DNA of 64,000 nucleotides, taken from contig NZ_CP107853.1 in the NCBI RefSeq assembly GCF_036013525.1, forward strand, positions 5,456,001-5,520,000. Reading direction: 5' to 3'. Both the position numbers and the translations under genes were made by a program. This DNA comes from Nonomuraea sp. NBC_00507 (GTDB lineage: Bacteria; Actinomycetota; Actinomycetes; Streptosporangiales; Streptosporangiaceae). Positions 1 to 64,000 of this stretch are shown here, in pieces. The notes below the pieces were generated by a model. That model was given only the letters and a program-made list of their open reading frames with translations, was not told where the DNA came from and made no database searches. Within the stretch, counting starts at the first letter, position 1; each line of letters opens with the position of its first letter.

Positions 1-173
1 TCCAGATCCCGCGCATTCCACCGGTCGGCGACGATCCCGGCGGTCATGGCCTGGGTCAGCGCGGCCAGCCAGGCCACTCGTTCGGCCAGCACCGGCCCGG
101 CCACCACCTGCCCGGTTGCCTCCAGCACGGCCCGATGCCCGGTACAGGTCGCGGTCGCGACAATCGTCGCCAT
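1..173 (-). CDS. Hypothetical protein, N-terminal part (runs off window)
   Basis: The minus strand is open from an ATG at 173 to the window edge, about 57 codons, with strong GC bias at third positions as in real genes here. A purine-rich stretch (GGGGGAGGGG) lies about 8-10 bases upstream and fits a ribosome binding site; an in-frame ATG at 209 is the alternative. The visible N-terminus begins MATIVATATCTGHRAVLEA and is Ala/Val/Thr-rich. I do not recognise the family. It is divergent from the EI24-type gene at 366. Confidence 0.45.
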   Translation of the reverse strand, partial: MATIVATATCTGHRAVLEATGQVVAGPVLAERVAWLAALTQAMTAGIVADRWNARDL

Positions 174-365
174 GCGCACCCGCCCCTCCCCCCGCGCCGA
201 ACCCGTCATATCAATGCGCGCACGTCACGCTACAGAGCGCCACCGACAATTTCCGCCACCTCGCCACCCGAAATCCAGGCCAAGGAAGCCTCACAGGGAT
301 CCGAAAACACACCCCCACCCGCGCTCGCCTAGCCAATCAGGACCAAGGTATATACCCTGCCGGGC

Positions 366-1130
366 ATGCGATCACTGCGTGACTTCACCTCTGGCGTCGG
401 GTTCTTCCTCCAGGGGTTCGGGTGGGTGGCCAGGAATGGGCGGTGGTGGGCCTTCGGGCTGATCCCGGCGCTGATCGCGTTCTCCGTGTACGCAGTGGCG
501 CTGATCTTCCTCGGCACCAACGCCAGTGATCTGGCTGCGTTCGTGACGCCGTTCGCGGACTCGTGGAGCTGGCGTGAGGTGTTCCGCGCGCTGGTGGGGA
601 TTATGTTGTTCCTCGGAGGGCTGGCGCTGGCGGTGGTGACGTTCGCGGCGGTCACCCTGGCGATCGGGGAGCCGTTCTACGAGAAGTTGTCATCGGCGGT
701 GGACGCGCTCGAGCACGAGACCGAGCAGCCGTTCTGGCGTACGCTGCCGCGCTCGATTAGGGACAGCCTGGTGACGCTGTTCTATGTGCTGCTGTTCACG
801 GTGCCGCTGTTCATCCTGGGCTTCGTGCCCGTCATCGGGCAGACTGTGGTGCCGGTGCTGGGGGCCGCTGTGTCAGGATTTTTCCTGACAGTTGAGCTCA
901 CCACGCTTGCTCTGGAGCGGCGGGGCATGGTCCGCAAGCAGCGGTTCGCGCTGCTGCGTGCCAACAAGGCGAGTGCTCTGGGGTTCGGCGTGGCGGTGTT
1001 CCTGCTGTTCCTGGTGCCATTCGTCGCAGTGATCGCGATGCCGGCCGCGGTAGCGGGCGCCGCGCTCCTCGTACGCGACCGGCTGGTTCCCGCCCAGTCC
1101 GGACCCCACGGACCTGCCACTCCCGCGTAA
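366..1130 (+). CDS. EI24 domain (CysZ-like) membrane protein
   Basis: A 254-residue integral membrane protein. It opens with the FTSGVGFFLQGFGWVARNG motif typical of actinobacterial EI24 proteins and has about five hydrophobic segments (near residues 27-48, 68-97, 139-160, 161-180 and 210-240). An amphipathic loop containing EPFYEKLSSAVD lies between segments 2 and 3. The EI24/CysZ superfamily includes the E. coli sulfate permease CysZ, but most actinobacterial members are uncharacterised, so transport of sulfate is not claimed. The ATG at 366 begins directly at the conserved N-terminus. Family call firm, function open. Confidence 0.85.
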   Translation: MRSLRDFTSGVGFFLQGFGWVARNGRWWAFGLIPALIAFSVYAVALIFLGTNASDLAAFVTPFADSWSWREVFRALVGIMLFLGGLALAVVTFAAVTLAIGEPFYEKLSSAVDALEHETEQPFWRTLPRSIRDSLVTLFYVLLFTVPLFILGFVPVIGQTVVPVLGAAVSGFFLTVELTTLALERRGMVRKQRFALLRANKASALGFGVAVFLLFLVPFVAVIAMPAAVAGAALLVRDRLVPAQSGPHGPATPA

Positions 1131-1257
1131 CGGTCGGCGGGCGGCAACGTTGACCGGGACGGCGTTGTCCACAGGCCAGGGCGGGAAGAGCACTCTCATC
1201 CCCAGAACCGCGTTCGCGCCCGCGCCGTTACCCGTCCGCCCGGCACCCTTACCGTCC

Positions 1258-2367
1258 ATGACGACCAACACCTCCCCGTCCGCCTCCTCTGCTTCCCCGT
1301 CCTTTTCCGGGTCGTGCCTCACCCTCACCAGCCCCGCCGACATCCTGGCCGCCGTCCCCTACCTTGTCGGCTTCCACCCGAGCGACAGCCTCGTCATCAT
1401 CGGGCTCGACCGCGGCCAGGCCAAGATGGTGGTCAGGTGGGGTCTGCCGCTCCCACCGGACGCGCTCGCCCCACTGCCGCCCCTGCTCGACCGAGAGGGC
1501 GTCACCCAGGTCGTCATCATCGGCTACGGCGCAGGAGACGTGGTCACGCCCGTAGTGGACGAGGCCAGGCTCCTGGCGGCCAAGGCCGAGGTCCACGTTG
1601 GTGAGGCACTGCGGGCCCATGAGGGCCGCTACTGGTCATACGTCTGCGATCTGCCGGCGTGCTGCCCGGCGGAGGGCACGCCCTACGACCCTTCGACGAG
1701 CCAGATCGCAGCCGAGGCGACTGTGCGGGGTCTGGTCGCCCTTCCTGACCGCGAGGCCCTGGAGCGCACCGTAGCGCCCGTCACGGGCCCCGTACGGATG
1801 GCGATGCGCCGCGCCACGGCCGACGCGATCGCGGAGCTCAGGTCCAGACTGGCGGCCGGCGCGGACCTCGACGCCTTCGCCCGGCACTACGTGGCGGAAG
1901 GGCTGGCACGCGTCCGATCGGCGCTGACCACGCACGCCGAGGGCGGCCGACTGCGCGACGAGGAAGCGGCGAGGCTGGGCCTCGACCTCGCGATCACCAG
2001 GGTTCGCGACGAGGCGTGGACGCTCATGCGCGATTCCCATGCCTCGCTGTGGAAAGACCTGACCCGCAGGCTCGAGCCCCGTTTCATCCCGCCTGCCGCG
2101 TCCCTGCTGGCCATGGCGGCCTGGCGGGCGGGAAACAGCGTGCAGGCCACCATCGCCCTCGAACGCGCTCTGACCATCGACCCCGCCTACTCGATGGCGA
2201 ATCTCCTCATGCACGCGGTCCAAAACCTGCTGTCCCCGGCCATCATGCGAGACCGCATGCCCACCCCTGCCGAGCTCGACGCGGCCATGGGCCGCGCGCA
2301 CGCAGGCTGGCTCCTCCCACTGGTCAACCTCCTGGACGAGGAAGACCCGCCCATCCCACCCGAATGA
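1258..2367 (+). CDS. DUF4192 domain-containing protein
   Basis: About 369 residues from the ATG at 1258; an upstream in-frame TTG at 1150 would add a basic, proline-rich leader that looks non-native. The diagnostic N-terminal signature of DUF4192 is present: LTSPADILAAVPYLVGFHPS then SLVIIGL. The middle carries the family's conserved ARLGLDLAITRVRDEAW stretch, and a helical C-terminal half has TPR-like ALTIDPAYSMANLL. DUF4192 proteins are widespread in Actinobacteria and have no established function. No transmembrane segment or signal peptide is seen, so it should be cytoplasmic. Confidence 0.85.
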   Translation: MTTNTSPSASSASPSFSGSCLTLTSPADILAAVPYLVGFHPSDSLVIIGLDRGQAKMVVRWGLPLPPDALAPLPPLLDREGVTQVVIIGYGAGDVVTPVVDEARLLAAKAEVHVGEALRAHEGRYWSYVCDLPACCPAEGTPYDPSTSQIAAEATVRGLVALPDREALERTVAPVTGPVRMAMRRATADAIAELRSRLAAGADLDAFARHYVAEGLARVRSALTTHAEGGRLRDEEAARLGLDLAITRVRDEAWTLMRDSHASLWKDLTRRLEPRFIPPAASLLAMAAWRAGNSVQATIALERALTIDPAYSMANLLMHAVQNLLSPAIMRDRMPTPAELDAAMGRAHAGWLLPLVNLLDEEDPPIPPE

Positions 2368-2947
2368 CCCACACCTCTCGACCCCCCACGGTCCGTCAGT
2401 CTGGACCGTCGTAGGGTTCGTGACCCTTCTTGCTCGGAAGCGTGCTGTCAAGTGCTCAATCAGCAAGCTGGTCACAGCGTGATGATCGTGCTTGGTCTGG
2501 AACTCGGCATCGCGATATCGGCAGAACAGGGTTCACACAGGTAAGAATCTTCCTGAAGATGTAATTCCGCTGCTGAGATTCGAGGCTCCGCGAAGCTGCA
2601 AGGCTACGGGGGTTGGGGTCTACGCCCAGCCACGCGGCGCGACGAAGGCCGGGGTCCTGCACCTCGTCGCACACGGTCGTCTTCTTGAGGGACGCGACGA
2701 GATACTCGTACACGCACCATCCGTGGGTGAGAAACCCGGGGCGATTTAGAGCACCGCACCACCAGCAGGATGCCTGAGACCAGACCATGTGCTCGAGCTG
2801 TGAACCTACAGGTCACCCCTGACGACCGAAATCGCCGCACCCCACAGGACGACGAGTTCGCTGATCCAGGGCCGGGCTGGTGCCGGGAGGGGGAAAAGGC
2901 TAGGGCGGAACGATGCGCCGAGGTGAGCCGCGCCTTTCGTACCGATG
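2368..2947. other. No convincing gene (about 580 bases)
   Basis: Several open frames overlap here but none has codon bias, a ribosome binding site or a recognisable motif. A minus-strand frame (about 2570-2720) contains VYEYLVASLKKTTVCDEVQD and may be a fragment of a decayed gene, but I cannot assign it. This is the left edge of the decayed accessory stretch. Confidence 0.4.
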
Positions 2948-3223
2948 TCAGTCTGTGGGCCCCAGCCCGGCGATGCGTTGCTCACGCACGTCCTGCAGGG
3001 CCCGCAGGTAGCCGATCTCCAAGGCCCGACAGATCAGGTTATTCATCTCAGCAGAGCCGTCGAGTCGTCCCCAACTGGAGAACTCGTTGGACACCGCCTC
3101 ATCGGCCGACCGCTCGAGGCCGGCATCACCAGAACGTGGCCCGTCGTAACGGACACGGCCGATGAACTCGCTCCATTCCTCCAACTCGGCACGCGCGCCA
3201 TCATCGTTGCTCATACCGGCCAT
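2948..3223 (-). CDS. Small acidic hypothetical protein
   Basis: A 91-residue soluble protein, acidic in its first half (SNDDGARAELEEWSEF) with a helical C-terminal half (NNLICRALEIGYLRALQDV). The ATG at 3223 or the in-frame ATG at 3214 could be the start; neither has a good ribosome binding site. Composition and absence of low-complexity sequence suggest a real gene, but I do not recognise a family. Confidence 0.45.
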   Translation of the reverse strand: MAGMSNDDGARAELEEWSEFIGRVRYDGPRSGDAGLERSADEAVSNEFSSWGRLDGSAEMNNLICRALEIGYLRALQDVREQRIAGLGPTD

Positions 3224-3542
3224 CGTGACCCACGATCACTCTCTTCGTGAGCCCTCCGGCCTGCTCGGCAATGAAGCATTCCTCCTCGAGGAGGCAGTGG
3301 CTGAGAGGATCGAACATTGTCTCGCCGGCTCCTGCGTGAGGACCAAGCTGGAGCTGCCGACTTTGATCGCCGGCTTCCAGGTCCAGCCCAGATCGCCTTA
3401 CCGTGTTCGACCAGGCACGATGTCTGCCACAGGAACGGCCCGATCATCGCGAGTTGGCTTGGAACAAATGAGCCACAGTCAGGACCTCCCGCCGCTGAAG
3501 CCGCGATTACCCCATCGCCGGGGAATCGCTACCTTGTGGCGC
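3224..3542. other. No convincing gene (about 320 bases)
   Basis: Overlapping open frames on both strands lack codon bias and family motifs. A plus-strand frame around 3270-3420 reads NEAFLLEEAVAERIEHCLAG and is protein-like, but has no start signal. Possibly remnant DNA. Confidence 0.35.
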
Positions 3543-3899
3543 TCAGTCACCTGCTCCCTCATCGAGCCGCCTACCATCCACACTGGTGTCGAGAAGGTAG
3601 GCCCCGGCATCGTGCAGGGTGATGCCATAGCCAGGCGTCTGGCCAGGAGGCGACCACTCGTTTGTCGCGCTGATCGCCTTAAAGCGGGTGTCGCGGGTCG
3701 GGCCGTCGCCAACGAGGTGGCCGCGCAGATGGCCGTCACGGTCGTACACGGCCCACCGGCCGGCGCCCACCTGCGGCATGGCGACCGGGTTGTCCTTGAG
3801 CCACTGCGCGTTGGCCGCGTGATCGGGCCCCTCGTCGGCCCCCTTCGGCTGGGAGTGGCCGCCTGTGGCATGATCTTCGGTGTTGCGAGCACTACTCAT
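3543..3899 (-). CDS. Hypothetical protein, 118 residues
   Basis: Starts at the ATG at 3899 (MSSARNTEDHATGG). The open frame extends far upstream, but GC-biased coding character and protein-like sequence are clear only from here on. It is hydrophilic, with a central block (AVYDRDGHLRGHLVGDG, then GYGITLHDAGAYLLDTSVDG) that looks like a small beta-rich domain. Family not recognised. It lies downstream of the DUF5994 gene on the same strand, separated by apparently decayed sequence. Confidence 0.5.
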   Translation of the reverse strand: MSSARNTEDHATGGHSQPKGADEGPDHAANAQWLKDNPVAMPQVGAGRWAVYDRDGHLRGHLVGDGPTRDTRFKAISATNEWSPPGQTPGYGITLHDAGAYLLDTSVDGRRLDEGAGD

Positions 3900-4422
3900 G
3901 TTGCGTCTCGCTCTCTGATTGTGGCTGTTGCCTCCGAGACATCGGAGAAGCACTTTCAGCCTCGGAACACAAGGTATGGCACAGATCGCACTCAGCCCGA
4001 CACCGTCGGGATGCGCCTCCAGGAGCTTGATCCGACTCGAGCTACCCCAGGGGGCATCAGATGCGAGGTCAGTCCCGGACAGGAGCTGGGACGCACAGCC
4101 ATTCCGATGTTCGGTCGGCCGGCCCGCCGCGAGCGACGAACACGTCCGCCTGCCCTCCGCCGCCTGCGCGGAGCTGGCGGGGCCGCACTCGCGGCGGCGG
4201 TGCCGGGCGATGATCGCGAAGTGCGCGGCCACCGTGGCCAGGCCGGCGTGGCGAGCGGGGTTGTCGAGCTCATGGTCGTTTCCTCTCTTGGCAGAGCATT
4301 GGAGGAAGGCGCGGAGGAGCGCGCCTCGGCGACGGGACGTCCCGGATCCGCGTCGAGAGATCGGGCCGTGTCCTTCTTCATCGGAAGTCGGTGACCGCCT
4401 GGAACGGCAGCACGGCGCGGGG
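3900..4422 (-). pseudogene. Possible decayed ORF between two minus-strand genes
   Basis: At about 4271 the minus strand has a good start context (AGAGAGGAAACGACC then ATG), yet the frame with strong third-position GC is a different one; it reads LDNPARHAGLATVAAHFAII and continues for about 60 codons. A start in one frame and coding bias in another suggests a frameshift just after the start codon. The rest of the interval shows nothing. A sequencing error would give the same picture. Confidence 0.3.
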
Positions 4423-4986
4423 TCAGGTGGCGGCGGGCCGTGCGGGCACGAGATCGGCGACGCGGCCGCCCTCGTTCTCCCATGCGGCTGAGCCGTCGCG
4501 GCCGGGTATGCCCTCGTCCGGAGCCGCAGGGTGGAGGATGTCAGCAGGACGGACGCCGACCGTGCCTGCGGTGGCAAGCGTGAGGGCTGCCGCGGCCGGA
4601 TCGTTTGCGGTGCCGGGGGGAATGACCAGCAGACTGATGGGCGCGGTTCCCGCGATGCTCAGGGTGATCAAGTGCGGGTCCGCGCTGCGGAACCAGCCCA
4701 CTCTGACGTGGCGACCGCGGGCCGGGATGCGGCGTGGGATGTGATCCCACGCGTCCTGATACAGGCCCACACGCAGGACGGCCCTGCCGAGCCGCTGGTC
4801 GACGGCGGAGATGAGGGTGGGCAGTTCGGCGGCGGCGTCGCGGGTGCGGGGCCACCACGCCCCGTCGACGGTGCCTCTCCGGTCAATGAGGGGGTTCAGG
4901 CTGAGCCTGGGCGCGGAATGGGCCGTGGGGGCGTCAGCGGTAACGGGGTTTGACGATGTGGACGGGGAGAGAAGCGTTGTCATCAT
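4423..4986 (-). CDS. DUF5994 family protein
   Basis: A 187-residue protein with the DUF5994 signature: RLSLNPLIDRRGTVDGAWWP at the start of the domain, then AAELPTLISAVDQRLGRA and DAWDHIPRRI, and a VRVGWFRSADPHLITL strand. The family is confined to Actinobacteria and has no known function; members often sit near stress or regulatory genes, as here. The start is one of two adjacent ATGs (4986 or 4983). The last 40 residues are Ala/Asp/Gly-rich and probably disordered. Confidence 0.8.
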   Translation of the reverse strand: MMTTLLSPSTSSNPVTADAPTAHSAPRLSLNPLIDRRGTVDGAWWPRTRDAAAELPTLISAVDQRLGRAVLRVGLYQDAWDHIPRRIPARGRHVRVGWFRSADPHLITLSIAGTAPISLLVIPPGTANDPAAAALTLATAGTVGVRPADILHPAAPDEGIPGRDGSAAWENEGGRVADLVPARPAAT

Positions 4987-5328
4987 CGTTGCCTGGCCTG
5001 TCAGGCCCTCACCATGGGCCGAAAGCGGTCTATCGCCGCGGGCGACGCTAACCTGAATGCCAACGCACGAAATGTCCTCGGTTTTTTATCGTACCTCGTT
5101 TCGCAAGGAAAGGAGATGCATTAAGTGGCCACTGGCGAAAATCGGTGCCGTTATCGATTGCGGTGATAACCAGGTCGGCGGTTGCTTGTTTCCTGTTATC
5201 GGTCCGGAAGAGCACCCTTGGGCCAGGGCCGCGTTGCGGCCGTAAACGCCGGCCGGGCATGGTGCCCGGCGACGGCGGGTCCACGACTCTCCGGGACGGA
5301 CACCCGAGAGCCGCTGAAGGGAAACACT
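4987..5328. other. Intergenic, about 340 bases
   Basis: No gene seen. It separates the divergent DUF5994 and CsbD-like genes and is locally AT-richer around 5070-5180, so it probably holds both promoters. Confidence 0.4.
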
Positions 5329-5502
5329 GTGAGTCTGACAAGGAAGATCAAGTCCAATACGCGGGCCGCCCAGGGTTGGATCATGCTCTACTTCGGCCGC
5401 GCCACCGGAAACCAGCACCTGGCGTCGAAAGGCGTGGCCAGCCGACCTAGAAATAATCTGGGGCAGCGCAGCGGAAGGATCAAAGGCATGTTCAAGCGTT
5501 GA
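5329..5502 (+). CDS. CsbD-like small stress protein (copy 1)
   Basis: A 57-residue ORF from a GTG at 5329, preceded by GAAGGGA at a good distance. It starts MSLTRKIKSNTRAAQGW, has the central GRATGNQHLASKG and ends GRIKGMFKR. This matches the CsbD pattern: a KIKnk-AkG helix, then GkaTGn-L--eGk, then a basic GkvKd-fk end. CsbD proteins are small, hydrophilic, sigma-B-type general stress proteins of unknown mechanism. The substitutions WIMLYF in the first helix are unusual for a normally highly charged family. A second copy lies on the other strand at 9550-9729. Confidence 0.7.
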   Translation: MSLTRKIKSNTRAAQGWIMLYFGRATGNQHLASKGVASRPRNNLGQRSGRIKGMFKR

Positions 5503-5613
5503 CCGCGGCCACCATCAACGACATCGACGGCAAGCGCCCAATGCGCCCGCCGGCGGGTCGGCACATTCCCGCTTCGAGCGATGGCAAATAGATCGTGCAA
5601 ATCTGGAGGAGCC

Positions 5614-6460
5614 ATGAATCGTGTCATTGTCGTGGGCACCGACGGTTCGGCCGCCGCGACCGCAGCCGTCGAGTGGGCGGCCGACGCCTCCGCGCGCGGA
5701 GGCCCGGCTGCGGATCGTGCACGCCGTGGACCGTTCACCGTACGAGATCGCGAAGTTCTCCAACGCGGGTCCGGGCGATGCCGTCGCCCTCAGCGCGGAG
5801 AGCGTGCTGGCCGACGCCGAGGCGGTCGCACGCAAGCGACAGCCCTGCATCGAGGTCGCCGGCGAGCTGTTTCAGGGCTCCGCAGCGGCGGTGTTGCGGA
5901 CTCACGCCGGCAAAAGCCGCCGAGATCGTGATCGGCGGCAGAGGCATTGGCGGTTTCCCCGGGGCCGTGCTGGGCTCGGTGAGCGCTCACGTAGCCGGAC
6001 ATGCGCACGGCCCGGTGGTCGTCGTCCGCTCCAATCCCGACACCGCCTACGGGGAGATCGTCATCGGGCTCGACGACTATCACGCCGGCGAACCAGCCCT
6101 CGCCTACGCTTTCGAGCAGGCGATACTCCGCGCGAGCACACTACGCGCCGTCTACACGTGGCAACCACCGGCGCACGCCCACATCCCCGCAAGCGCCCAT
6201 GACCTGGAGGAGATCCACGCTGTCCAGTGCCGGATCGCGGCAGGTGTCCTCCTGGGGGGCAGCAATATCCGCAGGTTCAGGTGATCGAGGACGTCCAGCG
6301 CGCCCACCCTGTCGACGCTCTCGCCAGCGTTTCCGCTATGGCGGATCTGGTCGTCATGGGCTCCCAGGGCCGAGGGGCGATCGGCACCGTGATGCTTGGA
6401 TCCGTTACCCTCGGCGTTCTGCACCACGCGCGCAGCTCCGTCGCGGTGGTACGGCCATAA
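5614..6460 (+). pseudogene. Universal stress protein (two UspA domains), broken by three frameshifts
   Basis: A strong ribosome binding site (GGAGGAG) precedes ATG 5614 and MNRVIVVGTDGSAAATAAVE, a classic UspA start. The homology then moves frame near 5700 (to RLRIVHAVDRSPYEIAKFSN), near 5915 (to AAEIVIGGRGIGGFPGAVLG and the second-domain start GEIVIGLDDY) and near 6254-6290 (to VDALASVSAMADLVVMGSQG, ending VLHHARSSVAVVRP). The third break coincides with a run of six G. ATP-binding G-(2x)-G-(9x)-G(S/T)-type loops remain visible in both domains. Either a decayed gene or a local cluster of sequencing errors; flanking genes also show damage, favouring decay. Confidence 0.8.
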
Positions 6461-6520
6461 GGGCTTCCTGCTCGCCCTGGCTGTAGATGTGATATCCGAG
6501 CCGGCGGCCGTCGGGGTGAA

Positions 6521-6724
6521 TCAGTCGGCAGGATCGCTGTTGAGCAGCGGCTCGGACAGCACCAGCGGTGCGTCGGACTGGATCGCAAGGCCGAAAACGA
6601 GCTTGTCGGACGGTGGTGGCAGCCTGCTCTTGGCGTCATTGCCGCGCCTCAGCACGGACTCAGGCGGGAGCGGCGGCAGGTCGGCGGTTTCATCGAGGCG
6701 TTCGTCGTCGTTGTGCATGTTCAT
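6521..6724 (-). CDS. Small hypothetical protein coupled to the upstream pseudogene
   Basis: A 67-residue hydrophilic protein (MNMHNDDERLDETADLPPLP) rich in Asp, Pro and Leu. Its ATG overlaps the TGA of the upstream minus-strand reading frame (ATGA), so it was built to be translationally coupled to that gene, now frameshifted. No motif recognised. Confidence 0.5.
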   Translation of the reverse strand: MNMHNDDERLDETADLPPLPPESVLRRGNDAKSRLPPPSDKLVFGLAIQSDAPLVLSEPLLNSDPAD

Positions 6725-7348
6725 GCAGCGTCACCTTGTCTCGAGCCGTTTCGGGAGTCTCCCTGGGATGTCGGCTGGTTGTCGCGGGTGTGGTCGGCGA
6801 GCTGAGGGTGGTGTGCGCCAGTGTTGTCGAGCAACTCCTGGAACAGGACGTGATAGTGCACCATGGCCTGCCGCAGATCCTCGGTGGAGGCGCTGCCGTG
6901 GGCGACGCCCCCACTGATCTCGTGAGCCTGCCGGTAGCGGTGCAGCGTGCGCCCGTGAGCCGTCGGCAATTCTGGTTGCCACCGCTCGAAGTCTTCGGTG
7001 GGATATCCGCACTCGGCCATGGCGGCGGTGACCAGCCGATCGGCCGCACGTACCGCGAGGCCAGGCACGATGGCGAACTGCTTCTGGATCGCTGTCCAGC
7101 GTTCGGCGCAGGCCTGCTGTGACTCGAAGGTGAGCGGCTTGATGTCGAAGGTGGCGCCCCGCCGTCGCCGGGTTCGCGGTACCTGCTCGGCCCCGCCGCG
7201 ATTGTCTCCTTCGTTCGGGGCGGCTTTGTTTGCCGCGGCCGACGTGCCGGCGAATGCCTTCCCAGCGCTGCTGCACCACGACGAAGCTGATTGCCGCGAC
7301 CAGGATCGCCACCATAGCGACGGCGACGATTGTGGTCATCGTGGGCAT
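6721..7348 (-). pseudogene. Membrane-anchored actinobacterial hypothetical protein, frameshifted
   Basis: The N-terminal part (from ATG 7348) encodes one transmembrane helix (MTTIVAVAMVAILVAAISFV) followed by QQRWEGIRRH. The rest of the family's conserved domain appears only in another frame: FDIKPLTFESQQACAERWTA, then AADRLVTAAMAECGYPTEDF and a C-terminal AMVHYHVLFQELLD. This is the architecture of a common actinobacterial secreted/membrane-anchored protein of unknown function. The frame changes once, between about 7170 and 7260. The C-terminal frame keeps its ATGA coupling to the 6724 gene. Confidence 0.7.
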
Positions 7349-7572
7349 GTCTGCCTCCAGGAGTTGCTTCTGCCCTCACCCGCCTGCCGAAGGCCGGAGG
7401 GTGAGGGCAGCGGATTAGCTCGGGTCGACCTTTCGACGGCGGGCCGAGGGATGTCAGCTCCCGCGTACGGGCGACAGCGGCGCGCCTAGCCTTGCGTGAG
7501 GAACGGTGTGACGGTCGCCGCTGTCCAGCCCGCCTGGCCGACCGTCCCGCCTGGCCAGCCGTCCGGCGCTGG

Positions 7573-7872
7573 TCAGGGCCGGCGATTGCCGTGAGGCCTG
7601 CGGCCGCGGCCTTGCCCGGCGTCGTGGCCGGGCGGATCAACCGGGCTGTGCGGTGGTCGGTCATCGATGGTGTCCCGCAGGCTGCGAGCGGTTGACTGGC
7701 TCCAGCGTGACGGGGTGCGGAGCAGCAAGGGCAGCAGGAGCCCGAGGGCGCCGCCGAGCATCAGGATGACACCCGCGACGCGCAGGTCCAGGCCGCCCAC
7801 CGAGCCGTCCGCCAGGGCGAAGGTGAGGACGGCGCCGAAGGCGATCACCGTGAGGGCTCCGCCTGTGGGCAT
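7573..7872 (-). CDS. DUF6458-like small membrane protein
   Basis: From ATG 7872 (a GTG at 7875 is the alternative). Two hydrophobic segments, ALTVIAFGAVLTFALAD and VAGVILMLGGALGLLLPLLL, flank a short VGGLDLRV linker, matching the DUF6458 two-helix pattern (AVGAILTFAV--V-G-dl--vGwILMi-G). Family members are about 60-80 residues. Here about 45 basic, proline-rich residues follow the second helix, possibly a lengthened C-terminus after loss of the original stop. Function unknown. It lies in a minus-strand run with the GlsB-type gene. Confidence 0.6.
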   Translation of the reverse strand: MPTGGALTVIAFGAVLTFALADGSVGGLDLRVAGVILMLGGALGLLLPLLLRTPSRWSQSTARSLRDTIDDRPPHSPVDPPGHDAGQGRGRRPHGNRRP

Positions 7873-7927
7873 CACGCAGCACCTTCGCCACGGCAGGACC
7901 GTGAACTCCCGGGGGTGCTGGGCGAGG

Positions 7928-8212
7928 TCATCGGCGACCGGCCCGGCGGTCCGGACGCGGACCGGTGATCAGGTGGTAGCCGCCCAGCAGGACTGCCGCG
8001 CCGACGATGGCACAGAGCCAGGTGGACAGGTGGAAGAACCCTTGGATGCCGGAGACGTGCAAGATCTGGGTGGCCACGAGGCCACCCAGCAGCGCCCCGG
8101 CGATGCCGAGCACGAACGTGATGATCAAACCTTGCGGATCCTTGCCGGGGACCAGCATTCTGGCCACCGCCCCGACGACCAGCCCGAGGATGATCCAAGC
8201 GATGATGCCCAT
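7928..8212 (-). CDS. GlsB/YeaQ/YmgE family stress response membrane protein
   Basis: The start at ATG 8212 is fixed by a canonical AAAGGAG seven bases upstream; an in-frame upstream ATG is ignored. The 94-residue product has three hydrophobic helices and the family hallmarks: GIIAWIILGLVVGAVARMLV, PGKDPQGLIITFVLGIAGAL, and a final GAAVLLGGYHLITG. These transglycosylase-associated-type proteins are tiny Gly-rich membrane proteins induced by envelope, acid or oxidative stress; biochemical role unknown. The neighbourhood of CsbD, UspA and DUF6458 genes fits a general stress module. Confidence 0.85.
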   Translation of the reverse strand: MGIIAWIILGLVVGAVARMLVPGKDPQGLIITFVLGIAGALLGGLVATQILHVSGIQGFFHLSTWLCAIVGAAVLLGGYHLITGPRPDRRAGRR

Positions 8213-8439
8213 GGCCGAGCTCCTTTGGCGGTGCATCGATGTCTGCATGGGATCGGTTTTCCGGACCGGTCGAAGCAGGAGGGCCGGCCGCCGCCTGGTT
8301 GCCGGCGCCGACGGTCGAACTCATTCACTTTGAGCCAACACCCGCGCGTGCCCTGCCGAAACAGGCGATCTGGAAAGGATCCATCTCCAGAACCGATCAC
8401 CAGGGTTTCGTGGTGCACGCAGCGTTCAGCGCTCGCGAA

Positions 8440-9411
8440 TCAGACAGGCTCATCACTGGGGCTGGCGGCGCTCGGAGCCCCTCCGCCGGGCGCCGGCCCG
8501 GTGGCGGGGCTGATGGGTTCCAGCCAGCCGAGCCGCTCGGCCAGCCGCCGGGCGCTGTCGATGACGGTGGCTATGTGGGGAGAGGGGTTGGCGTCGTGCC
8601 ACAGCAGCGACCAGGGATAGTGCGTGGCAGGTTCGATCAGGGGCCGCCACGTGGTTCCCAGCCGGTTGGAGGTGCGGAAGGAGGAAGGGACGCAGTGCAC
8701 GCAGCGGTGCTGAAGGACGAGGTCAGCCGCGGCGCGGCTGCTCTGAACAGTGCCCTCGTAGATTGTGGGCGCGAACCCGGCCGAGCGGCACAGCGTGATG
8801 ACGAACTGGTTGAGCTCTGGGGTCTGTGTTTCTTCGCCGAGTAGCAGGAGTTCGTCGGAGAGGGCGGCGACGAGTACACCGTCGAGCTCGGCGAAGCTGT
8901 GGTCGTCGGGCACCAGCACGCCGAGCGGATCGAGCCTGATCAGCTTGGAGGTCACCTCGGCTGGAGCCTGAGAGGCGTGTCCGATGGCGATGTCCAGGCG
9001 GCCGTCGGCCAGCTGCCGGTATTGCTCGGGGGTGCCTGCTTCAACCTGATGGATCGTGATGTCAGGATGGTTGCGCTGGAGTTCGCGCAGGATCTGCGGC
9101 ATGGTGTCGTAGCCGGCGTCGATGATGCCGACACGCAGCGTGGGCGTCGACGCGACGGCGTTGCGTGCGGCTTGTCCGGCGCGGCCCACGTGGTCGAGGA
9201 TCTGGCGCGCCTCGATGAGGAAGGCAGCGCCCGCCGGGGTCAGATCGACGTGGTGGGTGCTGCGATCCAGCAGTCGCACGCCCAGCTCGCTTTCCAGCCG
9301 CTGGATCTGCTGGCTCAGCGCGGACTGCACGATGTGCTCGCGGGCCGCGGCCCGGCCGAAATGCAACTCTTCGGCCAGCGTCACGAAGTAGCGCAGCTGA
9401 CGTAACTCCAT
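8440..9411 (-). CDS. LysR family transcriptional regulator
   Basis: 323 residues from ATG 9411 (MELRQLRYFVTLAEELHFGR), with GGAAGGGG upstream. The first 60 residues are the LysR winged HTH (HIVQSALSQQIQRLESELGV, then LLDRSTHHVDLTPAG). The remainder is a periplasmic-binding-like effector domain (TLRVGIIDAGYDTMPQILRE onward). The longer frame to 9474 adds a non-family leader and is rejected. It is the first intact sizable gene in the damaged region. The ligand cannot be read from sequence; no divergent structural gene is present to suggest a target. Confidence 0.88.
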   Translation of the reverse strand: MELRQLRYFVTLAEELHFGRAAAREHIVQSALSQQIQRLESELGVRLLDRSTHHVDLTPAGAAFLIEARQILDHVGRAGQAARNAVASTPTLRVGIIDAGYDTMPQILRELQRNHPDITIHQVEAGTPEQYRQLADGRLDIAIGHASQAPAEVTSKLIRLDPLGVLVPDDHSFAELDGVLVAALSDELLLLGEETQTPELNQFVITLCRSAGFAPTIYEGTVQSSRAAADLVLQHRCVHCVPSSFRTSNRLGTTWRPLIEPATHYPWSLLWHDANPSPHIATVIDSARRLAERLGWLEPISPATGPAPGGGAPSAASPSDEPV

Positions 9412-9549
9412 GCCCGCCACCCCTTCCCGCCCGGGCGGCGCCCATTCGGGCCGTCTCCCCACTCTAGGTGCCATGTGGTGGCGTAGGGCTCGTGGAGGAG
9501 GCTTGGCGTCACTCGCTGGCCAAGGCGGTAGAGGGGTCTGCCAGGCTCG

Positions 9550-9729
9550 CTACCGTGGTGGTTTAGGGGCGTCGTTGACCCTCCCATCGGGCTGCTCCAG
9601 ATGGCCCACGACCCGATCGGTCTTGCCCGCAGCCTGGTGACGCTGGTTACCGGTGGCGCGGCCAAGGCGCTGCCTGACCCAGCCCTTGAGGGCCTGTACC
9701 TTGTTGTTGATCTCCCATCGCACACTCAT
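9550..9729 (-). CDS. CsbD-like small stress protein (copy 2)
   Basis: A 59-residue ORF from ATG 9729, with AAAGGAAA at good spacing. It reads NNKVQALKGWVRQRLGRATG, NQRHQAAGKTDRVVGHLEQ and a polar tail. The GRATGNQ core and the KVQ-LKG first helix match both CsbD and copy 1 at 5329. It is immediately downstream (12 bases) of the UBP zinc-finger gene on the same strand and may be co-transcribed with it. Confidence 0.65.
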   Translation of the reverse strand: MSVRWEINNKVQALKGWVRQRLGRATGNQRHQAAGKTDRVVGHLEQPDGRVNDAPKPPR

Positions 9730-9741
9730 CGCGGTTTCCTT

Positions 9742-10161
9742 TCACCGCTCAGCTCGGCCATCGGGCCGGGACGCGGACCCTCGTTGGTCCGTCCACCTCC
9801 ATGAGCCGTGACCTTTGCCGGTGGACACCAGCCGCGGACACGCGGCGTGGAGTCCCAGACGGCGGTGCACGTAGCACCAGCGCCATGTCGACCTTGGTTC
9901 CAGGGTGGCGACCACCGGGTGGTCGGTCTCCTGGTAGTGGGCGCGGACGTGGCCGCCCCGTGAATCGTCGGAACAGGCTACCCACCCGCAGGTCAGGCAG
10001 ACCAGCAACCGCGTCCAGGTCTGGCCGAGGGCTAGACATTCCTTGCATTCGGGTGGTCCGTACTCCACAGCCGGGAGCTGATCGACGTGATCGCAGCGCG
10101 AGGCCTGACCGTTCAGGCCTGCGCGGTCGGTCGCGTTCGTTCCTTGTGCGTCCAGGGTCAT
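9742..10161 (-). CDS. UBP-type zinc finger protein
   Basis: 139 residues from ATG 10161, with GAGGGGG six bases upstream. A ZnF-UBP domain covers residues 23-85, with candidate zinc ligands C23, H25, C39, C42, C55, C58, C63, H71, H75 and H81 (CKECLALGQTW, LLVCLTCGWVACSDDSRGGH). In eukaryotes this domain binds the ubiquitin C-terminus; actinobacteria carry stand-alone copies of unknown role. A C-terminal extension of about 50 residues has further Cys/His/Trp residues (WRWCYVHRRLG). Likely cytoplasmic. Family assignment firm, function unknown. Confidence 0.85.
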   Translation of the reverse strand: MTLDAQGTNATDRAGLNGQASRCDHVDQLPAVEYGPPECKECLALGQTWTRLLVCLTCGWVACSDDSRGGHVRAHYQETDHPVVATLEPRSTWRWCYVHRRLGLHAACPRLVSTGKGHGSWRWTDQRGSASRPDGRAER

Positions 10162-10395
10162 GACGACCCCCTCACGGTGACAGCGACGCAAGCTGCGCCG
10201 ACTGCTCACCCACCAGTCAAGGTGATCAGCGAGCCGGCGGACACACGCAATCCCAGCTAACCTCATCATCTGCGGCGATAGCGAGCCTGCCGGCATGTTG
10301 CCGACGCGCCGTATCCGGCTCGATCCCCCTCTCGACAGACCTCCACCAAGCGATCGATCGGAGATCTCTGTCACGGACTCCGACGGGCTTTCGCA

Positions 10396-10569
10396 GTGGG
10401 TGCCGCCTTCATCGTGTTCATGCTGAAGGACACCACCGCCACGCAGGTGTCCTTCCTCGGCCTGCCCGGCACGCCGCCGCTGGCGGTCGCGATGCTGATC
10501 GCCACGCTCAGCGGGATCTTGCTCACGCTGGTGCTCGGCACCCCCCAATCACCCAGCTCCGCCCCCTAG
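10396..10569 (+). pseudogene. LapA-domain membrane protein, N-terminally damaged remnant
   Basis: The frame ending at TAG 10569 encodes VGAAFIVFMLKDTTATQVSF, then LPGTPPLAVAMLIATLSGIL. This is the LapA (DUF1049) pattern: first helix, Asn/Asp plus beta strand, second helix. The first helix is too short, there is no ribosome binding site at the GTG I give (10396), and the frame is open far upstream without a plausible start. I infer loss or frameshift of the 5' end. It could still be expressed from a weak GTG start. Confidence 0.5.
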
Positions 10570-10861
10570 CCCGTCCGCGCCGCCGCCGGAACGCACATCA
10601 ACGTGCGCGTCATCCCACCCGCCGCCACTGCCAACGCGCTCGGCACCTGATCACGCGTTTCGGTGCAGACCGCACTTCGGCTCCGGCCGCCGCGGAGGCC
10701 GATCATTCAACACCATTCACCGTGCCGTCCTTGAGATCCGAGTGTTGTCCGATCCCGTCGTGCCCATCAGGCCGGGACTCTGCAGAGCGGCCCCTTCCCA
10801 TGACACAGCACGAGTGGCCAGGCGTCAGGAAGCGCGGACCTCGATCGCCCCGGGATCCGCA

Positions 10862-11710
10862 TCATGCCAGCACCTCCTCCGCGTACACGATCATCGACTC
10901 CAGTAGTGGTGCGCCGAAGGTGGTGACCATGGCCACGTCGGATGCGTCCCGTCCACGTCCGATCACGATGCGGCCCTTGCGCCTGCGGTTGTTGCGCGGA
11001 TCGAAGGTCCACCACCGATCCCCCAGCCACACCTCCATCCAAGCGGCGAAGTCCATGGGCGCCGGGTCCGGCGGGACATCTACATCCGGCAAGTAGCCGA
11101 AAACATAGCGAGCCGGGATGTTGAGTGCCCGGCAGAACGAGATCGCCAGGTGAGTGAAGTCGCGGCAGACGCCGAACCCGGAGGTGTTGACATCAACCGC
11201 CGTCGACAACGGGCCACTGCTGCCATAGCGAAAGGTCAGGTGGCGATGGACGTGGTCGCAGATCGCCTGTGCACGGGGAAATCCGGCGGGAACGGCGCCG
11301 AAGCGCGACCAGGCTTCGTCGCCTAGCATGTCGGGCAGGCAGTAGCGGCTGGGCAGAGTGTAGATGAGGACCCCGTCGGGTAATTCTTCCGGCGGCAGTT
11401 CCGGCGCCTGTTCATCGGCATCCTCGGTCGCGTCGGGCACGAGTGCCACGGCTTCATAGCGCAGCGAGGACCGCCCCGTGGGGAGTACTGCTCGTGCGCA
11501 CAGGTTGCCGTATAAGTCGCGGTAGCGGCGGATGCGCAGCTGCGGCTCCGACGACCACTGCTGTCCGACGAGACTGACCGGCCCCGCGTCCTCCGGTTCT
11601 ATCTGGAAGACCGTCGAGGTATTGACCGCGGCGACGTACACGAACTCGCACCCGACTCGTACGCGTCGCACATCCACGGGCCCATGGTGCGCTCTCGATG
11701 TTTCGACCAC
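10862..11710 (-). CDS. Transglutaminase-like family protein with a replaced catalytic His
   Basis: 282 residues from a GTG at 11710; the start is uncertain. Residues 1-95 form the N-terminal beta domain; a transglutaminase-like core follows (AQAICDHVHRHLTFRYGSS). The catalytic Cys is in GFGVCRDFTHL (C182) and the Asp is in WWTFDPRN (D238). The catalytic His position, usually DFHAWFE, reads DFAAWMEVWLG here (A222). It may therefore be a non-enzymatic or mechanistically altered member. No signal peptide. Confidence 0.8.
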   Translation of the reverse strand: MVETSRAHHGPVDVRRVRVGCEFVYVAAVNTSTVFQIEPEDAGPVSLVGQQWSSEPQLRIRRYRDLYGNLCARAVLPTGRSSLRYEAVALVPDATEDADEQAPELPPEELPDGVLIYTLPSRYCLPDMLGDEAWSRFGAVPAGFPRAQAICDHVHRHLTFRYGSSGPLSTAVDVNTSGFGVCRDFTHLAISFCRALNIPARYVFGYLPDVDVPPDPAPMDFAAWMEVWLGDRWWTFDPRNNRRRKGRIVIGRGRDASDVAMVTTFGAPLLESMIVYAEEVLA

Positions 11711-11893
11711 GTTACCCGCTCACAGCCCTTCTCGGCTTCACGGAACTCCTTCGGCAATCGTTGTCCAGCACCATGTCCGTAGCCGGTGACACCGTCGGCG
11801 CGGTTGCTACACCGACACCGCGCCCCAGGCCGACCGCACAAGCGCGCTCCCGTGGAGGGTGGGTTCGCGGTGTGGTCCTCATCCGGGAGGCCC

Positions 11894-12126
11894 TCAGAAG
11901 CACGGTGTCGAGCCGGCGCTGATGGCGGTGGCCGGGCCGAACTTGTTGCCGCCCTTGCCGTTCCAGATGTTCGGCGTCCCGGGTTCGGCGTGCACGGCGC
12001 CTATGTCGGTGTGACCGTCCTCGTTGACGTCCCCCAGCGACATCAACGTGCGCGCATACGGTTCCCACCCGGGGCCGAGCTCGATGGCGCCGGTGAAGCT
12101 GTCGGAACCCCTTGCCGTTCCAGACG
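11894..12126 (-). pseudogene. FG-GAP/VCBS repeat remnant
   Basis: The minus-strand frame ending at 11894 encodes an FG-GAP-like repeat: ELGPGWEPYARTLMSLGDVN, EDGHTDIGAVHAE, WNGKGGNKFGPATAI. Calcium-binding D-x-N-x-D-G-x-x-D is recognisable in GDVNEDGHTDIG. Only about one and a half repeats survive and no signal peptide or start precedes them; intact proteins of this type are secreted and carry several repeats. The upstream 300 bases (12127-12429) show no gene. Confidence 0.55.
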
Positions 12127-12429
12127 TCAGACCCGGCACCCTGCGGATGAGCGACGCCGTCGTCGGCTGCTTGACCTGCTTCTCGAAGGATCGGTCCTCG
12201 AAGACGTCATCACGGCGGGGACGACGTGCCCGCCCGGGTTCGCGCTGAGCGCATTCCTGCACCCCCCTCGACCCTCCTCCTCAAAGACCCGCCGAACTAC
12301 GGCGAAAGGGCGGACAAGCAAACGTAGGTACGTGGCCGTGGTGACGAGCGGGAAACGATGCTGGGGGTCGGAAGGGGAGTGAGTGGGGACGAAACGAGGT
12401 CAAGGGTGGGGCGGGACGAATGGGCTGGA

Positions 12430-12774
12430 CTAGAGGGTTCCCTCCTCGCGGCGCCTTCGCTCGTTATAAGCACGCATGCGCGGCGGATACCCCGTGAGCT
12501 GAACGTCGTACACCGGCAGGGCAAGATCACGGGCGACCTTGTGAATCACCGCGGGGGATCCGACCCTTCGCCTGGTCCACTCACCGTCGTCGGCCACCGC
12601 CACAGCCGTGGTGTCGGTGGCGAACGTCTCTGGCTCGACATAGAACTCGACGCCACGCCGCGAACGGGCAAAGGCGATAAGCGCTTCGATGTCGGCGTCT
12701 GTCGCCTCACGGTCGAACTTCGCAACCTTAGGGCCGCGCTGCCGACGAAGGCCGTAGCGGTCTCGCCATCTCAT
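12430..12774 (-). CDS. Conserved actinobacterial small protein
   Basis: 114 residues from ATG 12774. The core EALIAFARSRRGVEFYVEPE, then AVADDGEWTRRRVGSPA, then DLALPVYDVQLTGYPPRMRAY matches a widespread actinobacterial protein family often labelled oxidoreductase without evidence. It is a compact alpha/beta protein with basic ends, cytoplasmic, and no cofactor motif is visible. It is divergent from the DUF1707 gene at 12909, with about 130 AT-richer bases between them. Confidence 0.7.
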   Translation of the reverse strand: MRWRDRYGLRRQRGPKVAKFDREATDADIEALIAFARSRRGVEFYVEPETFATDTTAVAVADDGEWTRRRVGSPAVIHKVARDLALPVYDVQLTGYPPRMRAYNERRRREEGTL

Positions 12775-12908
12775 GCATCCTTTTTATACCGTCTGGAGCC
12801 CGCGTGCGTCGGGGATGATCTAGGGGACATATCCGGGATTCTCCCGATACCACCCGCGGCATTGGCGACGCAGTATGAGGAGGACTGCCCAATTACCTAA
12901 GGAGAGGC

Positions 12909-13511
12909 ATGGCGACTATGGCTGGGGTACCGACAACCCCCGGGCCGGGACAGGTGCCGCCAGCGCATTTGCGCGCCACCAACCAGGACCGAGAGCACGT
13001 GGTCGAGCACGTCAAGGCGGCGTACGCGGAAGGCCGCTTCGACAAGCTCGAGTTCGACGACCGGCTGGAGCGCGCGATGACCGCGCGTACCCACGGGGAC
13101 CTGATGCCCATCATGACCGAGCTGTACGGCACCCAGGTCGCGCCCCAGCTCGCCCCGCGGCCGGCTCCGGTGCGTCCGCAGCCGATCACCGGCGCGCCGG
13201 AGAGCAACGAGCGCCTCGGCGCGGCCGCCGCCCACCTCCTCGTCCTTCTCGGGATTCCGATCGCGGGCCCGTTGATTCTGCTGCTCACCGGCGGCAAGAC
13301 GTCGCCCTACATTCGCAGGCACGCACTGGAAGCGCTCAACTTCCAGATCACGGTGGTCGGCGCGACATTCTTGCTGCCGATCACCGTGATCGGCATCGTG
13401 CTGGTGCCGGTCATTTGGGTCGCGTCCGTCGTGCTCGCCATCGTCGGCGGCGTCTCCGCACTCTCGGAGAGCAACTTCCGCTATCCCATGACCATTCGCC
13501 TGGTCAAATGA
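12909..13511 (+). CDS. DUF1707 and DUF4870 domain membrane protein
   Basis: 200 residues from ATG 12909, with AAGGAGAGG directly upstream. Residues 20-70 form a DUF1707 domain (REHVVEHVKAAYAEGRFDKL, EFDDRLERAMTARTHGDL). Residues 100-200 form a DUF4870 membrane domain with three hydrophobic segments (LGAAAAHLLVLLGIPIAGPL, TVVGATFLLPITVIGIVLVP). The combination is common in Streptosporangiales and Streptomyces. DUF1707 resembles a SHOCT-like helical module; role unknown. The domain order and good ribosome binding site make the gene call firm. Confidence 0.88.
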   Translation: MATMAGVPTTPGPGQVPPAHLRATNQDREHVVEHVKAAYAEGRFDKLEFDDRLERAMTARTHGDLMPIMTELYGTQVAPQLAPRPAPVRPQPITGAPESNERLGAAAAHLLVLLGIPIAGPLILLLTGGKTSPYIRRHALEALNFQITVVGATFLLPITVIGIVLVPVIWVASVVLAIVGGVSALSESNFRYPMTIRLVK

Positions 13512-13552
13512 GCTCTCGCCCATATTTCGCGTGATCGTGATTTCTGCGGCCG

Positions 13553-14239
13553 TCAGCGGGCCAGGACCTCATACCTGACCCTCATGACGCCCGCGCCGGT
13601 GTTGCCGATGGCGGAGAAGGCGGCGGCGGAGAGGTCGAGGCAGCGACCGCCGATGTACGGACCCCGGTCGTTGATGCGGACCGTGACCGATTCGCCGGTG
13701 TTGGGGTTCGTCACGCGGACCTTGCTGCCCAGGGGGAGGGTCTTGTGGGCGGCGGTCATGGCGGAGGGGTTGAAGCGCTCGCCGCTGGCCGTCATCTGGG
13801 GTTCGTCATAGAACGAGGCGCCGCATGAGCCGGACGACAGGACGCGGACCTTGGGCTTCGCGGGCTCGGTCTTGGCCTTGACCGGCTGCTGCGAGGGCTT
13901 GGCCGACGCCTCGGTGGGCTTGGCCGGCTGATCAGTCGGCTTCACCGATTGTTCCGCGGGTTTGGTCGGGTTCGGGAGGGCGGCCGACGGCGGCTTGGGG
14001 GCGGGGGAGGGGGTCTTCGGGGCGGATTGGCGGGCGGCTTCGTTGGCCGCCGCCGGTCCGGTGCTGGGGGCCGATCCCTGGGCTGCTGCGGCAGAGGCGG
14101 CGGTGTGCTTGGGGAAGTCGTCGTTGGCGAGGGCCGCCCATGCGGCGGACGAGGCGGTGGCGAGGACGGCGGTCCCCACGGCTATGGCGGTCCAGCGGCG
14201 TCTGCCTGCGGGGGACGGCTTGTGGGAATGCAGGCCCAA
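13553..14239 (-). CDS. RlpA-like double-psi beta-barrel protein
   Basis: 228 residues from an apparent TTG start at 14239. The N-terminal 40 residues hold basic residues followed by one hydrophobic segment (WTAIAVGTAVLATASSAAWA), a signal peptide or anchor. Residues 45-135 are a Pro/Ala/Lys linker with repeated KPTEQ/KPTD-type units. Residues 137-228 are the RlpA-like domain: GASFYDEPQMTASGERFNPS, TAAHKTLPLGSKVRV, VRINDRGPYIGGRCLDLS. The D-R-G-P-Y and H-T-L-P-x-G motifs of septal-ring lytic transglycosylase RlpA are conserved. A role in cell wall remodelling is likely. Confidence 0.85.
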   Translation of the reverse strand: MGLHSHKPSPAGRRRWTAIAVGTAVLATASSAAWAALANDDFPKHTAASAAAAQGSAPSTGPAAANEAARQSAPKTPSPAPKPPSAALPNPTKPAEQSVKPTDQPAKPTEASAKPSQQPVKAKTEPAKPKVRVLSSGSCGASFYDEPQMTASGERFNPSAMTAAHKTLPLGSKVRVTNPNTGESVTVRINDRGPYIGGRCLDLSAAAFSAIGNTGAGVMRVRYEVLAR

Positions 14240-14546
14240 GGTAAACCACGGTCCTAGGTAGGGGATAGGGAAGGGAAAGGCCGGTCCGCAGGGTGGGAGG
14301 GGTGTGCGGTGGCCGATCCGTCGGCGCGGCAGGGGGTCCGCGCGGTGAGGACGAACATATGCGACAAACGGCAGGTAAAGACAACGTAATGCGACATTCA
14401 GTGATGTATCTCACTTAGCTCGCAAGATCGCCCATAACGCCACCGTGTGCCATGGATCTTGGGAGTTCGGGACAACCGTGCCGCGTCACGTCACCGGCTG
14501 GCAGTGCGCGGGTAACGTCCATAACCGGTCGGTAGGAGTCAGAGAT

Positions 14547-14728
14547 CAGAACGTGAGCCCGTGAGGCCTCAGAACGTGAGGGGCCGTCAGCGGCCGGAAG
14601 AGGGGCGACATCCAGCGGCGGCCGGGACAGGGGAGACGTTCAGAGGTCAGACGTGAGGCCCTGAGGCGTCAGAACGTGAGGGACGTCAGCGCTCTGAACA
14701 TGAAGGACATCAGAGGTCAGAACATGAG
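14547..14728. repeat. Degenerate direct repeats (about 23-bp period) at and after the ligase stop codon
   Basis: The core CAGAACGTGAG occurs at 14547-14557, 14570-14580 and 14670-14680, with variants at 14648 (one base shorter) and 14718-14728 (CAGAACATGAG). The last copy contains the TGA stop and final Leu-Met-Phe codons of the ligase gene, so the array looks like repeated copies of the gene's own 3' end. No coding capacity is apparent in 14240-14546, which holds the RlpA promoter region. Confidence 0.6.
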
Positions 14729-16240
14729 GGAGCGGACCGTTTCCACCGTGTCGGCGTCCTCCACCCGCTTGTCCAGGCGGTAGCGCAGGACCCGGGCGAA
14801 GCGCAGGGCCATGCCGCCCGGATAGCGGGGCGAGCGCTGGACGCCGTCGAAGGCGATCTCCACCACCAACTCGGGCCGGACGTTGACCGTCCAGGTGTCG
14901 GTCGGCCCTTCGGCCAGCTCCAGGAAACGCGCGGTCTGCCAGGCCAGCAGCTCGTCCGTCAGGCCCTTGAAGGTCTTGCCGAGCATCACGAAGCCGCCCT
15001 CCGGATCCCGGGCGCCCAGGTGGAGGTTGGACAGCTTGCCCTCGCGCCGGCCATGGCCCCACTCGGCGGCCAGGACCACCAGGTCGAGGGTGTGGCGGGG
15101 CTTGACCTTGATCCAGCCTGCGCCCCGGCGGCCCGCCGCGTAGGGGGACGACAGGGACTTCACCACCAGGCCCTCATGGCCGGCCTTCACCACATCGGTG
15201 AAGAACTTCTCCGCCTCCGACACGTCCCCCGTGACCAGCCGCGGCGTCAGCAGGCCCTGCGGGACCGTGCGGGCCAGCGCCTCCTGCCGTTGCGCATAGG
15301 TGAGATCGAGCAGGTCGGCGCCGTCTACGCGCAGCGCGTCGAAGAAGAACACGCTCAGCGGCGTCTGCTCGCGCAACTGGGCGACGTTGGTCTTGCTGCC
15401 GGCCCGGCTCGCCGTGACCTGGAACGGGTGCGGGCGGCCGTCGGGGCGCAGCGCGATCACCTCACCGTCCAGCACCAGATCCTCCGACGGCATCTCCAGC
15501 ACGGCCTCGACCAACTCGGGCACTTGCGGCGTGATGTCGTCGAGCGTACGGGTGAAGACTTTCACCTCGGAGCCGGAGCGGTGGGCCTGAACGCGTATGC
15601 CATCGAGCTTCCACTCCAGCGCCGCCGGCGTGCCCGCCTTGTCCAGGGCCGCGGCGACGTTGGGCGCGCTGCCGGCCAGCATGGGGGCGACCGCCCGGCC
15701 CACCTCCAAGCGGAACGCGTGCAGCGCCACCACCCCACCGCTCAGCGCGGCCGCGCCGACAGCGGGGAGCCAGCCGCGCAAGGTCAGCGCGCGCCGCACG
15801 TCCGCCGACGGCGCGCCGGACGCCTTGGCCACCGCTTCGATCATGACGCCGTCGAGCGCGCCCTGCCGCAGCTCGCCATGCAGCAGCCGGCGCATGAACT
15901 GCTGCTCCTGGCTCGTCAGCCCGGCGAACAGCTCGGCCACCAGGGCCCTGCGCGCCGCCTGTGAGCCCGGGCCTGAGACGGCCTTGATCCTCGTCAGCAA
16001 CGCGTCGACCGTGGTCAGTGTGGCGGTGGCGGCCAGTTTGGGCTCGGGCAGGTCCTCCAGTGTGCGCCAGCCGACGCCCACCTGCCGCTGCGGCAGCTCG
16101 CCAGAAAGGTAGGAGATCGCGATCTCCGCCTCGTCCGGGCCGACCCGGCCCAGCAACTCCGCCAGGTGGGCGATCTTGCCAAGCCTGGCGGACGTGCGCG
16201 TCACCGCCTCGGAAACTCGCACCACGTCGATCAGAAGCAC
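14717..16240 (-). CDS. ATP-dependent DNA ligase
   Basis: About 507 residues from the GTG at 16240 ([13 protein letters not shown]), which aligns with family N-termini; a GTG at 16258 adds six residues. An N-terminal ligase domain covers about residues 1-170. The nucleotidyltransferase core has the adenylation motif [13 protein letters not shown] (catalytic Lys about residue 211), and motifs [44 protein letters not shown] and [15 protein letters not shown]. The OB domain ends VETVRSLMF. This is the LigB-type ligase carried by many actinobacteria beside NAD-dependent LigA, a DNA repair enzyme. Confidence 0.92.
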
Positions 16241-16344
16241 ACGCCTATCGTGCCTCACGCCGCCGACATTCCCTACCCGGTCTCGAGCGCCGTGTGTCGA
16301 GCGCCGTGTGGTGACTGGCCGCGTGACGGCTGATCGCCTGCCGG

Positions 16345-16387
16345 CGTCCGTCAGCTGACGGTGGTGAAGGTCGTCAGCTGACGGACG
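16345..16387 (-). terminator. Perfect 16-bp hairpin after the FKBP gene
   Basis: Arms 16345-16360 and 16372-16387 are perfect inverted repeats (CGTCCGTCAGCTGACG) with an 11-base loop and no T-run, as often seen for actinobacterial terminators. It lies between the FKBP stop (16397) and the ligase start. Confidence 0.6.
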
Positions 16388-16405
16388 GGACGCAGGTCAG
16401 CTGAC
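16350..16405. repeat. Three GTCAGCTGAC palindromes at exact 23-bp spacing
   Basis: GTCAGCTGAC begins at 16350, 16373 and 16396. The third copy contains the FKBP stop codon (minus-strand TGA at 16397-16399). The exact 23-base period points to tandem duplication of the gene's 3' end. Confidence 0.7.
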
Positions 16406-16771
16406 GCCGAGCAGGTCGACGACGAAGATGAGCGTCTCGTTCGGCTTGATGCGCGCGCCCGCGCCCCGGCTGCCGTACCCCAGGTGCGGCGGGATGACGA
16501 GCTTGCGCCGGCCACCGACCTTCATGCCGGCGACCCCCTGGTCCCAGCCCGCGATGACGCGCCCCCCGCCGAGCGGGAACTCGAACGCGTCCCCGCGGTT
16601 CCACGAGGCGTCGAACTCCTCCCCGGTCGAGAAGGCGACGCCCACGTAGTGGACGCGGACGCGATGCCCGGGCTTGGCCTCCGGGCCGTCGCCCTCCACC
16701 AGGTCGACGATCTCCAGGTCGGTGGGCGGGTTGCCTTCGGGGAAGTCGATCTCGGGCTTTTCGAGTGCCAC
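16397..16771 (-). CDS. FKBP-type peptidyl-prolyl cis-trans isomerase
   Basis: 124 residues from ATG 16771, the usual size for a cytoplasmic single-domain actinobacterial FKBP. Motifs: GDGPEAKPGHRVRVHYVGVA, GEEFDASWNRGDAFEFPLGG, VIAGWDQGVAGMKVGGRRKL, IPPHLGYGSRGAG, LIFVVDLLGV. The active-site aromatic and hydrophobic residues (Y, F, D, V-I, W) are kept. No signal peptide. It catalyses prolyl bond isomerisation during folding. It is divergent from the SDR gene at 16850. Confidence 0.93.
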   Translation of the reverse strand: MALEKPEIDFPEGNPPTDLEIVDLVEGDGPEAKPGHRVRVHYVGVAFSTGEEFDASWNRGDAFEFPLGGGRVIAGWDQGVAGMKVGGRRKLVIPPHLGYGSRGAGARIKPNETLIFVVDLLGVS

Positions 16772-16849
16772 GACGTGCTCCTGATAACGATGACGGACGA
16801 TGAAAAGTGAACCCGACGACTCTATGCGCTCGGGATATCGTCATCGTTC

Positions 16850-17611
16850 ATGACCGCCATCACACCCGACGCGATCCTGCTCACCGGGCGCGTCGCCGTG
16901 GTCACCGGGGCGGCCCGGGGCATCGGGCTGGCGATCGCGGAGACGTTCGCCGCGTTCGGTGCCCACGTCGCGAGCTGCGACCGTGACACGCCGCACGCCG
17001 AGGTGGCGATGACGCTCGACGTGCGCGACCAGGCGGCGGTGGAGGTGTTCGCCCAGGCCGTACGGGAACGGTGGGGCCGCGTCGACGTGCTGGTCAACAA
17101 CGCGGGTGGCACTTTCCACGCCGCGTTCGCCGACACCTCACCGCGCGGCGAGCAGACCCTCATCGAAGAGAACTTCACGCAGGTCACCGGCATGATCCGG
17201 CATCTGTTGCCGATGATGCTCCCCGGCTCCTCGATCATCAATGTGACGTCGAGCGAGGCCCATCAGGCGGCGCCGGGATTCGCGGTGTACGCGGCGATGA
17301 AGGCCGCCCTGGAGAGCCTGACGAAGTCCCTGGCCCTGGAGCTGGCGCCCAGGGGCATCAGAGTGAACGCGATCGCGCCCGACGCGCTGCCGACCGAGGG
17401 TGAGGCGGGTGTGCGCGAGCACATGCTGGCGCACCCGCTGCCCTACGAGCCGGTACGCAATCCGCCCCTCGGCCACCTCGGCGACCCCGCGGACGCGGCG
17501 GGGGCGGCCGTGTTCCTGGCGAGCGACCTGGCGCGGTTCGTCACGGGGACGACGGTGCACGTGGACGGCGGCATCCACGCGGCCGGCGGCTGGCGGCGCA
17601 CCGAACCCTGA
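16850..17611 (+). CDS. SDR family oxidoreductase
   Basis: 253 residues. Classical short-chain dehydrogenase: NAD(P) motif TGAARGIG (residues 19-26), NNAG (83-86), Ser about 134-135, and catalytic Tyr147/Lys151 in YAAMK. The C-terminus has the usual LASDLARFVTGTTVHVDGG. Two motifs suggest NAD preference: the acidic residues of ASCDRDTPHAEVAMTLDVRD after beta-2. The substrate is unknown. It is convergent with guaB1. Confidence 0.9.
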   Translation: MTAITPDAILLTGRVAVVTGAARGIGLAIAETFAAFGAHVASCDRDTPHAEVAMTLDVRDQAAVEVFAQAVRERWGRVDVLVNNAGGTFHAAFADTSPRGEQTLIEENFTQVTGMIRHLLPMMLPGSSIINVTSSEAHQAAPGFAVYAAMKAALESLTKSLALELAPRGIRVNAIAPDALPTEGEAGVREHMLAHPLPYEPVRNPPLGHLGDPADAAGAAVFLASDLARFVTGTTVHVDGGIHAAGGWRRTEP

Positions 17612-17672
17612 TCGCCCGCCACGCCCGCCCCGCTCCGCCCAACGCGACCGCCCGCCCGCGCCCGCTGGGATG

Positions 17673-19121
<1,449 letters not shown>

Positions 19122-19208
19122 TCATATGCGGTGATTCGTCACCAAGGAGTTTCCCCCTTTCGCGGGGGCTTATGATCGGCCGGGACACTTTTGGGGGAGG
19201 GAGGGTCT

Positions 19209-19661
19209 GTGGATGTCACCGAACGGGCCGAGTTGACCGTCGTCGGCTACGTCATACGCACCACCAATGCCGACGAGATGGATCCGGCACGGGCCAAGCT
19301 GCCGGCGTTGTGGCAGCGGGCCGGCGCGCCCGGGGCCTTCGCGCATGTGCCCGGCCGCGTCGATGAAAACCTTTATGCCGTGCTGACCGACTACGAAAGC
19401 GACCATAACGGGGCCTACACGCAGATCGTCGGCATCGGCGTGCGCACGGTGCCGCGGCTGCCCGAGGGCATGGTGGCCGTGCGGGTGCCCGCCGGGCAGG
19501 CGCTGAGGGTGGAGGCGCGCGGGCCGATGCCGCAGTCGCTCGTCGAGGCGTGGCAGCGGGTGTGGAAGCACACCGAGTCGGGCGGCACGCCGTCGCGTTC
19601 GTACACGACGGACCTCGAAGTGCATCACCCGCAGGGCGCGGACCTCTACATCGCCATCTAG
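19209..19661 (+). CDS. GyrI-like/effector-binding domain protein
   Basis: 150 residues from a GTG at 19209, with GGGAGGGAGG upstream. The sequence follows the GyrI-like small-molecule binding fold: VVGYVIRTTNADEMDPARAK, PALWQRAGAPGAFAHV, LYAVLTDYESDHNGAYTQIV, PEGMVAVRVPAGQALRVEAR, AWQRVWKHTES, then a final DLEVHHPQGADLYIAI. It is stand-alone without an HTH domain. Homologues bind amphipathic ligands; some inhibit gyrase and some hydrolyse cyclopropanes. Specific role unknown. Confidence 0.8.
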   Translation: MDVTERAELTVVGYVIRTTNADEMDPARAKLPALWQRAGAPGAFAHVPGRVDENLYAVLTDYESDHNGAYTQIVGIGVRTVPRLPEGMVAVRVPAGQALRVEARGPMPQSLVEAWQRVWKHTESGGTPSRSYTTDLEVHHPQGADLYIAI

Positions 19662-19689
19662 GCAGGTTCGGGCTTGGACAAGCCCGGAC

Positions 19690-20214
19690 CTAGGAAAGGT
19701 CGAGCGCGGCGGCCGCCGCCTCGACGGCCGTCGGTTTGACCTGCTCCATCGGCAGGTGCGCATACTCGGCGGAGCAGTCCGACATCCCGCCGAGCGCCAC
19801 CGTCGCCCGGATCTGCTGCTCGAGGGTGACCTCCGGCCCGAACAGCAGGCGGACCAGCGTGCGCCGCCACTCGAACATGCGCGTGCCCAGGTCCAGGTAG
19901 CCCAGCGTGGACATCTCCCGCACCATCATGACGATCACCTCGCGGTGCCGCCAGGTCAGCTCGAAGTAGTCCTCGAGCAGCTCCCGCGCGTCGCCCCCCG
20001 GCTCCCGCGTGGCCACGAACCGCTCCACGTCCTCGACCATCGGCTGGACGATGCTGCGCACCAGGTCCTCGCGCGAGGCGAAGTGGTAGTAGAGCGCGGG
20101 CTTGGTGATGCCCAGCCGTTCGGAGATCTGGCGCAGGCTCGTGTTCTGCACGCCCTGCTGGACGAACAGCTCGCGGGCCACCTCCAGGATGCGGGACTTG
20201 GTATCGCTGGGCAT
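19690..20214 (-). CDS. TetR family regulator of the adjacent monooxygenase
   Basis: 174 residues from ATG 20214. N-terminal TetR HTH: SRILEVARELFVQQGVQNTS, LRQISERLGITKPALYYHFA. The remaining helices form the ligand-binding and dimerisation domain. It is divergent from the FAD monooxygenase at 20289; the 74-base gap contains two palindromes of related sequence, strongly suggesting that it represses itself and that enzyme. Confidence 0.9.
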   Translation of the reverse strand: MPSDTKSRILEVARELFVQQGVQNTSLRQISERLGITKPALYYHFASREDLVRSIVQPMVEDVERFVATREPGGDARELLEDYFELTWRHREVIVMMVREMSTLGYLDLGTRMFEWRRTLVRLLFGPEVTLEQQIRATVALGGMSDCSAEYAHLPMEQVKPTAVEAAAAALDLS

Positions 20215-20231
20215 GGCCCAAGACTATCGCT

Positions 20232-20277
20232 TACTTACCGTTAAGTATGCTAGCGTCGATTTACCTTCCGTTAAGTA
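20232..20277. promoter_or_regulatory. Pair of TetR operators
   Basis: Site 1 (20232-20247) is TACTTA-CCGT-TAAGTA, with perfect arms. Site 2 (20262-20277) is TACCTT-CCGT-TAAGTA, with two mismatches in the left arm. They are 30 bp apart, about three helical turns, in the divergent intergenic region, with site 2 ending 11 bases before the monooxygenase ATG. Confidence 0.75.
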
Positions 20278-20288
20278 AGGGGGTTGGA

Positions 20289-21563
20289 ATGAGAGTCCTC
20301 ATCTCCGGCGCGAGCATCGCGGGACCGGCTCTCGCCTACTGGCTCACCCGGTACGGGTTCGCCGTCACCGTCGTGGAGCGCGCCCCGGCCCTGCGTAAGA
20401 CGGGCGGGCACGCGATCGACCTGTTCAGGCCGGCGATGGACATCGTCGAGCGGATGGGCGTCCTGGAGCAGGTCGTGGCCAAGAAGACCGGCCTCGAGCA
20501 CCTGACGGTCCACAGGGTCGGCTACGACCGCCCCATCCGCCTGGAGGTGCGCCGGCTGATGGCGGCCGTCTCCGACCGGCACGTCGAGATCATGCGCGAC
20601 GACCTGAGTGAAATCTTCTACGACGCCACCCGCGACGACGTCGAGTACGTCTTCGGCGACTCGATCGCCTCGATCTCCGACGACGGCGAGGTGACCTTCG
20701 ACAGCGGGCGGGCGGCCCGCTTCGACCTGGTGATCGGTGCGGACGGCCTGCACTCCAACGTGCGCCGCCTGGTCTTCGGTCCCGAGTCCGCATTCTCCAC
20801 CTGGATCGGCGGCTACCTCGCCGTGGTCTCGGTCCCCAACTTCCTGGGCCTCGACGGCCGCATGGAGGCCATCGCGGGGGTGGGCAGGATGGCCGGCATG
20901 GGCGCGCCGCACATGGCCGATGCGCGGGCGGTGTTCCTGTTCAGGACGCCGGAGCCGCTCGACTACCACCACAGGGACGTGGCCGCGCAGAAGGGGTTTC
21001 TGCGGGAGCACTTCGACGGGATGGGCTGGGAGGTGCCGAGGATCATGGCGGAGCTGGACGACACCCCCGCGTTCTACTTCGACTCGATCACCCAGCTCCG
21101 CCTGGACACCTGGTCACGCGGCCGGGTGACGCTGGTGGGCGACGCCGGCTACTGCCCGGGGCCCGCCGTCGGCGGCAGCACGAGCCTGGCCGTCGTGGGG
21201 GCGTACATCCTGGCGGGGGAGCTGGCCGCGCACGGCGGCGACCACACGCGGGCCTTCCCCGCCTACGAGGCGGAAATCGGCGACTACGTGCGCCGCAGCC
21301 GCACGTTCGCCGTCAACGCGGCCAAACGCATCGTCCCGGGCAGCCGCTTCGAGCTCTGGGCGCTCGGCGCGGCCGTGGGGCTGGTCACGCATCTGCCGGC
21401 CGCGCTGACCAGGGCCGCCACCAAGATCACCAGCAAGGGCGTGCGCCTGCACGACTCGATCCGGCTGAAGGACTACTCCGCGCACGAGATCAGGCGAGCA
21501 CCCCTTCGCCCCGCAGCTTCTCCGCCTCCCCCTGGGACAACCCCCACTCCGAGAGGTCGGTGA
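20289..21563 (+). CDS. FAD-dependent monooxygenase (PHBH-type)
   Basis: 424 residues from ATG 20289 (MRVLISGASIAGPALAYWLT), an FAD-binding GxGxxG variant (GASIAG). A DG motif is in LVIGADGLHSNVRRLVFG, and the second FAD motif is in RVTLVGDAGYCPGPAVGGS. This is the flavoprotein hydroxylase family resembling TetX and aromatic hydroxylases. Homology normally ends near SIRLKDYS (about 21480); the extra Pro-rich tail overlaps the convergent CoA-transferase gene by 74 bases. Regulated with the divergent TetR. Substrate unknown, possibly a xenobiotic or aromatic. Confidence 0.88.
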   Translation: MRVLISGASIAGPALAYWLTRYGFAVTVVERAPALRKTGGHAIDLFRPAMDIVERMGVLEQVVAKKTGLEHLTVHRVGYDRPIRLEVRRLMAAVSDRHVEIMRDDLSEIFYDATRDDVEYVFGDSIASISDDGEVTFDSGRAARFDLVIGADGLHSNVRRLVFGPESAFSTWIGGYLAVVSVPNFLGLDGRMEAIAGVGRMAGMGAPHMADARAVFLFRTPEPLDYHHRDVAAQKGFLREHFDGMGWEVPRIMAELDDTPAFYFDSITQLRLDTWSRGRVTLVGDAGYCPGPAVGGSTSLAVVGAYILAGELAAHGGDHTRAFPAYEAEIGDYVRRSRTFAVNAAKRIVPGSRFELWALGAAVGLVTHLPAALTRAATKITSKGVRLHDSIRLKDYSAHEIRRAPLRPAASPPPPGTTPTPRGR

Positions 21564-22611
21564 GCCGGGTGGCCGGCGACAGGTCGGGGCCGGCGGCGCC
21601 CAGCAGGCGGGGCGCGGGCACGGGCATGGTGACGCCGCCGACCTCGGCGAAGCTGCCGCGCGCGACGTTGTGCGGGTGGGCGGCGGCCTCCGACATGGAC
21701 AAGACGGGCGAGACGCACGCGTCGGAGCCCTCGAAGAGCTCCTCCCACTCGGCCCGCGTCCTGGTCTTGAACTCCGCGGCCAGGCGGGCCTTCAGCGCGG
21801 GCCACTGGGCCCGGTCGTTCCTGTCGGGCAGATCCGTCAGGCCCATCAAGGACACCATCGTGTCCCAGAACTGCGGCTCCAGCGCTCCCACGGCCACGTG
21901 CAGCCCGTCGGCGGTCTCGTACGTGTCGTACTGCGGGGCTCCCGTGTCCAGCAGATTCGTGCCGCGCGGCCCCCAGAAGCCGCTCTGCACGCCCTGGTAG
22001 AACATCGCGAACAGCACCGACGCCCCGTCCACCATGGCCGCGTCGATCACCCGGCCCTTCCCGGTGCGCTCCCGCTCGAACAGGGCCAGCAGCACCCCGT
22101 ACGCCAGCATGAGCCCACCGCCGGCGAAGTCGCCCAGGATGTTGATCGGCGGGGTCGGCTTGTTCCCGTCGCGTCCCAGCATCGACAGGATGCCGGAGAT
22201 CGCGATGTAGTCGATGTCGTGCCCGGCTGTCGAGGCCAGCGGCCCGTCCTGGCCCCAGCCGGTCATCCGGCCGTAGATCAGGCGCTCGTTCACCGCGTGC
22301 AGGTCGGCCGGGCCGATGCCGAGCCGCTCGGCCACGCCGGGCCGGAACACCTCGATCACCACGTCGGCGTGCCTGGCCAGCTTCTTGAACGCGGCCACGC
22401 CCTCGGGTGCCTTCAAGTCCAGCCCGATCGTGCGCTTGCCCCGATCCATGACATCCCTGCGCGGCTCGTCGGAGACCGCCTTGACCCGATCCACCCGCAG
22501 CACCTCGGCGCCGTGGTCGGCCAGCATCATCCCCGCGAACGGCCCGGGGGCCAGGCCCGCGAGCTCCAGCACGCGGACTCCGGCCAGCGGGCCTCGGCGA
22601 ACTTCAGACAT
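21490..22611 (-). CDS. CaiB/BaiF CoA-transferase family, alpha-methylacyl-CoA racemase-like
   Basis: 373 residues from ATG 22611 (MSEVRRGPLAGVRVLELAGL). Family III CoA-transferase fold with LAPGPFAGMMLADHGAEVLR and VVIEVFRPGVAERLGIGP. The racemase features GHDIDYIAISGILSMLG and NILGDFAGGGLMLAYGV supply the His and Asp that act as acid/base in mycobacterial MCR. The chemistry would be epimerisation of 2-methylacyl-CoA thioesters for beta-oxidation of branched lipids. The frame is open further upstream, but the conserved N-terminus starts here. Confidence 0.87.
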   Translation of the reverse strand: MSEVRRGPLAGVRVLELAGLAPGPFAGMMLADHGAEVLRVDRVKAVSDEPRRDVMDRGKRTIGLDLKAPEGVAAFKKLARHADVVIEVFRPGVAERLGIGPADLHAVNERLIYGRMTGWGQDGPLASTAGHDIDYIAISGILSMLGRDGNKPTPPINILGDFAGGGLMLAYGVLLALFERERTGKGRVIDAAMVDGASVLFAMFYQGVQSGFWGPRGTNLLDTGAPQYDTYETADGLHVAVGALEPQFWDTMVSLMGLTDLPDRNDRAQWPALKARLAAEFKTRTRAEWEELFEGSDACVSPVLSMSEAAAHPHNVARGSFAEVGGVTMPVPAPRLLGAAGPDLSPATRLTDLSEWGLSQGEAEKLRGEGVLA

Positions 22612-22720
22612 ACGGACAGTAGAACAACATTCGGTGATCTCTGGCAAGCGGCTCCCCGGCGAAGCCCTATCAGGTATGGGAAACTTGCCCACTGTTCGTG
22701 GTGGTCTACAGGGGACGGAC

Positions 22721-24247
22721 ATGGTTTCGGAAGACAGCCGGCTCATCGCCAGGCGCTACGAGTTAGTGCGCGAACTGGGCCGCGGGGGGATGGGCGTGGT
22801 CTGGGAAGGCCGGGACACGCTGCTCAACCGGCAGGTCGCCATCAAGGAAGTCGTGCTGCCCGACGGGCTGTCGCCCGGCGATCAGGAACGCCAGCTCATG
22901 CGCACCGTCCGCGAGGCCCGTACGGCCGCCAAGCTCAACCACCCGTCCGTCGTCGCCGTCTACGACGTCGTCGAGGAGGGTGGCCGCCCCTGGATCGTCA
23001 TGGAGCTGCTCAGTCACCCCACGGTCGAGCAGGTCGTGCTCGGCTCGGGAGCTCTGCCCGTGCGCGAGGCGGCCGACGTCGGCCGGCAGGTGTTGTCGGC
23101 GCTGAAGGCCGCCCACGCGGCCGGGATCCTGCACCGCGACGTCAAGCCCAGCAACATCCTCATCACCGACGACGGCCGCGCGGTCCTCACCGACTTCGGC
23201 ATCGCCACCGTCGAGGGCGACGCGTCGCTGACCAGGACCGGCATGGTCACCGGCTCGCCGAGCTTCCTCGCGCCGGAACGGGTCCGCGCCGCCGAGGCAG
23301 GACCGGCCTCCGACCTGTGGTCGCTGGGCGCCACGCTGTACGCGTGCATGGTGGGGCGCTCGCCGTTCGAGCGAGGCGACCCCATGGCGACGCTCAACGC
23401 GCTGCTCACCGAGGAGCCCGACTACCGGCGCATCCCGCCGATCATGCATCCGATCCTGCGCGGCCTGCTGCGCAAGGAGCCCGAGGAGCGGGTGGACGCC
23501 GAGGAGGCCGACCGGCTGCTCGCGGCCATCGTCGCGGCCAAGCCCGCCGCCGCCGACCGCGACGTGCCCGAGCGGAAGAGTGGCCGCGCGCGGGCGCTGC
23601 TCGCGGCGGGCGCGGCGGCGGTCGTCGTGATCGCGGGCGGCTCGGTCGCCTACTTCAAGCTCGCCACCCCCGCCGAAGGCGCGCCGCGCGCGACCGCTCT
23701 GCCCGCCGCGGCGACCAGTCCGCTCACGCCGAGCGCCACCCCCACGTCGGAGCCGACTGTCTCGCCCACGCCCAGCGTGACCCGGATGGCGCCGGTCGTA
23801 CGGGCGTGGACGTCGCCTGACGGCTGGTCGATCCTGCGGCCGGTCGGCTGGAAGGGCGCGCGGCGAGAGGCCGGCACCGAATGGACGCGCCGGGACAGGA
23901 ACGCCCATCTCGGCATCGAGGCCGTCTATTCCAACCTCGACGTCAACGAGCTCCTGCGCGCCTCGGAGGACACGATGCGGCAGAACGCCGAGCGCGTGGT
24001 GACCCGCGGCCGCCGCACCGTCACACACCAGGGCGTCAAGGGCGTGGAGTGGGAGTTCTCCTGGACGGCGGGCGCGGCGGGCGGGGCGCGGTGGGCCGCG
24101 GTCGGCACCCGCTACCGGGAGGTGCGCCGGGCCCTGGCGATCGGCGACACCGCGTACATCGTGTCCTGGACGGTCGCCGAGAACCAGTGGCCGCGCAACA
24201 GGGGACTGATGCGACAGGTGATCAGTAGCTTTACGGTGGGGGCATGA
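22721..24247 (+). CDS. Ser/Thr protein kinase with one transmembrane helix and extracellular domain
   Basis: 508 residues from ATG 22721 (AGGGGAC upstream). PknB-type kinase domain, residues 13-270: GRGGMG loop (20-25), VAIK (K42), HRDVKPSNIL catalytic loop, TDFGIATVEGD and a short APE-like LAPERVRA segment. Then a basic linker, one helix (ALLAAGAAAVVVIAGGSVAY), a Thr/Pro/Ser-rich spacer and an extracellular domain of about 150 residues (VRAWTSPDGWSILRPVGWKG). Overlaps the next gene by ATGA. It probably senses an envelope signal; no PASTA repeats are present. Confidence 0.92.
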   Translation: MVSEDSRLIARRYELVRELGRGGMGVVWEGRDTLLNRQVAIKEVVLPDGLSPGDQERQLMRTVREARTAAKLNHPSVVAVYDVVEEGGRPWIVMELLSHPTVEQVVLGSGALPVREAADVGRQVLSALKAAHAAGILHRDVKPSNILITDDGRAVLTDFGIATVEGDASLTRTGMVTGSPSFLAPERVRAAEAGPASDLWSLGATLYACMVGRSPFERGDPMATLNALLTEEPDYRRIPPIMHPILRGLLRKEPEERVDAEEADRLLAAIVAAKPAAADRDVPERKSGRARALLAAGAAAVVVIAGGSVAYFKLATPAEGAPRATALPAAATSPLTPSATPTSEPTVSPTPSVTRMAPVVRAWTSPDGWSILRPVGWKGARREAGTEWTRRDRNAHLGIEAVYSNLDVNELLRASEDTMRQNAERVVTRGRRTVTHQGVKGVEWEFSWTAGAAGGARWAAVGTRYREVRRALAIGDTAYIVSWTVAENQWPRNRGLMRQVISSFTVGA

Positions 24248-25227
24248 GGCCCTGGAACCTGCTCGCCCTGCCCCCGCTCCCGGAGGAGCTGATGCGGGGC
24301 CTGCTCGCCCCGCTGGGCGAGCGCGTGCACGTCCGCGTGCCCGCGGCCCGCGACAGGGACGCGCTCCTCGCGGCGCTGCCGGAGGCGGAGATCGTGCTCG
24401 GCGACTGGACGGGCACGCTCGTCATGGACGCGGCGGCGGTCGCGGCCGCGCCCCGGCTGGCTTTCGTGCAGCAGCCGTCCGTGGGCGTGGACGGTCATGA
24501 CCTCGGCGCCCTGGCCGCGGCCGGGGTGCCGCTGGCCAACACGCCCGGCGTCAGCGCCGTGGCGGTCTCGGAATGGTGCTTGGGTGCCACGCTCTCGCTG
24601 TCGCGCAAGCTCGCCGCGGCCGACGCCGCCGTACGCGCGGGCGAGTGGCCGCAGCAGGGCCTGCAGCCGCATGAGCTGCGCGGCCGCCGCGTCGGCATCG
24701 TCGGGTGGGGCCCGATCGGCCTCTCCTGCGCCGAGATCTTCCGGGCGCTCGGCTGTCACGTGACGTTCTGGACCCGCACGCCGCGCGAGGACCCCGCCTT
24801 CGAAGACCTGGAGACGCTCGTCTCCGGCAGCGACGTGGTGGTGGTCGTCATCGCGCTGTCCGACCAGACCCGCGACCTGATCGACCCGGCCCGCATGAAG
24901 CAGGGCGCCCTGCTCGTGAACGCCGCCCGAGGCGGTGTCGTCAACCAGCCGGCGCTGGTCACCGCGCTGCGTGAGGGGCATCTGGGGGGAGCGGCGCTGG
25001 ACGTGTTCGACGTCGAGCCGCTGCCCGCCGGCGACCCGCTGCGTGACCTGCCGAACGTCCTGCTGTCCCCGCACGTCGCCGGCGTCACCCCTGAGGCCAC
25101 CGGGCGGCTGCTGACCGCCACCCTCGCCAACCTGACCGCCGCCGTCGAGGGCCGCGAGGTGGACGCGGTGCTCAATGGCGTAGCGCCCATCGTGCGGAGG
25201 AAGTTTACGGAATCGTCTACCACATAG
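24244..25227 (+). CDS. D-2-hydroxyacid dehydrogenase
   Basis: 327 residues, starting inside the kinase stop (ATGA), so translation is coupled. NAD-binding domain: RRVGIVGWGPIGLSCAEIF, then an Arg-containing TRTPREDPAF loop after beta-2. Catalytic residues are visible: Arg in NAARGGVVNQPALV, Glu in DVFDVEPLPAGDPL and His in NVLLSPHVAGVTPE. The family oxidises D-2-hydroxyacids or reduces 2-ketoacids (glyoxylate/hydroxypyruvate reductase and PGDH relatives). Substrate not determinable. Confidence 0.9.
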   Translation: MRPWNLLALPPLPEELMRGLLAPLGERVHVRVPAARDRDALLAALPEAEIVLGDWTGTLVMDAAAVAAAPRLAFVQQPSVGVDGHDLGALAAAGVPLANTPGVSAVAVSEWCLGATLSLSRKLAAADAAVRAGEWPQQGLQPHELRGRRVGIVGWGPIGLSCAEIFRALGCHVTFWTRTPREDPAFEDLETLVSGSDVVVVVIALSDQTRDLIDPARMKQGALLVNAARGGVVNQPALVTALREGHLGGAALDVFDVEPLPAGDPLRDLPNVLLSPHVAGVTPEATGRLLTATLANLTAAVEGREVDAVLNGVAPIVRRKFTESSTT

Positions 25228-25344
25228 GCATTTCACCTGGCACCATGAACAGTTTTCGTGTCTTTAACGACCCCGGTCTGTTCGAGGTGCCGTGTGGGAG
25301 ATACGGTCTTACGGACGATCTCTACCGGCTCAAGGGGGTGCTTC

Positions 25345-25422
25345 GTGAACGAGCGTAACGAGCGTCGCACAATCGAACGTAGCACGACCGTCGTCACGGC
25401 CCCGACGAAGGAGGGGCCGTGA
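25345..25422 (+). CDS. 25-residue ORF overlapping the bfaA start
   Basis: GTG 25345 is preceded by AAGGGGG at good distance and encodes MNERNERRTIERSTTVVTAP and five more residues before TGA 25420-25422, which overlaps the GTG start of bfaA (GTGA). The peptide is strongly charged. It may be a leader peptide whose translation controls bfaA, or a coupling device. No family recognised; conservation would decide. Confidence 0.45.
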   Translation: MNERNERRTIERSTTVVTAPTKEGP

Positions 25423-26780
25423 CGACGACGATGTCGACACACCAACGGGCAGTAGAGCAGATCCGGCACTCCTACGCCGAGATCCCGGGTGGCGCCGCGC
25501 CGCGGCTGGCCAAGTCGACGTCCAACCTGTTCAGGTTCCGCGACGCCACGAAGACGGCCAAGCTCTCGGCCAGGGATCTCGACGAGGTCATCAGCGTCGA
25601 CCCCGAGACCATGACGGCCGAGGTCCAGGGCATGACCACGTACGAGCACCTGGTCGACGCCACGCTGCCGCACGGGCTCATGCCGTACGTGGTGCCGCAG
25701 CTCAAAACCATCACGCTCGGCGGCGCCGTGACGGGGCTCGGCATAGAGTCCACGAGCTTCAGGGACGGGCTGCCGCACGAGTCGGTCGAGGAGCTCGAGA
25801 TCCTCACCGGCGACGGGCGCGTCGTCGTGGCCCGCCCCGACAACGAGCACAGCGACCTCTTCCGCGCCTTCCCCAACTCCTACGGCACGCTCGGCTACGC
25901 GTTGCGCATCAAGATCAGGCTGCGCAAGGTCCAGCCGTACGTGCACCTCACGCACGTCAAGTTCACCGACGCCGCCAAGTGCATGCTGGCCATGCAGGAG
26001 ATCTGCGACACCATGGTGCACGACGGCGAAAGCATCGACTTCGTGGACGGGGTCTTCTTCGGCCCGGGCGAGATGTACCTCACGGTCGGCCGCTTCGCCG
26101 ACCGCGCGCCCTACGCCTCCGACTACACCGGCATGCGCATCTACTACCAGTCGATCAGGCACCGCAGCCGCGACTGGTTGACCATCCGCGACTACCTGTG
26201 GCGCTGGGACACCGACTGGTTCTGGTGCTCGCGGGCCTTCGGCGTGCAGCAGCCGGTGGTGCGCTCGCTCATGCCGCGCCGCTGGATGCGCTCCGACGTC
26301 TACCGCCGCCTGGTCGCCCTCGACCGCAAATACGGCGTGACCGCCCGCGTCGACCGGTGGCGCAACCAGCCGGTCCAGGAATCGGTCATCCAGGACGTGG
26401 AGGTGCCGGTCGAGCGCGGGGCGGAGTTCCTGGAGTTCTTCCACGACAAGGTCGGGATGACGCCGGTGTGGATGTGCCCGCTGCGATCAGGCACCCGCTG
26501 GCCGCTCTATCCCCTCGAACCCGGCAAGCTCTACGTCAACTTCGGCTTCTGGGGAATGGTGCCGCTGCCACGGGGGCAGTTCGACGGCTACTACAACCGG
26601 CTCATCGAGCATGCGGTGCACGACCTCGACGGGCACAAGTCGCTCTATTCGACGTCCTTCTACGCCCGTGAGCAGTTCTGGCAGCTGTACAACGGCGACG
26701 CCTACTGGCCGGTCAAGCGGGAATACGACCCGAACGGGCGCCTGCTGGACCTGTACGACAAGTGTGTGCGGGGAAGGTGA
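25419..26780 (+). CDS. bfaA: FAD-linked oxidoreductase for 10-methyl fatty acid synthesis (BfaA/TmsA type)
   Basis: 453 residues from GTG 25419 (AAGGAGGGG upstream). FAD-binding (PCMH-type) domain with LKTITLGGAVTGLGIESTSF and EELEILTGDGRVVVARPDNE, as in DHCR24-like oxidases; the C-terminal part carries HKSLYSTSFYAREQFWQLYN. It lies four bases upstream of a fatty-acid methyltransferase gene. This pair is the known bfaA-bfaB (tmsA-tmsB) arrangement: the methyltransferase adds a methylene at C10 of an oleoyl-type chain, and the flavoprotein reduces it to a 10-methyl group using NADPH. 10-methyl C17:0 is a marker lipid of several Streptosporangiales. Confidence 0.8.
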   Translation: MTTTMSTHQRAVEQIRHSYAEIPGGAAPRLAKSTSNLFRFRDATKTAKLSARDLDEVISVDPETMTAEVQGMTTYEHLVDATLPHGLMPYVVPQLKTITLGGAVTGLGIESTSFRDGLPHESVEELEILTGDGRVVVARPDNEHSDLFRAFPNSYGTLGYALRIKIRLRKVQPYVHLTHVKFTDAAKCMLAMQEICDTMVHDGESIDFVDGVFFGPGEMYLTVGRFADRAPYASDYTGMRIYYQSIRHRSRDWLTIRDYLWRWDTDWFWCSRAFGVQQPVVRSLMPRRWMRSDVYRRLVALDRKYGVTARVDRWRNQPVQESVIQDVEVPVERGAEFLEFFHDKVGMTPVWMCPLRSGTRWPLYPLEPGKLYVNFGFWGMVPLPRGQFDGYYNRLIEHAVHDLDGHKSLYSTSFYAREQFWQLYNGDAYWPVKREYDPNGRLLDLYDKCVRGR

Positions 26781-26784
26781 GTGG

Positions 26785-28044
26785 ATGGCTCTCGCAACCA
26801 TCTTTGAGAAGATCGTCGGTACGGACGCGAACGTCGCGTTCCTGGCGTACGACGGCAGCAAGGCAGGGCCCGACGGGGCCGACATCACCCTTGAGGTCAA
26901 GTCCCCGATCGCGGTGGCCTATCTGGCGCAAGCCCCGGGGGAACTGGGCTTGGCCAGGGCGTACATCGCCGGTCACATCGACGTGCACGGCGACATGTAC
27001 ACATTGCTCGACCGCATGTGGAACATCACTACCAACGACCTGACAACATCCGAGAAGATCGCCGCTGTCCGCTCGCTGGGCGTCAAGCCGCTCCTCATGC
27101 GCGTGCCGCCGCCCCCACAGGAGATGCGGCAGAGCACGCTGGCCAAGCTCGGCTCCCGGCACGCCAAGCAACGCGACGCCGAGGCCATTCATCACCACTA
27201 CGACGTCTCCAACCGCTTCTACGAGTGGGTCCTCGGCCCGTCGATGGCCTACACCTGCGCCGCCTTCCCCGAGGAGGACGCGACGCTGGAAGAGGCCCAG
27301 TACACCAAGTTCGACCTGGTGGCCCGCAAGCTGGGGCTCGAGCCCGGCATGCGCCTGCTGGACGTGGGCTGCGGCTGGGGCGGCATGGCCATGCACGCCG
27401 CCAAGCACTACGGCGTCAAGGTGCTCGGCGTGACGCTGAGCAAGCAGCAGGCGGAGTGGGCCCAGCAGGCCATCGCCGACGCGGGCCTGCAGGACCTGGC
27501 CGAAGTGCGCCACATGGACTACCGCGACGTCCGGGAGACCGGGTTCGACGCGGTCAGCTCCATCGGCCTCACCGAGCACATCGGCAAGGCGAACCTCCCG
27601 GCGTACTTCTCCTTCCTGTACAGCAAGCTCAAGCCCGGCGGCCGCCTCCTGAACCACTGCATCACCCGGCCGACCGGCAAGGAGAAGACGTTCAACAAGG
27701 GCGGCTTCATCAACAAATACGTCTTCCCCGACGGGGAGCTGGAGTCGGTGGGCCACCTCATCAGGGAGATGGAGGACGTCGGCTTCGAGATCCGCCACGA
27801 GGAGAACCTCCGGGAGCACTACGCGAAGACCCTGCGGCACTGGTGCGACAACCTGGACGCCAACTGGGAGGACGCGGTCCAGGAGGTCGGCATGGGCACG
27901 GCCCGCGTGTGGGCGCTCTACATGGCCGGCTGCATCGTCGGCTTCGAGCGCAACAAGGTCCAGCTCCACCAGGTCCTGGGCGTGAGACTGGACGAGCAGG
28001 GCCGCTCCGGCGTCCCCCTCCGCCCGTCCGTCACCTGGCCCTGA
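26785..28044 (+). CDS. bfaB: SAM-dependent fatty acid methyltransferase (BfaB/TmsB, CFA synthase family)
   Basis: 419 residues from ATG 26785 (GGGAAGGTGAG upstream). N-terminal helical domain (AYLAQAPGELGLARAYIAGH), then the cyclopropane-fatty-acid synthase core: HHHYDVSNRFYEWVLGPSMA, YTCAAFPEEDATLEEAQYTK, SAM motif LLDVGCGWGGMAMHAAKHYG, VLGVTLSKQQAEWA, and the C-terminal CITRPTGKEKTFNKGGFINK. It acts on membrane phospholipid acyl chains. Coupled to bfaA by position, and terminated by the perfect hairpin at 28058-28101. Confidence 0.85.
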   Translation: MALATIFEKIVGTDANVAFLAYDGSKAGPDGADITLEVKSPIAVAYLAQAPGELGLARAYIAGHIDVHGDMYTLLDRMWNITTNDLTTSEKIAAVRSLGVKPLLMRVPPPPQEMRQSTLAKLGSRHAKQRDAEAIHHHYDVSNRFYEWVLGPSMAYTCAAFPEEDATLEEAQYTKFDLVARKLGLEPGMRLLDVGCGWGGMAMHAAKHYGVKVLGVTLSKQQAEWAQQAIADAGLQDLAEVRHMDYRDVRETGFDAVSSIGLTEHIGKANLPAYFSFLYSKLKPGGRLLNHCITRPTGKEKTFNKGGFINKYVFPDGELESVGHLIREMEDVGFEIRHEENLREHYAKTLRHWCDNLDANWEDAVQEVGMGTARVWALYMAGCIVGFERNKVQLHQVLGVRLDEQGRSGVPLRPSVTWP

Positions 28045-28057
28045 GTCCGATGGCAGT

Positions 28058-28101
28058 GTCCTTGCGTAATCTGCACGCTTGCGTGCAGATTACGCAAGGA
28101 C
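28058..28101. terminator. Perfect 21-bp hairpin between convergent genes
   Basis: Arms 28058-28078 and 28081-28101 are perfect inverted repeats (core CCTTGCGTAATCTGCACGC) with only TT between them. It sits between bfaB (stop 28044) and the convergent oxidoreductase gene, whose last four codons lie in the right arm. Likely a bidirectional terminator, though its near-zero loop also allows cruciform extrusion. Confidence 0.7.
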
Positions 28102-28998
28102 GTCCAGGACCGCTTTGCCGCCGATCCGCCGGTCGAGCAGCGCCTGGCCGGCCTCGGCGAACCGCTCCCACGAACCACGCCAGTCCACCTCCGGCGACAG
28201 CTTTCCGGCCGCGACGAACCCGAGCAGCGTCGCCAGGTCTGGACCGACCTCATGAACGTCGCCGAAGGTGCTCATCGTCTTGGCCGGGCCGATGGAGAAC
28301 AGCGAGTACGGCTCGAACACGGCGGGCTCGCCGGACGCCCACCCGATGTTCTGAACGCCCCCGCCCGGCGCGAGCAGCTTCCAGGCGTCGGCCAGCTGCG
28401 GCCCGCCCACGTTGTCCAGGATGAGGTCGACCGGCCGGTCGACGCCGTCCAGGCCGATCACCACTTCGTCGGCGCCCAACTTGGCGAGGCCCTCGGCACG
28501 GGCCGCCGAACCCACCGACGCGATGACGTGGGCGCCGCCGAGTGCCGCCAGCTGGACCGCGTACCGGCCGACCCCGCCTGCCGCGCCGGTGATCAGCACC
28601 CGCCGCCCCAGGATGGAACGGGACCGCAGGGTGCGCAGTGCGGTGACGCCGGCCATCGGGAGTGCGGCGGCGTCGGCCAGATCGACCTGTGCGGGGACCG
28701 CGGCCACGGCGGTGGTGTCCACCGCCATCCGCTCCGCCCAGGCTCCGGTGCCGAACGCCGCCACCCTGGTGCCCGGGACCGGTCCGCTGCCGTCCGCTGC
28801 CGGGTGGGTGACGACCCCGGCGGCGTCGTAGCCGTGCACGGTCCCCGGTGGCAGCTGCCCGGCGAAGGCCACCTCCCCGCGATTGAGTGAGATGTGCCGG
28901 ACCTCGACCACCAGCTGGTGAGGCCCGGGCACCGGCTCGGCGGCCGTACCGAGGCGAAGGGAACCGGGTGCGTCCGGATCGACGATGAGAGCGCGCAT
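28090..28998 (-). CDS. Zinc-type/quinone oxidoreductase (MDR superfamily)
   Basis: 302 residues from ATG 28998, chosen because GGAG stands seven bases upstream; the ATG at 29004 is too close to it. MDR fold with VEVRHISLNRGEVAFAGQLP, HGYDAAGVVTHPAADG, and NADPH motif RVLITGAAGGVGRYAVQLAA. No zinc ligands: quinone-oxidoreductase-like. Divergent from a TetR gene with two shared palindromes, so probably induced by an electrophile or quinone that the regulator senses. Confidence 0.88.
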   Translation of the reverse strand: MRALIVDPDAPGSLRLGTAAEPVPGPHQLVVEVRHISLNRGEVAFAGQLPPGTVHGYDAAGVVTHPAADGSGPVPGTRVAAFGTGAWAERMAVDTTAVAAVPAQVDLADAAALPMAGVTALRTLRSRSILGRRVLITGAAGGVGRYAVQLAALGGAHVIASVGSAARAEGLAKLGADEVVIGLDGVDRPVDLILDNVGGPQLADAWKLLAPGGGVQNIGWASGEPAVFEPYSLFSIGPAKTMSTFGDVHEVGPDLATLLGFVAAGKLSPEVDWRGSWERFAEAGQALLDRRIGGKAVLDVLA

Positions 28999-29022
28999 GG
29001 CCATCTCCAGGTTCAGGGGATA

Positions 29023-29082
29023 TATCCGGACTGTTGGTCCGGATAGTACGGCACGCTATCATATGCGGACTGATAGTCCGCA
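29023..29082. promoter_or_regulatory. Two TetR operators in divergent intergenic region
   Basis: Operator 1 is TATCCGGAC-TGTTG-GTCCGGATA (29023-29045), perfect 9-bp arms. Operator 2 is TGCGGAC-TGATA-GTCCGCA (29064-29082), perfect 7-bp arms. Shared core CGGACTGnTnGTCCG; centres 39 bp apart. They cover the promoter space of both the oxidoreductase (minus) and TetR (plus) genes. Confidence 0.85.
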
Positions 29083-29095
29083 ACAGGGAACAAGG

Positions 29096-29746
29096 ATGGC
29101 AATGCCCGAAAACCGGACCGAAGACGGTCGTAGCGGGCGGCGCGTCGAGCGCGCCGATGCCGCGCGTAACCGCCACGCCGTTCTCCGTGCCACCGAGCAA
29201 CTGCTGGCCGAGGGTGGCGGCGACCACGTGTCGCTCGATCGCGTCGCCGCCCTGGCCGGGGTCGGGAAAGGCACGGTGTTCCGCCGTTTCGGCAGCCGTG
29301 CGGGGCTGTTGCAGGCCCTCCTGGAGGAACGGTCACAGGACCTGCGCGACGCGATCACGAACGGCCCCCCGCCGCTCGGCCCAGGGGCGCCCGCGCGAGA
29401 GCGACTGCTGGCGTTCCTCGAGGGGCTGGGTGCGATCGCCGAGGGCAACGCCATTCTGCTGGCCGCCCACGAGCAGGCCTGCGCCGAGGACAAGTACGAC
29501 GACCCCAGCTACCGCTTCTGGCACGCCCACGTGGGTGCCCTGCTCGCCGCCGAACGCTCCGACCTCGACGCGGACTTCCTGGCGCACGCCATCCTCGCGG
29601 TCTTCGACGGCGCCCTGATTCGCCACCTCACCCAGCCCGGCGACCCGCGCCGCTTCACCCATTCAGTCCAGGAGATGGCCAAGGCCCTGCTCGGCGCCAC
29701 CTCGGCGGGGACGGGAGAACCTCCGCCGAGGCGGCGGGCTCGCTGA
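29096..29746 (+). CDS. TetR family regulator of the oxidoreductase
   Basis: 216 residues from ATG 29096 (AGGGA upstream); ATG 29102 is possible. HTH: HAVLRATEQLLAEGGGDHVS, LDRVAALAGVGKGTVFRRFG. The C-terminal ligand domain ends LTQPGDPRRFTHSVQEMAKA. Two palindromes just upstream indicate autoregulation and control of the divergent MDR gene. Confidence 0.9.
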   Translation: MAMPENRTEDGRSGRRVERADAARNRHAVLRATEQLLAEGGGDHVSLDRVAALAGVGKGTVFRRFGSRAGLLQALLEERSQDLRDAITNGPPPLGPGAPARERLLAFLEGLGAIAEGNAILLAAHEQACAEDKYDDPSYRFWHAHVGALLAAERSDLDADFLAHAILAVFDGALIRHLTQPGDPRRFTHSVQEMAKALLGATSAGTGEPPPRRRAR

Positions 29747-29851
29747 TCGAGTGCGGCTACCACGTGCGCGTCTGGCGCGGCCGCCGCTGGACCAGGACGG
29801 ACCTGGTGAGCACGCGACGGCGCAACTACCTCTGCACCGGCACGCCGTGAT

Positions 29852-29977
29852 CTATTTCTTGTCCTTCGGCGGAGCGGCGTGTTTGCCCCGGCTCTCCTGA
29901 TGCTGGCTGGCGTTGGAGCCCTCTTTGGTCTCGTCCGGCTTGTCCTTGGGGCTGTGTGGCTTCTCGTGCCGGCCCAC
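29852..29977 (-). CDS. 41-residue hydrophilic small protein
   Basis: GTG 29977 with AAGAGGAGG five bases upstream encodes MGRHEKPHSPKDKPDETKEG and 21 more residues, ending PPKDKK. It is Lys/Asp/Glu/His/Pro-rich with no hydrophobic core, so intrinsically disordered. The ribosome binding site is excellent and codon bias agrees with a gene. It lies downstream of the phosphotransferase gene on the same strand. Function unknown. Confidence 0.6.
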   Translation of the reverse strand: MGRHEKPHSPKDKPDETKEGSNASQHQESRGKHAAPPKDKK

Positions 29978-30081
29978 GCGACCTCCTCTTGCCTGGCTCG
30001 AATGCTTAGCGTGACCGCAAGATTACAGTCAGCATGGCCGGGTGGCGAATTGCGTCACGAACAGGCGCCGAGGCCGGCCGC

Positions 30082-31044
30082 TTACGGGCTCGGGCGTTGG
30101 GCCGGGAGCGTACCGGCCAGTCCTTCGAGGGTCCCGGTGAGCCCCGCCCAGCTCTGCTCGGCGTCCGGCGTGCGGCCGTGCGGCGAGCGGAAATACGCCA
30201 CGAACTCGGCCACGTCGTCGAGCGCCCATCGCAACCGGTAAAGCTCCAGGGCGGCCGGATCCGGGGTGCGGCCTACGGCGTCGGCGTATCTGGCGAGGTC
30301 GGCGGGGTCCTTGGCGACGAGCCACAGGTCGCGCTCGGGGAGGGCCATCCCGACCGTGTCCCAGTCCACGAGCAGCAGCCGCCCGTCCGCCTCCCGCAGC
30401 AGGTTGCCGGGGTGCGGCTCGCCGTGGGTGACGACGGGCTCGCCGCCCTTCTCGGCCATCCGGTCCAGCTCCTCCAGACGGCGGCGCAGCGTCACGGCGT
30501 GGTCGGCGATCAGAGCCCGGGCAGGCTCGGCGTACGGGCCGCCCAGCCACGGGCGGTCCTTCTCCCTGATGGCGTCCTCCAGCCAGGCCCGTCCCGCCAG
30601 ATCGACCGGCCGGTCCGGGGTCGAGAGCGGGGGTGGGGTCCGGTGCAGCTCGGCCAGCAGGTCGATGACCCGGCCGCGTTCCTCGGCGGACACCTCGTCG
30701 CCGAAGTCGCCGCCGGCGCCGTCCAGGTAGGGGAACACGCTCATGACGTAACGGTGGCGGTCGAGCCTCCGGAGCGTCGTGCCGTCGGCCGCCCGCATCG
30801 GCGCGACGACGAAGCCGAGCCCCGCCTGCTCGCTGAGGACCGCCGCTGTCTCCATGGCCTGCTGGAGCCCGTCGTACGGCCTGCGTCGCACGTCCGCGAC
30901 CGTGACGAACCACCGCCCGTCCGCCACCCAGTGATAGTCCCCGAATCCCACCGGCGCGTAGTCCAGCGCGACGGCGTCGATGCCCCACTCGCGCAGCGCG
31001 GGCCGCAGCAGCCCTTCGTCCAGTCCTTCCGGCCGATCTCGCAT
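30082..31044 (-). CDS. Aminoglycoside phosphotransferase (APH) family protein
   Basis: About 320 residues from ATG 31044; an in-frame GTG at 31053 is the alternative and neither has a clear ribosome binding site. Kinase-like fold with VMSVFPYLDGAGGDF hinge, catalytic loop VVTHGEPHPGNLL (usual HGDxxxxN; Glu replaces the Asp) and metal-binding LLLVDWDTVGMALPERDLWL. Family members phosphorylate small hydroxylated molecules; resistance is not implied. Directly follows the HAD gene (10 bases), probably one transcript. Confidence 0.82.
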   Translation of the reverse strand: MRDRPEGLDEGLLRPALREWGIDAVALDYAPVGFGDYHWVADGRWFVTVADVRRRPYDGLQQAMETAAVLSEQAGLGFVVAPMRAADGTTLRRLDRHRYVMSVFPYLDGAGGDFGDEVSAEERGRVIDLLAELHRTPPPLSTPDRPVDLAGRAWLEDAIREKDRPWLGGPYAEPARALIADHAVTLRRRLEELDRMAEKGGEPVVTHGEPHPGNLLREADGRLLLVDWDTVGMALPERDLWLVAKDPADLARYADAVGRTPDPAALELYRLRWALDDVAEFVAYFRSPHGRTPDAEQSWAGLTGTLEGLAGTLPAQRPSP

Positions 31045-31054
31045 GCCGATCACG

Positions 31055-31711
31055 CTATAGGCCCGGGCCGCCCGGCTTCATCTCCATTAAGAGCCCTAGG
31101 GCGGCCTGGACGTCGCTCACCACGTGGTCGGGCTCCTCGCAGGGAACCACCCCGCGGTCGATCCAGATCGTCCGCAACCCCGCGGCCCGCCCGCCGGCGA
31201 CGTCCTTCTCCGGATCGTCCCCGACCATCCATCCGCCCCCGGCCAGCGACCTCCCGCACCGCCTGGCCCCGATCTCGAACAGCCGCACGTCTGGCTTCCG
31301 CACCCCCTCCGCCCCGGAGATCGCCCACCCGTCCACCCGCTCGGCCAGCCCCGTACGCCGGATCTTGCCCGTCTGGTTGTCGGCCATCCCGTTGGTCACG
31401 ATCCCGACCGCCCACCCGGACGCTCGCAGCCGGTCGAGCCCGTCGAGCACGTCGTCGGGGCACGAGACCAGGTGCGGCAGCCGCGCCCGGTAGGAACGCC
31501 ACAGCTCCTCTGCCGGTTCGGCCAGCCCGAACCGCTCCCGCACCCGTGCGAAGAACACGTCCATGGGCACGGACCCGTCCGCGTCGGTCTCCACCAGCCA
31601 CGCCGCCGCAGCCGCGCCCAGTCCTCGCTCCCCGGCGAACTCGGCGGCCCACCGTTCGAACGCCGCCAGCCGGTCGATCAGCGTGTTGTCCAGGTCGAAA
31701 AGGACGAGCAT
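31055..31711 (-). CDS. HAD family hydrolase
   Basis: 218 residues. All four HAD motifs are visible: LVLFDLDNTLIDR (nucleophilic Asp), VGIVTNGMADNQ, the Lys in GAEGVRKPDVRLFEI, and WMVGDDPEKDVAGGRAAGL. A helical cap follows motif I. A small-molecule phosphatase, substrate unknown. Positioned between fadD and the phosphotransferase on the same strand. Confidence 0.9.
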   Translation of the reverse strand: MLVLFDLDNTLIDRLAAFERWAAEFAGERGLGAAAAAWLVETDADGSVPMDVFFARVRERFGLAEPAEELWRSYRARLPHLVSCPDDVLDGLDRLRASGWAVGIVTNGMADNQTGKIRRTGLAERVDGWAISGAEGVRKPDVRLFEIGARRCGRSLAGGGWMVGDDPEKDVAGGRAAGLRTIWIDRGVVPCEEPDHVVSDVQAALGLLMEMKPGGPGL

Positions 31712-31761
31712 GATCGCCAGTGTAGGGCGCGGGCGGAGGCCCGCGCCCTCCGCGGGGACGG

Positions 31762-33300
31762 TTACCGCAGTTCGCGCTTGAGGATCTTGCCCGTGGCCGT
31801 CATCGGCAGGCTGTCGCGGAACTCGATGATCCGCGGATACTTGTAGGCCGCCATGTTCTCCTTGGCCCAGGCGATCAGCTCGTCTTCGGTGATCGTGGCG
31901 CCCGGCGTGCGGATGACGTACGCCTTGACCTCCTCGCCGAGGGACTCGTGCGCCACCCCCACCACGGCGGCCAGCGACACGGCCTCATGGGTCAGCAGGA
32001 CCTCTTCGAGCTCTCGAGGGTAGACGTTGAAGCCGCCGCGGATGATCATGTCCTTGGCCCGGTCGATGATGGAGTAGTAGCCGTCCGCGTCCCGGGTCGC
32101 GATGTCGCCGGTGCGGAACCAGCCGTCGTTCATGACCTCGGCCGTCGCCTCCGGACGGCCGTAGTAGCCCTTCATGATGTTGTGACCGCGAATGGCGATC
32201 TCACCGGGGCCCTCGCCCTCGACGGTCTTCCAGTCACCGTCGATCAGCTTCATCTCCACACCCCAGATCGGGGTGCCGACCGTGCCCGGCTTGGTCGGCC
32301 GGCCGAGCTGGTTGAAGCTGGCCACCGGCGAGGTCTCCGACAGCCCGTACCCCTCCAGGATGCCGATGCCGAAAGTCGTCTCGAAGTCCTTGAGCACCTC
32401 CACCGGCGACGACGCGCCGCCCGCGACCGCCACGCGCAGCGACCGGGGCACCTCCGCCCCCTCAGCGTGGATCTTGGTGAGCATGCCCCAGTACATCGTG
32501 GGCACCCCGGCGAAGAAGGTCACGTTCTCCTTGACCATGAGCGCGAGCGCGTCGCCCGGGTCGAAGCGCGGCATCAGCACGACGGTGGCGCCGCGCAGGA
32601 AGCCGGTGTTCATGACCACGGTCTGGCCGAAGGAGTGGAACAGCGGCAGAACCGCCAGATAGGTGTCGCCCTCCTCCTCGCTCCGCGGGAACATCTTGTC
32701 GCTGACCATGGCGTTCATCAGCATGTTCTGGTGGCTGAGCTCGGCGCCCTTGGGCTGGCCCGTGGTGCCCGAGGTGTAGAGGATCACCGCGGTGTCGTCG
32801 GGCGCCGTCTGCACGGTCTCGAACGTACCGGCCGTCCCGCCGAGTGCCGCCCAGATCGACTCGCCGTACTCGGACTCGGTCGCGAGCGGCGTCGCCGGCA
32901 GCACGAAGAAGTGCTCGCATCCCGCCGCCGCCTCGAAGCCGCTCCTGCCGCGCTCGCCCAGTGGCAGCTCCGGCGTGCCCTCGAAGCAGAACAACGCCTT
33001 GGCGTCGCTGTCGTCGAGGTGGTAGGCGATCTCACGCGACTGCAGCAGCACGTTCAGCGGCACCACCGTCGCCCCGGCCTTCAGGATGCCGAAGTAGACG
33101 AACGGGAAGTACGGCAGGTTCGGGCAGGCCAGCGCGACCTTGTCGCCCTTCTGGATCCCGCGCGCCACCAGGAGGTTCGCGACCTGGTTGGCGATCGTGT
33201 CGATCATCGAGTACGGCAGCCGCATGTCGCCGAAGACGATGGCCGTGCCGTCCGGGTTGTTCCTGGCGCTGTCCTCCAGGACGATCGACAGATTCAGCAT
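31762..33300 (-). CDS. Long-chain fatty acid-CoA ligase (AMP-binding)
   Basis: 512 residues from ATG 33300, with GAGAGGAAGG upstream. Adenylate-forming signature AVILYTSGTTGQPKGAELSH, then GILEGYGLSETSPVASFNQL, GWFRTGDIATRDADGYYSII and the C-terminal catalytic Lys in LPMTATGKILKRELR. Activates a carboxylic acid, probably fatty, with ATP and CoA. Divergent from the GMC oxidoreductase. The palindrome TACCGGCCGGTA at 33353-33364 lies in the shared promoter region. Confidence 0.9.
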   Translation of the reverse strand: MLNLSIVLEDSARNNPDGTAIVFGDMRLPYSMIDTIANQVANLLVARGIQKGDKVALACPNLPYFPFVYFGILKAGATVVPLNVLLQSREIAYHLDDSDAKALFCFEGTPELPLGERGRSGFEAAAGCEHFFVLPATPLATESEYGESIWAALGGTAGTFETVQTAPDDTAVILYTSGTTGQPKGAELSHQNMLMNAMVSDKMFPRSEEEGDTYLAVLPLFHSFGQTVVMNTGFLRGATVVLMPRFDPGDALALMVKENVTFFAGVPTMYWGMLTKIHAEGAEVPRSLRVAVAGGASSPVEVLKDFETTFGIGILEGYGLSETSPVASFNQLGRPTKPGTVGTPIWGVEMKLIDGDWKTVEGEGPGEIAIRGHNIMKGYYGRPEATAEVMNDGWFRTGDIATRDADGYYSIIDRAKDMIIRGGFNVYPRELEEVLLTHEAVSLAAVVGVAHESLGEEVKAYVIRTPGATITEDELIAWAKENMAAYKYPRIIEFRDSLPMTATGKILKRELR

Positions 33301-33352
33301 GACGCCTTCCTCTCTCTAAGCCTGCTTGGGCGCCATCTAAGCAGCCACCTCA

Positions 33353-33364
33353 TACCGGCCGGTA
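33353..33364. promoter_or_regulatory. Palindrome TACCGGCCGGTA in the fadD/GMC intergenic region
   Basis: A perfect 12-bp palindrome about 53 bases upstream of fadD and 62 upstream of the GMC gene. ACCG-CGGT half-sites are typical of TetR-type regulators of acyl-CoA metabolism; no such regulator gene is adjacent. Confidence 0.5.
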
Positions 33365-33425
33365 GGTAAACGCAGGTTACAACTGGATATGGACGCGCCC
33401 CGCCGTCGGGAGTAAGCAAGGGGTT

Positions 33426-34967
33426 ATGGAGTACGACTACGTGATCGTCGGCGCGGGTTCCGCGGGGTGCGTGCTGGCCAACCGGCTGTCGGCGGATCCG
33501 AACGTGTCGGTCGCACTGGTCGAGGCCGGCGGGCAGGACGACAAGCTCGAAATCCGCATGCCCGCGGGCTTCGCCAAGCTGTTCAAGACCGAATACGACT
33601 GGAACTACACGACGGCCAAGCAGAGCGAGATGTCCGGCCGGGAGCTCTACTGGCCGCGCGGCCGGGTCATCGGCGGCTCCTCCTCGCTCAACGCCCAGAT
33701 GTGGGTGCGCGGCTGCCAGCGCGACTACGACGAGTGGCAGGTCCCCGGCTGGTCGTACGACGACGTCCTGCCGTACTTCACCAGGGCCGAGCACCGCGTC
33801 GGCAGCAACGGCGGCAACGTCTACGGCACGTCCGGCCCCCTGTACATCTCGGAGCTGCGCAGCCCCAACGTCACCACCGCGGCCTTCCTCAAGGCGTGCG
33901 AGGAGCTCGGCTTCGAGCGGCTGGGGGAGCTCAACGGGCGCTCCAACGAGGGCTACAGCCCGACCCCCGTCACCCAGAACCGCGGCCGGCGGTGGAGCGC
34001 CGCCGACGCCTACCTGCGGCCGGCGGCCGGGCGGCCCAACCTGACGGTGATCACCGCGGCGACCGTCGACCGGGTGCTGTTCGACGGCAGGCGCGCGATC
34101 GGCATCCAGCACGACGGCGGCGCCCAGGTCAAGGCAAGGGCTGAGGTCATCCTGTCGGCGGGGGCGATCGGCTCTCCGCACCTGCTCATGCGCTCCGGCG
34201 TGGGCGCGGCCGGCGAGCTGCGCGAGGCCGGGATCGAGGTCGTGCGCGACCTGCCCGAGGTCGGCAAGAACCTGCAGGACCACCTGGCGAGCGGCGTGTA
34301 CGTCGAGTGCAAGCAGCCGGTCACGCTGACCAAGGCGGAGTCGCTCGGCAACCTGCTGCGTTACCTCGTGCTGCGCTCCGGCATGCTGACCACGAACGTG
34401 GGCGAGGCGGTCGCGTTCATCCGCACCTCCGAGGAGGAGCCCGCGCCCGACATCGAGCTGATCTTCGCTCCCGCTCCGTTCATCGACCACGGCCTCACCC
34501 CGCCGACCGGCCACGGGCTCACCGTCGGCGTGGTGCTGCTGCAGCCGGAGAGCCGCGGCAGGATCGGGCTGAACGGCGGGGATCTGACGATCGACCCCGG
34601 CTACCTGACCGCGGAGGCGGACGTCAAGCGGCTCGTCGCAGGCCTGAAGACGGCCAAGCAGGTGTTCGCCACCGCCGCGATGAAACCGTACGCGGGCGGG
34701 CCGATGGCCCCGTACTGGGCGCCGGAGAGCGACGAGGAGCTCGCCCAGTGGGTGCGTGAGCGCGGCGAGACCCTCTACCACCCGGTCGGCACGTGCCGCA
34801 TGGGCGCCGACGACGCCTCCGTCGTGGACCCCTCCCTGCGGGTGCGCGGCATCGAGGGGCTGCGGGTCGTGGACGCATCGATCATGCCGACGCTCAACCG
34901 CGGCCACACCCACGCCCCCGCTATCATGATCGGCGAAAAGGGGGCCGATCTGATCCGTTCCTCTTGA
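33426..34967 (+). CDS. GMC family oxidoreductase (choline dehydrogenase-like)
   Basis: 513 residues. N-terminal FAD motif YDYVIVGAGSAGCVLANRLS, GMC signatures PRGRVIGGSSSLNAQMWVRG and GAIGSPHLLMRSGVGAAGEL, and the C-terminal active site HPVGTCRMGADDASVVDPSL plus ASIMPTLNRGHTHAPAIMIG with catalytic His and His/Asn. Oxidises an alcohol to an aldehyde. It lies 33 bases upstream of a P450 gene on the same strand; the two may act in sequence on one substrate (hydroxylation, then alcohol oxidation). Confidence 0.9.
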   Translation: MEYDYVIVGAGSAGCVLANRLSADPNVSVALVEAGGQDDKLEIRMPAGFAKLFKTEYDWNYTTAKQSEMSGRELYWPRGRVIGGSSSLNAQMWVRGCQRDYDEWQVPGWSYDDVLPYFTRAEHRVGSNGGNVYGTSGPLYISELRSPNVTTAAFLKACEELGFERLGELNGRSNEGYSPTPVTQNRGRRWSAADAYLRPAAGRPNLTVITAATVDRVLFDGRRAIGIQHDGGAQVKARAEVILSAGAIGSPHLLMRSGVGAAGELREAGIEVVRDLPEVGKNLQDHLASGVYVECKQPVTLTKAESLGNLLRYLVLRSGMLTTNVGEAVAFIRTSEEEPAPDIELIFAPAPFIDHGLTPPTGHGLTVGVVLLQPESRGRIGLNGGDLTIDPGYLTAEADVKRLVAGLKTAKQVFATAAMKPYAGGPMAPYWAPESDEELAQWVRERGETLYHPVGTCRMGADDASVVDPSLRVRGIEGLRVVDASIMPTLNRGHTHAPAIMIGEKGADLIRSS

Positions 34968-34982
34968 CGTAAGTGACCACTT
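34964..34982 (+). promoter_or_regulatory. Motif upstream of P450 gene 1 (copy 1 of 2)
   Basis: TTGACGTAAGTGACCACTT starts 37 bases before the P450 ATG and overlaps the GMC stop codon. It contains the palindrome AAGTG-AC-CACTT. The same motif stands 36 bases before the second P450 gene (40139-40157), differing at two positions. TTGACG could be a -35 element. Confidence 0.6.
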
Positions 34983-35000
34983 GCAGAAGGCTTGTCTGAT

Positions 35001-36254
35001 ATGACGCTGTCCGCGGACCTGGACCTGTCGCAGATCCCGTTCTGGGGGTTGCCGCAGTCCGAGCGTATGGAGGCCTTCCGCAGGCTGAGGCAGATGGACC
35101 GCCCGGTCTTCATGCGGGAGCAGATCGTGCCGTTCGTCGGCGGCGGGCCGGGTTTCTACGCCCTCGTCCGCCACGCCGACGTGATCGAGGCCAGCAGGAA
35201 CGCGGCCGTGTTCAGCAGCGAGCCGTGCTCCAACAGCATCCCTGACATGCCGCGCTGGCTGAGTGTCTACTTCGGCTCGATGATCAACATGGACGACCCG
35301 CGGCACGCCCGGTTACGCCGGATCGTGTCGAGGGCGTTCACGCCGCGCATCCTGGCGAAGATGGAGGAGGACCTCGCCAGGGCCGCCGCGGAGATCGTGG
35401 ACCGGGCGATCGAGGAAGGGCCGCGCGACTTCGTCGCCCAGGTGGCCGCGAAACTCCCCGTACGGGTCATCTGCGACATGATGGGGATCCCGGCGGAATC
35501 TCATGACCTGGTGCTCCAGCAGACCAACGTCATCCTGGGCAACATCGACCCCGAATACACCGGCGTCGCCCCCGACCTCACCCGCCGCAACGTCGCCAAG
35601 GGCCTGGCCAAGCTGCTGCGCGCCGGATACACGCTCAACCGGCTGGCAGCCCGCCTGGGCGACGAGCGGCGCAAGCGGCCCACGGGCGACCTGGTCAGCC
35701 TGCTGGTCAACGGCGAGGAGAGGCTCACCCCGCAACAACTGGGGTCGTTCTTCATCCTGCTCGTGGTGGCGGGCAGCGAGACCACCCGCAACGCGATCGC
35801 GCACGGGCTCAAGCTCCTCACCGACCACCCCGACCAGCGCGCGATCCTGCTCGGGAATTTCGAAGGACTCATCGGCACCGCGTGCGACGAGATCATCCGG
35901 TACGCGACGCCGGTGATCCAGTTCCGCCGCACGGTGACGCAGGACTACGAGATGAACGGCACCTCATACCGGAAGGGCGACAAGGTGCTGCTCTTCTACA
36001 ACTCCGCCAACCGCGACGAGGCGGTCTTCTCGGACCCGGACACGTTCGACATCACCCGCGACCCCAACCCGCATGTCGGCTTCGGTGGGCCGGGGCCGCA
36101 CTACTGCCTGGGCGCGCACCTGGCGCGCAGGGAGATGACCGTGATGTTCCGCGAGCTGTTCACCCGGTTGCCCCGCCTCAGGTCCGCCGGCGAACCCGAC
36201 TACCTGCTGTCCAACTTCATCAACGGCGTCAAGCACCTGCGTTACACCTTCTGA
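35001..36254 (+). CDS. Cytochrome P450 (1)
   Basis: 417 residues from ATG 35001. I-helix FFILLVVAGSETTRNAIAHG, ExxR in CDEIIRYATPVIQFRRTVTQ, and the heme loop NPHVGFGGPGPHYCLGAHLA with the Cys ligand. The segment SMINMDDPRHARLRRIVSRA resembles actinobacterial CYP124/CYP125-type lipid or sterol hydroxylases, but the subfamily is not certain. Soluble, needing separate ferredoxin and reductase; none is in the window. It is clearly paralogous to the P450 at 40175. Confidence 0.9.
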   Translation: MTLSADLDLSQIPFWGLPQSERMEAFRRLRQMDRPVFMREQIVPFVGGGPGFYALVRHADVIEASRNAAVFSSEPCSNSIPDMPRWLSVYFGSMINMDDPRHARLRRIVSRAFTPRILAKMEEDLARAAAEIVDRAIEEGPRDFVAQVAAKLPVRVICDMMGIPAESHDLVLQQTNVILGNIDPEYTGVAPDLTRRNVAKGLAKLLRAGYTLNRLAARLGDERRKRPTGDLVSLLVNGEERLTPQQLGSFFILLVVAGSETTRNAIAHGLKLLTDHPDQRAILLGNFEGLIGTACDEIIRYATPVIQFRRTVTQDYEMNGTSYRKGDKVLLFYNSANRDEAVFSDPDTFDITRDPNPHVGFGGPGPHYCLGAHLARREMTVMFRELFTRLPRLRSAGEPDYLLSNFINGVKHLRYTF

Positions 36255-36349
36255 CCGCCTCAGTGATCGACGCTGTCACCGACTCCGGCAGCCCGTCCTC
36301 GCCGCGCCAGGCCACGAATTGACGAGCCGGCCCGCGCTGGCCCAACTCG

Positions 36350-36538
36350 CTCCGGCGTCTGCAGCACGCGCTCGCCGCGGCGGCGCCGCGGACCCTGGAC
36401 ATCACCCGGGCGGCGGCCCTGATCGGGACGATCGGCGATTACGTGCTCGACGCCGTGGCCAAAGAGCCGGCCGAGCAGGAGGCGCGGTGGCGTACGGGGC
36501 TGCCGGAGGAGGAGTGGCGGGCCGCGGCCGGCCCCTGA
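36350..36538 (+). pseudogene. C-terminal remnant of a TetR family regulator
   Basis: The plus strand has about 62 codons, ending TGA 36538, that read LRRLQHALAAAAPRTLDITR, AAALIGTIGDYVLDAVAKEP and RWRTGLPEEEWRAAAGP. This is the typical last part of a TetR ligand-binding domain, with strong codon bias. No HTH or start precedes it. It overlaps the 3' end of the MFS gene on the other strand, so a deletion probably removed the rest of the regulator and joined the two ends. Confidence 0.55.
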
Positions 36539-37802
36539 GCGCCACCGGGAGCAGCGCTCCGGCCAGCGCCAGTGCGGCCGCGATGAGCAGCAGCGGGACG
36601 ACCCCCGAGCGGTACGGCGCCGCCAGCACCGCCACGCCCACGGCCGTACCGACCTGTTTGAGTGTGTTCACGATCCCGGTCGCCATCCCGACCCGGTCCA
36701 TCGGCGCGGTCAGCCCGACCTGGTTGGCCACGACGTTTCCCGCGCCGAGCCCCAGGCCGCCGAGGAACAACCCGAACATAATCGGAGTCCACGGGTCGGC
36801 CGCTGGGACGGCCATGACCAGCAGCGCGACCGCGATGACCGCCGGGCCGACCGCGATCAGCACGCCCATCGGCCACTTGTGCAGCACCCGCCCGATCGCG
36901 ACGGGCCCGATGACCGCCGCCACGCTGAAGGCCAGGAAACGTGCCCCCGCCTCCGCGGGGCTCGTGCCGAGCGGGCCCTGCACGTACAGCGTGAGGTAGG
37001 TGAACGCGCCCAGCAGGGCCGCCAGCATGAGCAGCGTCGTTGCGGAGCCGACCGCGAACACCGGGTTCCTGAACAGCCCGAAATCGATCATCGGATTGGC
37101 GGCGCGCCGCTCGACGAGCACGAACACCACCAGCAGCACCAGCCCGGCCACCAGCAAGGCCGGCAGGTCATGGATGAGCGCCGGGATGATCGCGAACAGC
37201 GCCGCTGTGATCAGCAGGATGCCGAGCGGGTCGAGATGTCCTCTGCCGCGCGACTCGGCCACCCGCTGGCGCAGCGCCACCAGGACGAACGCGCCGATGG
37301 GCAGGTTGATCAGGAAGATGGCCCGCCAGCCGAACACGCCCGTCAGCGCCCCGCCGACCACCGGCCCCAGCGTCATGGCCAACCCCGAGACCGCGCTGAA
37401 GATCCCGAGCGCCTTGCCCCGGTCCGGGCCCTCGGGGTAGACGGAGGCGATCAGCGGCGTCGTGGTGCCGTACAACGCGGAGGCGCCCAGACCCTGCACG
37501 CCCCTGGCCAGGTCCAGCAAGGGCGCCGTCGGGGCGAGCGCGCAGGCCAGCGAGGCCACGGTGAAGATCGACACGCCGACCACCAGCAACCTGCGCCTGC
37601 CGTACCTGTCCGCCAAGACCCCGGCGGGCAGCAGCGCGGCGGCCAGCGTGAGCGCGTAGGCGTCCACCACCCACTGCACCTCGGCCAGGCTCGCGCGCAA
37701 GTCGGCGCGTATGGCGGGCAACGCGATCGTCACGGCGGTCAGGTCCACCACCACGAGCACGATCGTCATGGAGGCGAGAGCGAGCACCCATCCCCGTCGC
37801 AT
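36402..37802 (-). CDS. MFS transporter, DHA2 (EmrB/QacA) type
   Basis: 466 residues from ATG 37802 (GAGGAG six bases upstream). Up to 14 hydrophobic segments. Motif A-like LADRYGRRRLLVVG after helix 2, and motif C-like GLAMTLGPVVGGALTGVFGW. Drug/proton antiporters of this type export diverse compounds. The last 45 residues (after PVALRGRPRP) are basic and proline-rich and are read antisense to the TetR remnant, so the native C-terminus was probably lost. Confidence 0.88.
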   Translation of the reverse strand: MRRGWVLALASMTIVLVVVDLTAVTIALPAIRADLRASLAEVQWVVDAYALTLAAALLPAGVLADRYGRRRLLVVGVSIFTVASLACALAPTAPLLDLARGVQGLGASALYGTTTPLIASVYPEGPDRGKALGIFSAVSGLAMTLGPVVGGALTGVFGWRAIFLINLPIGAFVLVALRQRVAESRGRGHLDPLGILLITAALFAIIPALIHDLPALLVAGLVLLVVFVLVERRAANPMIDFGLFRNPVFAVGSATTLLMLAALLGAFTYLTLYVQGPLGTSPAEAGARFLAFSVAAVIGPVAIGRVLHKWPMGVLIAVGPAVIAVALLVMAVPAADPWTPIMFGLFLGGLGLGAGNVVANQVGLTAPMDRVGMATGIVNTLKQVGTAVGVAVLAAPYRSGVVPLLLIAAALALAGALLPVALRGRPRPATPPPAAPYATAPPARPALWPRRRARNRRSSRSGPPPG

Positions 37803-37878
37803 GCGCGTCTCCTCGTGATGCGGGGGCCCCTTGAATAGTGGTACTCCCAGGACTGACCGAATGCTAGGTTTCGCAGTC

Positions 37879-38718
37879 ATGGAGATCAGGACTATCCACG
37901 CCAATGGGGTGGAGTTCGCGTATCTAACCGTCGGTGAAGGGCCGCTCGCGCTGTGCCTGCACGGCTTTCCCGACACCGCGCACACGTGGCGCCACCTGAT
38001 GCCGGCGCTGGCCGAGCGCGGTTACCGCGCGGTCGCGCCGTTCACGCGCGGTTACGCGCCCACCGAGGTCCCGGCCGACGGCGCGTACGAGGACGCCGCG
38101 CTGGTCGCCGACGTCCGTGCCCTGCACGAGGAGCTCGGCGGTGACGCCGACGCGGTCATCATCGGGCACGACTGGGGCGCCTTCCCCGTCTACCCTCTGG
38201 CCGGCCGCTTCCGGCGCGCGGTCACGCTCGCGGTGCCGCCGCCCGGGGCGCTGGCCGGCACGTTCCTCGACTACGAGCAGCTCAAGCGCTCGTTCTACAT
38301 CTTCCTCTTCCAGACCGCGCTGGCGGAGACGGCCGCCGCCGGCCCGGGCTTCCTCGAGAACCTGTGGCGCGACTGGTCCCCGGGGTACGACGCGAGCGAG
38401 GACCTGGAGTTCGTACGGCGCAGCATCGGCGCGCCCGCCAACCTGAGCGCGGCCCTCGGCTACTACCGGGCCATGCTGGGCACCACGCCGCGGTCCGGTC
38501 GCTACCCCGCCGTCGAGCCCGGGGCGACCGGGCCCGTCCTCTACCTGCACGGTGCCCAGGACGGCTGCCTGGGCGCCGACCTGGTCAAGGACGTGCTCAG
38601 CCACCTTCCGGCAGGCTCGCGGGCCGAGCTGGTGGGGGACGTCGGTCACTTCCTCCACCTCGAACGGCCCGCCGAGGTCAACCGCCTGATCCTGGACTGG
38701 CTCGGTCCCGTCTCCTGA
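37879..38718 (+). CDS. Alpha/beta hydrolase, epoxide hydrolase-like
   Basis: 279 residues from ATG 37879; ATG 37861 is also possible and neither has a ribosome binding site. Oxyanion motif LCLHGFPDTAHTW, nucleophile GHDWGAFPVY where Asp rather than Ser fits epoxide hydrolases and haloalkane dehalogenases, acid in LYLHGAQDGCLG and His in DVGHFLHLERPAEV. Soluble. Substrate unknown. Confidence 0.87.
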   Translation: MEIRTIHANGVEFAYLTVGEGPLALCLHGFPDTAHTWRHLMPALAERGYRAVAPFTRGYAPTEVPADGAYEDAALVADVRALHEELGGDADAVIIGHDWGAFPVYPLAGRFRRAVTLAVPPPGALAGTFLDYEQLKRSFYIFLFQTALAETAAAGPGFLENLWRDWSPGYDASEDLEFVRRSIGAPANLSAALGYYRAMLGTTPRSGRYPAVEPGATGPVLYLHGAQDGCLGADLVKDVLSHLPAGSRAELVGDVGHFLHLERPAEVNRLILDWLGPVS

Positions 38719-38721
38719 GCA

Positions 38722-39945
38722 TCACCCGCGGCCCTTGCGCAGGACCGCGATCACCGGGTGCCGGCCCGACAGGCTCACCCGGATCGCCTCCTCCACGGCG
38801 AACCCGTGCGGGATCCCGTCGTGGACCAGCGCCACGGCCAGCCCGTCGGCGGCCAGGACCCGCCGCACCTCACGCCACAGCAGGCCGAGGTCCCGGGCGA
38901 GCAGCCCCCTCGGCGGCACCTGGCGCCCCCAGGGCGGGTTCACCAGCACGCGCTCGGCGCCGCCGTCGGGTATGGGGATCCGCCCGCCATCCGCCAGACC
39001 CCACCCGAACGGCGACCCGACGCCTCCGGCCGCCCTACCGCCCGCAGGTGCCGACTCGCCGCGTCCGGTCGGCCGGCCGCCCGCTGGCGTCGGCTTGCTG
39101 GATGGTGGTGCGCTTGCCGGAGGTCGCCCGCCTTCGATGGGCGATCGACTCGTCAGGGCCGCGTGGGCGTTGGCGGCGGCGGCCGAGAGCGCGGCCGGGT
39201 CGTGATCGAAGCCCAGCAGCCGCAGGTGCGGCGCGAGCGCGTGCGCCTCGATCAGCGTGGTTCCCGCGCCGCAGCACGGGTCGAGCACCGTGTCCGCGCC
39301 CTCCAGTCGCGCCAGCTCCGCCATGGCGGCCGCCACCGGTGGATGGAGCGTGCCCCGAATGGACGCCGTCTTGTACGGCCTGCGATGCAGCGGCCGGTGG
39401 GCCGGCCGCAGCGCGATGACGGCCTGCTCGCCCTCGATCGTGACCCGCCACGACATCGCGTCCAGCGGTGGCCGTCCACCCCCACTCCTGGAGTGGTACG
39501 GCGCCCGCAGCGCCCGCGCCAGCTCGGCCCCGACCGCGTCCTCGATCTCGAACCTCGTGTAATTGCGCCGCCCCACGAACGACGCCGACACCTCCAGCCC
39601 ACGACCCGCCAGCCCACGACCCGCCGGCCCCCGACCCGCTGGCCCAGCACCCGCTCCCAACTGCGCACCGCCCAGGCGCGCCAGCCGGGCCGCGTCCACC
39701 TCCCGCGCCGCCTCGGCCAGCCGGGCGAGCGCCGTGCGGCCGGGGCCGATCCCGTCCACCACGGCACCGGCCAGCAGCACATCGTCCGCCATACGTAGTC
39801 CCATGAGCCCGGCCTCGTCCGCGGCCTCGAACCACACCTCGCGATGCCGCACCCCGCGCACCACGCCCAGCCGGGAACGCCGAATCTCCGTGGCCACCAA
39901 GGGCTCGATGCCGTGCACCGCCCTGGCCACGGCAAAAGTATGCAC
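38722..39945 (-). CDS. TRM11-family (THUMP-type) SAM-dependent methyltransferase
   Basis: About 407 residues from GTG 39945, with AGAAGGA just upstream; GTG 39960 is possible. An N-terminal THUMP-like part (FAVARAVHGIEPLVATEIRR) precedes the methyltransferase domain: TVLDPCCGAGTTLIEAHALA and the NPPW motif RVLVNPPWGRQ, typical of base N-methylation of RNA guanine. Two oddities: a four-copy 15-bp repeat coding Ala-Gly-Arg-Gly-type residues (39596-39655), and an approximately 50-residue Pro/Gly/Ala insert inside the catalytic domain between the SAM motif and NPPW. Probably modifies tRNA or rRNA. Confidence 0.8.
   Translation of the reverse strand: MHTFAVARAVHGIEPLVATEIRRSRLGVVRGVRHREVWFEAADEAGLMGLRMADDVLLAGAVVDGIGPGRTALARLAEAAREVDAARLARLGGAQLGAGAGPAGRGPAGRGLAGRGLEVSASFVGRRNYTRFEIEDAVGAELARALRAPYHSRSGGGRPPLDAMSWRVTIEGEQAVIALRPAHRPLHRRPYKTASIRGTLHPPVAAAMAELARLEGADTVLDPCCGAGTTLIEAHALAPHLRLLGFDHDPAALSAAAANAHAALTSRSPIEGGRPPASAPPSSKPTPAGGRPTGRGESAPAGGRAAGGVGSPFGWGLADGGRIPIPDGGAERVLVNPPWGRQVPPRGLLARDLGLLWREVRRVLAADGLAVALVHDGIPHGFAVEEAIRVSLSGRHPVIAVLRKGRG
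39596..39655. repeat. Four in-frame 15-bp tandem repeats inside the methyltransferase gene
   Basis: Units AGCCCACGACCCGCC (39596 and 39611, identical), then GGCCCCCGACCCGCT (39626) and GGCCCAGCACCCGCT (39641). The reading frame is kept; on the protein they give repeated xAGRG pentapeptides between the THUMP part and the catalytic domain. Confidence 0.85.
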
Positions 39946-40138
39946 GTGTCCTTCTCCCACGTCGCGAACCCGGGACGGCGGTCGCTCAGCCGTCCCGCAT
40001 CGCCGGCGGTGGGGTGTCCGCGACCCGCCGACGGCTCGCTAACGCAGGTAGAAGAAGGTCATGGCGATCACCATAGGTCCGGCCGCCACCTCCCGCCACC
40101 CGTTTTCCAGGCCCTACGTACGCCGTACGTCATAACCA

Positions 40139-40157
40139 TTGACGTAAGTGGCCGCTT
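40139..40157 (+). promoter_or_regulatory. Motif upstream of P450 gene 2 (copy 2 of 2)
   Basis: TTGACGTAAGTGGCCGCTT starts 36 bases before the ATG at 40175. It differs from the copy at 34964 at two positions and keeps AAGTG-n4-type symmetry with one mismatch. Just upstream is a separate perfect palindrome, ACGTACG-C-CGTACGT (40116-40130). Confidence 0.6.
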
Positions 40158-40174
40158 TTCCGAATGATGGCCTT

Positions 40175-41416
40175 ATGAGCGTCCTCGACTTCGACCTGTC
40201 GGACCGTGACTTCTGGGCCAGGCCCATGGAACAGCGCGAGGAGGCGTTCGACCGCCTGCGTGCCCGCGCCACCCCCGCGTTCTTCGAAGAGATGGACATC
40301 GGCTTCGCCCCCAAGGGTCCGGGCTACTACGCGCTGGTCAAGCACGCCGATATTCTGGATGCCAGCCGCAACCCGGAGATCTTCTGCTCGGGTGACGGTG
40401 GAGCGACGGGCATTCCGGACATGCCAGCGGAATTCGCCGAGTACTTCGGCTCGATGATCAACATGGACGACCCGCGGCACGCCAGGCTCCGCAGGATCGT
40501 CTCCCGTGCCTTCACTCCCAAGATGATCAAGCAGTTCGAGTCGGACGTCGAGGCGGCGGCGGTCGGCATCGTGGACGACCTGCTCGCCAAGGGGCCCGGC
40601 TGCGACTTCGTGACCGAGGTGGCCGCCCGCCTGCCCTTGAAGATCATCTGCGATATGATGGGCATCCCGGAAAGCGACTACAAGTTCGTCTTCGACCGCT
40701 CGAACACGATCCTCGGCGGCTTCGACGCCGAATACGGCGGCACCGACGTCAGCGAGATCGCCACCCGCCTGCTCAACGCCGGGATGGAGCTGCAGCAACT
40801 CGTGCAGGACCTGGCCGCCCACCGTGCCGAGCACCCCACCGACGACCTGACGTCGTCCCTGGTCAACGCCAACATCGACGGCGAGCGGCTCACCATGCAG
40901 GAGCTCGGGTCGTTCTTCATCCTGCTCGTCGTGGCCGGCAACGAGACCACGAGGAACGCCATCTCGTACGGCCTGCGCCTGCTCACCAAGAACCCCGACC
41001 AGCGCGCCCTCTGGCTGCAGGACCTCGACGGCCATGCCCCCGGGGCCGTGGAGGAGATCGTCCGCCTGGCCTCCCCGGTGAACTTCATGCGCCGCAAGGT
41101 CACCAGAGACTTCGAGATGAACGGCAACCTCTACCGCAAGGGCGAGAAGGCGGTGCTGTTCTACTGGGCCGCGAACCGGGACGAGTCCGTGTTCGCGAAC
41201 CCGTACCGCTTCGACATCACCCGCACCCCCAACCCGCACGTCGGCTTCGGCGGCCCGGGCCCGCACTTCTGCCTCGGCTCGCACCTGGCCCGGCGGGAGA
41301 TCACGGTGATGTTCCGCGAGCTGCTGCGCCGCGTCCCGCAGATCGAGGCGGGCAAGCCGGACCGGCTGCACTCCATGTTCATCAACGGCATCAAGCACAT
41401 GGAGTGCACGTTTTAG
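40175..41416 (+). CDS. Cytochrome P450 (2)
   Basis: 413 residues from ATG 40175. I-helix FILLVVAGNETTRNAISYGL, ExxR in VEEIVRLASPVNFMRRKVTR, heme loop GFGGPGPHFCLGSHLARREI. Closely similar along its length to P450 1 (shared YFGSMINMDDPRHARLRRIV and KIICDMMGIP-type segments), so a paralogue. Same upstream motif at the same distance suggests common control. Stops three bases before the convergent gene at 41420. Confidence 0.9.
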   Translation: MSVLDFDLSDRDFWARPMEQREEAFDRLRARATPAFFEEMDIGFAPKGPGYYALVKHADILDASRNPEIFCSGDGGATGIPDMPAEFAEYFGSMINMDDPRHARLRRIVSRAFTPKMIKQFESDVEAAAVGIVDDLLAKGPGCDFVTEVAARLPLKIICDMMGIPESDYKFVFDRSNTILGGFDAEYGGTDVSEIATRLLNAGMELQQLVQDLAAHRAEHPTDDLTSSLVNANIDGERLTMQELGSFFILLVVAGNETTRNAISYGLRLLTKNPDQRALWLQDLDGHAPGAVEEIVRLASPVNFMRRKVTRDFEMNGNLYRKGEKAVLFYWAANRDESVFANPYRFDITRTPNPHVGFGGPGPHFCLGSHLARREITVMFRELLRRVPQIEAGKPDRLHSMFINGIKHMECTF

Positions 41417-41419
41417 CGT

Positions 41420-43213
41420 TTAGCCCTGCGTGGAGAGCCTGAGCTGGTTCATCACCGTGCGGATGTCGGGCAGGAGCTGCTTGCTGTCCGACGGGATCGA
41501 CATGTAGACGATCGCCGGGACGCTGCCGCCGGTGTTGATCGCCATCGTGACGATCGTGGCCTTCTCGGTCTCCGACGTCAGCGAGTACGCGATCAGCCGG
41601 CCCGTCTGGTCGCCCACCTTGATCGGCTGCTGGGCGATCTTGCGGACCTTGTTGTCCGCAGGGAAGAAGCGCTTGCGGGCGGTCAGCACCACCTGCTTGA
41701 TGACCGGCTCCAGGTTGTCCTGCTCGTAGTACGAGGCCAGCTTCGGCATGAGCGGGCCCGACATGAGCTGGGCGTACCGCTCGGGCGCGACCTCGACGTA
41801 CTGGCGGGTGTCGAAACCGAACGTGCCCTTGACCGTGACGCGCTGGTCCAGCTGCCACTTGCCGCCGAGGCGCGGGACGGAGATCCCCGCGGCGGCGTCC
41901 GGCACCCTGCCGAGGACGGGGGAGGCCTTGCCGGGGTAGGCCGGCAGCTTGCCGATCGTCGTCGAGGACTTGGTGGCGCTCGGCTTCGGCGAGGCCGTGG
42001 GCTGGCCGGAGGCGACGGCGGAGGTCGGGTCCTCACCGGCCAGCGGGCCCGCGAGGAACGCCCACAACAGCGCGATGACCAGCGCGACCGCCACGGACCC
42101 GCCGAGGGCGTAGATCCAGACGGGCCTGCCCTCGCCCTCGTCGTCGTCCAGGACTTCCTGGTCGCCCATGGCCTGGTAGTTCTCGCCGAAGACGGTGTTC
42201 CAGAGCTCCTGCTGGCGCTCGGGCGGAGGGGTGCGGGAGCCGCTGATCTGGCCCGCCGTCACGAACCGGTGCTCCGGGTCCGAGGGGTCGCGGCTCAGGT
42301 TGGAGCCCGGGCGGGATGCCGGAGACTCGTTGCCGTCCTCGGTGGGGGGCGTGCCTATATGGGTGGAATCCATCGGGGTGGAGGGGACCGCGCGATCGTT
42401 GAGCTGGTTCCCGGAGTGCTGGGCGGGGTGGGGCTGGGGCGGTGGGCCGTGGGGTGCGGACAGCGCGTCGTGCGGCGGGGGTCCGGCCGGGGCGGCCTGG
42501 TCGTACGCCGCCGTGCGCGGGTCCGGCGCCTGGCTCGCATGGCCGCGCTCGCCCTGCGGCCAGGGGGCCGGGGCGGACAGGTTGGACCAGGCGCCGGGGG
42601 CCGGGGTCGGCGGCTGCGCCCACGCGGGCACCGGGTCCGGCACGGGAGGCTGCGCTCCCCCGGAGTTGAACCCGGCATCGGCACGCGAGCCGGCCGGGGC
42701 GGACGGTCCGGCGGCATGCTGTGGCGCGGCCTCGGGCCACGAGGTTGGCACGTCCTGGGGCTCCGCCCAGGACGCGGGTCCACCCTGCGGGGAGACGTTC
42801 GGCGACGATGACGATGGTCCGGGCTGCGGTGCGGCGTCGGGCCAGGAAGAGGACGGTCCGGGCTGCGGTGCGGCGTCGGGCCAGGACGTCGGCATGTCCT
42901 GGCGCGGCGGCTCCGGCCAGCCGGCGTCCTTACGCGGTGGCTCGGGCCAGCCCGCGTCCTGGCGGGGCGGCTCCGGCCAGGACGGGCCGGAGTCCTGGCG
43001 GGCGGCGTCGCGGCGCGGCTCGGGGCGTGACGGCTCGGGCCAGGATGCGTCCTGGCGCGGCGGCTCCGGCCAGGCGGGGTCCTGGTGCGCGGCCGGCCGC
43101 GGGGTCTCCGGCCACGACGTCGGCACGTCGGACGCGGGGGAGCCCGGCCACGGAGAGGGAGACGACTCAGGCCAGGATGGGGGCAGGTGAGGTCCGGAGT
43201 TATCCGTTGCCAT
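41420..43213 (-). CDS. Membrane protein with Trp/Pro-rich repeat region
   Basis: 597 residues from ATG 43213 (GGGAGGG upstream); in-frame ATGs at 43279 and 43408 are less likely. Residues 10-260 are disordered and dominated by repeated WPEPPRQDA/SWPDAAPQPGPSS-type units. One transmembrane helix follows (VWIYALGGSVAVALVIALLW), then a Ser/Thr/Pro spacer and an extracellular domain of about 150 residues (ISVPRLGGKWQLDQRVTVKG, VLTARKRFFPADNKVRKIAQ). No enzymatic motif. Long cytoplasmic tail plus sensor-like exterior suggests envelope function; family unknown. Confidence 0.75.
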   Translation of the reverse strand: MATDNSGPHLPPSWPESSPSPWPGSPASDVPTSWPETPRPAAHQDPAWPEPPRQDASWPEPSRPEPRRDAARQDSGPSWPEPPRQDAGWPEPPRKDAGWPEPPRQDMPTSWPDAAPQPGPSSSWPDAAPQPGPSSSSPNVSPQGGPASWAEPQDVPTSWPEAAPQHAAGPSAPAGSRADAGFNSGGAQPPVPDPVPAWAQPPTPAPGAWSNLSAPAPWPQGERGHASQAPDPRTAAYDQAAPAGPPPHDALSAPHGPPPQPHPAQHSGNQLNDRAVPSTPMDSTHIGTPPTEDGNESPASRPGSNLSRDPSDPEHRFVTAGQISGSRTPPPERQQELWNTVFGENYQAMGDQEVLDDDEGEGRPVWIYALGGSVAVALVIALLWAFLAGPLAGEDPTSAVASGQPTASPKPSATKSSTTIGKLPAYPGKASPVLGRVPDAAAGISVPRLGGKWQLDQRVTVKGTFGFDTRQYVEVAPERYAQLMSGPLMPKLASYYEQDNLEPVIKQVVLTARKRFFPADNKVRKIAQQPIKVGDQTGRLIAYSLTSETEKATIVTMAINTGGSVPAIVYMSIPSDSKQLLPDIRTVMNQLRLSTQG

Positions 43214-43552
43214 TGCTGCCGGCCCTCCCGAAGTTGTGTCCGGATCAACCCTTATATCCGGATTTGACGTACCAGGCATGATCTCATGGGATTTTCCAGG
43301 AGATGCCGGTGGTTCCGCAGCGAAACGAGTGAAGCCATGAGGATCGGTGGGCGGATCCTGCAAGGGCAGGCCGTCCTCCGGTCGATCAGGCTTAGCTCGG
43401 TACACCACGGCGACAAGGGTATTCTTGAGGGACGAATGAGGTCACAACGGATACATCACCATCAGGTCTCGCTGGACCTGAAGGGTCCATTGTGCATGCG
43501 CACCTCGATCGAGAACCTGCATTCATCCGAAGAGGTGCGCTAGGCTTGACAC

Positions 43553-43597
43553 ATGCGTTCCGCGACCCTGCTTCTTAGCGGGCCGCGACGGCCCTGA
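43553..43597 (+). CDS. leuS leader peptide (candidate)
   Basis: ATG 43553 encodes [14 protein letters not shown], with three consecutive Leu codons CTG-CTT-CTT; CTT is rare in this genome. A plausible -10 (TAGGCT, 43541-43546) sits six bases before the ATG, suggesting leaderless translation. Hairpins and a T-run follow before leuS. This is the arrangement of ribosome-mediated attenuation by leucyl-tRNA supply. The preceding interval 43214-43552 shows no convincing gene. Confidence 0.65.
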
Positions 43598-43646
43598 GAT
43601 CTCGCCGTCGCGGCTACCCCTCGTCGTGTGCACGGGGGGTTTTCTT
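43560..43646 (+). promoter_or_regulatory. Candidate transcription attenuator before leuS
   Basis: Hairpin A pairs 43582-43592 with 43604-43614 (11 bp, core GCCGCGACGGC). An overlapping weaker stem pairs CCGC 43560-43563 with GCGG 43579-43582. A terminator-like element follows: CCCC 43617-43620 and CGTG 43625-43628 pair with CACG 43631-43634 and the following G run, then TTTTCTT (43640-43646). Stalling at the Leu codons would cover the first stem and change folding of the rest. Exact alternative pairing needs folding analysis. Confidence 0.6.
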
Positions 43647-43679
43647 ATGGGTCCGAATCAAGCCAGAAGGACAGTAGCC

Positions 43680-46127
43680 GTGAGTGAGTACGACCCGCAG
43701 GCGCTGCAGGCCAAGTGGCTGCAGCGCTGGGAGGAGCAGGAGCCCTTCCGGGCGAGCGAAGAGCCCGCCGACCCCCGCGAGCGGCGCTACATGCTCGACA
43801 TGTTCCCCTACCCGTCGGGTGACCTCCACATGGGCCACGGCGAGGTGTTCGCCATCGGCGACGTCGTCGCGCGCTACTGGATGCAAAAGGGCTACAACGT
43901 CCTGCACCCGATCGGCTGGGACTCCTTCGGCCTGCCCGCGGAGAACGCCGCGATCAAGCGCAACGCCCACCCGGCCGAGTGGACCTACGCCAACATCGAG
44001 ACGCAGGCGCACTCGTTCAAGCGCTACGGGATCTCCTTCGACTGGTCGCGCCGCCTGCACACGAGCGACCCCGACTACTACCGCTGGAACCAGTGGCTGT
44101 TCAACCGCTTCTTCGAGCGTGGCCTGGCCTACCGCAAGGGCGGCCTGGTCAACTGGTGCCCCAACGACCAGACGGTGCTGGCCAACGAGCAGGTCGTGGC
44201 CGGAAAGTGCGAGCGCTGCGGCGCCGACGTCATCCGCCGCGAGCTGACGCAGTGGTACTTCAAGATCACTGACTACGCGCAGCGGCTGCTGGACGACATG
44301 GACCAGCTGACCGGCTGGCCGGAGCGGCTGCTGACCATGCAGCGCAACTGGATCGGCCGCTCCGAGGGCGCCGACGTGCTGTTCACGATCGAGGGCCGCG
44401 AGGAGCCGGTCCACGTCTACACGACGCGGCCCGACACGCTGTTCGGGGCCACGTTCTTCGTGGTCGCCGCGGACGCGGCGCTGGCCGACGAGATCGTCAC
44501 CGACGAGTGGCGGGAAGCGTTCGAGGCCTACCGCACCGAGGTGGCCCGGCTGAGCGACATCGAGCGCCTGGCCACGGACAAGGAGAAGACCGGCGTCTTC
44601 CTGGGCCGCTACGCGATCAACCCGGTCAACGGCGAGCGCATCCCGGTCTGGGCGGCCGACTACGTGCTGTCCGACTACGGCCACGGCGCCATCATGGCCG
44701 TGCCCGCTCACGACCAGCGCGACCTGGACTTCGCGCTGAAGTTCGACCTGCCAGTGAAGGTGGTCGTGCACACCGGCCTGGCCGACCCGGGCGAGACCGG
44801 CGAGGCCACGCCCGGCGAGGGCACGCTGGTCAACTCCGGCCCGCTGGACGGGCTGGAGAAGGCCGAGGCCATCCGCAAGATCATCGAGGTCTTGGAGGCC
44901 GAGGGCAAGGGCACGGGCGCGATCAACTTCCGGCTGCGCGACTGGCTGCTGTCCCGGCAGCGTTACTGGGGCACGCCGATCCCGATCATTCACTGCCCCG
45001 ACTGTGGCGAGGTCCCCGTCCCCGACGAGCAGCTGCCCGTCACGCTGCCCGACCTGCGCGGCGAGGCGCTGTCGCCCAAGGGCGTGTCCCCGCTGGCCAG
45101 TGCTACCGACTGGGTCAACGTCGAGTGCCCCAAGTGCGGCGGACGCGCCCAGCGCGACACCGACACGATGGACACGTTCGTCGACTCGTCCTGGTATTTC
45201 CTGCGTTACTGCTCGCCGGGCTACACCGACGGCCCGTTCGACGTCGAGCAGGTGCGCAAGTGGGGCCCGATCGACCAATATGTCGGCGGCATCGAGCACG
45301 CGGTGCTGCACCTGCTCTACTCCCGGTTCTTCACCAAGGTCCTGCACGACATGGGCATGCTGGACTTCAGCGAGCCCTTCCAACGCATGCTGAACCAGGG
45401 GCAGGTGATCAACGGCGGCAAGGCCATGTCGAAGTCCCTGGGCAATGGCGTGGACCTGGGCCAGCAGATCGACGACTTCGGCGTCGACGCCGTACGCCTG
45501 ACCATGGTGTTCGCCGGGCCGCCCGAGGACGACATCGACTGGGCGGACGTCTCGCCGCTGGCCTCGCAGAAGTTCCTGGCCCGGGCCCTGCGCGTGATGT
45601 CGGAGGTGACCAGCGAGCCCGGCGTGGCAGTCGAGGGCGGCGACGTCGAGCTGCGCAAGGTCACCCACCGCACGATCGACGAGGTCACCCGGCAGATCGA
45701 CTCCTACAAGTTCAACGTGGCAGTGGCGCGGATGATGGAGCTGACCTCGGCCGCGCGGCGGGCCATCGACGTGGGCCCCGGCCCCGCCGACCCCGCCGTC
45801 CGTGAGGCTGCGGAGACGCTGGCGATCATGCTGTCACTGGTGGCTCCCTATACCGCCGAGGAGGGCTGGGAGCGGCTGGGCCGCACCGGCCCCGTCGCCT
45901 TCGGCGGGTGGCCGAGCGCCGACCCCGTGCTGCTGGTGCAGGAGTCGGTCACCTGCGTGGTGCAGGTGGCGGGCAAGGTGCGTGACCGGCTGGAGGTGTC
46001 GCCGGACATCACCGAGCAGGAGCTGCGGGAGCTGGCCCTGGCCTCAGAGAAGGTGTCCGCCTACCTGACGGGCATGCCCCGCAAGGTGATCGTCCGGGCG
46101 CCCAAGCTGGTCAACATCGTCCCGTAG
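43680..46127 (+). CDS. leuS: Leucyl-tRNA synthetase
   Basis: 815 residues from GTG 43680 (AGAAGGA upstream); the frame is open 5' through the leader but homology starts at [20 protein letters not shown]. Class I motif HMGH (residues 50-53), editing domain with [20 protein letters not shown], zinc-type [25 protein letters not shown], and the KMSKS loop as [12 protein letters not shown]. Anticodon-binding domain and C-terminal [15 protein letters not shown] are complete. Attaches leucine to tRNA-Leu in the cytoplasm. Probably controlled by the leader at 43553-43646. Confidence 0.97.
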
Positions 46128-46156
46128 CGTCGTCCCGCCCGGAGAGCCCACGGCCC

Positions 46157-46216
46157 TGGGAGTCTCGGCTCTGGGAGTCCCGTCCGTGGGAGTCCCGTCC
46201 CTGAGATTCCAGGGCC
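46157..46216. repeat. Four 15-bp repeats after leuS
   Basis: TGGGAGTC/TGAGATTC-type units start at 46157, 46172, 46187 and 46202, an exact 15-base period; the last is degenerate. They fill the gap between the leuS stop (46127) and the convergent gene ending at 46228. Confidence 0.75.
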
Positions 46217-46227
46217 GGGGATCCTCG

Positions 46228-47193
46228 TCAGAGGGTGCGCAGGGCCGGGAGCAGTTCCTTCTCCGCCCAGTCGAAGAAGGGCTGCTGCTGGTCGTGGCCG
46301 ATCTGGACCAGCGCCACGTGCGTGTAGCCCGCGTCGGCGAACTTCTGGACCCCCTGGACGACCGCGTCCACGTCGTTGCCGCACGGCACGCTGTGGGCCA
46401 CGTCCTCAGGGCGTACCGTGCCGGCCGCGGCGGCGAAGTTCACCGGCGCGGGCAGCTCGGCCATGACCTTCCAACCGGCCGCGGCCCAGCGCCACAGCTG
46501 GTGGGCGCGCCGTTCTGCGGCCTCGGGGTCGGTGTCGTAGGCGAGCGCGAGCTGGCCGTAGACCGGCTTGCCCTGGCCGCCCGCGGCGTTGAACTGCCGG
46601 ACGACGTCCGGCATCGGCTCGTTGACGACCAGCAGGTCGCCGTACTCGGCGGCGATCTCCGCCGACTGGCCCCCCGAGGCGGCGATGCCGATCGGCACCC
46701 GCTCGTCCGGCAGGTCGTAGAGCTTGGCCGAGTCCACGTCGAAGAATTCGCCTTGGTAGGTCACGTAGCCGCCGCCGAACAGCTCCTTGATGATCTGGAT
46801 GGCCTCGGCGAACATCCGGTGCCTGGTGTCCACGGGCGGCCACCCCTCGCCGATGACGTGCTCGTTCAGGTTCTCGCCCGCGCCGAGGCCCAGCGTGAAC
46901 CTGCCGTGGCTCAGCACGCCCATCGTCGCGGCCTTCTGCGCCACCACGGCCGGGTGGTACCGCATGATGGGGCAGGTCACGTACGTCATGAGCGGCAGCC
47001 GCTCGGTGACCTGGGCCGCCGCGCCGAGCACCGACCAGCAGTAGGGGGAATGTCCCATCTCCTCGAGCCACGGGAAGTAGTGGTCGGAGATGACCGCGTA
47101 GTCGAAGCCGATCCGCTCGGCTGTCGCGGCGTAGTCCACGAGCTCGCGGGCCGGGGTCTGTTCGGACATCAAGGTGTAGCCGATTTGCACCAT
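46228..47193 (-). CDS. LLM class F420-dependent oxidoreductase
   Basis: 321 residues, a complete luciferase-like TIM barrel. It begins MVQIGYTLMSEQTPARELVD, has VISDHYFPWLEEMGHSPYCW, LMTYVTCPIMRYHPAVVAQK and GRFTLGLGAGENLNEHVIGE, and ends AGYTHVALVQIGHDQQQPFF. These match the TIGR03557-type group related to F420-dependent glucose-6-phosphate dehydrogenase. It transfers hydride between coenzyme F420 and an unknown substrate. Convergent with leuS. Confidence 0.9.
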   Translation of the reverse strand: MVQIGYTLMSEQTPARELVDYAATAERIGFDYAVISDHYFPWLEEMGHSPYCWSVLGAAAQVTERLPLMTYVTCPIMRYHPAVVAQKAATMGVLSHGRFTLGLGAGENLNEHVIGEGWPPVDTRHRMFAEAIQIIKELFGGGYVTYQGEFFDVDSAKLYDLPDERVPIGIAASGGQSAEIAAEYGDLLVVNEPMPDVVRQFNAAGGQGKPVYGQLALAYDTDPEAAERRAHQLWRWAAAGWKVMAELPAPVNFAAAAGTVRPEDVAHSVPCGNDVDAVVQGVQKFADAGYTHVALVQIGHDQQQPFFDWAEKELLPALRTL

Positions 47194-47242
47194 GCGTCCG
47201 GACTACCCGTGTTTGTCCGTATTAGCGGCGCCGGGCCGGAGA

Positions 47243-47525
47243 TCATCGATGGCCGAGCTCCTCGAGCACCAGCCCCAGGCCGATGCCCAGAAGCCAGATG
47301 TCCTTGGAGATGCCGATGCCCTCTTGGGGCGGGCACGAGCAGGACCGTGCCGAGGACGATCTCGGCCCGCGACAGCAGCCGGGCGAAGGTCACCGGGTCC
47401 ATGCGGCCGAGGAACGGGTACGTGCCTGCGGCCATCCCGTGCAGGCCGGCGGCGCCCTGATCGTCCACGCTCGTCTTGTCGAGTCCGGAGCTCAGGATGA
47501 TGGCGGCGGCCAGACGGGGCGGCAC
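47243..47525 (-). pseudogene. DoxX-like membrane protein with internal out-of-frame deletion
   Basis: The 5' part encodes PPRLAAAIILSSGLDKTSVD, GLHGMAAGTYPFLGRMDPVT and ARLLSRAEIVLGTVLLVPAP, an actinobacterial DoxX-type protein. The sequence then jumps, in another frame, to EGIGISKDIWLLGIGLGLVL and the stop at 47243. In family members these parts are separated by roughly 35-40 residues carrying another membrane helix. So an internal deletion (junction near 47318-47325) removed one helix and broke the frame. Confidence 0.7.
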
Positions 47526-47615
47526 ACCCTGGACTTGACCGTTCCCTGGGCCTGGTGGGTCCGCCAGGAGGGGAATTCATGGGCTGGGCTTGGTGTCGGG
47601 CATTAATGTTCAGCT

Positions 47616-50600
47616 GTGACGAACGGCGCATACCTGAGATATCCACATCTGCACGGTGACCTGGTCACCTTCGTAGCTGACGACGACGTTTGGCTGGCTC
47701 CCCTCGCGGGGGGAAGGGCCTGGCGCTTCACCGCCGATCGGGTGCCGGTGTCGGATCCGCGGTTCTCGCCCGACGGCAGCCACATCGCGTGGACCGGCGG
47801 CAGGGAGGGTGCCCCGGAGGTGTTCGCGGCCGAGATCGACGGACCCGAGGGGGAGCGGCTGACCCACTGGGGCAGCGACACGACCCGGGTGCGCGGGTGG
47901 ACCGAGGACGGAGCCGTGCTGGCGATCAGCTCGACGGGGCAGAGCCATCGCGTCAGGAACTGGGCCTACGCGGTGCCGCTCGACGGGGGACCGGGGACGC
48001 GGCTGCCGTACGGATGGGCCAGCGACGTCGCCGTCAGCGACGGGCGGGTCGCCACCGTGTCGGCGATGTGGCGCGAGCCGTCGCAGTGGAAGCGATACCG
48101 GGGCGGGACCGCGGGCAAGATCTGGGTGGACGCCGACGGGAGCGGGGAGTTCGCCCGGTTGTTCGCCGACAGCACGGCGCAATACTGGTCCGTCAGCTGG
48201 GTGGGGGACAGGATCGTCTTCCTGGCCGACCTCGACGGGACCGGGAACCTCTACTCCGCCCTGCCGGACGGCTCCGACCTGCGCAAGCACAGTTCCCACG
48301 AGGAGTTCTACGCCCGCCACGCCACCGCCGACGGACAGCGGGTGATCTACAGCCACGCCGGGGACCTGTGGTTGCTGGAGAGCCTGGACGCGGAGCCTCA
48401 CCGGCTGGATGTCCGGCTCGGCGGGCCGAGGCCGGGACGGGCCAGGCGGCCGGCGCCCACGCGGGTCGGCTCCTACGCGCCCGACGCCACCGGGCGGGCC
48501 AGCGTGGTCGAGATCCGCGGCACCGCGCACTGGGTGCCCCACCGTGACGGCCCGGCGGGTGCGCTGCGTGTCCAGCCGGGCGTTCGCGTACGGCTGCCGC
48601 GCGTTCTCGACGGCGACGGGCGCGCCATCTGGGTGTCGGACGTCAGCGGCGAGGACGGGCTGGAGATCGGCACGCCCGGCGGCGAGATACGCACGCTGGC
48701 CACCGGGCAGCTCGGCCGGGTGCTGGAGCTGGAGGCCGCGCCCGACGGCAAACACGCGGCCGTCGCCACGCACGACGGGCGGTTGCTGGTCGTCGACCTC
48801 GAGTCCGGCGGCCTCCGGGAGCTCGACCGCACCACGCAGGGAGACCTCAGCGGACTGACGTTCTCGCCCGACTCGCGCTGGCTGGCCTGGGAGCATCCGC
48901 ACCAGCGCCCGCTGTCGCAGATCAAGATGGGGCGGGTGGACGGCACGTCGGTGATCGACGTGACGCCGGTGCGGTTCGACGACTACGACCCGGTCTTCAC
49001 CAAGGACGGCAAGTATCTGGCGTTCCTGTCAGCGCGGACGTTCGACCCCGTGTACGACTCCCACGTCTTCGACATGTCCTTCCTCTACGGGTGCCGGCCG
49101 TACATCGTGCCGCTGCAGGCCGGCACGCCGTCGCCATTCGACCCGTCGCTGCAGGGGCGGGGCTTCAACGGCGAGGACGACAAGCCGAACAAGGACGACA
49201 AGCAGGACGACGCGCCGCCGCGGACCGAGGTGGACCCTGAAGGGCTCGGCTCGCGCGTGGTGCCCGTGCCGGTGCCCGCCGGACGCTACGGCAACCTGCG
49301 CACCGCCAAGGACGCCCTGCTCTGGCTGCGATACCCGCTCACCGGGCAGCACGGGGACGAGCCGTCGCAGGAGATGGTGCTGGAGCGATACGACCTGAAG
49401 AAGCGGGCCAAGAGCGAGCTGGGCAAGGAAGTGCGCTCGTTCCAGGTCAGCGGCGACGGCACCAGGCTCGTCACCCATGGCAAGAACGGCCTGCAGACCC
49501 GCGCCGCCACCGAGGGCGACGAGGTCGTCACCGTCGACCTGGACCGGATCACCGTCCAGATCGACCCGGTCGCCGAGTGGCGGCAGGGCTTCCACGAGGC
49601 CGGTCGGCTCATGCGCGACCACTTCTGGCGTGCGGACATGGGCGGCGTCGACTGGCAGGGCGTGCTCGACCGGTACGCGCCGTTCGTCGAGCGCATCGGC
49701 GCCCACTCGGAGCTGATCGACCTGCTCTGGGAGGCACAGGGCGAGCTGGGCACCTCCCACGCCTACGCCGCCGCCCCCAACGGCGGCTCCGACCCGCGCC
49801 GCCGCCAAGGGCTACTCGGCGCCGACCTGACCAGGGACGCCGACGGCGTGTGGCGGGTCGAGCGCATCCTGCCCGGCGAGTCCTCCGACCACGCCGCCCG
49901 CTCGCCCCTGCTCGCCCCCGGCGTCGCCGTCCGTCCGGGCGACGCGATCGTCGCGGTGGGCGGGCGTCCGGTCGATCCCGTACGCGGGCCGCTCGCCCTC
50001 CTGGCCGGCACCGCGAACCAGCCCATCGAGCTCACCGTCCGGCCCGCCTCCGGCGGCGACCCGCGCCGCGTCGTGGTCAGCCCGATCGCGGACGAGACGC
50101 CGCTGCGTTACCACGACTGGGTGGAGGGCCGGCGGACGCTGGTGCGGGAGGCGTCGGACGGGCGGCTCGGGTATCTGCACGTGCCGGACATGGTGGGGAC
50201 GGGGTGGGCCCAGTTCCATCGCGACCTGCGTACCGAGATGGCCTTCGACGGGCTGATCGTGGACGTGCGGCACAACGGCGGTGGGCACCTGTCGGAACTG
50301 ATCCTGGAGAAGCTGTCCCGCAAGGTCACCGGGTGGGCGCGGGCGCGCGGGTACGAACCCCGGCGGTATCCGATGGACTCCCCGCGGGGACCGATCGTGA
50401 CGATCACAGACGAATTCGCGGGCTCGGACGGGGACATCGTGAGCGCGGGGATCAAGAACCGCGGCATCGGGTCGCTGGTGGGGACGCGGACGTGGGGCGG
50501 GGTGATCGGGATCGACTCCCGGTACAACCTGGTCGACGGGACCCGGGTCACCCAGCCCCGGTACTCGTTCTGGCTCGACGGGCCTGGATGGGGCGTGGAG

Positions 50601-50756
50601 AACTATGGGGTTGATCCGGACATCGAGGTGGTGATCACGCCGCAGGATCGGGCGGCGGGGCGGGATCCGCAGCTGGACAAGGCGATCGAGCTCGCGCTCG
50701 CCGCCCTGGCGGAGAACCCGCCCGCCACCCCGCCCGACCTGCCACCCCTGCCCTGA
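47616..50756 (+). CDS. Tricorn-type S41 family protease
   Basis: 1046 residues from GTG 47616. N-terminal beta-propeller domains (SDPRFSPDGSHIAWTGG, LTFSPDSRWLAWEHP, DPVFTKDGKYLAFLSARTFD), a charged spacer (DDKPNKDDKQDD), then helical core, PDZ domain (LAPGVAVRPGDAIVAVGGRP) and S41 catalytic domain. Catalytic elements of Thermoplasma tricorn are all visible: Ser-His in GELGTSHAYA, nucleophilic Ser with Asp in FAGSDGDIVS, and Glu in VENYGVDPDIE. Cytoplasmic processive protease working after the proteasome on peptides. Confidence 0.92.
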   Translation: MTNGAYLRYPHLHGDLVTFVADDDVWLAPLAGGRAWRFTADRVPVSDPRFSPDGSHIAWTGGREGAPEVFAAEIDGPEGERLTHWGSDTTRVRGWTEDGAVLAISSTGQSHRVRNWAYAVPLDGGPGTRLPYGWASDVAVSDGRVATVSAMWREPSQWKRYRGGTAGKIWVDADGSGEFARLFADSTAQYWSVSWVGDRIVFLADLDGTGNLYSALPDGSDLRKHSSHEEFYARHATADGQRVIYSHAGDLWLLESLDAEPHRLDVRLGGPRPGRARRPAPTRVGSYAPDATGRASVVEIRGTAHWVPHRDGPAGALRVQPGVRVRLPRVLDGDGRAIWVSDVSGEDGLEIGTPGGEIRTLATGQLGRVLELEAAPDGKHAAVATHDGRLLVVDLESGGLRELDRTTQGDLSGLTFSPDSRWLAWEHPHQRPLSQIKMGRVDGTSVIDVTPVRFDDYDPVFTKDGKYLAFLSARTFDPVYDSHVFDMSFLYGCRPYIVPLQAGTPSPFDPSLQGRGFNGEDDKPNKDDKQDDAPPRTEVDPEGLGSRVVPVPVPAGRYGNLRTAKDALLWLRYPLTGQHGDEPSQEMVLERYDLKKRAKSELGKEVRSFQVSGDGTRLVTHGKNGLQTRAATEGDEVVTVDLDRITVQIDPVAEWRQGFHEAGRLMRDHFWRADMGGVDWQGVLDRYAPFVERIGAHSELIDLLWEAQGELGTSHAYAAAPNGGSDPRRRQGLLGADLTRDADGVWRVERILPGESSDHAARSPLLAPGVAVRPGDAIVAVGGRPVDPVRGPLALLAGTANQPIELTVRPASGGDPRRVVVSPIADETPLRYHDWVEGRRTLVREASDGRLGYLHVPDMVGTGWAQFHRDLRTEMAFDGLIVDVRHNGGGHLSELILEKLSRKVTGWARARGYEPRRYPMDSPRGPIVTITDEFAGSDGDIVSAGIKNRGIGSLVGTRTWGGVIGIDSRYNLVDGTRVTQPRYSFWLDGPGWGVENYGVDPDIEVVITPQDRAAGRDPQLDKAIELALAALAENPPATPPDLPPLP

Positions 50757-50795
50757 CGCCCCGCGCGGGGCCGCGCCTGACGGTCCGCGGCGCCG

Positions 50796-50859
50796 CACGT
50801 GCGGCGGTGCTCACGTGCGGTGGTGCTCACGTGCGGTGGTGCTCACGTGCGGTGGTGCT
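50796..50859. repeat. Four 16-bp tandem repeats containing CACGTG
   Basis: Units CACGTGCGG(C/T)GGTGCT at 50796, 50812, 50828 and 50844, followed by a partial unit. The first differs from the others by one base. They start 40 bases after the tricorn stop codon. Each unit contains the palindrome CACGTG. Confidence 0.9.
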
Positions 50860-50997
50860 CACGTGCCACGGTGCCCCGCGGCCACCAGCCTGGCTCGGCG
50901 TCAGGCCGGGAGTCGCCTGTCTGGGAGCGGCGGTGCCGCCGGGCGGGGCGCCGGGTCAGATGGTGGCCACGCGCCATAACGCGTGGCCGGGTGAGGG

Positions 50998-52107
50998 TCA
51001 GCGGAGGCGGGACAGGCGGTTGAGGATCTCGGCGAGGACGGGCTCGCTGGTGGCGAAGTTCAGGCGGACGTACTCCGCCCCACCGGGCCCGAAGCCCGCC
51101 CCGTCCGTCAGCAGCACCTTGGCCTCCCGTTCGATGACCTCCGCCATCCCCGTCCGCCCCACATGCAGCCACGCCAGATACGTCGCCTGGGGAATCCGAT
51201 AGCCGAAGGTGGCGGGCAGGCGGGCGGCGATCGTGTGCCGGTGACGATCCAGCAGGAGGCGAACCCCGTCCAACCAGGCGTCGCCGTGCCGCCACGCCGC
51301 CACCGTCGCCTCGACCCCGAACAGGTTGGCGGAGCCGTACAGGAAGGGCGGCTGCGCCTCCAGGGCTTTGCGGACCCCCTGGTGCCCGAGGTGGGCGACC
51401 GAGAGGCGGATGCCGCCCAGGTTGAACGCCTTCGTCGCGGACGTGAGGGTGACGGTGCGTTCGGGGAGGATCGTGGCGAACGGGATGTGCCGGTGCGGCT
51501 CGAAGGTCAGGTCGGCGTGGATCTCGTCCGCGATCACGAGCAGATCGTGGCGTTCGGCCTGCTCGGCCAGGTGGGTCAGCTCCTCGCGAGTGAACACCCG
51601 GCCGGTCGGATTGTGCGGGTTGACCAAGAGCAGCACCCGGCAGCCCGACAGGTCGGGCACCTCGAAGCGCCACGAATCGCCGTCGGGCTCGGCCTGGATG
51701 GCGTGCAAGGGGCGGTCCATGACCTGCAGCGTCGTGAGGAACGGATGGTAGGCGGGAGTGTGCACGGCCACCCCGTCGCCGGGCTTGGTCCAGACGTGGA
51801 GCAGGACCTGGAGTGCCTGGTTGAGGTCGTTGAACGAACGTACCTGCGACGGGTCGGGCGACCAGCCGTACCGGCCCGCCATGCGCTCGGCGAACGCCTC
51901 GGCCAGCGGCCCCGCGTTGGGCTTGTCCAGCCAGGCCGGGTAGCCGAGGTCGGTGCCGGCCCGCCGGCGCAGCGCCTCGATGACCTCGGGCGCGGTGGGC
52001 AGGTCCATGTCGGCTATCCAGGCGGGAATGATCCCCGGACCCGCCTTCGCCCACTTAAATCCATCATTTCGTGCCTTGAGGTCGTCTAGGCGGTATGCGG
52101 TATTCAC
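50998..52107 (-). CDS. PatB/MalY-type PLP-dependent aminotransferase-fold lyase
   Basis: 369 residues from ATG 52107. Fold type I PLP enzyme: WIADMDLPTAPEVIEALRRR and AGTDLGYPAW are the PatB/MalY N-terminal signature; LLVNPHNPTGRVFTREEL binds PLP, IADEIHADL provides the Asp, and SATKAFNLGGIRLS the Schiff-base Lys. Such proteins are C-S beta-lyases cleaving cystathionine or cysteine conjugates. Divergent from the nucleotidyltransferase at 52172. Confidence 0.9.
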   Translation of the reverse strand: MNTAYRLDDLKARNDGFKWAKAGPGIIPAWIADMDLPTAPEVIEALRRRAGTDLGYPAWLDKPNAGPLAEAFAERMAGRYGWSPDPSQVRSFNDLNQALQVLLHVWTKPGDGVAVHTPAYHPFLTTLQVMDRPLHAIQAEPDGDSWRFEVPDLSGCRVLLLVNPHNPTGRVFTREELTHLAEQAERHDLLVIADEIHADLTFEPHRHIPFATILPERTVTLTSATKAFNLGGIRLSVAHLGHQGVRKALEAQPPFLYGSANLFGVEATVAAWRHGDAWLDGVRLLLDRHRHTIAARLPATFGYRIPQATYLAWLHVGRTGMAEVIEREAKVLLTDGAGFGPGGAEYVRLNFATSEPVLAEILNRLSRLR

Positions 52108-52171
52108 CTGGACATTCTAGGATTTAGATTGTGATGAGGCGGCGGCGTCGATTGTGGCAGGCTGAGCGGTG

Positions 52172-53017
52172 ATGACGCCCCACCCGAAGATCGACGCGAT
52201 TGTCGAGACATACCTGTCAGTGGCCGACGCGGCGGCTCCCGGGCTCATCGAAGGGCTCTACCTCGAGGGGTCGGCGGCGCTGGATGACTACCGGCCGGCC
52301 ACGAGCGACGTGGACTTCGTCGCGGTCACGGCCGCCGGGCCGCCGATCGAGACGCTGGAGCGCATCCACACCAGCCTCGGCGCCCACCCGTTCGAAGGCG
52401 TCTACGTGACCTGGGACGACCTGCGCCGCAACCCCTTGGACCTCGGGGCGCGCCCGCAGGCCCACGCCGGCAAGCTCAACCCCCAGGGCGGCCTCAACCC
52501 GGTCACCTGGCATACGCTGGCCCGCCACGGGGTGACCTGCCGCGGTCCCAAGGCGGGGGAGCTCGACATCTGGACCGATCCTGCCGTCCTCGCCGCCTGG
52601 ACCGACGCCAACCTCGACCGCTACTGGCGGCGCCTGGTGACCCGGGCTTCCCACCTGTTTTCGCCGTGGGGGCTGGCATCGCTGGGCCCGTACGCCACCG
52701 TGTGGATCGTCACGGGCGTCTCCCGGCTGCACTACACGCTCGCGACGGGCGAGCTCACGTCCAAGACGGGCGCGGCGCGGCATGCGCGGAAAACGTTCCC
52801 CGAGCGCTGGCACCGCGTGATCGACGAGGCGCTGCGGCTGCGGGCGGACGACACCGCGGAGCCCTCGCTCGGGTGCTTGGTCTCGGGGCTGGGTGAGCAC
52901 TTCGGCACACCCCGGCGCTCGCTGTACGGCTCCCCGTTCGAACGGCGGCATGACGTGCTCGACTTCGCGGACCAGGCGATCAAGGCCGCGCACGACCTGT
53001 ACACCGCTGGGGATTGA
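52172..53017 (+). CDS. Nucleotidyltransferase, AadA/DUF4111-like
   Basis: 281 residues from ATG 52172; a GTG is directly before it. Nucleotidyltransferase motif GLYLEGSAALDDYRPATSDV then DFVAV (GS-x-DxD). A C-terminal helical domain (DLRRNPLDLGARPQAHAGKL, WIVTGVSRLHYTLATGELTS, KTGAARHARKTFPERWHRVI) resembles the DUF4111 region of streptomycin/spectinomycin adenylyltransferases. A chromosomal homologue; antibiotic resistance is not established. Confidence 0.82.
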   Translation: MTPHPKIDAIVETYLSVADAAAPGLIEGLYLEGSAALDDYRPATSDVDFVAVTAAGPPIETLERIHTSLGAHPFEGVYVTWDDLRRNPLDLGARPQAHAGKLNPQGGLNPVTWHTLARHGVTCRGPKAGELDIWTDPAVLAAWTDANLDRYWRRLVTRASHLFSPWGLASLGPYATVWIVTGVSRLHYTLATGELTSKTGAARHARKTFPERWHRVIDEALRLRADDTAEPSLGCLVSGLGEHFGTPRRSLYGSPFERRHDVLDFADQAIKAAHDLYTAGD

Positions 53018-53074
53018 CGGCGGATCGGCCCTGGGGTACGAATGCGATCACCGCGCCCTCGTCGGCGTGGTGAA

Positions 53075-53090
53075 ATGTTAGCGCTAACAT
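53075..53090. promoter_or_regulatory. LacI-type operator ATGTTAGCGCTAACAT
   Basis: A perfect 16-bp palindrome, 17 bases before the first GH43 ATG. It matches the TGTTAGCGCTAACA operators of LacI-family sugar regulators that control secreted glycosidases in actinomycetes. Its position over the transcription start or ribosome-binding region suggests repression. No lacI-type gene is in the window. Confidence 0.85.
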
Positions 53091-53106
53091 CACAGAGGGG
53101 CCGCGG

Positions 53107-54459
53107 ATGCGTACACGTGGAGTCACTCGAAAGGCGTTAACCGGCGTCGTCGCGCTGCTCGCCGCCATCGCGGCCGTCGTGTTCGCACCCGGGGCGGCCC
53201 ACGCCGCCGGGCCGGCGCCGCACTACCTGATGACCGCGTTCACCAACAGCAGCGAGTCCAACATGTACGTCTACGACTCGGCGAACGCCACCACCTTCTC
53301 GCTCGTCCGCGCCAACGCCTACACCCCGCCGTCCGGCCTGATCCGCGACCCGAGCGTGCTGCGGCACACCGACGGCTACTACTACCTCGTCTACACCACC
53401 AACTGGACCGGCGACACCATCGGCTTCGCCCGCAGCGCCGACTCCGTGACCTGGACCTTTCTCCGCAACGTCACCGTCGGCCTGAACGGCGCCACCGGCA
53501 GTACCTGGGCGCCGGAGTGGTTCAGGGACTCCGACGGCAGCGTCCACGTGATCTACTCGGCGTCGACGACGGGCACGGCAGGGCAATTCCGGCCCTACCG
53601 GATCACTGCCACGAACAGCGCCTTGTCGTCGTGGAGCGCCCCGACGCCCCTGGGCATTCCGGCGAACTACATCGACAGCTTCGTCGTCAAGGTGGGCTCC
53701 ACGTACCACAACTTCCTCAAGAACGAGACGACCAAGTACATCGAGCACGCCACCGCCACCTCGCTCAACGGCCCCTGGCAGTTCACCGGCACCGGGAACT
53801 GGGCCGGCTGGGGCTCGGGCCTGGAGGGCCCGGCGCTGACGCGGCTGCCGGACGGCCGGTGGCGGATCTACTTCGACAACTACACCGGCGGTCGCTACTA
53901 CTACGCCGACAGCTCGAACCTGACCTCGTTCGGCGCCAGGGTCGAGCTGGCCGGCCTGTCCGGCACCGCCAGGCACTTCACCGTGCTGCGGGAGGACGTC
54001 GGCGACACGACCGCGGTGCCCACCGGCAACCGCTCGCTGCGCTCGGCCAACTTCCCCGACCGGTACGTACGCCACCGCGACTACCTGGCCTACGTGGACC
54101 CGCTCAACTCCGCCAGTCCGCTCGCCGACCGCAGGGACGCCACGTTCGCCGTCGTCGCCGGGCTGGCGCATGCCGGCTGCTACTCCTTCCAGGCCGTCAA
54201 CCAGCCCGGCTACTACCTGCGGCATTACAACATGCGGCTGACCCTGCAACGGGACGACGGGTCGGCGATCTTCAAGAGCGACGCCACGTACTGCGGGCGG
54301 GCCGGACTGGCGGGCGGGGGCACGATCTCGTTCGAGTCCTACAACCTGCCCGGCCGCTACCTGCGGCACTACAACTACGAGATGCGGCTGGACCTGTGGG
54401 CGTCCGGCTCGGTGTTCGCCGGCGACGCCTCCTACACCGTCACCTCGCCGCTGTCATGA
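53107..54459 (+). CDS. Secreted GH43 glycosidase with AbfB (CBM42) domain (1)
   Basis: 450 residues from ATG 53107 (AGAGGGG upstream). Signal peptide with basic start, hydrophobic core ALTGVVALLAAIAAVVFAPG and AHA-A cleavage. GH43 propeller with the catalytic-base Asp in LIRDPSVLRHTDGYYYLVYT, and Glu in SGLEGPALTRLPDG. The last 140 residues are an AbfB arabinose-binding trefoil with repeated SANFPDRYVRHRDYLAYVDP/NQPGYYLRHYNMRL units. Attacks arabinose- or xylose-containing polysaccharides outside the cell. Overlaps the next gene by ATGA. Confidence 0.9.
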   Translation: MRTRGVTRKALTGVVALLAAIAAVVFAPGAAHAAGPAPHYLMTAFTNSSESNMYVYDSANATTFSLVRANAYTPPSGLIRDPSVLRHTDGYYYLVYTTNWTGDTIGFARSADSVTWTFLRNVTVGLNGATGSTWAPEWFRDSDGSVHVIYSASTTGTAGQFRPYRITATNSALSSWSAPTPLGIPANYIDSFVVKVGSTYHNFLKNETTKYIEHATATSLNGPWQFTGTGNWAGWGSGLEGPALTRLPDGRWRIYFDNYTGGRYYYADSSNLTSFGARVELAGLSGTARHFTVLREDVGDTTAVPTGNRSLRSANFPDRYVRHRDYLAYVDPLNSASPLADRRDATFAVVAGLAHAGCYSFQAVNQPGYYLRHYNMRLTLQRDDGSAIFKSDATYCGRAGLAGGGTISFESYNLPGRYLRHYNYEMRLDLWASGSVFAGDASYTVTSPLS

Positions 54460-55895
54460 ACGCCACCCTCCGCAGGGTCGCCGCCCTCGTCCTGGCTACG
54501 CTCCTCGCCGTGATCGTCAACGTGACGCCGGCGGGCGCCTCGCCCGCCGTCCAGTACAGCAACCCACTGGCCGCCCAGCGCGCCGACCCGCACATCTTCC
54601 GCCACACCGACGGCTACTACTATTTCACCGCGACCGTCCCCGAGTACGACCGCATCGTGCTGCGCCGGGCCACCACCATCCAGGGTCTGGCGAGTGCGCC
54701 GGAGACGGTCATCTGGCGCAAGCACGCCACCGGCGAGATGGGCGCGCACATCTGGGCGCCGGAGATCCACTTCATCAACGGCAAGTGGTATGTGTACTTC
54801 GCGGCGGGCCGGGCCGACGACGTGTGGCGGATCCGGATGTACGTCCTGGAGAGCTCCAGCGCCAACCCGCTGACCGGCGCCTGGACCGAGCGGGGCCGGA
54901 TCGCCACCCCCTGGGACACCTTCTCCCTGGACGCCACCACCTTCGTCGCGAACGGCGTGCGTTACCTGCTCTGGGCACAGCAGGAGCCGGGCATCGCGAC
55001 CAACTCCAACCTCTACATCGCCCGCATGGGCGCCAACCCTTGGACGATCACCGGTCCCACGACCCGGCTGACCGTGCCCACGCTGGCCTGGGAGACCCGG
55101 GGCTACAAGGTGGCCGAGGGGCCCTCGGTGCTGCAGCGCAACGGGCGGCTCTTCCTCACCTACTCCGCCAGCGCCACGGACGCCAACTACTGCCTCGGCC
55201 TGCTGACGGCCTCGGCGTCGGCGGACCCGCTCCAGGCGTCCGCCTGGACGAAGAGCTCCAATCCCGTCTTCGCCTCCAGCGCCGCGACCAGCCAGTACGG
55301 TCCCGGCCACAACTCCTTCACCACGTCGGAAGACGGGCAGAGCGACATCCTCGTCTACCATGATCGCAACTATCGCGATATTTCAGGCGATCCCCTGAAC
55401 GATCCCAACCGGCGGACCCGCGTACAGAAGGTGTACTGGCGGGCGGACGGCACCCCGGACTTCGGCATCCCCGTGCCGGATGGGGCGACGCCGGTGCGGC
55501 TCATGTCGTACGACACGCCGGGATCGGCGATCAGGCACTACGACTACAGGGCCCGCCTGGAGGCGAACGTCACGCCGCTGGCGGACTCCCAGTTCAGGAT
55601 CGTCACGGGGCTGTCCGGGACGGGGACGGTGTCGCTGGAGTCGACCAACTTTCCCGGGTATTACCTGCGGCATCGCAACCATGAGGCGTGGGTGGAGCGG
55701 CGCGACGGCACGAGCCTGTTCAACGCCGACGCCAGTTTCCACCGGCGGGGCGGGCTCGCGGGCTCGGGCACGGTCTCGTTGGAGTCGGTGAACTTCCCCG
55801 GGTATTTCGTGCGACATCGGGGCGGTCAGGTGTGGCTCGAGCGGAACGACGGGACCAGCGCCTTCCGGGACAGCGCCAGCTTCATCCTGGAGTGA
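54456..55895 (+). CDS. Secreted GH43 glycosidase with AbfB (CBM42) domain (2)
   Basis: 479 residues from ATG 54456, overlapping the previous stop (ATGA). Signal peptide RVAALVLATLLAVIVNVTPA then ASP. GH43 domain: ADPHIFRHTDGYYYFTATVP (base Asp), WDTFSLDATTFVANGVRYLL (pKa-modulating Asp) and GYKVAEGPSVLQRNGRLFLT (acid Glu), typical of exo-alpha-L-arabinofuranosidases. The C-terminal AbfB domain has three repeats with NFPGYYLRHRNHEAWVE-type motifs. Paired secreted enzymes with the same carbohydrate-binding module suggest concerted arabinoxylan or arabinan side-chain removal. The following 260 bases (55896-56156) show no gene. Confidence 0.92.
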   Translation: MNATLRRVAALVLATLLAVIVNVTPAGASPAVQYSNPLAAQRADPHIFRHTDGYYYFTATVPEYDRIVLRRATTIQGLASAPETVIWRKHATGEMGAHIWAPEIHFINGKWYVYFAAGRADDVWRIRMYVLESSSANPLTGAWTERGRIATPWDTFSLDATTFVANGVRYLLWAQQEPGIATNSNLYIARMGANPWTITGPTTRLTVPTLAWETRGYKVAEGPSVLQRNGRLFLTYSASATDANYCLGLLTASASADPLQASAWTKSSNPVFASSAATSQYGPGHNSFTTSEDGQSDILVYHDRNYRDISGDPLNDPNRRTRVQKVYWRADGTPDFGIPVPDGATPVRLMSYDTPGSAIRHYDYRARLEANVTPLADSQFRIVTGLSGTGTVSLESTNFPGYYLRHRNHEAWVERRDGTSLFNADASFHRRGGLAGSGTVSLESVNFPGYFVRHRGGQVWLERNDGTSAFRDSASFILE

Positions 55896-56156
55896 CGCCC
55901 GCCTTGGGGCCGTGGGGCTGACGTCGGGGGCCCGTGCGCGCATGTGGCCTCCGACGCGTCGCCGTGCGCGACGACTCGTGTCCCGTGTGATGGTTCGCGT
56001 GCCACACGACGGTTCGTGTGCTGCGCTCCGAGTCGCGCGCGCCGCGGAGCGAGCCGGCGAGGTCGGCGGTGCGGTGCCGTGCCCCGTCAGTGCATGTTGT
56101 GGCGCGCGCCGGAACGCGGCGCGGCGAGGTGACGCGCGCCCAAGCCGCCGACCTGG

Positions 56157-56864
56157 TCAGAGCCGGCGCAGGACCGCTACGACCTTGCCCAGGACGGTGG
56201 CCTCGTCACCGGGGATGGGCTCGTAATTGGTGTTGTGCGGGACGAGCCAGACATGGCCGTCCTTGCGCTTGAAGGTCTTGACGGTGGCCTCGCCTTCGAT
56301 CATGGCGGCCACGATGTCGCCGCTCTCCGCCACCGGCTGCTGGCGGACGACCACCCAGTCGCCGTCGGCGATGGCGGCCTCGATCATGGAGTCACCGGCG
56401 ACCTGAAGGAGGAACAGCGTGCCTTCGCCGACGAGCTGCTTGGGCAGCGCGAAGACGTCCTCGACGCTCTCCTCGGCCAGGATCGGACCACCGGCGGCGA
56501 TGCGGCCGACGAGCGGGACGTAGGCAGCCGTGGGACGGCTGATCGTCGACTCGTCATCCGCAGCGTCCGGGTCCACCCACAACACCGGCTCGCCCGGCAG
56601 GCGCACCTCAAGGGCGCGCGGCCGGTGCGGGTCGCGTCTGAGGTAACCCTTGCGCTGCAGCGCCGTCAGCTGATGGGACACGCTGGACGTGCTCGTCAGC
56701 TGCACCGCTTCGCCGATTTCCCGCATGGAGGGCGGATAGCCGCGCTGTTGCACCGAGTCGCGAATCACTTCGAGGATCTTGCGCTGCCTGGGCGTCAGGC
56801 CCAGAGAGTCGCGTCTGCGCACCGCGAGGTCGCTGACCCCGTTTGCGTCATCCCGCTCGGTCAT
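56157..56864 (-). CDS. lexA: LexA repressor
   Basis: 235 residues from ATG 56864. Winged HTH at residues 20-85 ([40 protein letters not shown]). Self-cleavage site Ala124-Gly125 in [15 protein letters not shown]; catalytic Ser159 in [10 protein letters not shown] and Lys196 in EATVKTFKR. Represses SOS genes and is cleaved when RecA filaments form on single-stranded DNA. Divergent from the LysM gene; a candidate SOS box lies at 57033-57048, about 170 bases upstream. Confidence 0.96.
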
Positions 56865-56950
56865 GCCCTGCCTCCTCGCCCGGCCGCCCGCCTCACCGGC
56901 GGACCTGCCGTTCTGTGGTCTCGATGTCGCACACAGCGACGTTATCGCTG

Positions 56951-56991
56951 TTGAAGATCATCTTCAAACAATTGTTCGAGTCTTCCTCGAA
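56951..56991. promoter_or_regulatory. Two adjacent inverted repeats upstream of lexA
   Basis: TTGAAGA-TCA-TCTTCAA (56951-56967) and TTCGAG-TCTTC-CTCGAA (56975-56991) are both perfect. Neither has the spacing of a LexA site. They are unexplained binding sites or transcript hairpins between lexA and its SOS box. Confidence 0.55.
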
Positions 56992-57032
56992 ATTGTCGCC
57001 AGTGTGGTGTACAACATCGTACGGGAGTTCGA

Positions 57033-57048
57033 TCGACACCGTGTTCGA
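57033..57048. promoter_or_regulatory. Candidate LexA-binding SOS box
   Basis: TCGACACCGTGTTCGA fits the actinobacterial SOS consensus TCGAAC-n4-GTTCGA in the complete right half and four of six left positions. It lies 54 bases before the LysM start and about 170 before lexA. Confidence 0.6.
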
Positions 57049-57101
57049 TTTGCTGATCTTTATTCGGCCTTTTCCTCAGGCCACACGGCAGGAGGTCATC
57101 C

Positions 57102-58532
57102 ATGCGAACGACCACAAACACGAACACGACCAGCGAAGACGCCAAGCGGCTCACCCTCATTGCCGATGCTACGCAGAGTAAGGACCGACGGGGAGACAAT
57201 ACGCGGACCGAGATCGCTTCCCGTGGAAATTCCGGTAAGAGGTTGGGGCTCCGTTCGAGTGACGGGGCAAGGCGCGGAGGGCCCTCGCCGGACGCGGCGG
57301 CGGCCCGGGGTCAGGGGAGGCCTCGCCTGCGCCTCGTCCCACCGCCGCATTCCGGGACGAACGCGGACGACACGCCCGCGTCGGGCGGCCAGGGTCGCCG
57401 AGGGCACGGAGCCGGTACGGGTCGGGGAGGGCCTGGAACCGGCGGGAGCCCCGGCGCTGCCGCGGGGCGCGGCAGGCTCGGGGCGAATGCGGGGCCAGGC
57501 GGTGGCACGGGCCGCGGAAGACAGGCGACAGGCACGAGACTAAGCGGTGCCGCGGGGAGCGGCAGTGCTGGGGCTGTGGCGAGATTGGCCGGGGTCGCGG
57601 AAAGCGGCGGCGCTGGGACCGTTGCGAGGCAGGGCGGCAGTGCGGGCAGCGGCGGGGCTGGGGCTGGTACGAGGCGGGGCAGCGTTGGGACTGGCGCGAG
57701 ACTGGGCGGCGTTGCGGGCAGCGGCGGCGCTGAGACGGGTGCGAGGCCGGGTGGCGCCGCGGGCAGCGGCAGCGTTGGGGCTGATGCGCGGCTGAGTGAC
57801 GCTGGGACTGGCACGACGCTAGGCGGCATTGTCGGCGGCAGCGGCGCTGGGACTGGCGCGAGGCTAGGCGGCACTCCGGGCGGCAGCGGGGCTGGGGCGA
57901 GGCTGGGCGGCACTCCAGGCGGCAGCGGGGCTGGGGCGAGGCTGGGCGGTGCCGCGGGCAGCGGGGGAGCCGGGACTCGTACTGGGATCGGTCGTGGTGT
58001 GGAGCGTGGTGGGCCCGGGGTGGGCAAGAAGCGTGGCGGGTCGGCCGCGGGCAGGGTGCGGGCCAAGGCGGCGTCGGGGGTCGGGCCGGGAACGGCTGGG
58101 TCGCGTCGCCGGCGGGGAGGCGGCGCGAAGGGCGCTGATCGCCGGTGGAAGCGCAGGGCCGGTGTGCGGCGTGATCGTCGCGCGGCGTCGCGGCTTGAGC
58201 GTCGCGCCGCGCCGCCGGTGCGGCTGACGCGCCGAGGGCGGGCCGTGCTGGTGGTGGCGGTTGCGTTACTGTCCCTGGGCGGGTTCTGGCTCGGCACACG
58301 TGCCGTCAGCCATGCGGCGGTGAAGGTCGTCGTTCCCAGCACGGCCGGGCTGCCGTGGGTGGAGGTGCGCCAGGGGGACACGCTCTGGGCCATCGCCGAC
58401 GTGCTCTCCGGAGGCGAGGATCCCGGAGCCGTGGTCGCGGAGATCAAGCGCCTGAACGGGCTCCCCGACTCGATCATCCATCCCGGCACGCGCCTCTATG
58501 TCCCGAGGGACATCGCCGGAGTGGTGCGCTGA
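57102..58532 (+). CDS. LysM domain protein with giant Gly/Ala/Arg repeat region
   Basis: 476 residues from ATG 57102. The C-terminal part is conventional: basic segment, one transmembrane helix (GRAVLVVAVALLSLGGFWLG) and LysM domain (VEVRQGDTLWAIADVLSGGE, LNGLPDSIIHPGTRLYVP), which binds peptidoglycan. In actinomycetes a LysM gene commonly stands between lexA and nrdR. Here residues about 90-300 are a long GSGGAGTGARLGG-type repeat, then a Lys/Arg-rich stretch, all predicted cytoplasmic if the helix is an anchor. Usual relatives are about 100-200 residues. Long antisense frames in the repeat are composition shadows. Confidence 0.8.
   Translation: MRTTTNTNTTSEDAKRLTLIADATQSKDRRGDNTRTEIASRGNSGKRLGLRSSDGARRGGPSPDAAAARGQGRPRLRLVPPPHSGTNADDTPASGGQGRRGHGAGTGRGGPGTGGSPGAAAGRGRLGANAGPGGGTGRGRQATGTRLSGAAGSGSAGAVARLAGVAESGGAGTVARQGGSAGSGGAGAGTRRGSVGTGARLGGVAGSGGAETGARPGGAAGSGSVGADARLSDAGTGTTLGGIVGGSGAGTGARLGGTPGGSGAGARLGGTPGGSGAGARLGGAAGSGGAGTRTGIGRGVERGGPGVGKKRGGSAAGRVRAKAASGVGPGTAGSRRRRGGGAKGADRRWKRRAGVRRDRRAASRLERRAAPPVRLTRRGRAVLVVAVALLSLGGFWLGTRAVSHAAVKVVVPSTAGLPWVEVRQGDTLWAIADVLSGGEDPGAVVAEIKRLNGLPDSIIHPGTRLYVPRDIAGVVR
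57540..57990. repeat. Degenerate tandem repeats coding Gly/Ala/Arg units in the LysM gene
   Basis: About ten to fourteen imperfect units of roughly 42-45 bases, each coding variants of GSAGSGGAGTGARLGG. The last complete units (about 57870-57950) include near-identical copies of AGGCTGGGCGGCACTCC. The pattern resembles PGRS-type expansions of mycobacteria in composition, not in homology. Confidence 0.75.
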
Positions 58533-58578
58533 TCGGCTATGTCCCGAGGGACATCGCCGGAGTGGTGCGCTGATCGGC
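58497..58578. repeat. Exact 41-bp tandem duplication of the LysM gene 3' end
   Basis: 58497-58537 and 58538-58578 are identical. The unit begins TATGTCCCGAGGGACATCGC and includes the last ten codons and stop (TGA 58530-58532) of the LysM gene; the second copy is untranslated. Exact identity means a recent event. The following interval 58579-58933 has no gene but several GACGTC palindromes. Confidence 0.95.
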
Positions 58579-58933
58579 GCGGATCCCGACGACGTCGTGG
58601 GAGTGACGACGTCATGGGGGCTACGACGTCGTGCGAGTGGCAACGTCGAGGGTGTCGTCTCGTGAGGTGACAACGCCCAAGGAGGGCGGCGTGGAGACGC
58701 TGCGGCGCGGTGTCTGAGGGATGGATCGAACAGCAAGTGGCCTGCGGTAGCGTTGTGAGGTTTGTTCACGCCCGTGACCGTTAGCAATACATGTGACACG
58801 GCCGCGCCTCCATCCTGCCATCCGGGAAGGCCGACACGCCCGAGGCTCCAGATGACCGTGGGCTGATCAGCGACTTCAGCCGGATGGGCCCGCCCAACTT
58901 GCGTTCATGGTCGCGCGCTTCTACGGTTGGACC

Positions 58934-58965
58934 ACAACATCTAGTAGTTACACCGATGTAGTTCA
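58934..58965 (+). promoter_or_regulatory. Candidate NrdR boxes upstream of nrdRJ
   Basis: ACAACATCTAGTAGTT (58934-58949) and ACACCGATGTAGTTCA (58950-58965) resemble the 16-bp NrdR box (ACA-n3-AT-n-TAGT-type). They are 110-140 bases upstream of nrdR, where tandem boxes are expected, although here they abut rather than being separated by about 15 bases. A further dyad ACACCTTGTGT follows at 58968-58978. Confidence 0.5.
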
Positions 58966-59074
58966 CCACACCTTGTGTTTCCGTGACCGCTCCATGGCCA
59001 GCCGTGGAGTGTGCGTGAGCGTCCCGTCACAACCCTTTTGCGTGTGTGGTGGCCGCAGGTCGAGGAGGCGAAGC

Positions 59075-59530
59075 GTGCACTGTCCGTTCTGTCGCCACCC
59101 TGACACCAGGGTCATCGACAGCCGCTCGACGGACGACGGCGCGGCCATCAGGCGCCGGCGCACCTGTCCGGAGTGCGGGCGCCGGTTCACCACGCAGGAG
59201 ACCGTGCTGCTCATGGTGAGCAAGCGCAGTGGAGTGACGGAGCCGTTCTCGCGGGACAAGGTCGTCGCGGGCGTACGGCGGGCCTGCCAGGGAAGACCGG
59301 TCAGCGAGGACTCACTGGCGCAGCTCGGGCAGCGGGTGGAAGAGGCCATCAGGGCCAAGGGCGCGGCCGAGCTTCCCTCCAACGAGGTGGGCCTGGCGAT
59401 CCTGGGCCCGCTGCGGGAGCTCGACGAGGTGGCCTACCTGCGTTTCGCATCGGTGTATCGCGGTTTCGAGAGCCTGGCGGACTTCGAGGCCGAGATCAAA
59501 CAGTTGAAGGTGGAGAAGGGGGAGTCATGA
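59075..59530 (+). CDS. nrdR: Transcriptional regulator NrdR
   Basis: 151 residues from GTG 59075, fixed by GAGGAGG seven bases upstream and by the universal start [17 protein letters not shown]. Zinc ribbon Cys3, Cys6, Cys31, Cys34 (CPFC...[10 protein letters not shown]), then an ATP-cone domain ([20 protein letters not shown]). Represses ribonucleotide reductase genes in response to ATP/dATP ratio. Overlaps nrdJ by ATGA, as in Streptomyces nrdRJ. Confidence 0.97.
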
Positions 59531-62340
59531 CGGAGACGGCCAGCGGTTCAGTAGCGCGCGGGGGCAAGCGTCCGCGTAAGGGGCTGAAGATGAAGCGGAT
59601 CTTCACCAAGCCCGGCGTGCACCCGTATGACGAGATCCAGTGGGAACGCCGCGATGTCGTCATGACCAACTGGCGCGACGGCTCGGTCAACTTCGAGCAG
59701 CGGGGCGTCGAGTTCCCCGAGTCCTGGTCGGTCAATGCGGCCAACATCGTGACGACCAAATACTTCCGGGGCGCCGTGGGCACCCCGCAGCGTGAGTGGA
59801 GTCTGAAGCAGCTGATCGACAGGGTCGTCGGCGTCTACACGCGCACCGGGATCGAGCACGGCTATTTCGCCAGTGACGAGGACGCCGAGATCTTCGATCA
59901 CGAGCTGAAGCACGCGCTGGCGCACCAGGTGTTCGCGTTCAACTCGCCGGTGTGGTTCAACGTGGGCACCCAGTCACCCCAGCAAGTAAGCGCTTGTTTC
60001 ATCCTCTCCGTGGACGACCAGATGGAGTCGATCCTGGAGTGGTACAAGGAAGAGGGTGTGATCTTCAAGGGCGGCTCGGGGTCGGGGGTCAACCTGTCCC
60101 GGATCCGTTCCTCGAAGGAGTTGCTGTCGAGCGGCGGCACCGCGAGCGGGCCGGTGAGCTTCATGCGCGGCGCCGACGCGTCCGCGGGGACGATCAAGTC
60201 CGGTGGCGCCACCCGCCGGGCGGCCAAGATGGTCGTGCTCGATGTCGATCACCCCGACATCGAGGAGTTCATCGAGACCAAGGCGCGCGAGGAGGACAAG
60301 ATCCGCGCGCTGCGGGACGCCGGTTTCGACATGGACCTGGGCGGCAAGGACATCGTCTCCGTCCAATACCAGAACGCCAACAACTCGGTGCGCGTCTCGG
60401 ATGAGTTCATGCGGGCCGTCGAGAAGGGCGAGAAGTTCGGCCTGCGCGCTCGCCTCACCGGCGAGGTGATCGAGACGGTCGACGCCCAGGACCTGTTCCG
60501 CAAGATGGCCAAGGCGGCCTGGGAGTGCGCCGACCCGGGTCTGCAGTACGACGACACGATCAACGACTGGCACACCACCCCGGAAACGGGGCGGATCACC
60601 GCCAGCAACCCGTGCAGCGAATACGTCCACCTGGACAACTCCTCCTGCAACCTGGCCAGCATCAACCTGCTGAAGTTCCTGAAGGACGACAACTCCTTCA
60701 ACGTCGCCGACTTCGTCAAGCTGACCGAGCTGATCATCACCGCGATGGACATCTCGATCACGTTCGCCGACTTCCCGACCGAGAAGATCGGCGAGACCAC
60801 GCGGGCGTACCGGCAGCTCGGCATCGGCTACGCCAACCTGGGCGCGCTGCTGATGGCGACCGGCCACGCCTACGACTCCGACGGCGGCCGTGCCGTGGCG
60901 GGGGCGATCACGTCGCTGATGACCGGTGTGTCCTACCGCCGCAGCGCCGAGCTGGCGGGCGTCGTGGGACCGTACGACGGTTATGCCAGGAACGCCGAGC
61001 CGCACAAGCGCGTCATGCGCAAGCACTCGGCGGCGAACGACTCCATGCGCACGATCGGCTCGATGGACGCCAAGATCCACGCCGAGGCGTCGCGCCAGTG
61101 GGCGGAGTGCCTCAAGCTCGGCGAGAAGAACGGCTACCGGAACGCCCAGGCCAGCCTCCTGGCGCCGACCGGCACCATCGGGCTCATGATGGACTGCGAC
61201 ACGACCGGCATCGAGCCGGACCTGGCGCTGGTCAAGTTCAAGAAGCTCGTCGGCGGCGGCTCCATGCAGATCGTCAACCAGACGATCCCGCGGGCGCTCA
61301 AGCAGCTCGGCTACCAGCAGGAGCAGATCGAGGCCGTCGTCGAGTACATCGCCGAGCACAGCCATGTCATCGACGCGCCCGGCCTGCGCAAGGAGCACTA
61401 CGAGGTGTTCGACTGCGCGATGGGCGAGCGGGCGATCGCGCCGATGGGGCACGTCCGCATGATGGCGGCCACGCAGCCGTTCCTGTCCGGCGCCATCTCC
61501 AAGACGGTCAACCTGCCCGAGTCGGCCACGATCGACGACATCGAGCAGGTCTACATGGAGGGCTGGACGCTCGGGCTCAAGGCGCTGGCCGTCTACCGCG
61601 ACAACTGCAAAGTCGGCCAGCCGCTGTCGGCCGGCAACGGCGCCAAGAAGGAAGAGGCGGCCAAGGAGCCCGAGGTCAAGGTCATCGAGGTCAACCGGCC
61701 GACCCGGCGGCGCATGCCCAACCAGCGGCCGAGCATGACCACCCGCTTCACGGTGGGCGGCGCCAAGGGTTACATGACCGCTTCGTCCTACCCCGATGAC
61801 GGGCTCGGCGAGGTCTTCCTCAAGATGTCCAAGCAGGGTTCGACCCTGGCGGGCGTCATGGACGCGTTCTCCGTCGCGATCTCCATCGGACTCCAGTACG
61901 GGGTGCCGCTGGAGACGTACATGAGCAAGTTCGTGAACATGCGGTTCGAGCCGGCGGGCATGACGGACGACCCGGACATCCGGATGGCCACGTCGGTGAT
62001 GGACTACATCTTCCGCCGCCTGGCCCTGGACCACCTGCCCTACGAGGAGCGGGCGGCCCTGGGCATCTTCTCGGCGGCGGAGCGGGCCGCGCAGCAGCGC
62101 GGGGAGGACCCGGCGGCGTTGCAGGAGACGGTGGACCGCGAGGCGCTGGCCCAGTCGGCGCCGATCGAGGAGAAGCCGAAGGAGACCCGCCCGGGACCGG
62201 CGGCCCAGGAGCTGACGCTGGAGAGTCACCAGCGCTTCACGGCCGACGCGCCGCTCTGCATGACCTGCGGCACCAAGATGCGTCCCGCGGGCAGCTGCTA
62301 CGTCTGTGAGGGCTGCGGCTCCACCAGCGGTTGCAGCTGA
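59527..62340 (+). CDS. nrdJ: Vitamin B12-dependent class II ribonucleotide reductase
   Basis: 937 residues from ATG 59527. N-terminal [20 protein letters not shown], specificity and substrate loops ([33 protein letters not shown]), active-site radical region [20 protein letters not shown], the conserved [20 protein letters not shown], and C-terminal redox/zinc region [20 protein letters not shown]. No intein interrupts it. Reduces ribonucleotides to deoxyribonucleotides using adenosylcobalamin, without oxygen. Translationally coupled to nrdR and followed by a strong terminator. Confidence 0.97.
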
Positions 62341-62411
62341 CTCCCCGAAGTCCTCCGGTCTAACCGGAACTCGGCGCCTTGGCTGAGGCCTTGCTGATGC
62401 TGGGGTTGTGA

Positions 62412-62439
62412 AGAGGCCCGGCCTTTTGGCCGGGCCTCT
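62412..62439 (+). terminator. Strong hairpin terminator after nrdJ
   Basis: AGAGGCCCGGCC-TTTT-GGCCGGGCCTCT: perfect 12-bp arms with a TTTT loop, 72 bases after the nrdJ stop. Confidence 0.9.
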
Positions 62440-62572
62440 CTGCTGCTGTGACCGACCCGCCAGTAGGTGGGGGTTACTCCAGAGGATCACCTGAAGATGT
62501 TTTCCTCATATAAACTTCAGGTGTGTGCCGGGGTTCTGGCTCTTCTCTGCTTGCCGAGGGACGGTCACGGAC

Positions 62573-62893
62573 GTGGGCGACGCTGCTGATCGACGCTCCA
62601 GTTGGACATTTCTGACCAACCACGCCCGCGTGCTGCTGCTCATTGCGGCTGATCCGCAAGTGCGGGTCCGCGACATCGCCAAAGGCATCGGCATCACCGA
62701 ACGAGCTGCCCAGAGCATCGTGACCGACCTGGTGGGGGCTGGCTATGTGGAGCGGGAGGGCCGCCGTAACCGCTATGCCATCCTTCCGGGTCGGCACCTG
62801 CGTCACCCCAGCCAAAGCACCATACCTGTTCAAGCGGTCATCGACCTGTTCGCCTGCTTCGGTTTGCCCGCCGGTGGCCCCGGTCCTCGCTGA
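62573..62893 (+). CDS. Winged helix-turn-helix regulator
   Basis: About 106 residues from GTG 62573 (GAGGGAC somewhat far upstream, so the start is uncertain). MarR/ArsR-like wing: SSWTFLTNHARVLLLIAADP, VRDIAKGIGITERAAQSIVT, DLVGAGYVEREGRRNRYAIL, then a short tail LPGRHLRHPSQST. This single-domain type is common in actinomycetes and lacks a known effector. It precedes a SpoIIE-type phosphatase gene in the same direction by about 200 bases. Confidence 0.8.
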   Translation: MGDAADRRSSWTFLTNHARVLLLIAADPQVRVRDIAKGIGITERAAQSIVTDLVGAGYVEREGRRNRYAILPGRHLRHPSQSTIPVQAVIDLFACFGLPAGGPGPR

Positions 62894-63090
62894 GGACCGC
62901 CTTCCCGTTGGCGGGACCTTTGCCTGGCCCACCCGCCACGGTGATGACGATGAGCAGGCCGGCGATCGTAGCGTGGATCTCACCCCAGGGAGATCAACGG
63001 CGGGGTGGAAGCCCGGCCCGGCCGACAGGCTGCGCATGGTTCATGGGCCACTCCGGCGCGTGGTGCGGGAAAGAGGGGGTGAACCCGGCC

Positions 63091-64000
63091 ATGGGCAAGG
63101 AGATCGTGGACCGGTCGGAGGGTTTCGGTGAGCGCCTGCTCGGCCTCCTGCTGGACAGGGCGCGGTTGTTGCCGCCGCAGCTGGTCGCTCCGCTGGTCGC
63201 GGAGGAAGTGGCCAGAATCGGCGGTCGTGATGTCTCCATTCTGCTCCAGGACTACGCCCAAGAGCTGCTGGTGCCGCTTCCGGGCAGGAAGCTGCACGTG
63301 GGCCAGCCCGAGCCGATCGCCGGCTCCCCCGCCGGCCGGGCCTTCCTGCGCGTGGATGTTGTCGAGGTGCCCCAGGCCCGCGGGGTACGGATGTACCTGC
63401 CCCTGCTGGACGGAAGCGATCAGGTGGGGGTGATGGCGCTGACCATGGACGCCGTCACCGATGACGACCGGCGCCTGCTGCGCCGGCTCGCCGGGCTGGT
63501 CGCGGACATGCTGGTCACCAAGAACTGCTACACCGACCAGTTCTTCCTGGCCCGGCGCCGGGAGCCGATGAGTGTGTCCGCGGAGATCCAATGGAGCCTG
63601 CTGCCGCCGCTGTCGATGTGCGTGCCGCAGGTCGAGGTGGCCGGCATGCTGGAGCCCGCCTACCGCGTCGCCGGCGACAGCTTCGACTACGCCCTGAACG
63701 ACGACATCCTGCACGTGGCTGTGATCGACGCGATGGGCCATGGCCTGGACGCCGCCTCGATGGCGACCATCGCCATCGGCGCCTACCGGCATGCCCGGCG
63801 CGTGTTCGTCAGCCTGGCCGAGAAGTACACCTTCATGGACGATGCCGTCTCCCGGCAGTTCGGGCCCGACCACTTCGTCACGGCGCAACTGATGCACCTG
63901 AACATCACCACTGGTGAGCTGGAGCTGGTCAACGCGGGCCACCCCGCGCCGCTGCTGATCCGCGATGGCCGGGTCCTGTGCAAGCTGGAGAGCGCGACGA
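63091..64000 (+). CDS. SpoIIE-type PP2C phosphatase, C-terminally truncated by window end
   Basis: From ATG 63091 (GAGGGGG upstream), open to the window edge, about 303 codons. Residues 1-170 are a regulatory region of GAF-like character (LLQDYAQELLVPLPGRKLHV, MYLPLLDGSDQVGVMALTMD). Then a linker helix (SAEIQWSLLPPLSMCVPQVE) and the PP2C-SIG domain: metal Asp in RVAGDSFDYALND, VAVIDAMGHGLDAASMATIA, and MHLNITTGELELVNAGHPAP. Such phosphatases dephosphorylate anti-sigma-factor antagonists in stress or developmental signalling. No sensor or kinase domain is visible yet. Confidence 0.9.
   Translation, partial: MGKEIVDRSEGFGERLLGLLLDRARLLPPQLVAPLVAEEVARIGGRDVSILLQDYAQELLVPLPGRKLHVGQPEPIAGSPAGRAFLRVDVVEVPQARGVRMYLPLLDGSDQVGVMALTMDAVTDDDRRLLRRLAGLVADMLVTKNCYTDQFFLARRREPMSVSAEIQWSLLPPLSMCVPQVEVAGMLEPAYRVAGDSFDYALNDDILHVAVIDAMGHGLDAASMATIAIGAYRHARRVFVSLAEKYTFMDDAVSRQFGPDHFVTAQLMHLNITTGELELVNAGHPAPLLIRDGRVLCKLESAT

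Follow-up and report, generated by a model that had tools for sequence, protein, structure and literature searches.

The window studied here, a 64-kb stretch of the 12.9-Mb genome of Nonomuraea sp. NBC_00507, carries the gene of a leucyl-tRNA synthetase (leuS) whose product is recognized by the profile TIGR00396 (938.7 bits, cut-off 548.4) and shares 96% identity over its N-terminal region with the LeuS of Nonomuraea basaltis. The leader in front of this gene, bounded upstream by an opposite-strand ORF, contains what a first-pass annotation had described as a leucine-codon leader peptide, an 11-bp hairpin and a C/G stem with a T-rich tail. These elements are all in place, i.e., a 14-codon ORF with the codons CTG CTT CTT at 43568-43576 and the two stems with the tail at 43582-43614 and 43616-43647, respectively. 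In window coordinates, the features are:

43541-43546, + strand: -10-like element TAGGCT at leaderless distance, six bases upstream of the leader ATG and equally spaced in relatives
43553-43597, + strand: leader ORF of 14 codons, with ATG at 43553 and stop codon TGA at 43595-43597; similar leuS leaders occur elsewhere
43568-43576, + strand: Leu codons CTG (43568), CTT (43571) and CTT (43574), read from the sequence
43574-43576, + strand: last Leu codon, CTT, ending 5 nt before hairpin 1
43582-43592, + strand: 5' arm of hairpin 1, GCCGCGACGGC, supported by covariation
43604-43614, + strand: 3' arm of hairpin 1, GCCGTCGCGGC, supported by covariation
43616-43640, + strand: terminator-like hairpin, ACCCCTCGT-CGTGTGC-ACGGGGGGT, from terminator scan and covariation
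43641-43647, + strand: U-rich tail TTTCTTA, from sequence and terminator scan
43665-43671, + strand: probable Shine-Dalgarno sequence AGAAGGA of leuS, by inspection
43680-46127, + strand: leuS, leucyl-tRNA synthetase of 815 aa, starting with GTG at 43680 (TIGR00396)

The stem of hairpin 1 is perfect over its 11 bp, and a single spacer base separates it from the terminator-like stem, which was found by the terminator scan together with the tail TTTCTTATGG (one found, against a mean of 0.1 in shuffled sequences); the U tract behind this stem is interrupted. Folded as a single sequence, the leader is only moderately unusual (z -2.25, with 6 of 200 shuffles as good), and the weight of the argument therefore rests on comparison. 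No Rfam family, T-box included, matches at the gathering threshold in the 64-kb window, nor at E <= 1 in 43450-43750. As to the promoter, the -10 element at leaderless distance noticed in the first-pass annotation does lie 6 nt before the ATG, with a TANNNT spacing that is common in relatives, but its description as good found no echo in the promoter scan, in which a stricter two-hexamer rule gave no sigma-70-type promoter before leuS. Because of this empty scan, the assignment of the -10 element rests on the TANNNT spacing and on the relatives.

Two covariance models were used for the comparison. Model R1 includes the window's own leader (as L082), which makes its scores at this site circular. 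Model R2 was built from 45 leaders, Streptomyces-type ones among them and none from the GTDB family of the window; it recognizes the site with 67.9 bits, which in a genome-wide search corresponds to E 2.6e-15, and its sole other match at E <= 1 in this genome precedes cimA. A weak R1 match at 24232-24331 of the window (18.5 bits), at a leaderless-looking ORF start, is absent with R2 at E <= 10 and was judged to be due to chance. An alignment of 50 leaders (52 chosen, L113 and L151 omitted) contains two helices in which 12 of 18 pairs show double-sided changes and 91 cells covary, compared to 24.5 in shuffled alignments, none of 500 being as high; shifting the partner by 1-3 columns lowers pairing from 95.9% to 39-56%. 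The window's family was excluded from a second alignment of 45 leaders (50 chosen; omitted were L252, L053, L262 and L263 as well as L279, whose terminator is visible by eye and was missed by the script), which gives 52 covarying cells versus 10.2, again with 0 of 500 shuffles as high. Hairpin 1 is strong throughout (mean z -4.84, below -2 in all 50 leaders of the first alignment), its base GCCGC/GCGGC being almost invariant while the upper stem varies with compensation, and the gap between the two stems is 1 nt in 43 of these 50 leaders and 0-3 nt in the rest. The Leu run and both stems, on whose conservation in relatives the first-pass annotation had let its proposal depend, are thus conserved with compensatory changes. 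An ordinary promoter followed by an ORF that arose by chance and by a terminator for transcripts coming from upstream, with no regulator involved, would fit the fact that the single-sequence fold beats shuffles only moderately; set against the E-value of the independent model, the covariation and the conservation of codons and spacing, this reading is scarcely credible. From comparison of sequences, the leader, its codon choice, the fixed spacing, both hairpins and the position before leuS all emerge as conserved, and on this evidence the leuS leader of Nonomuraea sp. NBC_00507 is a real, conserved leucine attenuator-like element.

Short ORFs with Leu-Leu-Leu near their start occur in 106 of the 187 leuS upstream regions examined, after three spurious matches (L067, L072 and L094) had been dropped from 109 before all leader counts. 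They comprise 50 of 80 named loci, these being the best-scoring 80, and 56 of 107 loci of the GTDB family, the other 51 being without such a leader (the family loci number 110, and the script did not place leuS of L101, L102 and L111). All ten Nonomuraea loci, that of the window included, have it (L002-L007 and L082-L085), and no such leuS leader is present in the Nocardiopsis, Thermobifida, Marinitenerispora and Streptomonospora loci of the named set. Of the 106 leaders, 105 have a TANNNT motif 6 or 7 nt upstream of the chosen start, a figure to be read with the way in which these were picked, i.e., as short ORFs with Leu-Leu-Leu within the first codons and with preference for starts preceded by TANNNT. 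By inspection, the leuS leader looks decayed in Planotetraspora and Microbispora (L009 and L010), where CTGCTT-like codons and the promoter are kept without an in-frame start.

On a wider scale, R1 matches at E <= 1e-3, counted before any gene, occur in 246 of 394 genomes of the class, covering 108 of 137 genera, and in 32 of 396 genomes of the phylum. Among 96 R1-matched loci, i.e., the top matches together with a diverse set chosen by hand, leuS is the best downstream match in 84, of which 45 carry one lineage of LeuS and 39 another; the remaining 12 have a leuA-like gene (8), ilvB (2), leuC (1) or none (1). The leaders obtained in this way were pre-selected for similarity and partly also for TANNNT and a GCCG-like motif. 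Three of the eight leuA-like genes (L250, L253 and L256) resemble genes of citramalate synthases, L250 scoring 551.8 bits against TIGR00977 (cut-off 450). What had been a prediction for two Streptomyces species hence becomes an element spread over many families of the class.

Within these leaders one codon holds a fixed place. In 150 distinct leuS leaders, which are not independent because many come from closely related genomes, hairpin 1 is preceded at a distance of exactly 5 nt by CTT in 141 cases and by CTC in the other 9. Outside this set stand L213 and L273, whose leaders were missed by the script and are visible by eye (the last Leu codon of L213 being CTC), and L221, in which no leader was seen. 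CTT had been called rare, and rightly so, since it serves for 0 of the 67 Leu codons of leuS in Nonomuraea sp. NBC_00507 and for 31 of 2662 (1.2%) in the leuS stretches of 84 loci, where CTC reaches 11.2%. Likewise, 97 of the 106 leaders use CTT, and 9 use CTC, as the third codon of Leu-Leu-Leu; counted backwards, the third-last Leu codon of a run is mostly CTG and the second-last is mixed. Three leaders have a run of four Leu codons that stops 2 nt short of the stem, with CTT still occupying the 5-nt position, and the six leaders with fewer than three Leu codons all have CTT as the last one. Examples of shortened runs that keep the last Leu are VASQQQRLIGPR, VAHQQLLVGPR, MTRRQLLPEPR and MYGELLVEPR. 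The stop codon starts at more varied distances from the start of CTT (6 nt in 43 leaders, 15 nt in 75 and 18-33 nt in 32). The spacing of 5 nt leans on the motif that defines the start of the stem, since it was measured by a search for this motif within 12 nt; the covariation of the stem is independent of the motif. If tRNA-Leu(GAG) serves both CUU and CUC, the preference for CTT over CTC does not stem from a different isoacceptor; slow wobble decoding may underlie it. CUU or CUC at one exact place amounts to a quantitative rule that is testable by a single codon change in Streptomyces. Special Leu codons in leaders are known as such, as described for the selective-charging theory and the CUA-to-CUG exchange in Salmonella in PMC1183508.

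We consider it highly probable that the leuS leader is a ribosome-mediated transcription attenuator that responds to leucyl-tRNA. In the model that we infer for its leaderless start, stalling, termination and sense of regulation, the A of the leader ATG would be the start of transcription and the ribosome would load at the extreme 5' end of the transcript. With plentiful leucyl-tRNA the 14 codons would be completed and the ribosome would depart, upon which hairpin 1 and the terminator could form and most transcripts would stop before leuS. When leucyl-tRNA is scarce, the ribosome would stall on the Leu run, chiefly at the last CTT. The footprint of a ribosome reaches about 9 nt beyond the A-site codon, and the leading edge of the stalled ribosome would lie over the spacer of 5 nt and reach 4-5 nt into the conserved GCCGC base. 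Hairpin 1 would then open from its base and RNA polymerase would continue into leuS. Termination after this opening might be blocked either by a weak helix of 5-6 bp, formed by its 3' arm with the loop of the terminator, or because termination is efficient only in the presence of hairpin 1. Stalling does not follow from the right codons as such, because codon changes in two leaders of S. coelicolor did not fit it: according to PMC1262725, those in the ilvB leader were without effect and those in the leuA leader had an effect unlike that of classical attenuation (Craster 1999).

The first-pass annotation had spoken of classical attenuation by charged tRNA-Leu. The leucine leader, the hairpin and the terminator before leuS bear this out, while the word classical is not established, as no antiterminator helix above chance was found. 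In a trp-type scheme, the 3' arm CGCGGC would pair with the terminator loop GTCGTG, and this true 2:3 antiterminator would prevail kinetically while the last arm is still to be transcribed. In the window, the best fold of this stretch contains such a 6-bp helix, pairs resembling GCGCGG/CTGTGC are seen repeatedly in leaders of the Streptomyces type and of Actinomadura, and antiterminators were underlined for two Streptomyces leuS leaders in 2005 (PMC1262725). However, the statistic used to detect it, i.e., the z of the stretch bounded by the 3' arm of hairpin 1 and the loop of the terminator, averages +0.70 in 50 leaders, none being below -1, and +0.33 in 45 outside leaders, four being below -1 and none below -2, with -0.65 for the window; when the stretch is extended over the loop of hairpin 1, the mean is +0.34, 2 of 45 leaders lie below -2 and the window reaches +0.57. 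Applied to E. coli leaders, the statistic yields -3.33 for trpL but only -1.70 for leuL, so that its power is limited. The 2:3 energies between arm 2 and the loop (-5.70) are weaker than those of swapped (-6.52) and shuffled (-6.58) controls, and in some leaders the loop spoils the helix by eye (CATAGTT in L056, CTGAGC in L226). The alternative folds proposed for inspection in the first-pass annotation hence yielded no antiterminator above chance that would exclude the terminator. Equilibrium folding with a masked footprint, in which the probability of the terminator has a median of 1.0 and is below 0.5 in 5 of 50 leaders (the alignment register explaining at least some of them), was discarded and carries no weight here, because it has no power: E. 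coli trpL and leuL keep their terminators in it as well.

Because the competing helix is not visible, we question whether the leuS leaders are classical attenuators, and the 2:3 scheme, which is not established for them, seems to us possible and on balance doubtful. Either a weak helix suffices kinetically, or the opening of hairpin 1 by itself lowers termination. In the latter case, hairpin 1 would be part of the terminator and boost termination by stacking, so that a stalled ribosome opening it would need no antiterminator. The tight juxtaposition of the two stems and the strength of hairpin 1 in every aligned leader agree with this, as do the nearly invariant stem base at the place that a ribosome on CTT would reach and the lack of a competing helix above chance. 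A precedent cited in PMC8269248 is a hairpin upstream of the terminator that L4-mediated control of the S10 operon is reported to require (Zengel and Lindahl 1996). The invariant base could, however, also reflect selection for stability, and we regard a stacked hairpin 1 as a real possibility that falls somewhat short of an even chance.

Control at the level of translation was weighed as well. Here the Leu run would pair with the Shine-Dalgarno sequence of leuS, in the way suggested for the LEU element of leuA, and a stalled ribosome would set the Shine-Dalgarno sequence free. A CTTCT/AGAAG pairing can be drawn in the window, and over 178 pairs the Leu run pairs with its own Shine-Dalgarno sequence at -11.33, compared to -10.81 (sd 0.08) for swapped and -10.35 (sd 0.16) for shuffled partners, an excess part of which may be kinship. 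By codon, however, the pairing is -11.15 with CTT, -12.68 with CTC and -11.93 with CTG; because CTT pairs more weakly than CTC or CTG, such pairing does not explain its use, and as a cause of CTT it was rejected for a small excess in the wrong direction. Moreover, Leu runs of the window type pair at only -7.0 (L002-L004), and the conserved terminator sits between the run and the Shine-Dalgarno sequence, all of which makes translational control improbable.

Attenuation of leuS by leucine is known in outline from Streptomyces, which answers the question of the first-pass annotation whether the leuS case had been described: classical attenuators were predicted before leuS of S. avermitilis and S. 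coelicolor in 2005 (PMC1262725), and LeuL2 of S. lividans (MRAVRLLLSEPR) was reported in 2021 as leaderless and followed by a hairpin and a U stretch (PMC8079986). No further report of a leuS leader was recognized in the literature searched; Lopatovskaya et al. 2010 (Mol Biol 44:128) may list more actinobacterial ones. Like the Streptomyces attenuators of these reports, the element of the window has a short Leu-Leu-Leu-Ser...Pro-Arg ORF, a hairpin and a U stretch before leuS, and by its sequence it combines a Leu-run ORF before leuS, recognition by R2 and a predicted Rho-independent terminator after the ORF; leaders identical to LeuL2 were found before a second lineage of LeuS. The element of the window differs in preceding the other LeuS lineage (~41% identical), 14 codons instead of 12 and a shorter loop of hairpin 1, and the antiterminator could not be confirmed in the present leaders. 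As far as the literature was seen, the fixed position of CTT, the two LeuS lineages, the missing antiterminator signal and the wide spread in the class are new details.

With the E. coli leu and trp attenuators the leuS leader shares a leader peptide with control codons, a stem behind it and a terminator, and with leuL also special Leu codons (CTA four times there). The E. coli systems control biosynthetic operons, whereas here a synthetase gene is concerned, the start is probably leaderless and no 2:3 helix above chance is seen. The actinobacterial LEU element, which precedes leuA while that of the window precedes leuS, likewise has a Leu-run leader followed by a GC-rich hairpin, and R1 weakly finds leuA leaders (L217-L219); it is described as a pseudoknot in which Leu codons pair with the leuA Shine-Dalgarno sequence, where the leuS leader has a terminator-like hairpin (PMC1262725). 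The T-box leaders of actinobacterial ileS described in the same paper also place a synthetase gene under the control of its amino acid or tRNA; unlike these, the window has no match to T-box or any other Rfam family.

The element is common to two distant lineages of LeuS, the synthetase of the window being ~41% identical to those of the second lineage (39.7-42.5% in 15 loci). Second-lineage leaders include the LeuL2 sequence MRAVRLLLSEPR, with the codons CTT CTG CTT. When the neighbourhoods of 13 loci, twelve fetched ones and the window, were compared, eight shared two groups of downstream neighbours with ComEA-like and ComEC-like proteins; of these eight, five belong to the second lineage (L290, L292, L293, L295 and L297) and three to that of the window (L291, L294 and L299); a DegV protein is shared too in seven of the eight, all except L299. 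Names were given by Pfam to the neighbours in L290 and L291 and by BLAST clustering to the others. In the compared stretches these ComEA/ComEC-like neighbours are not common to the window, L296, L298, L300 and L301. The same neighbours behind both lineages point to an exchange of the synthetase gene in place; in several genomes, a regulatory RNA is common to two distant LeuS lineages at one locus.

The second R2 match in Nonomuraea sp. NBC_00507 (E 2.1e-6) is a sister element before cimA, a citramalate synthase-like gene (L335 1501-1609, i.e., G000:C1:4252688-4252796; further loci of this kind are among L302-L331). It has an ORF MFYGLLIIDRRAG with Leu-Leu-Ile-Ile codons, a long hairpin and a terminator-like hairpin, and suggests an isoleucine-type attenuator on cimA. 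In a motif-based search, short ORFs with adjacent Ile codons precede cimA in 26 of 29 further loci, these being the best matches from 148 genomes. A cimA leader is not among the eight S. lividans leader peptides in PMC8079986, and an isoleucine-type cimA attenuator was not found in the literature searched. Leaders of like layout, with Ile runs or Ile/Leu/Val codons, stand before the cimA-like genes of L253, L256 and L250 (VHRTTIIIS, VQSALIIT and MPSQVLIIVRRAG, respectively) and before ilvB of another actinomycete (L255, VRVITLVLRGRAG).

A broader reading, which we put forward tentatively and with rather low confidence, is that of a general actinobacterial attenuator module (leuS and cimA, more weakly leuA, leuC and ilvB) that works without an antiterminator: CUU, as a single slow codon read by wobble and placed exactly 5 nt before hairpin 1, would determine the stopping point of the ribosome, whose leading edge would unzip the invariant stem base, hairpin 1 would be needed for termination, and the module would have stayed while the synthetase gene behind it gave way to one of a distant LeuS lineage.

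Two further loci are of note. In L216 a Leu leader, VLIARLLLSGRDES, lies directly before a leuC-like gene (named by inspection), and genome G672 contains both LeuS lineages, each with its own Leu leader (L251 and L252).
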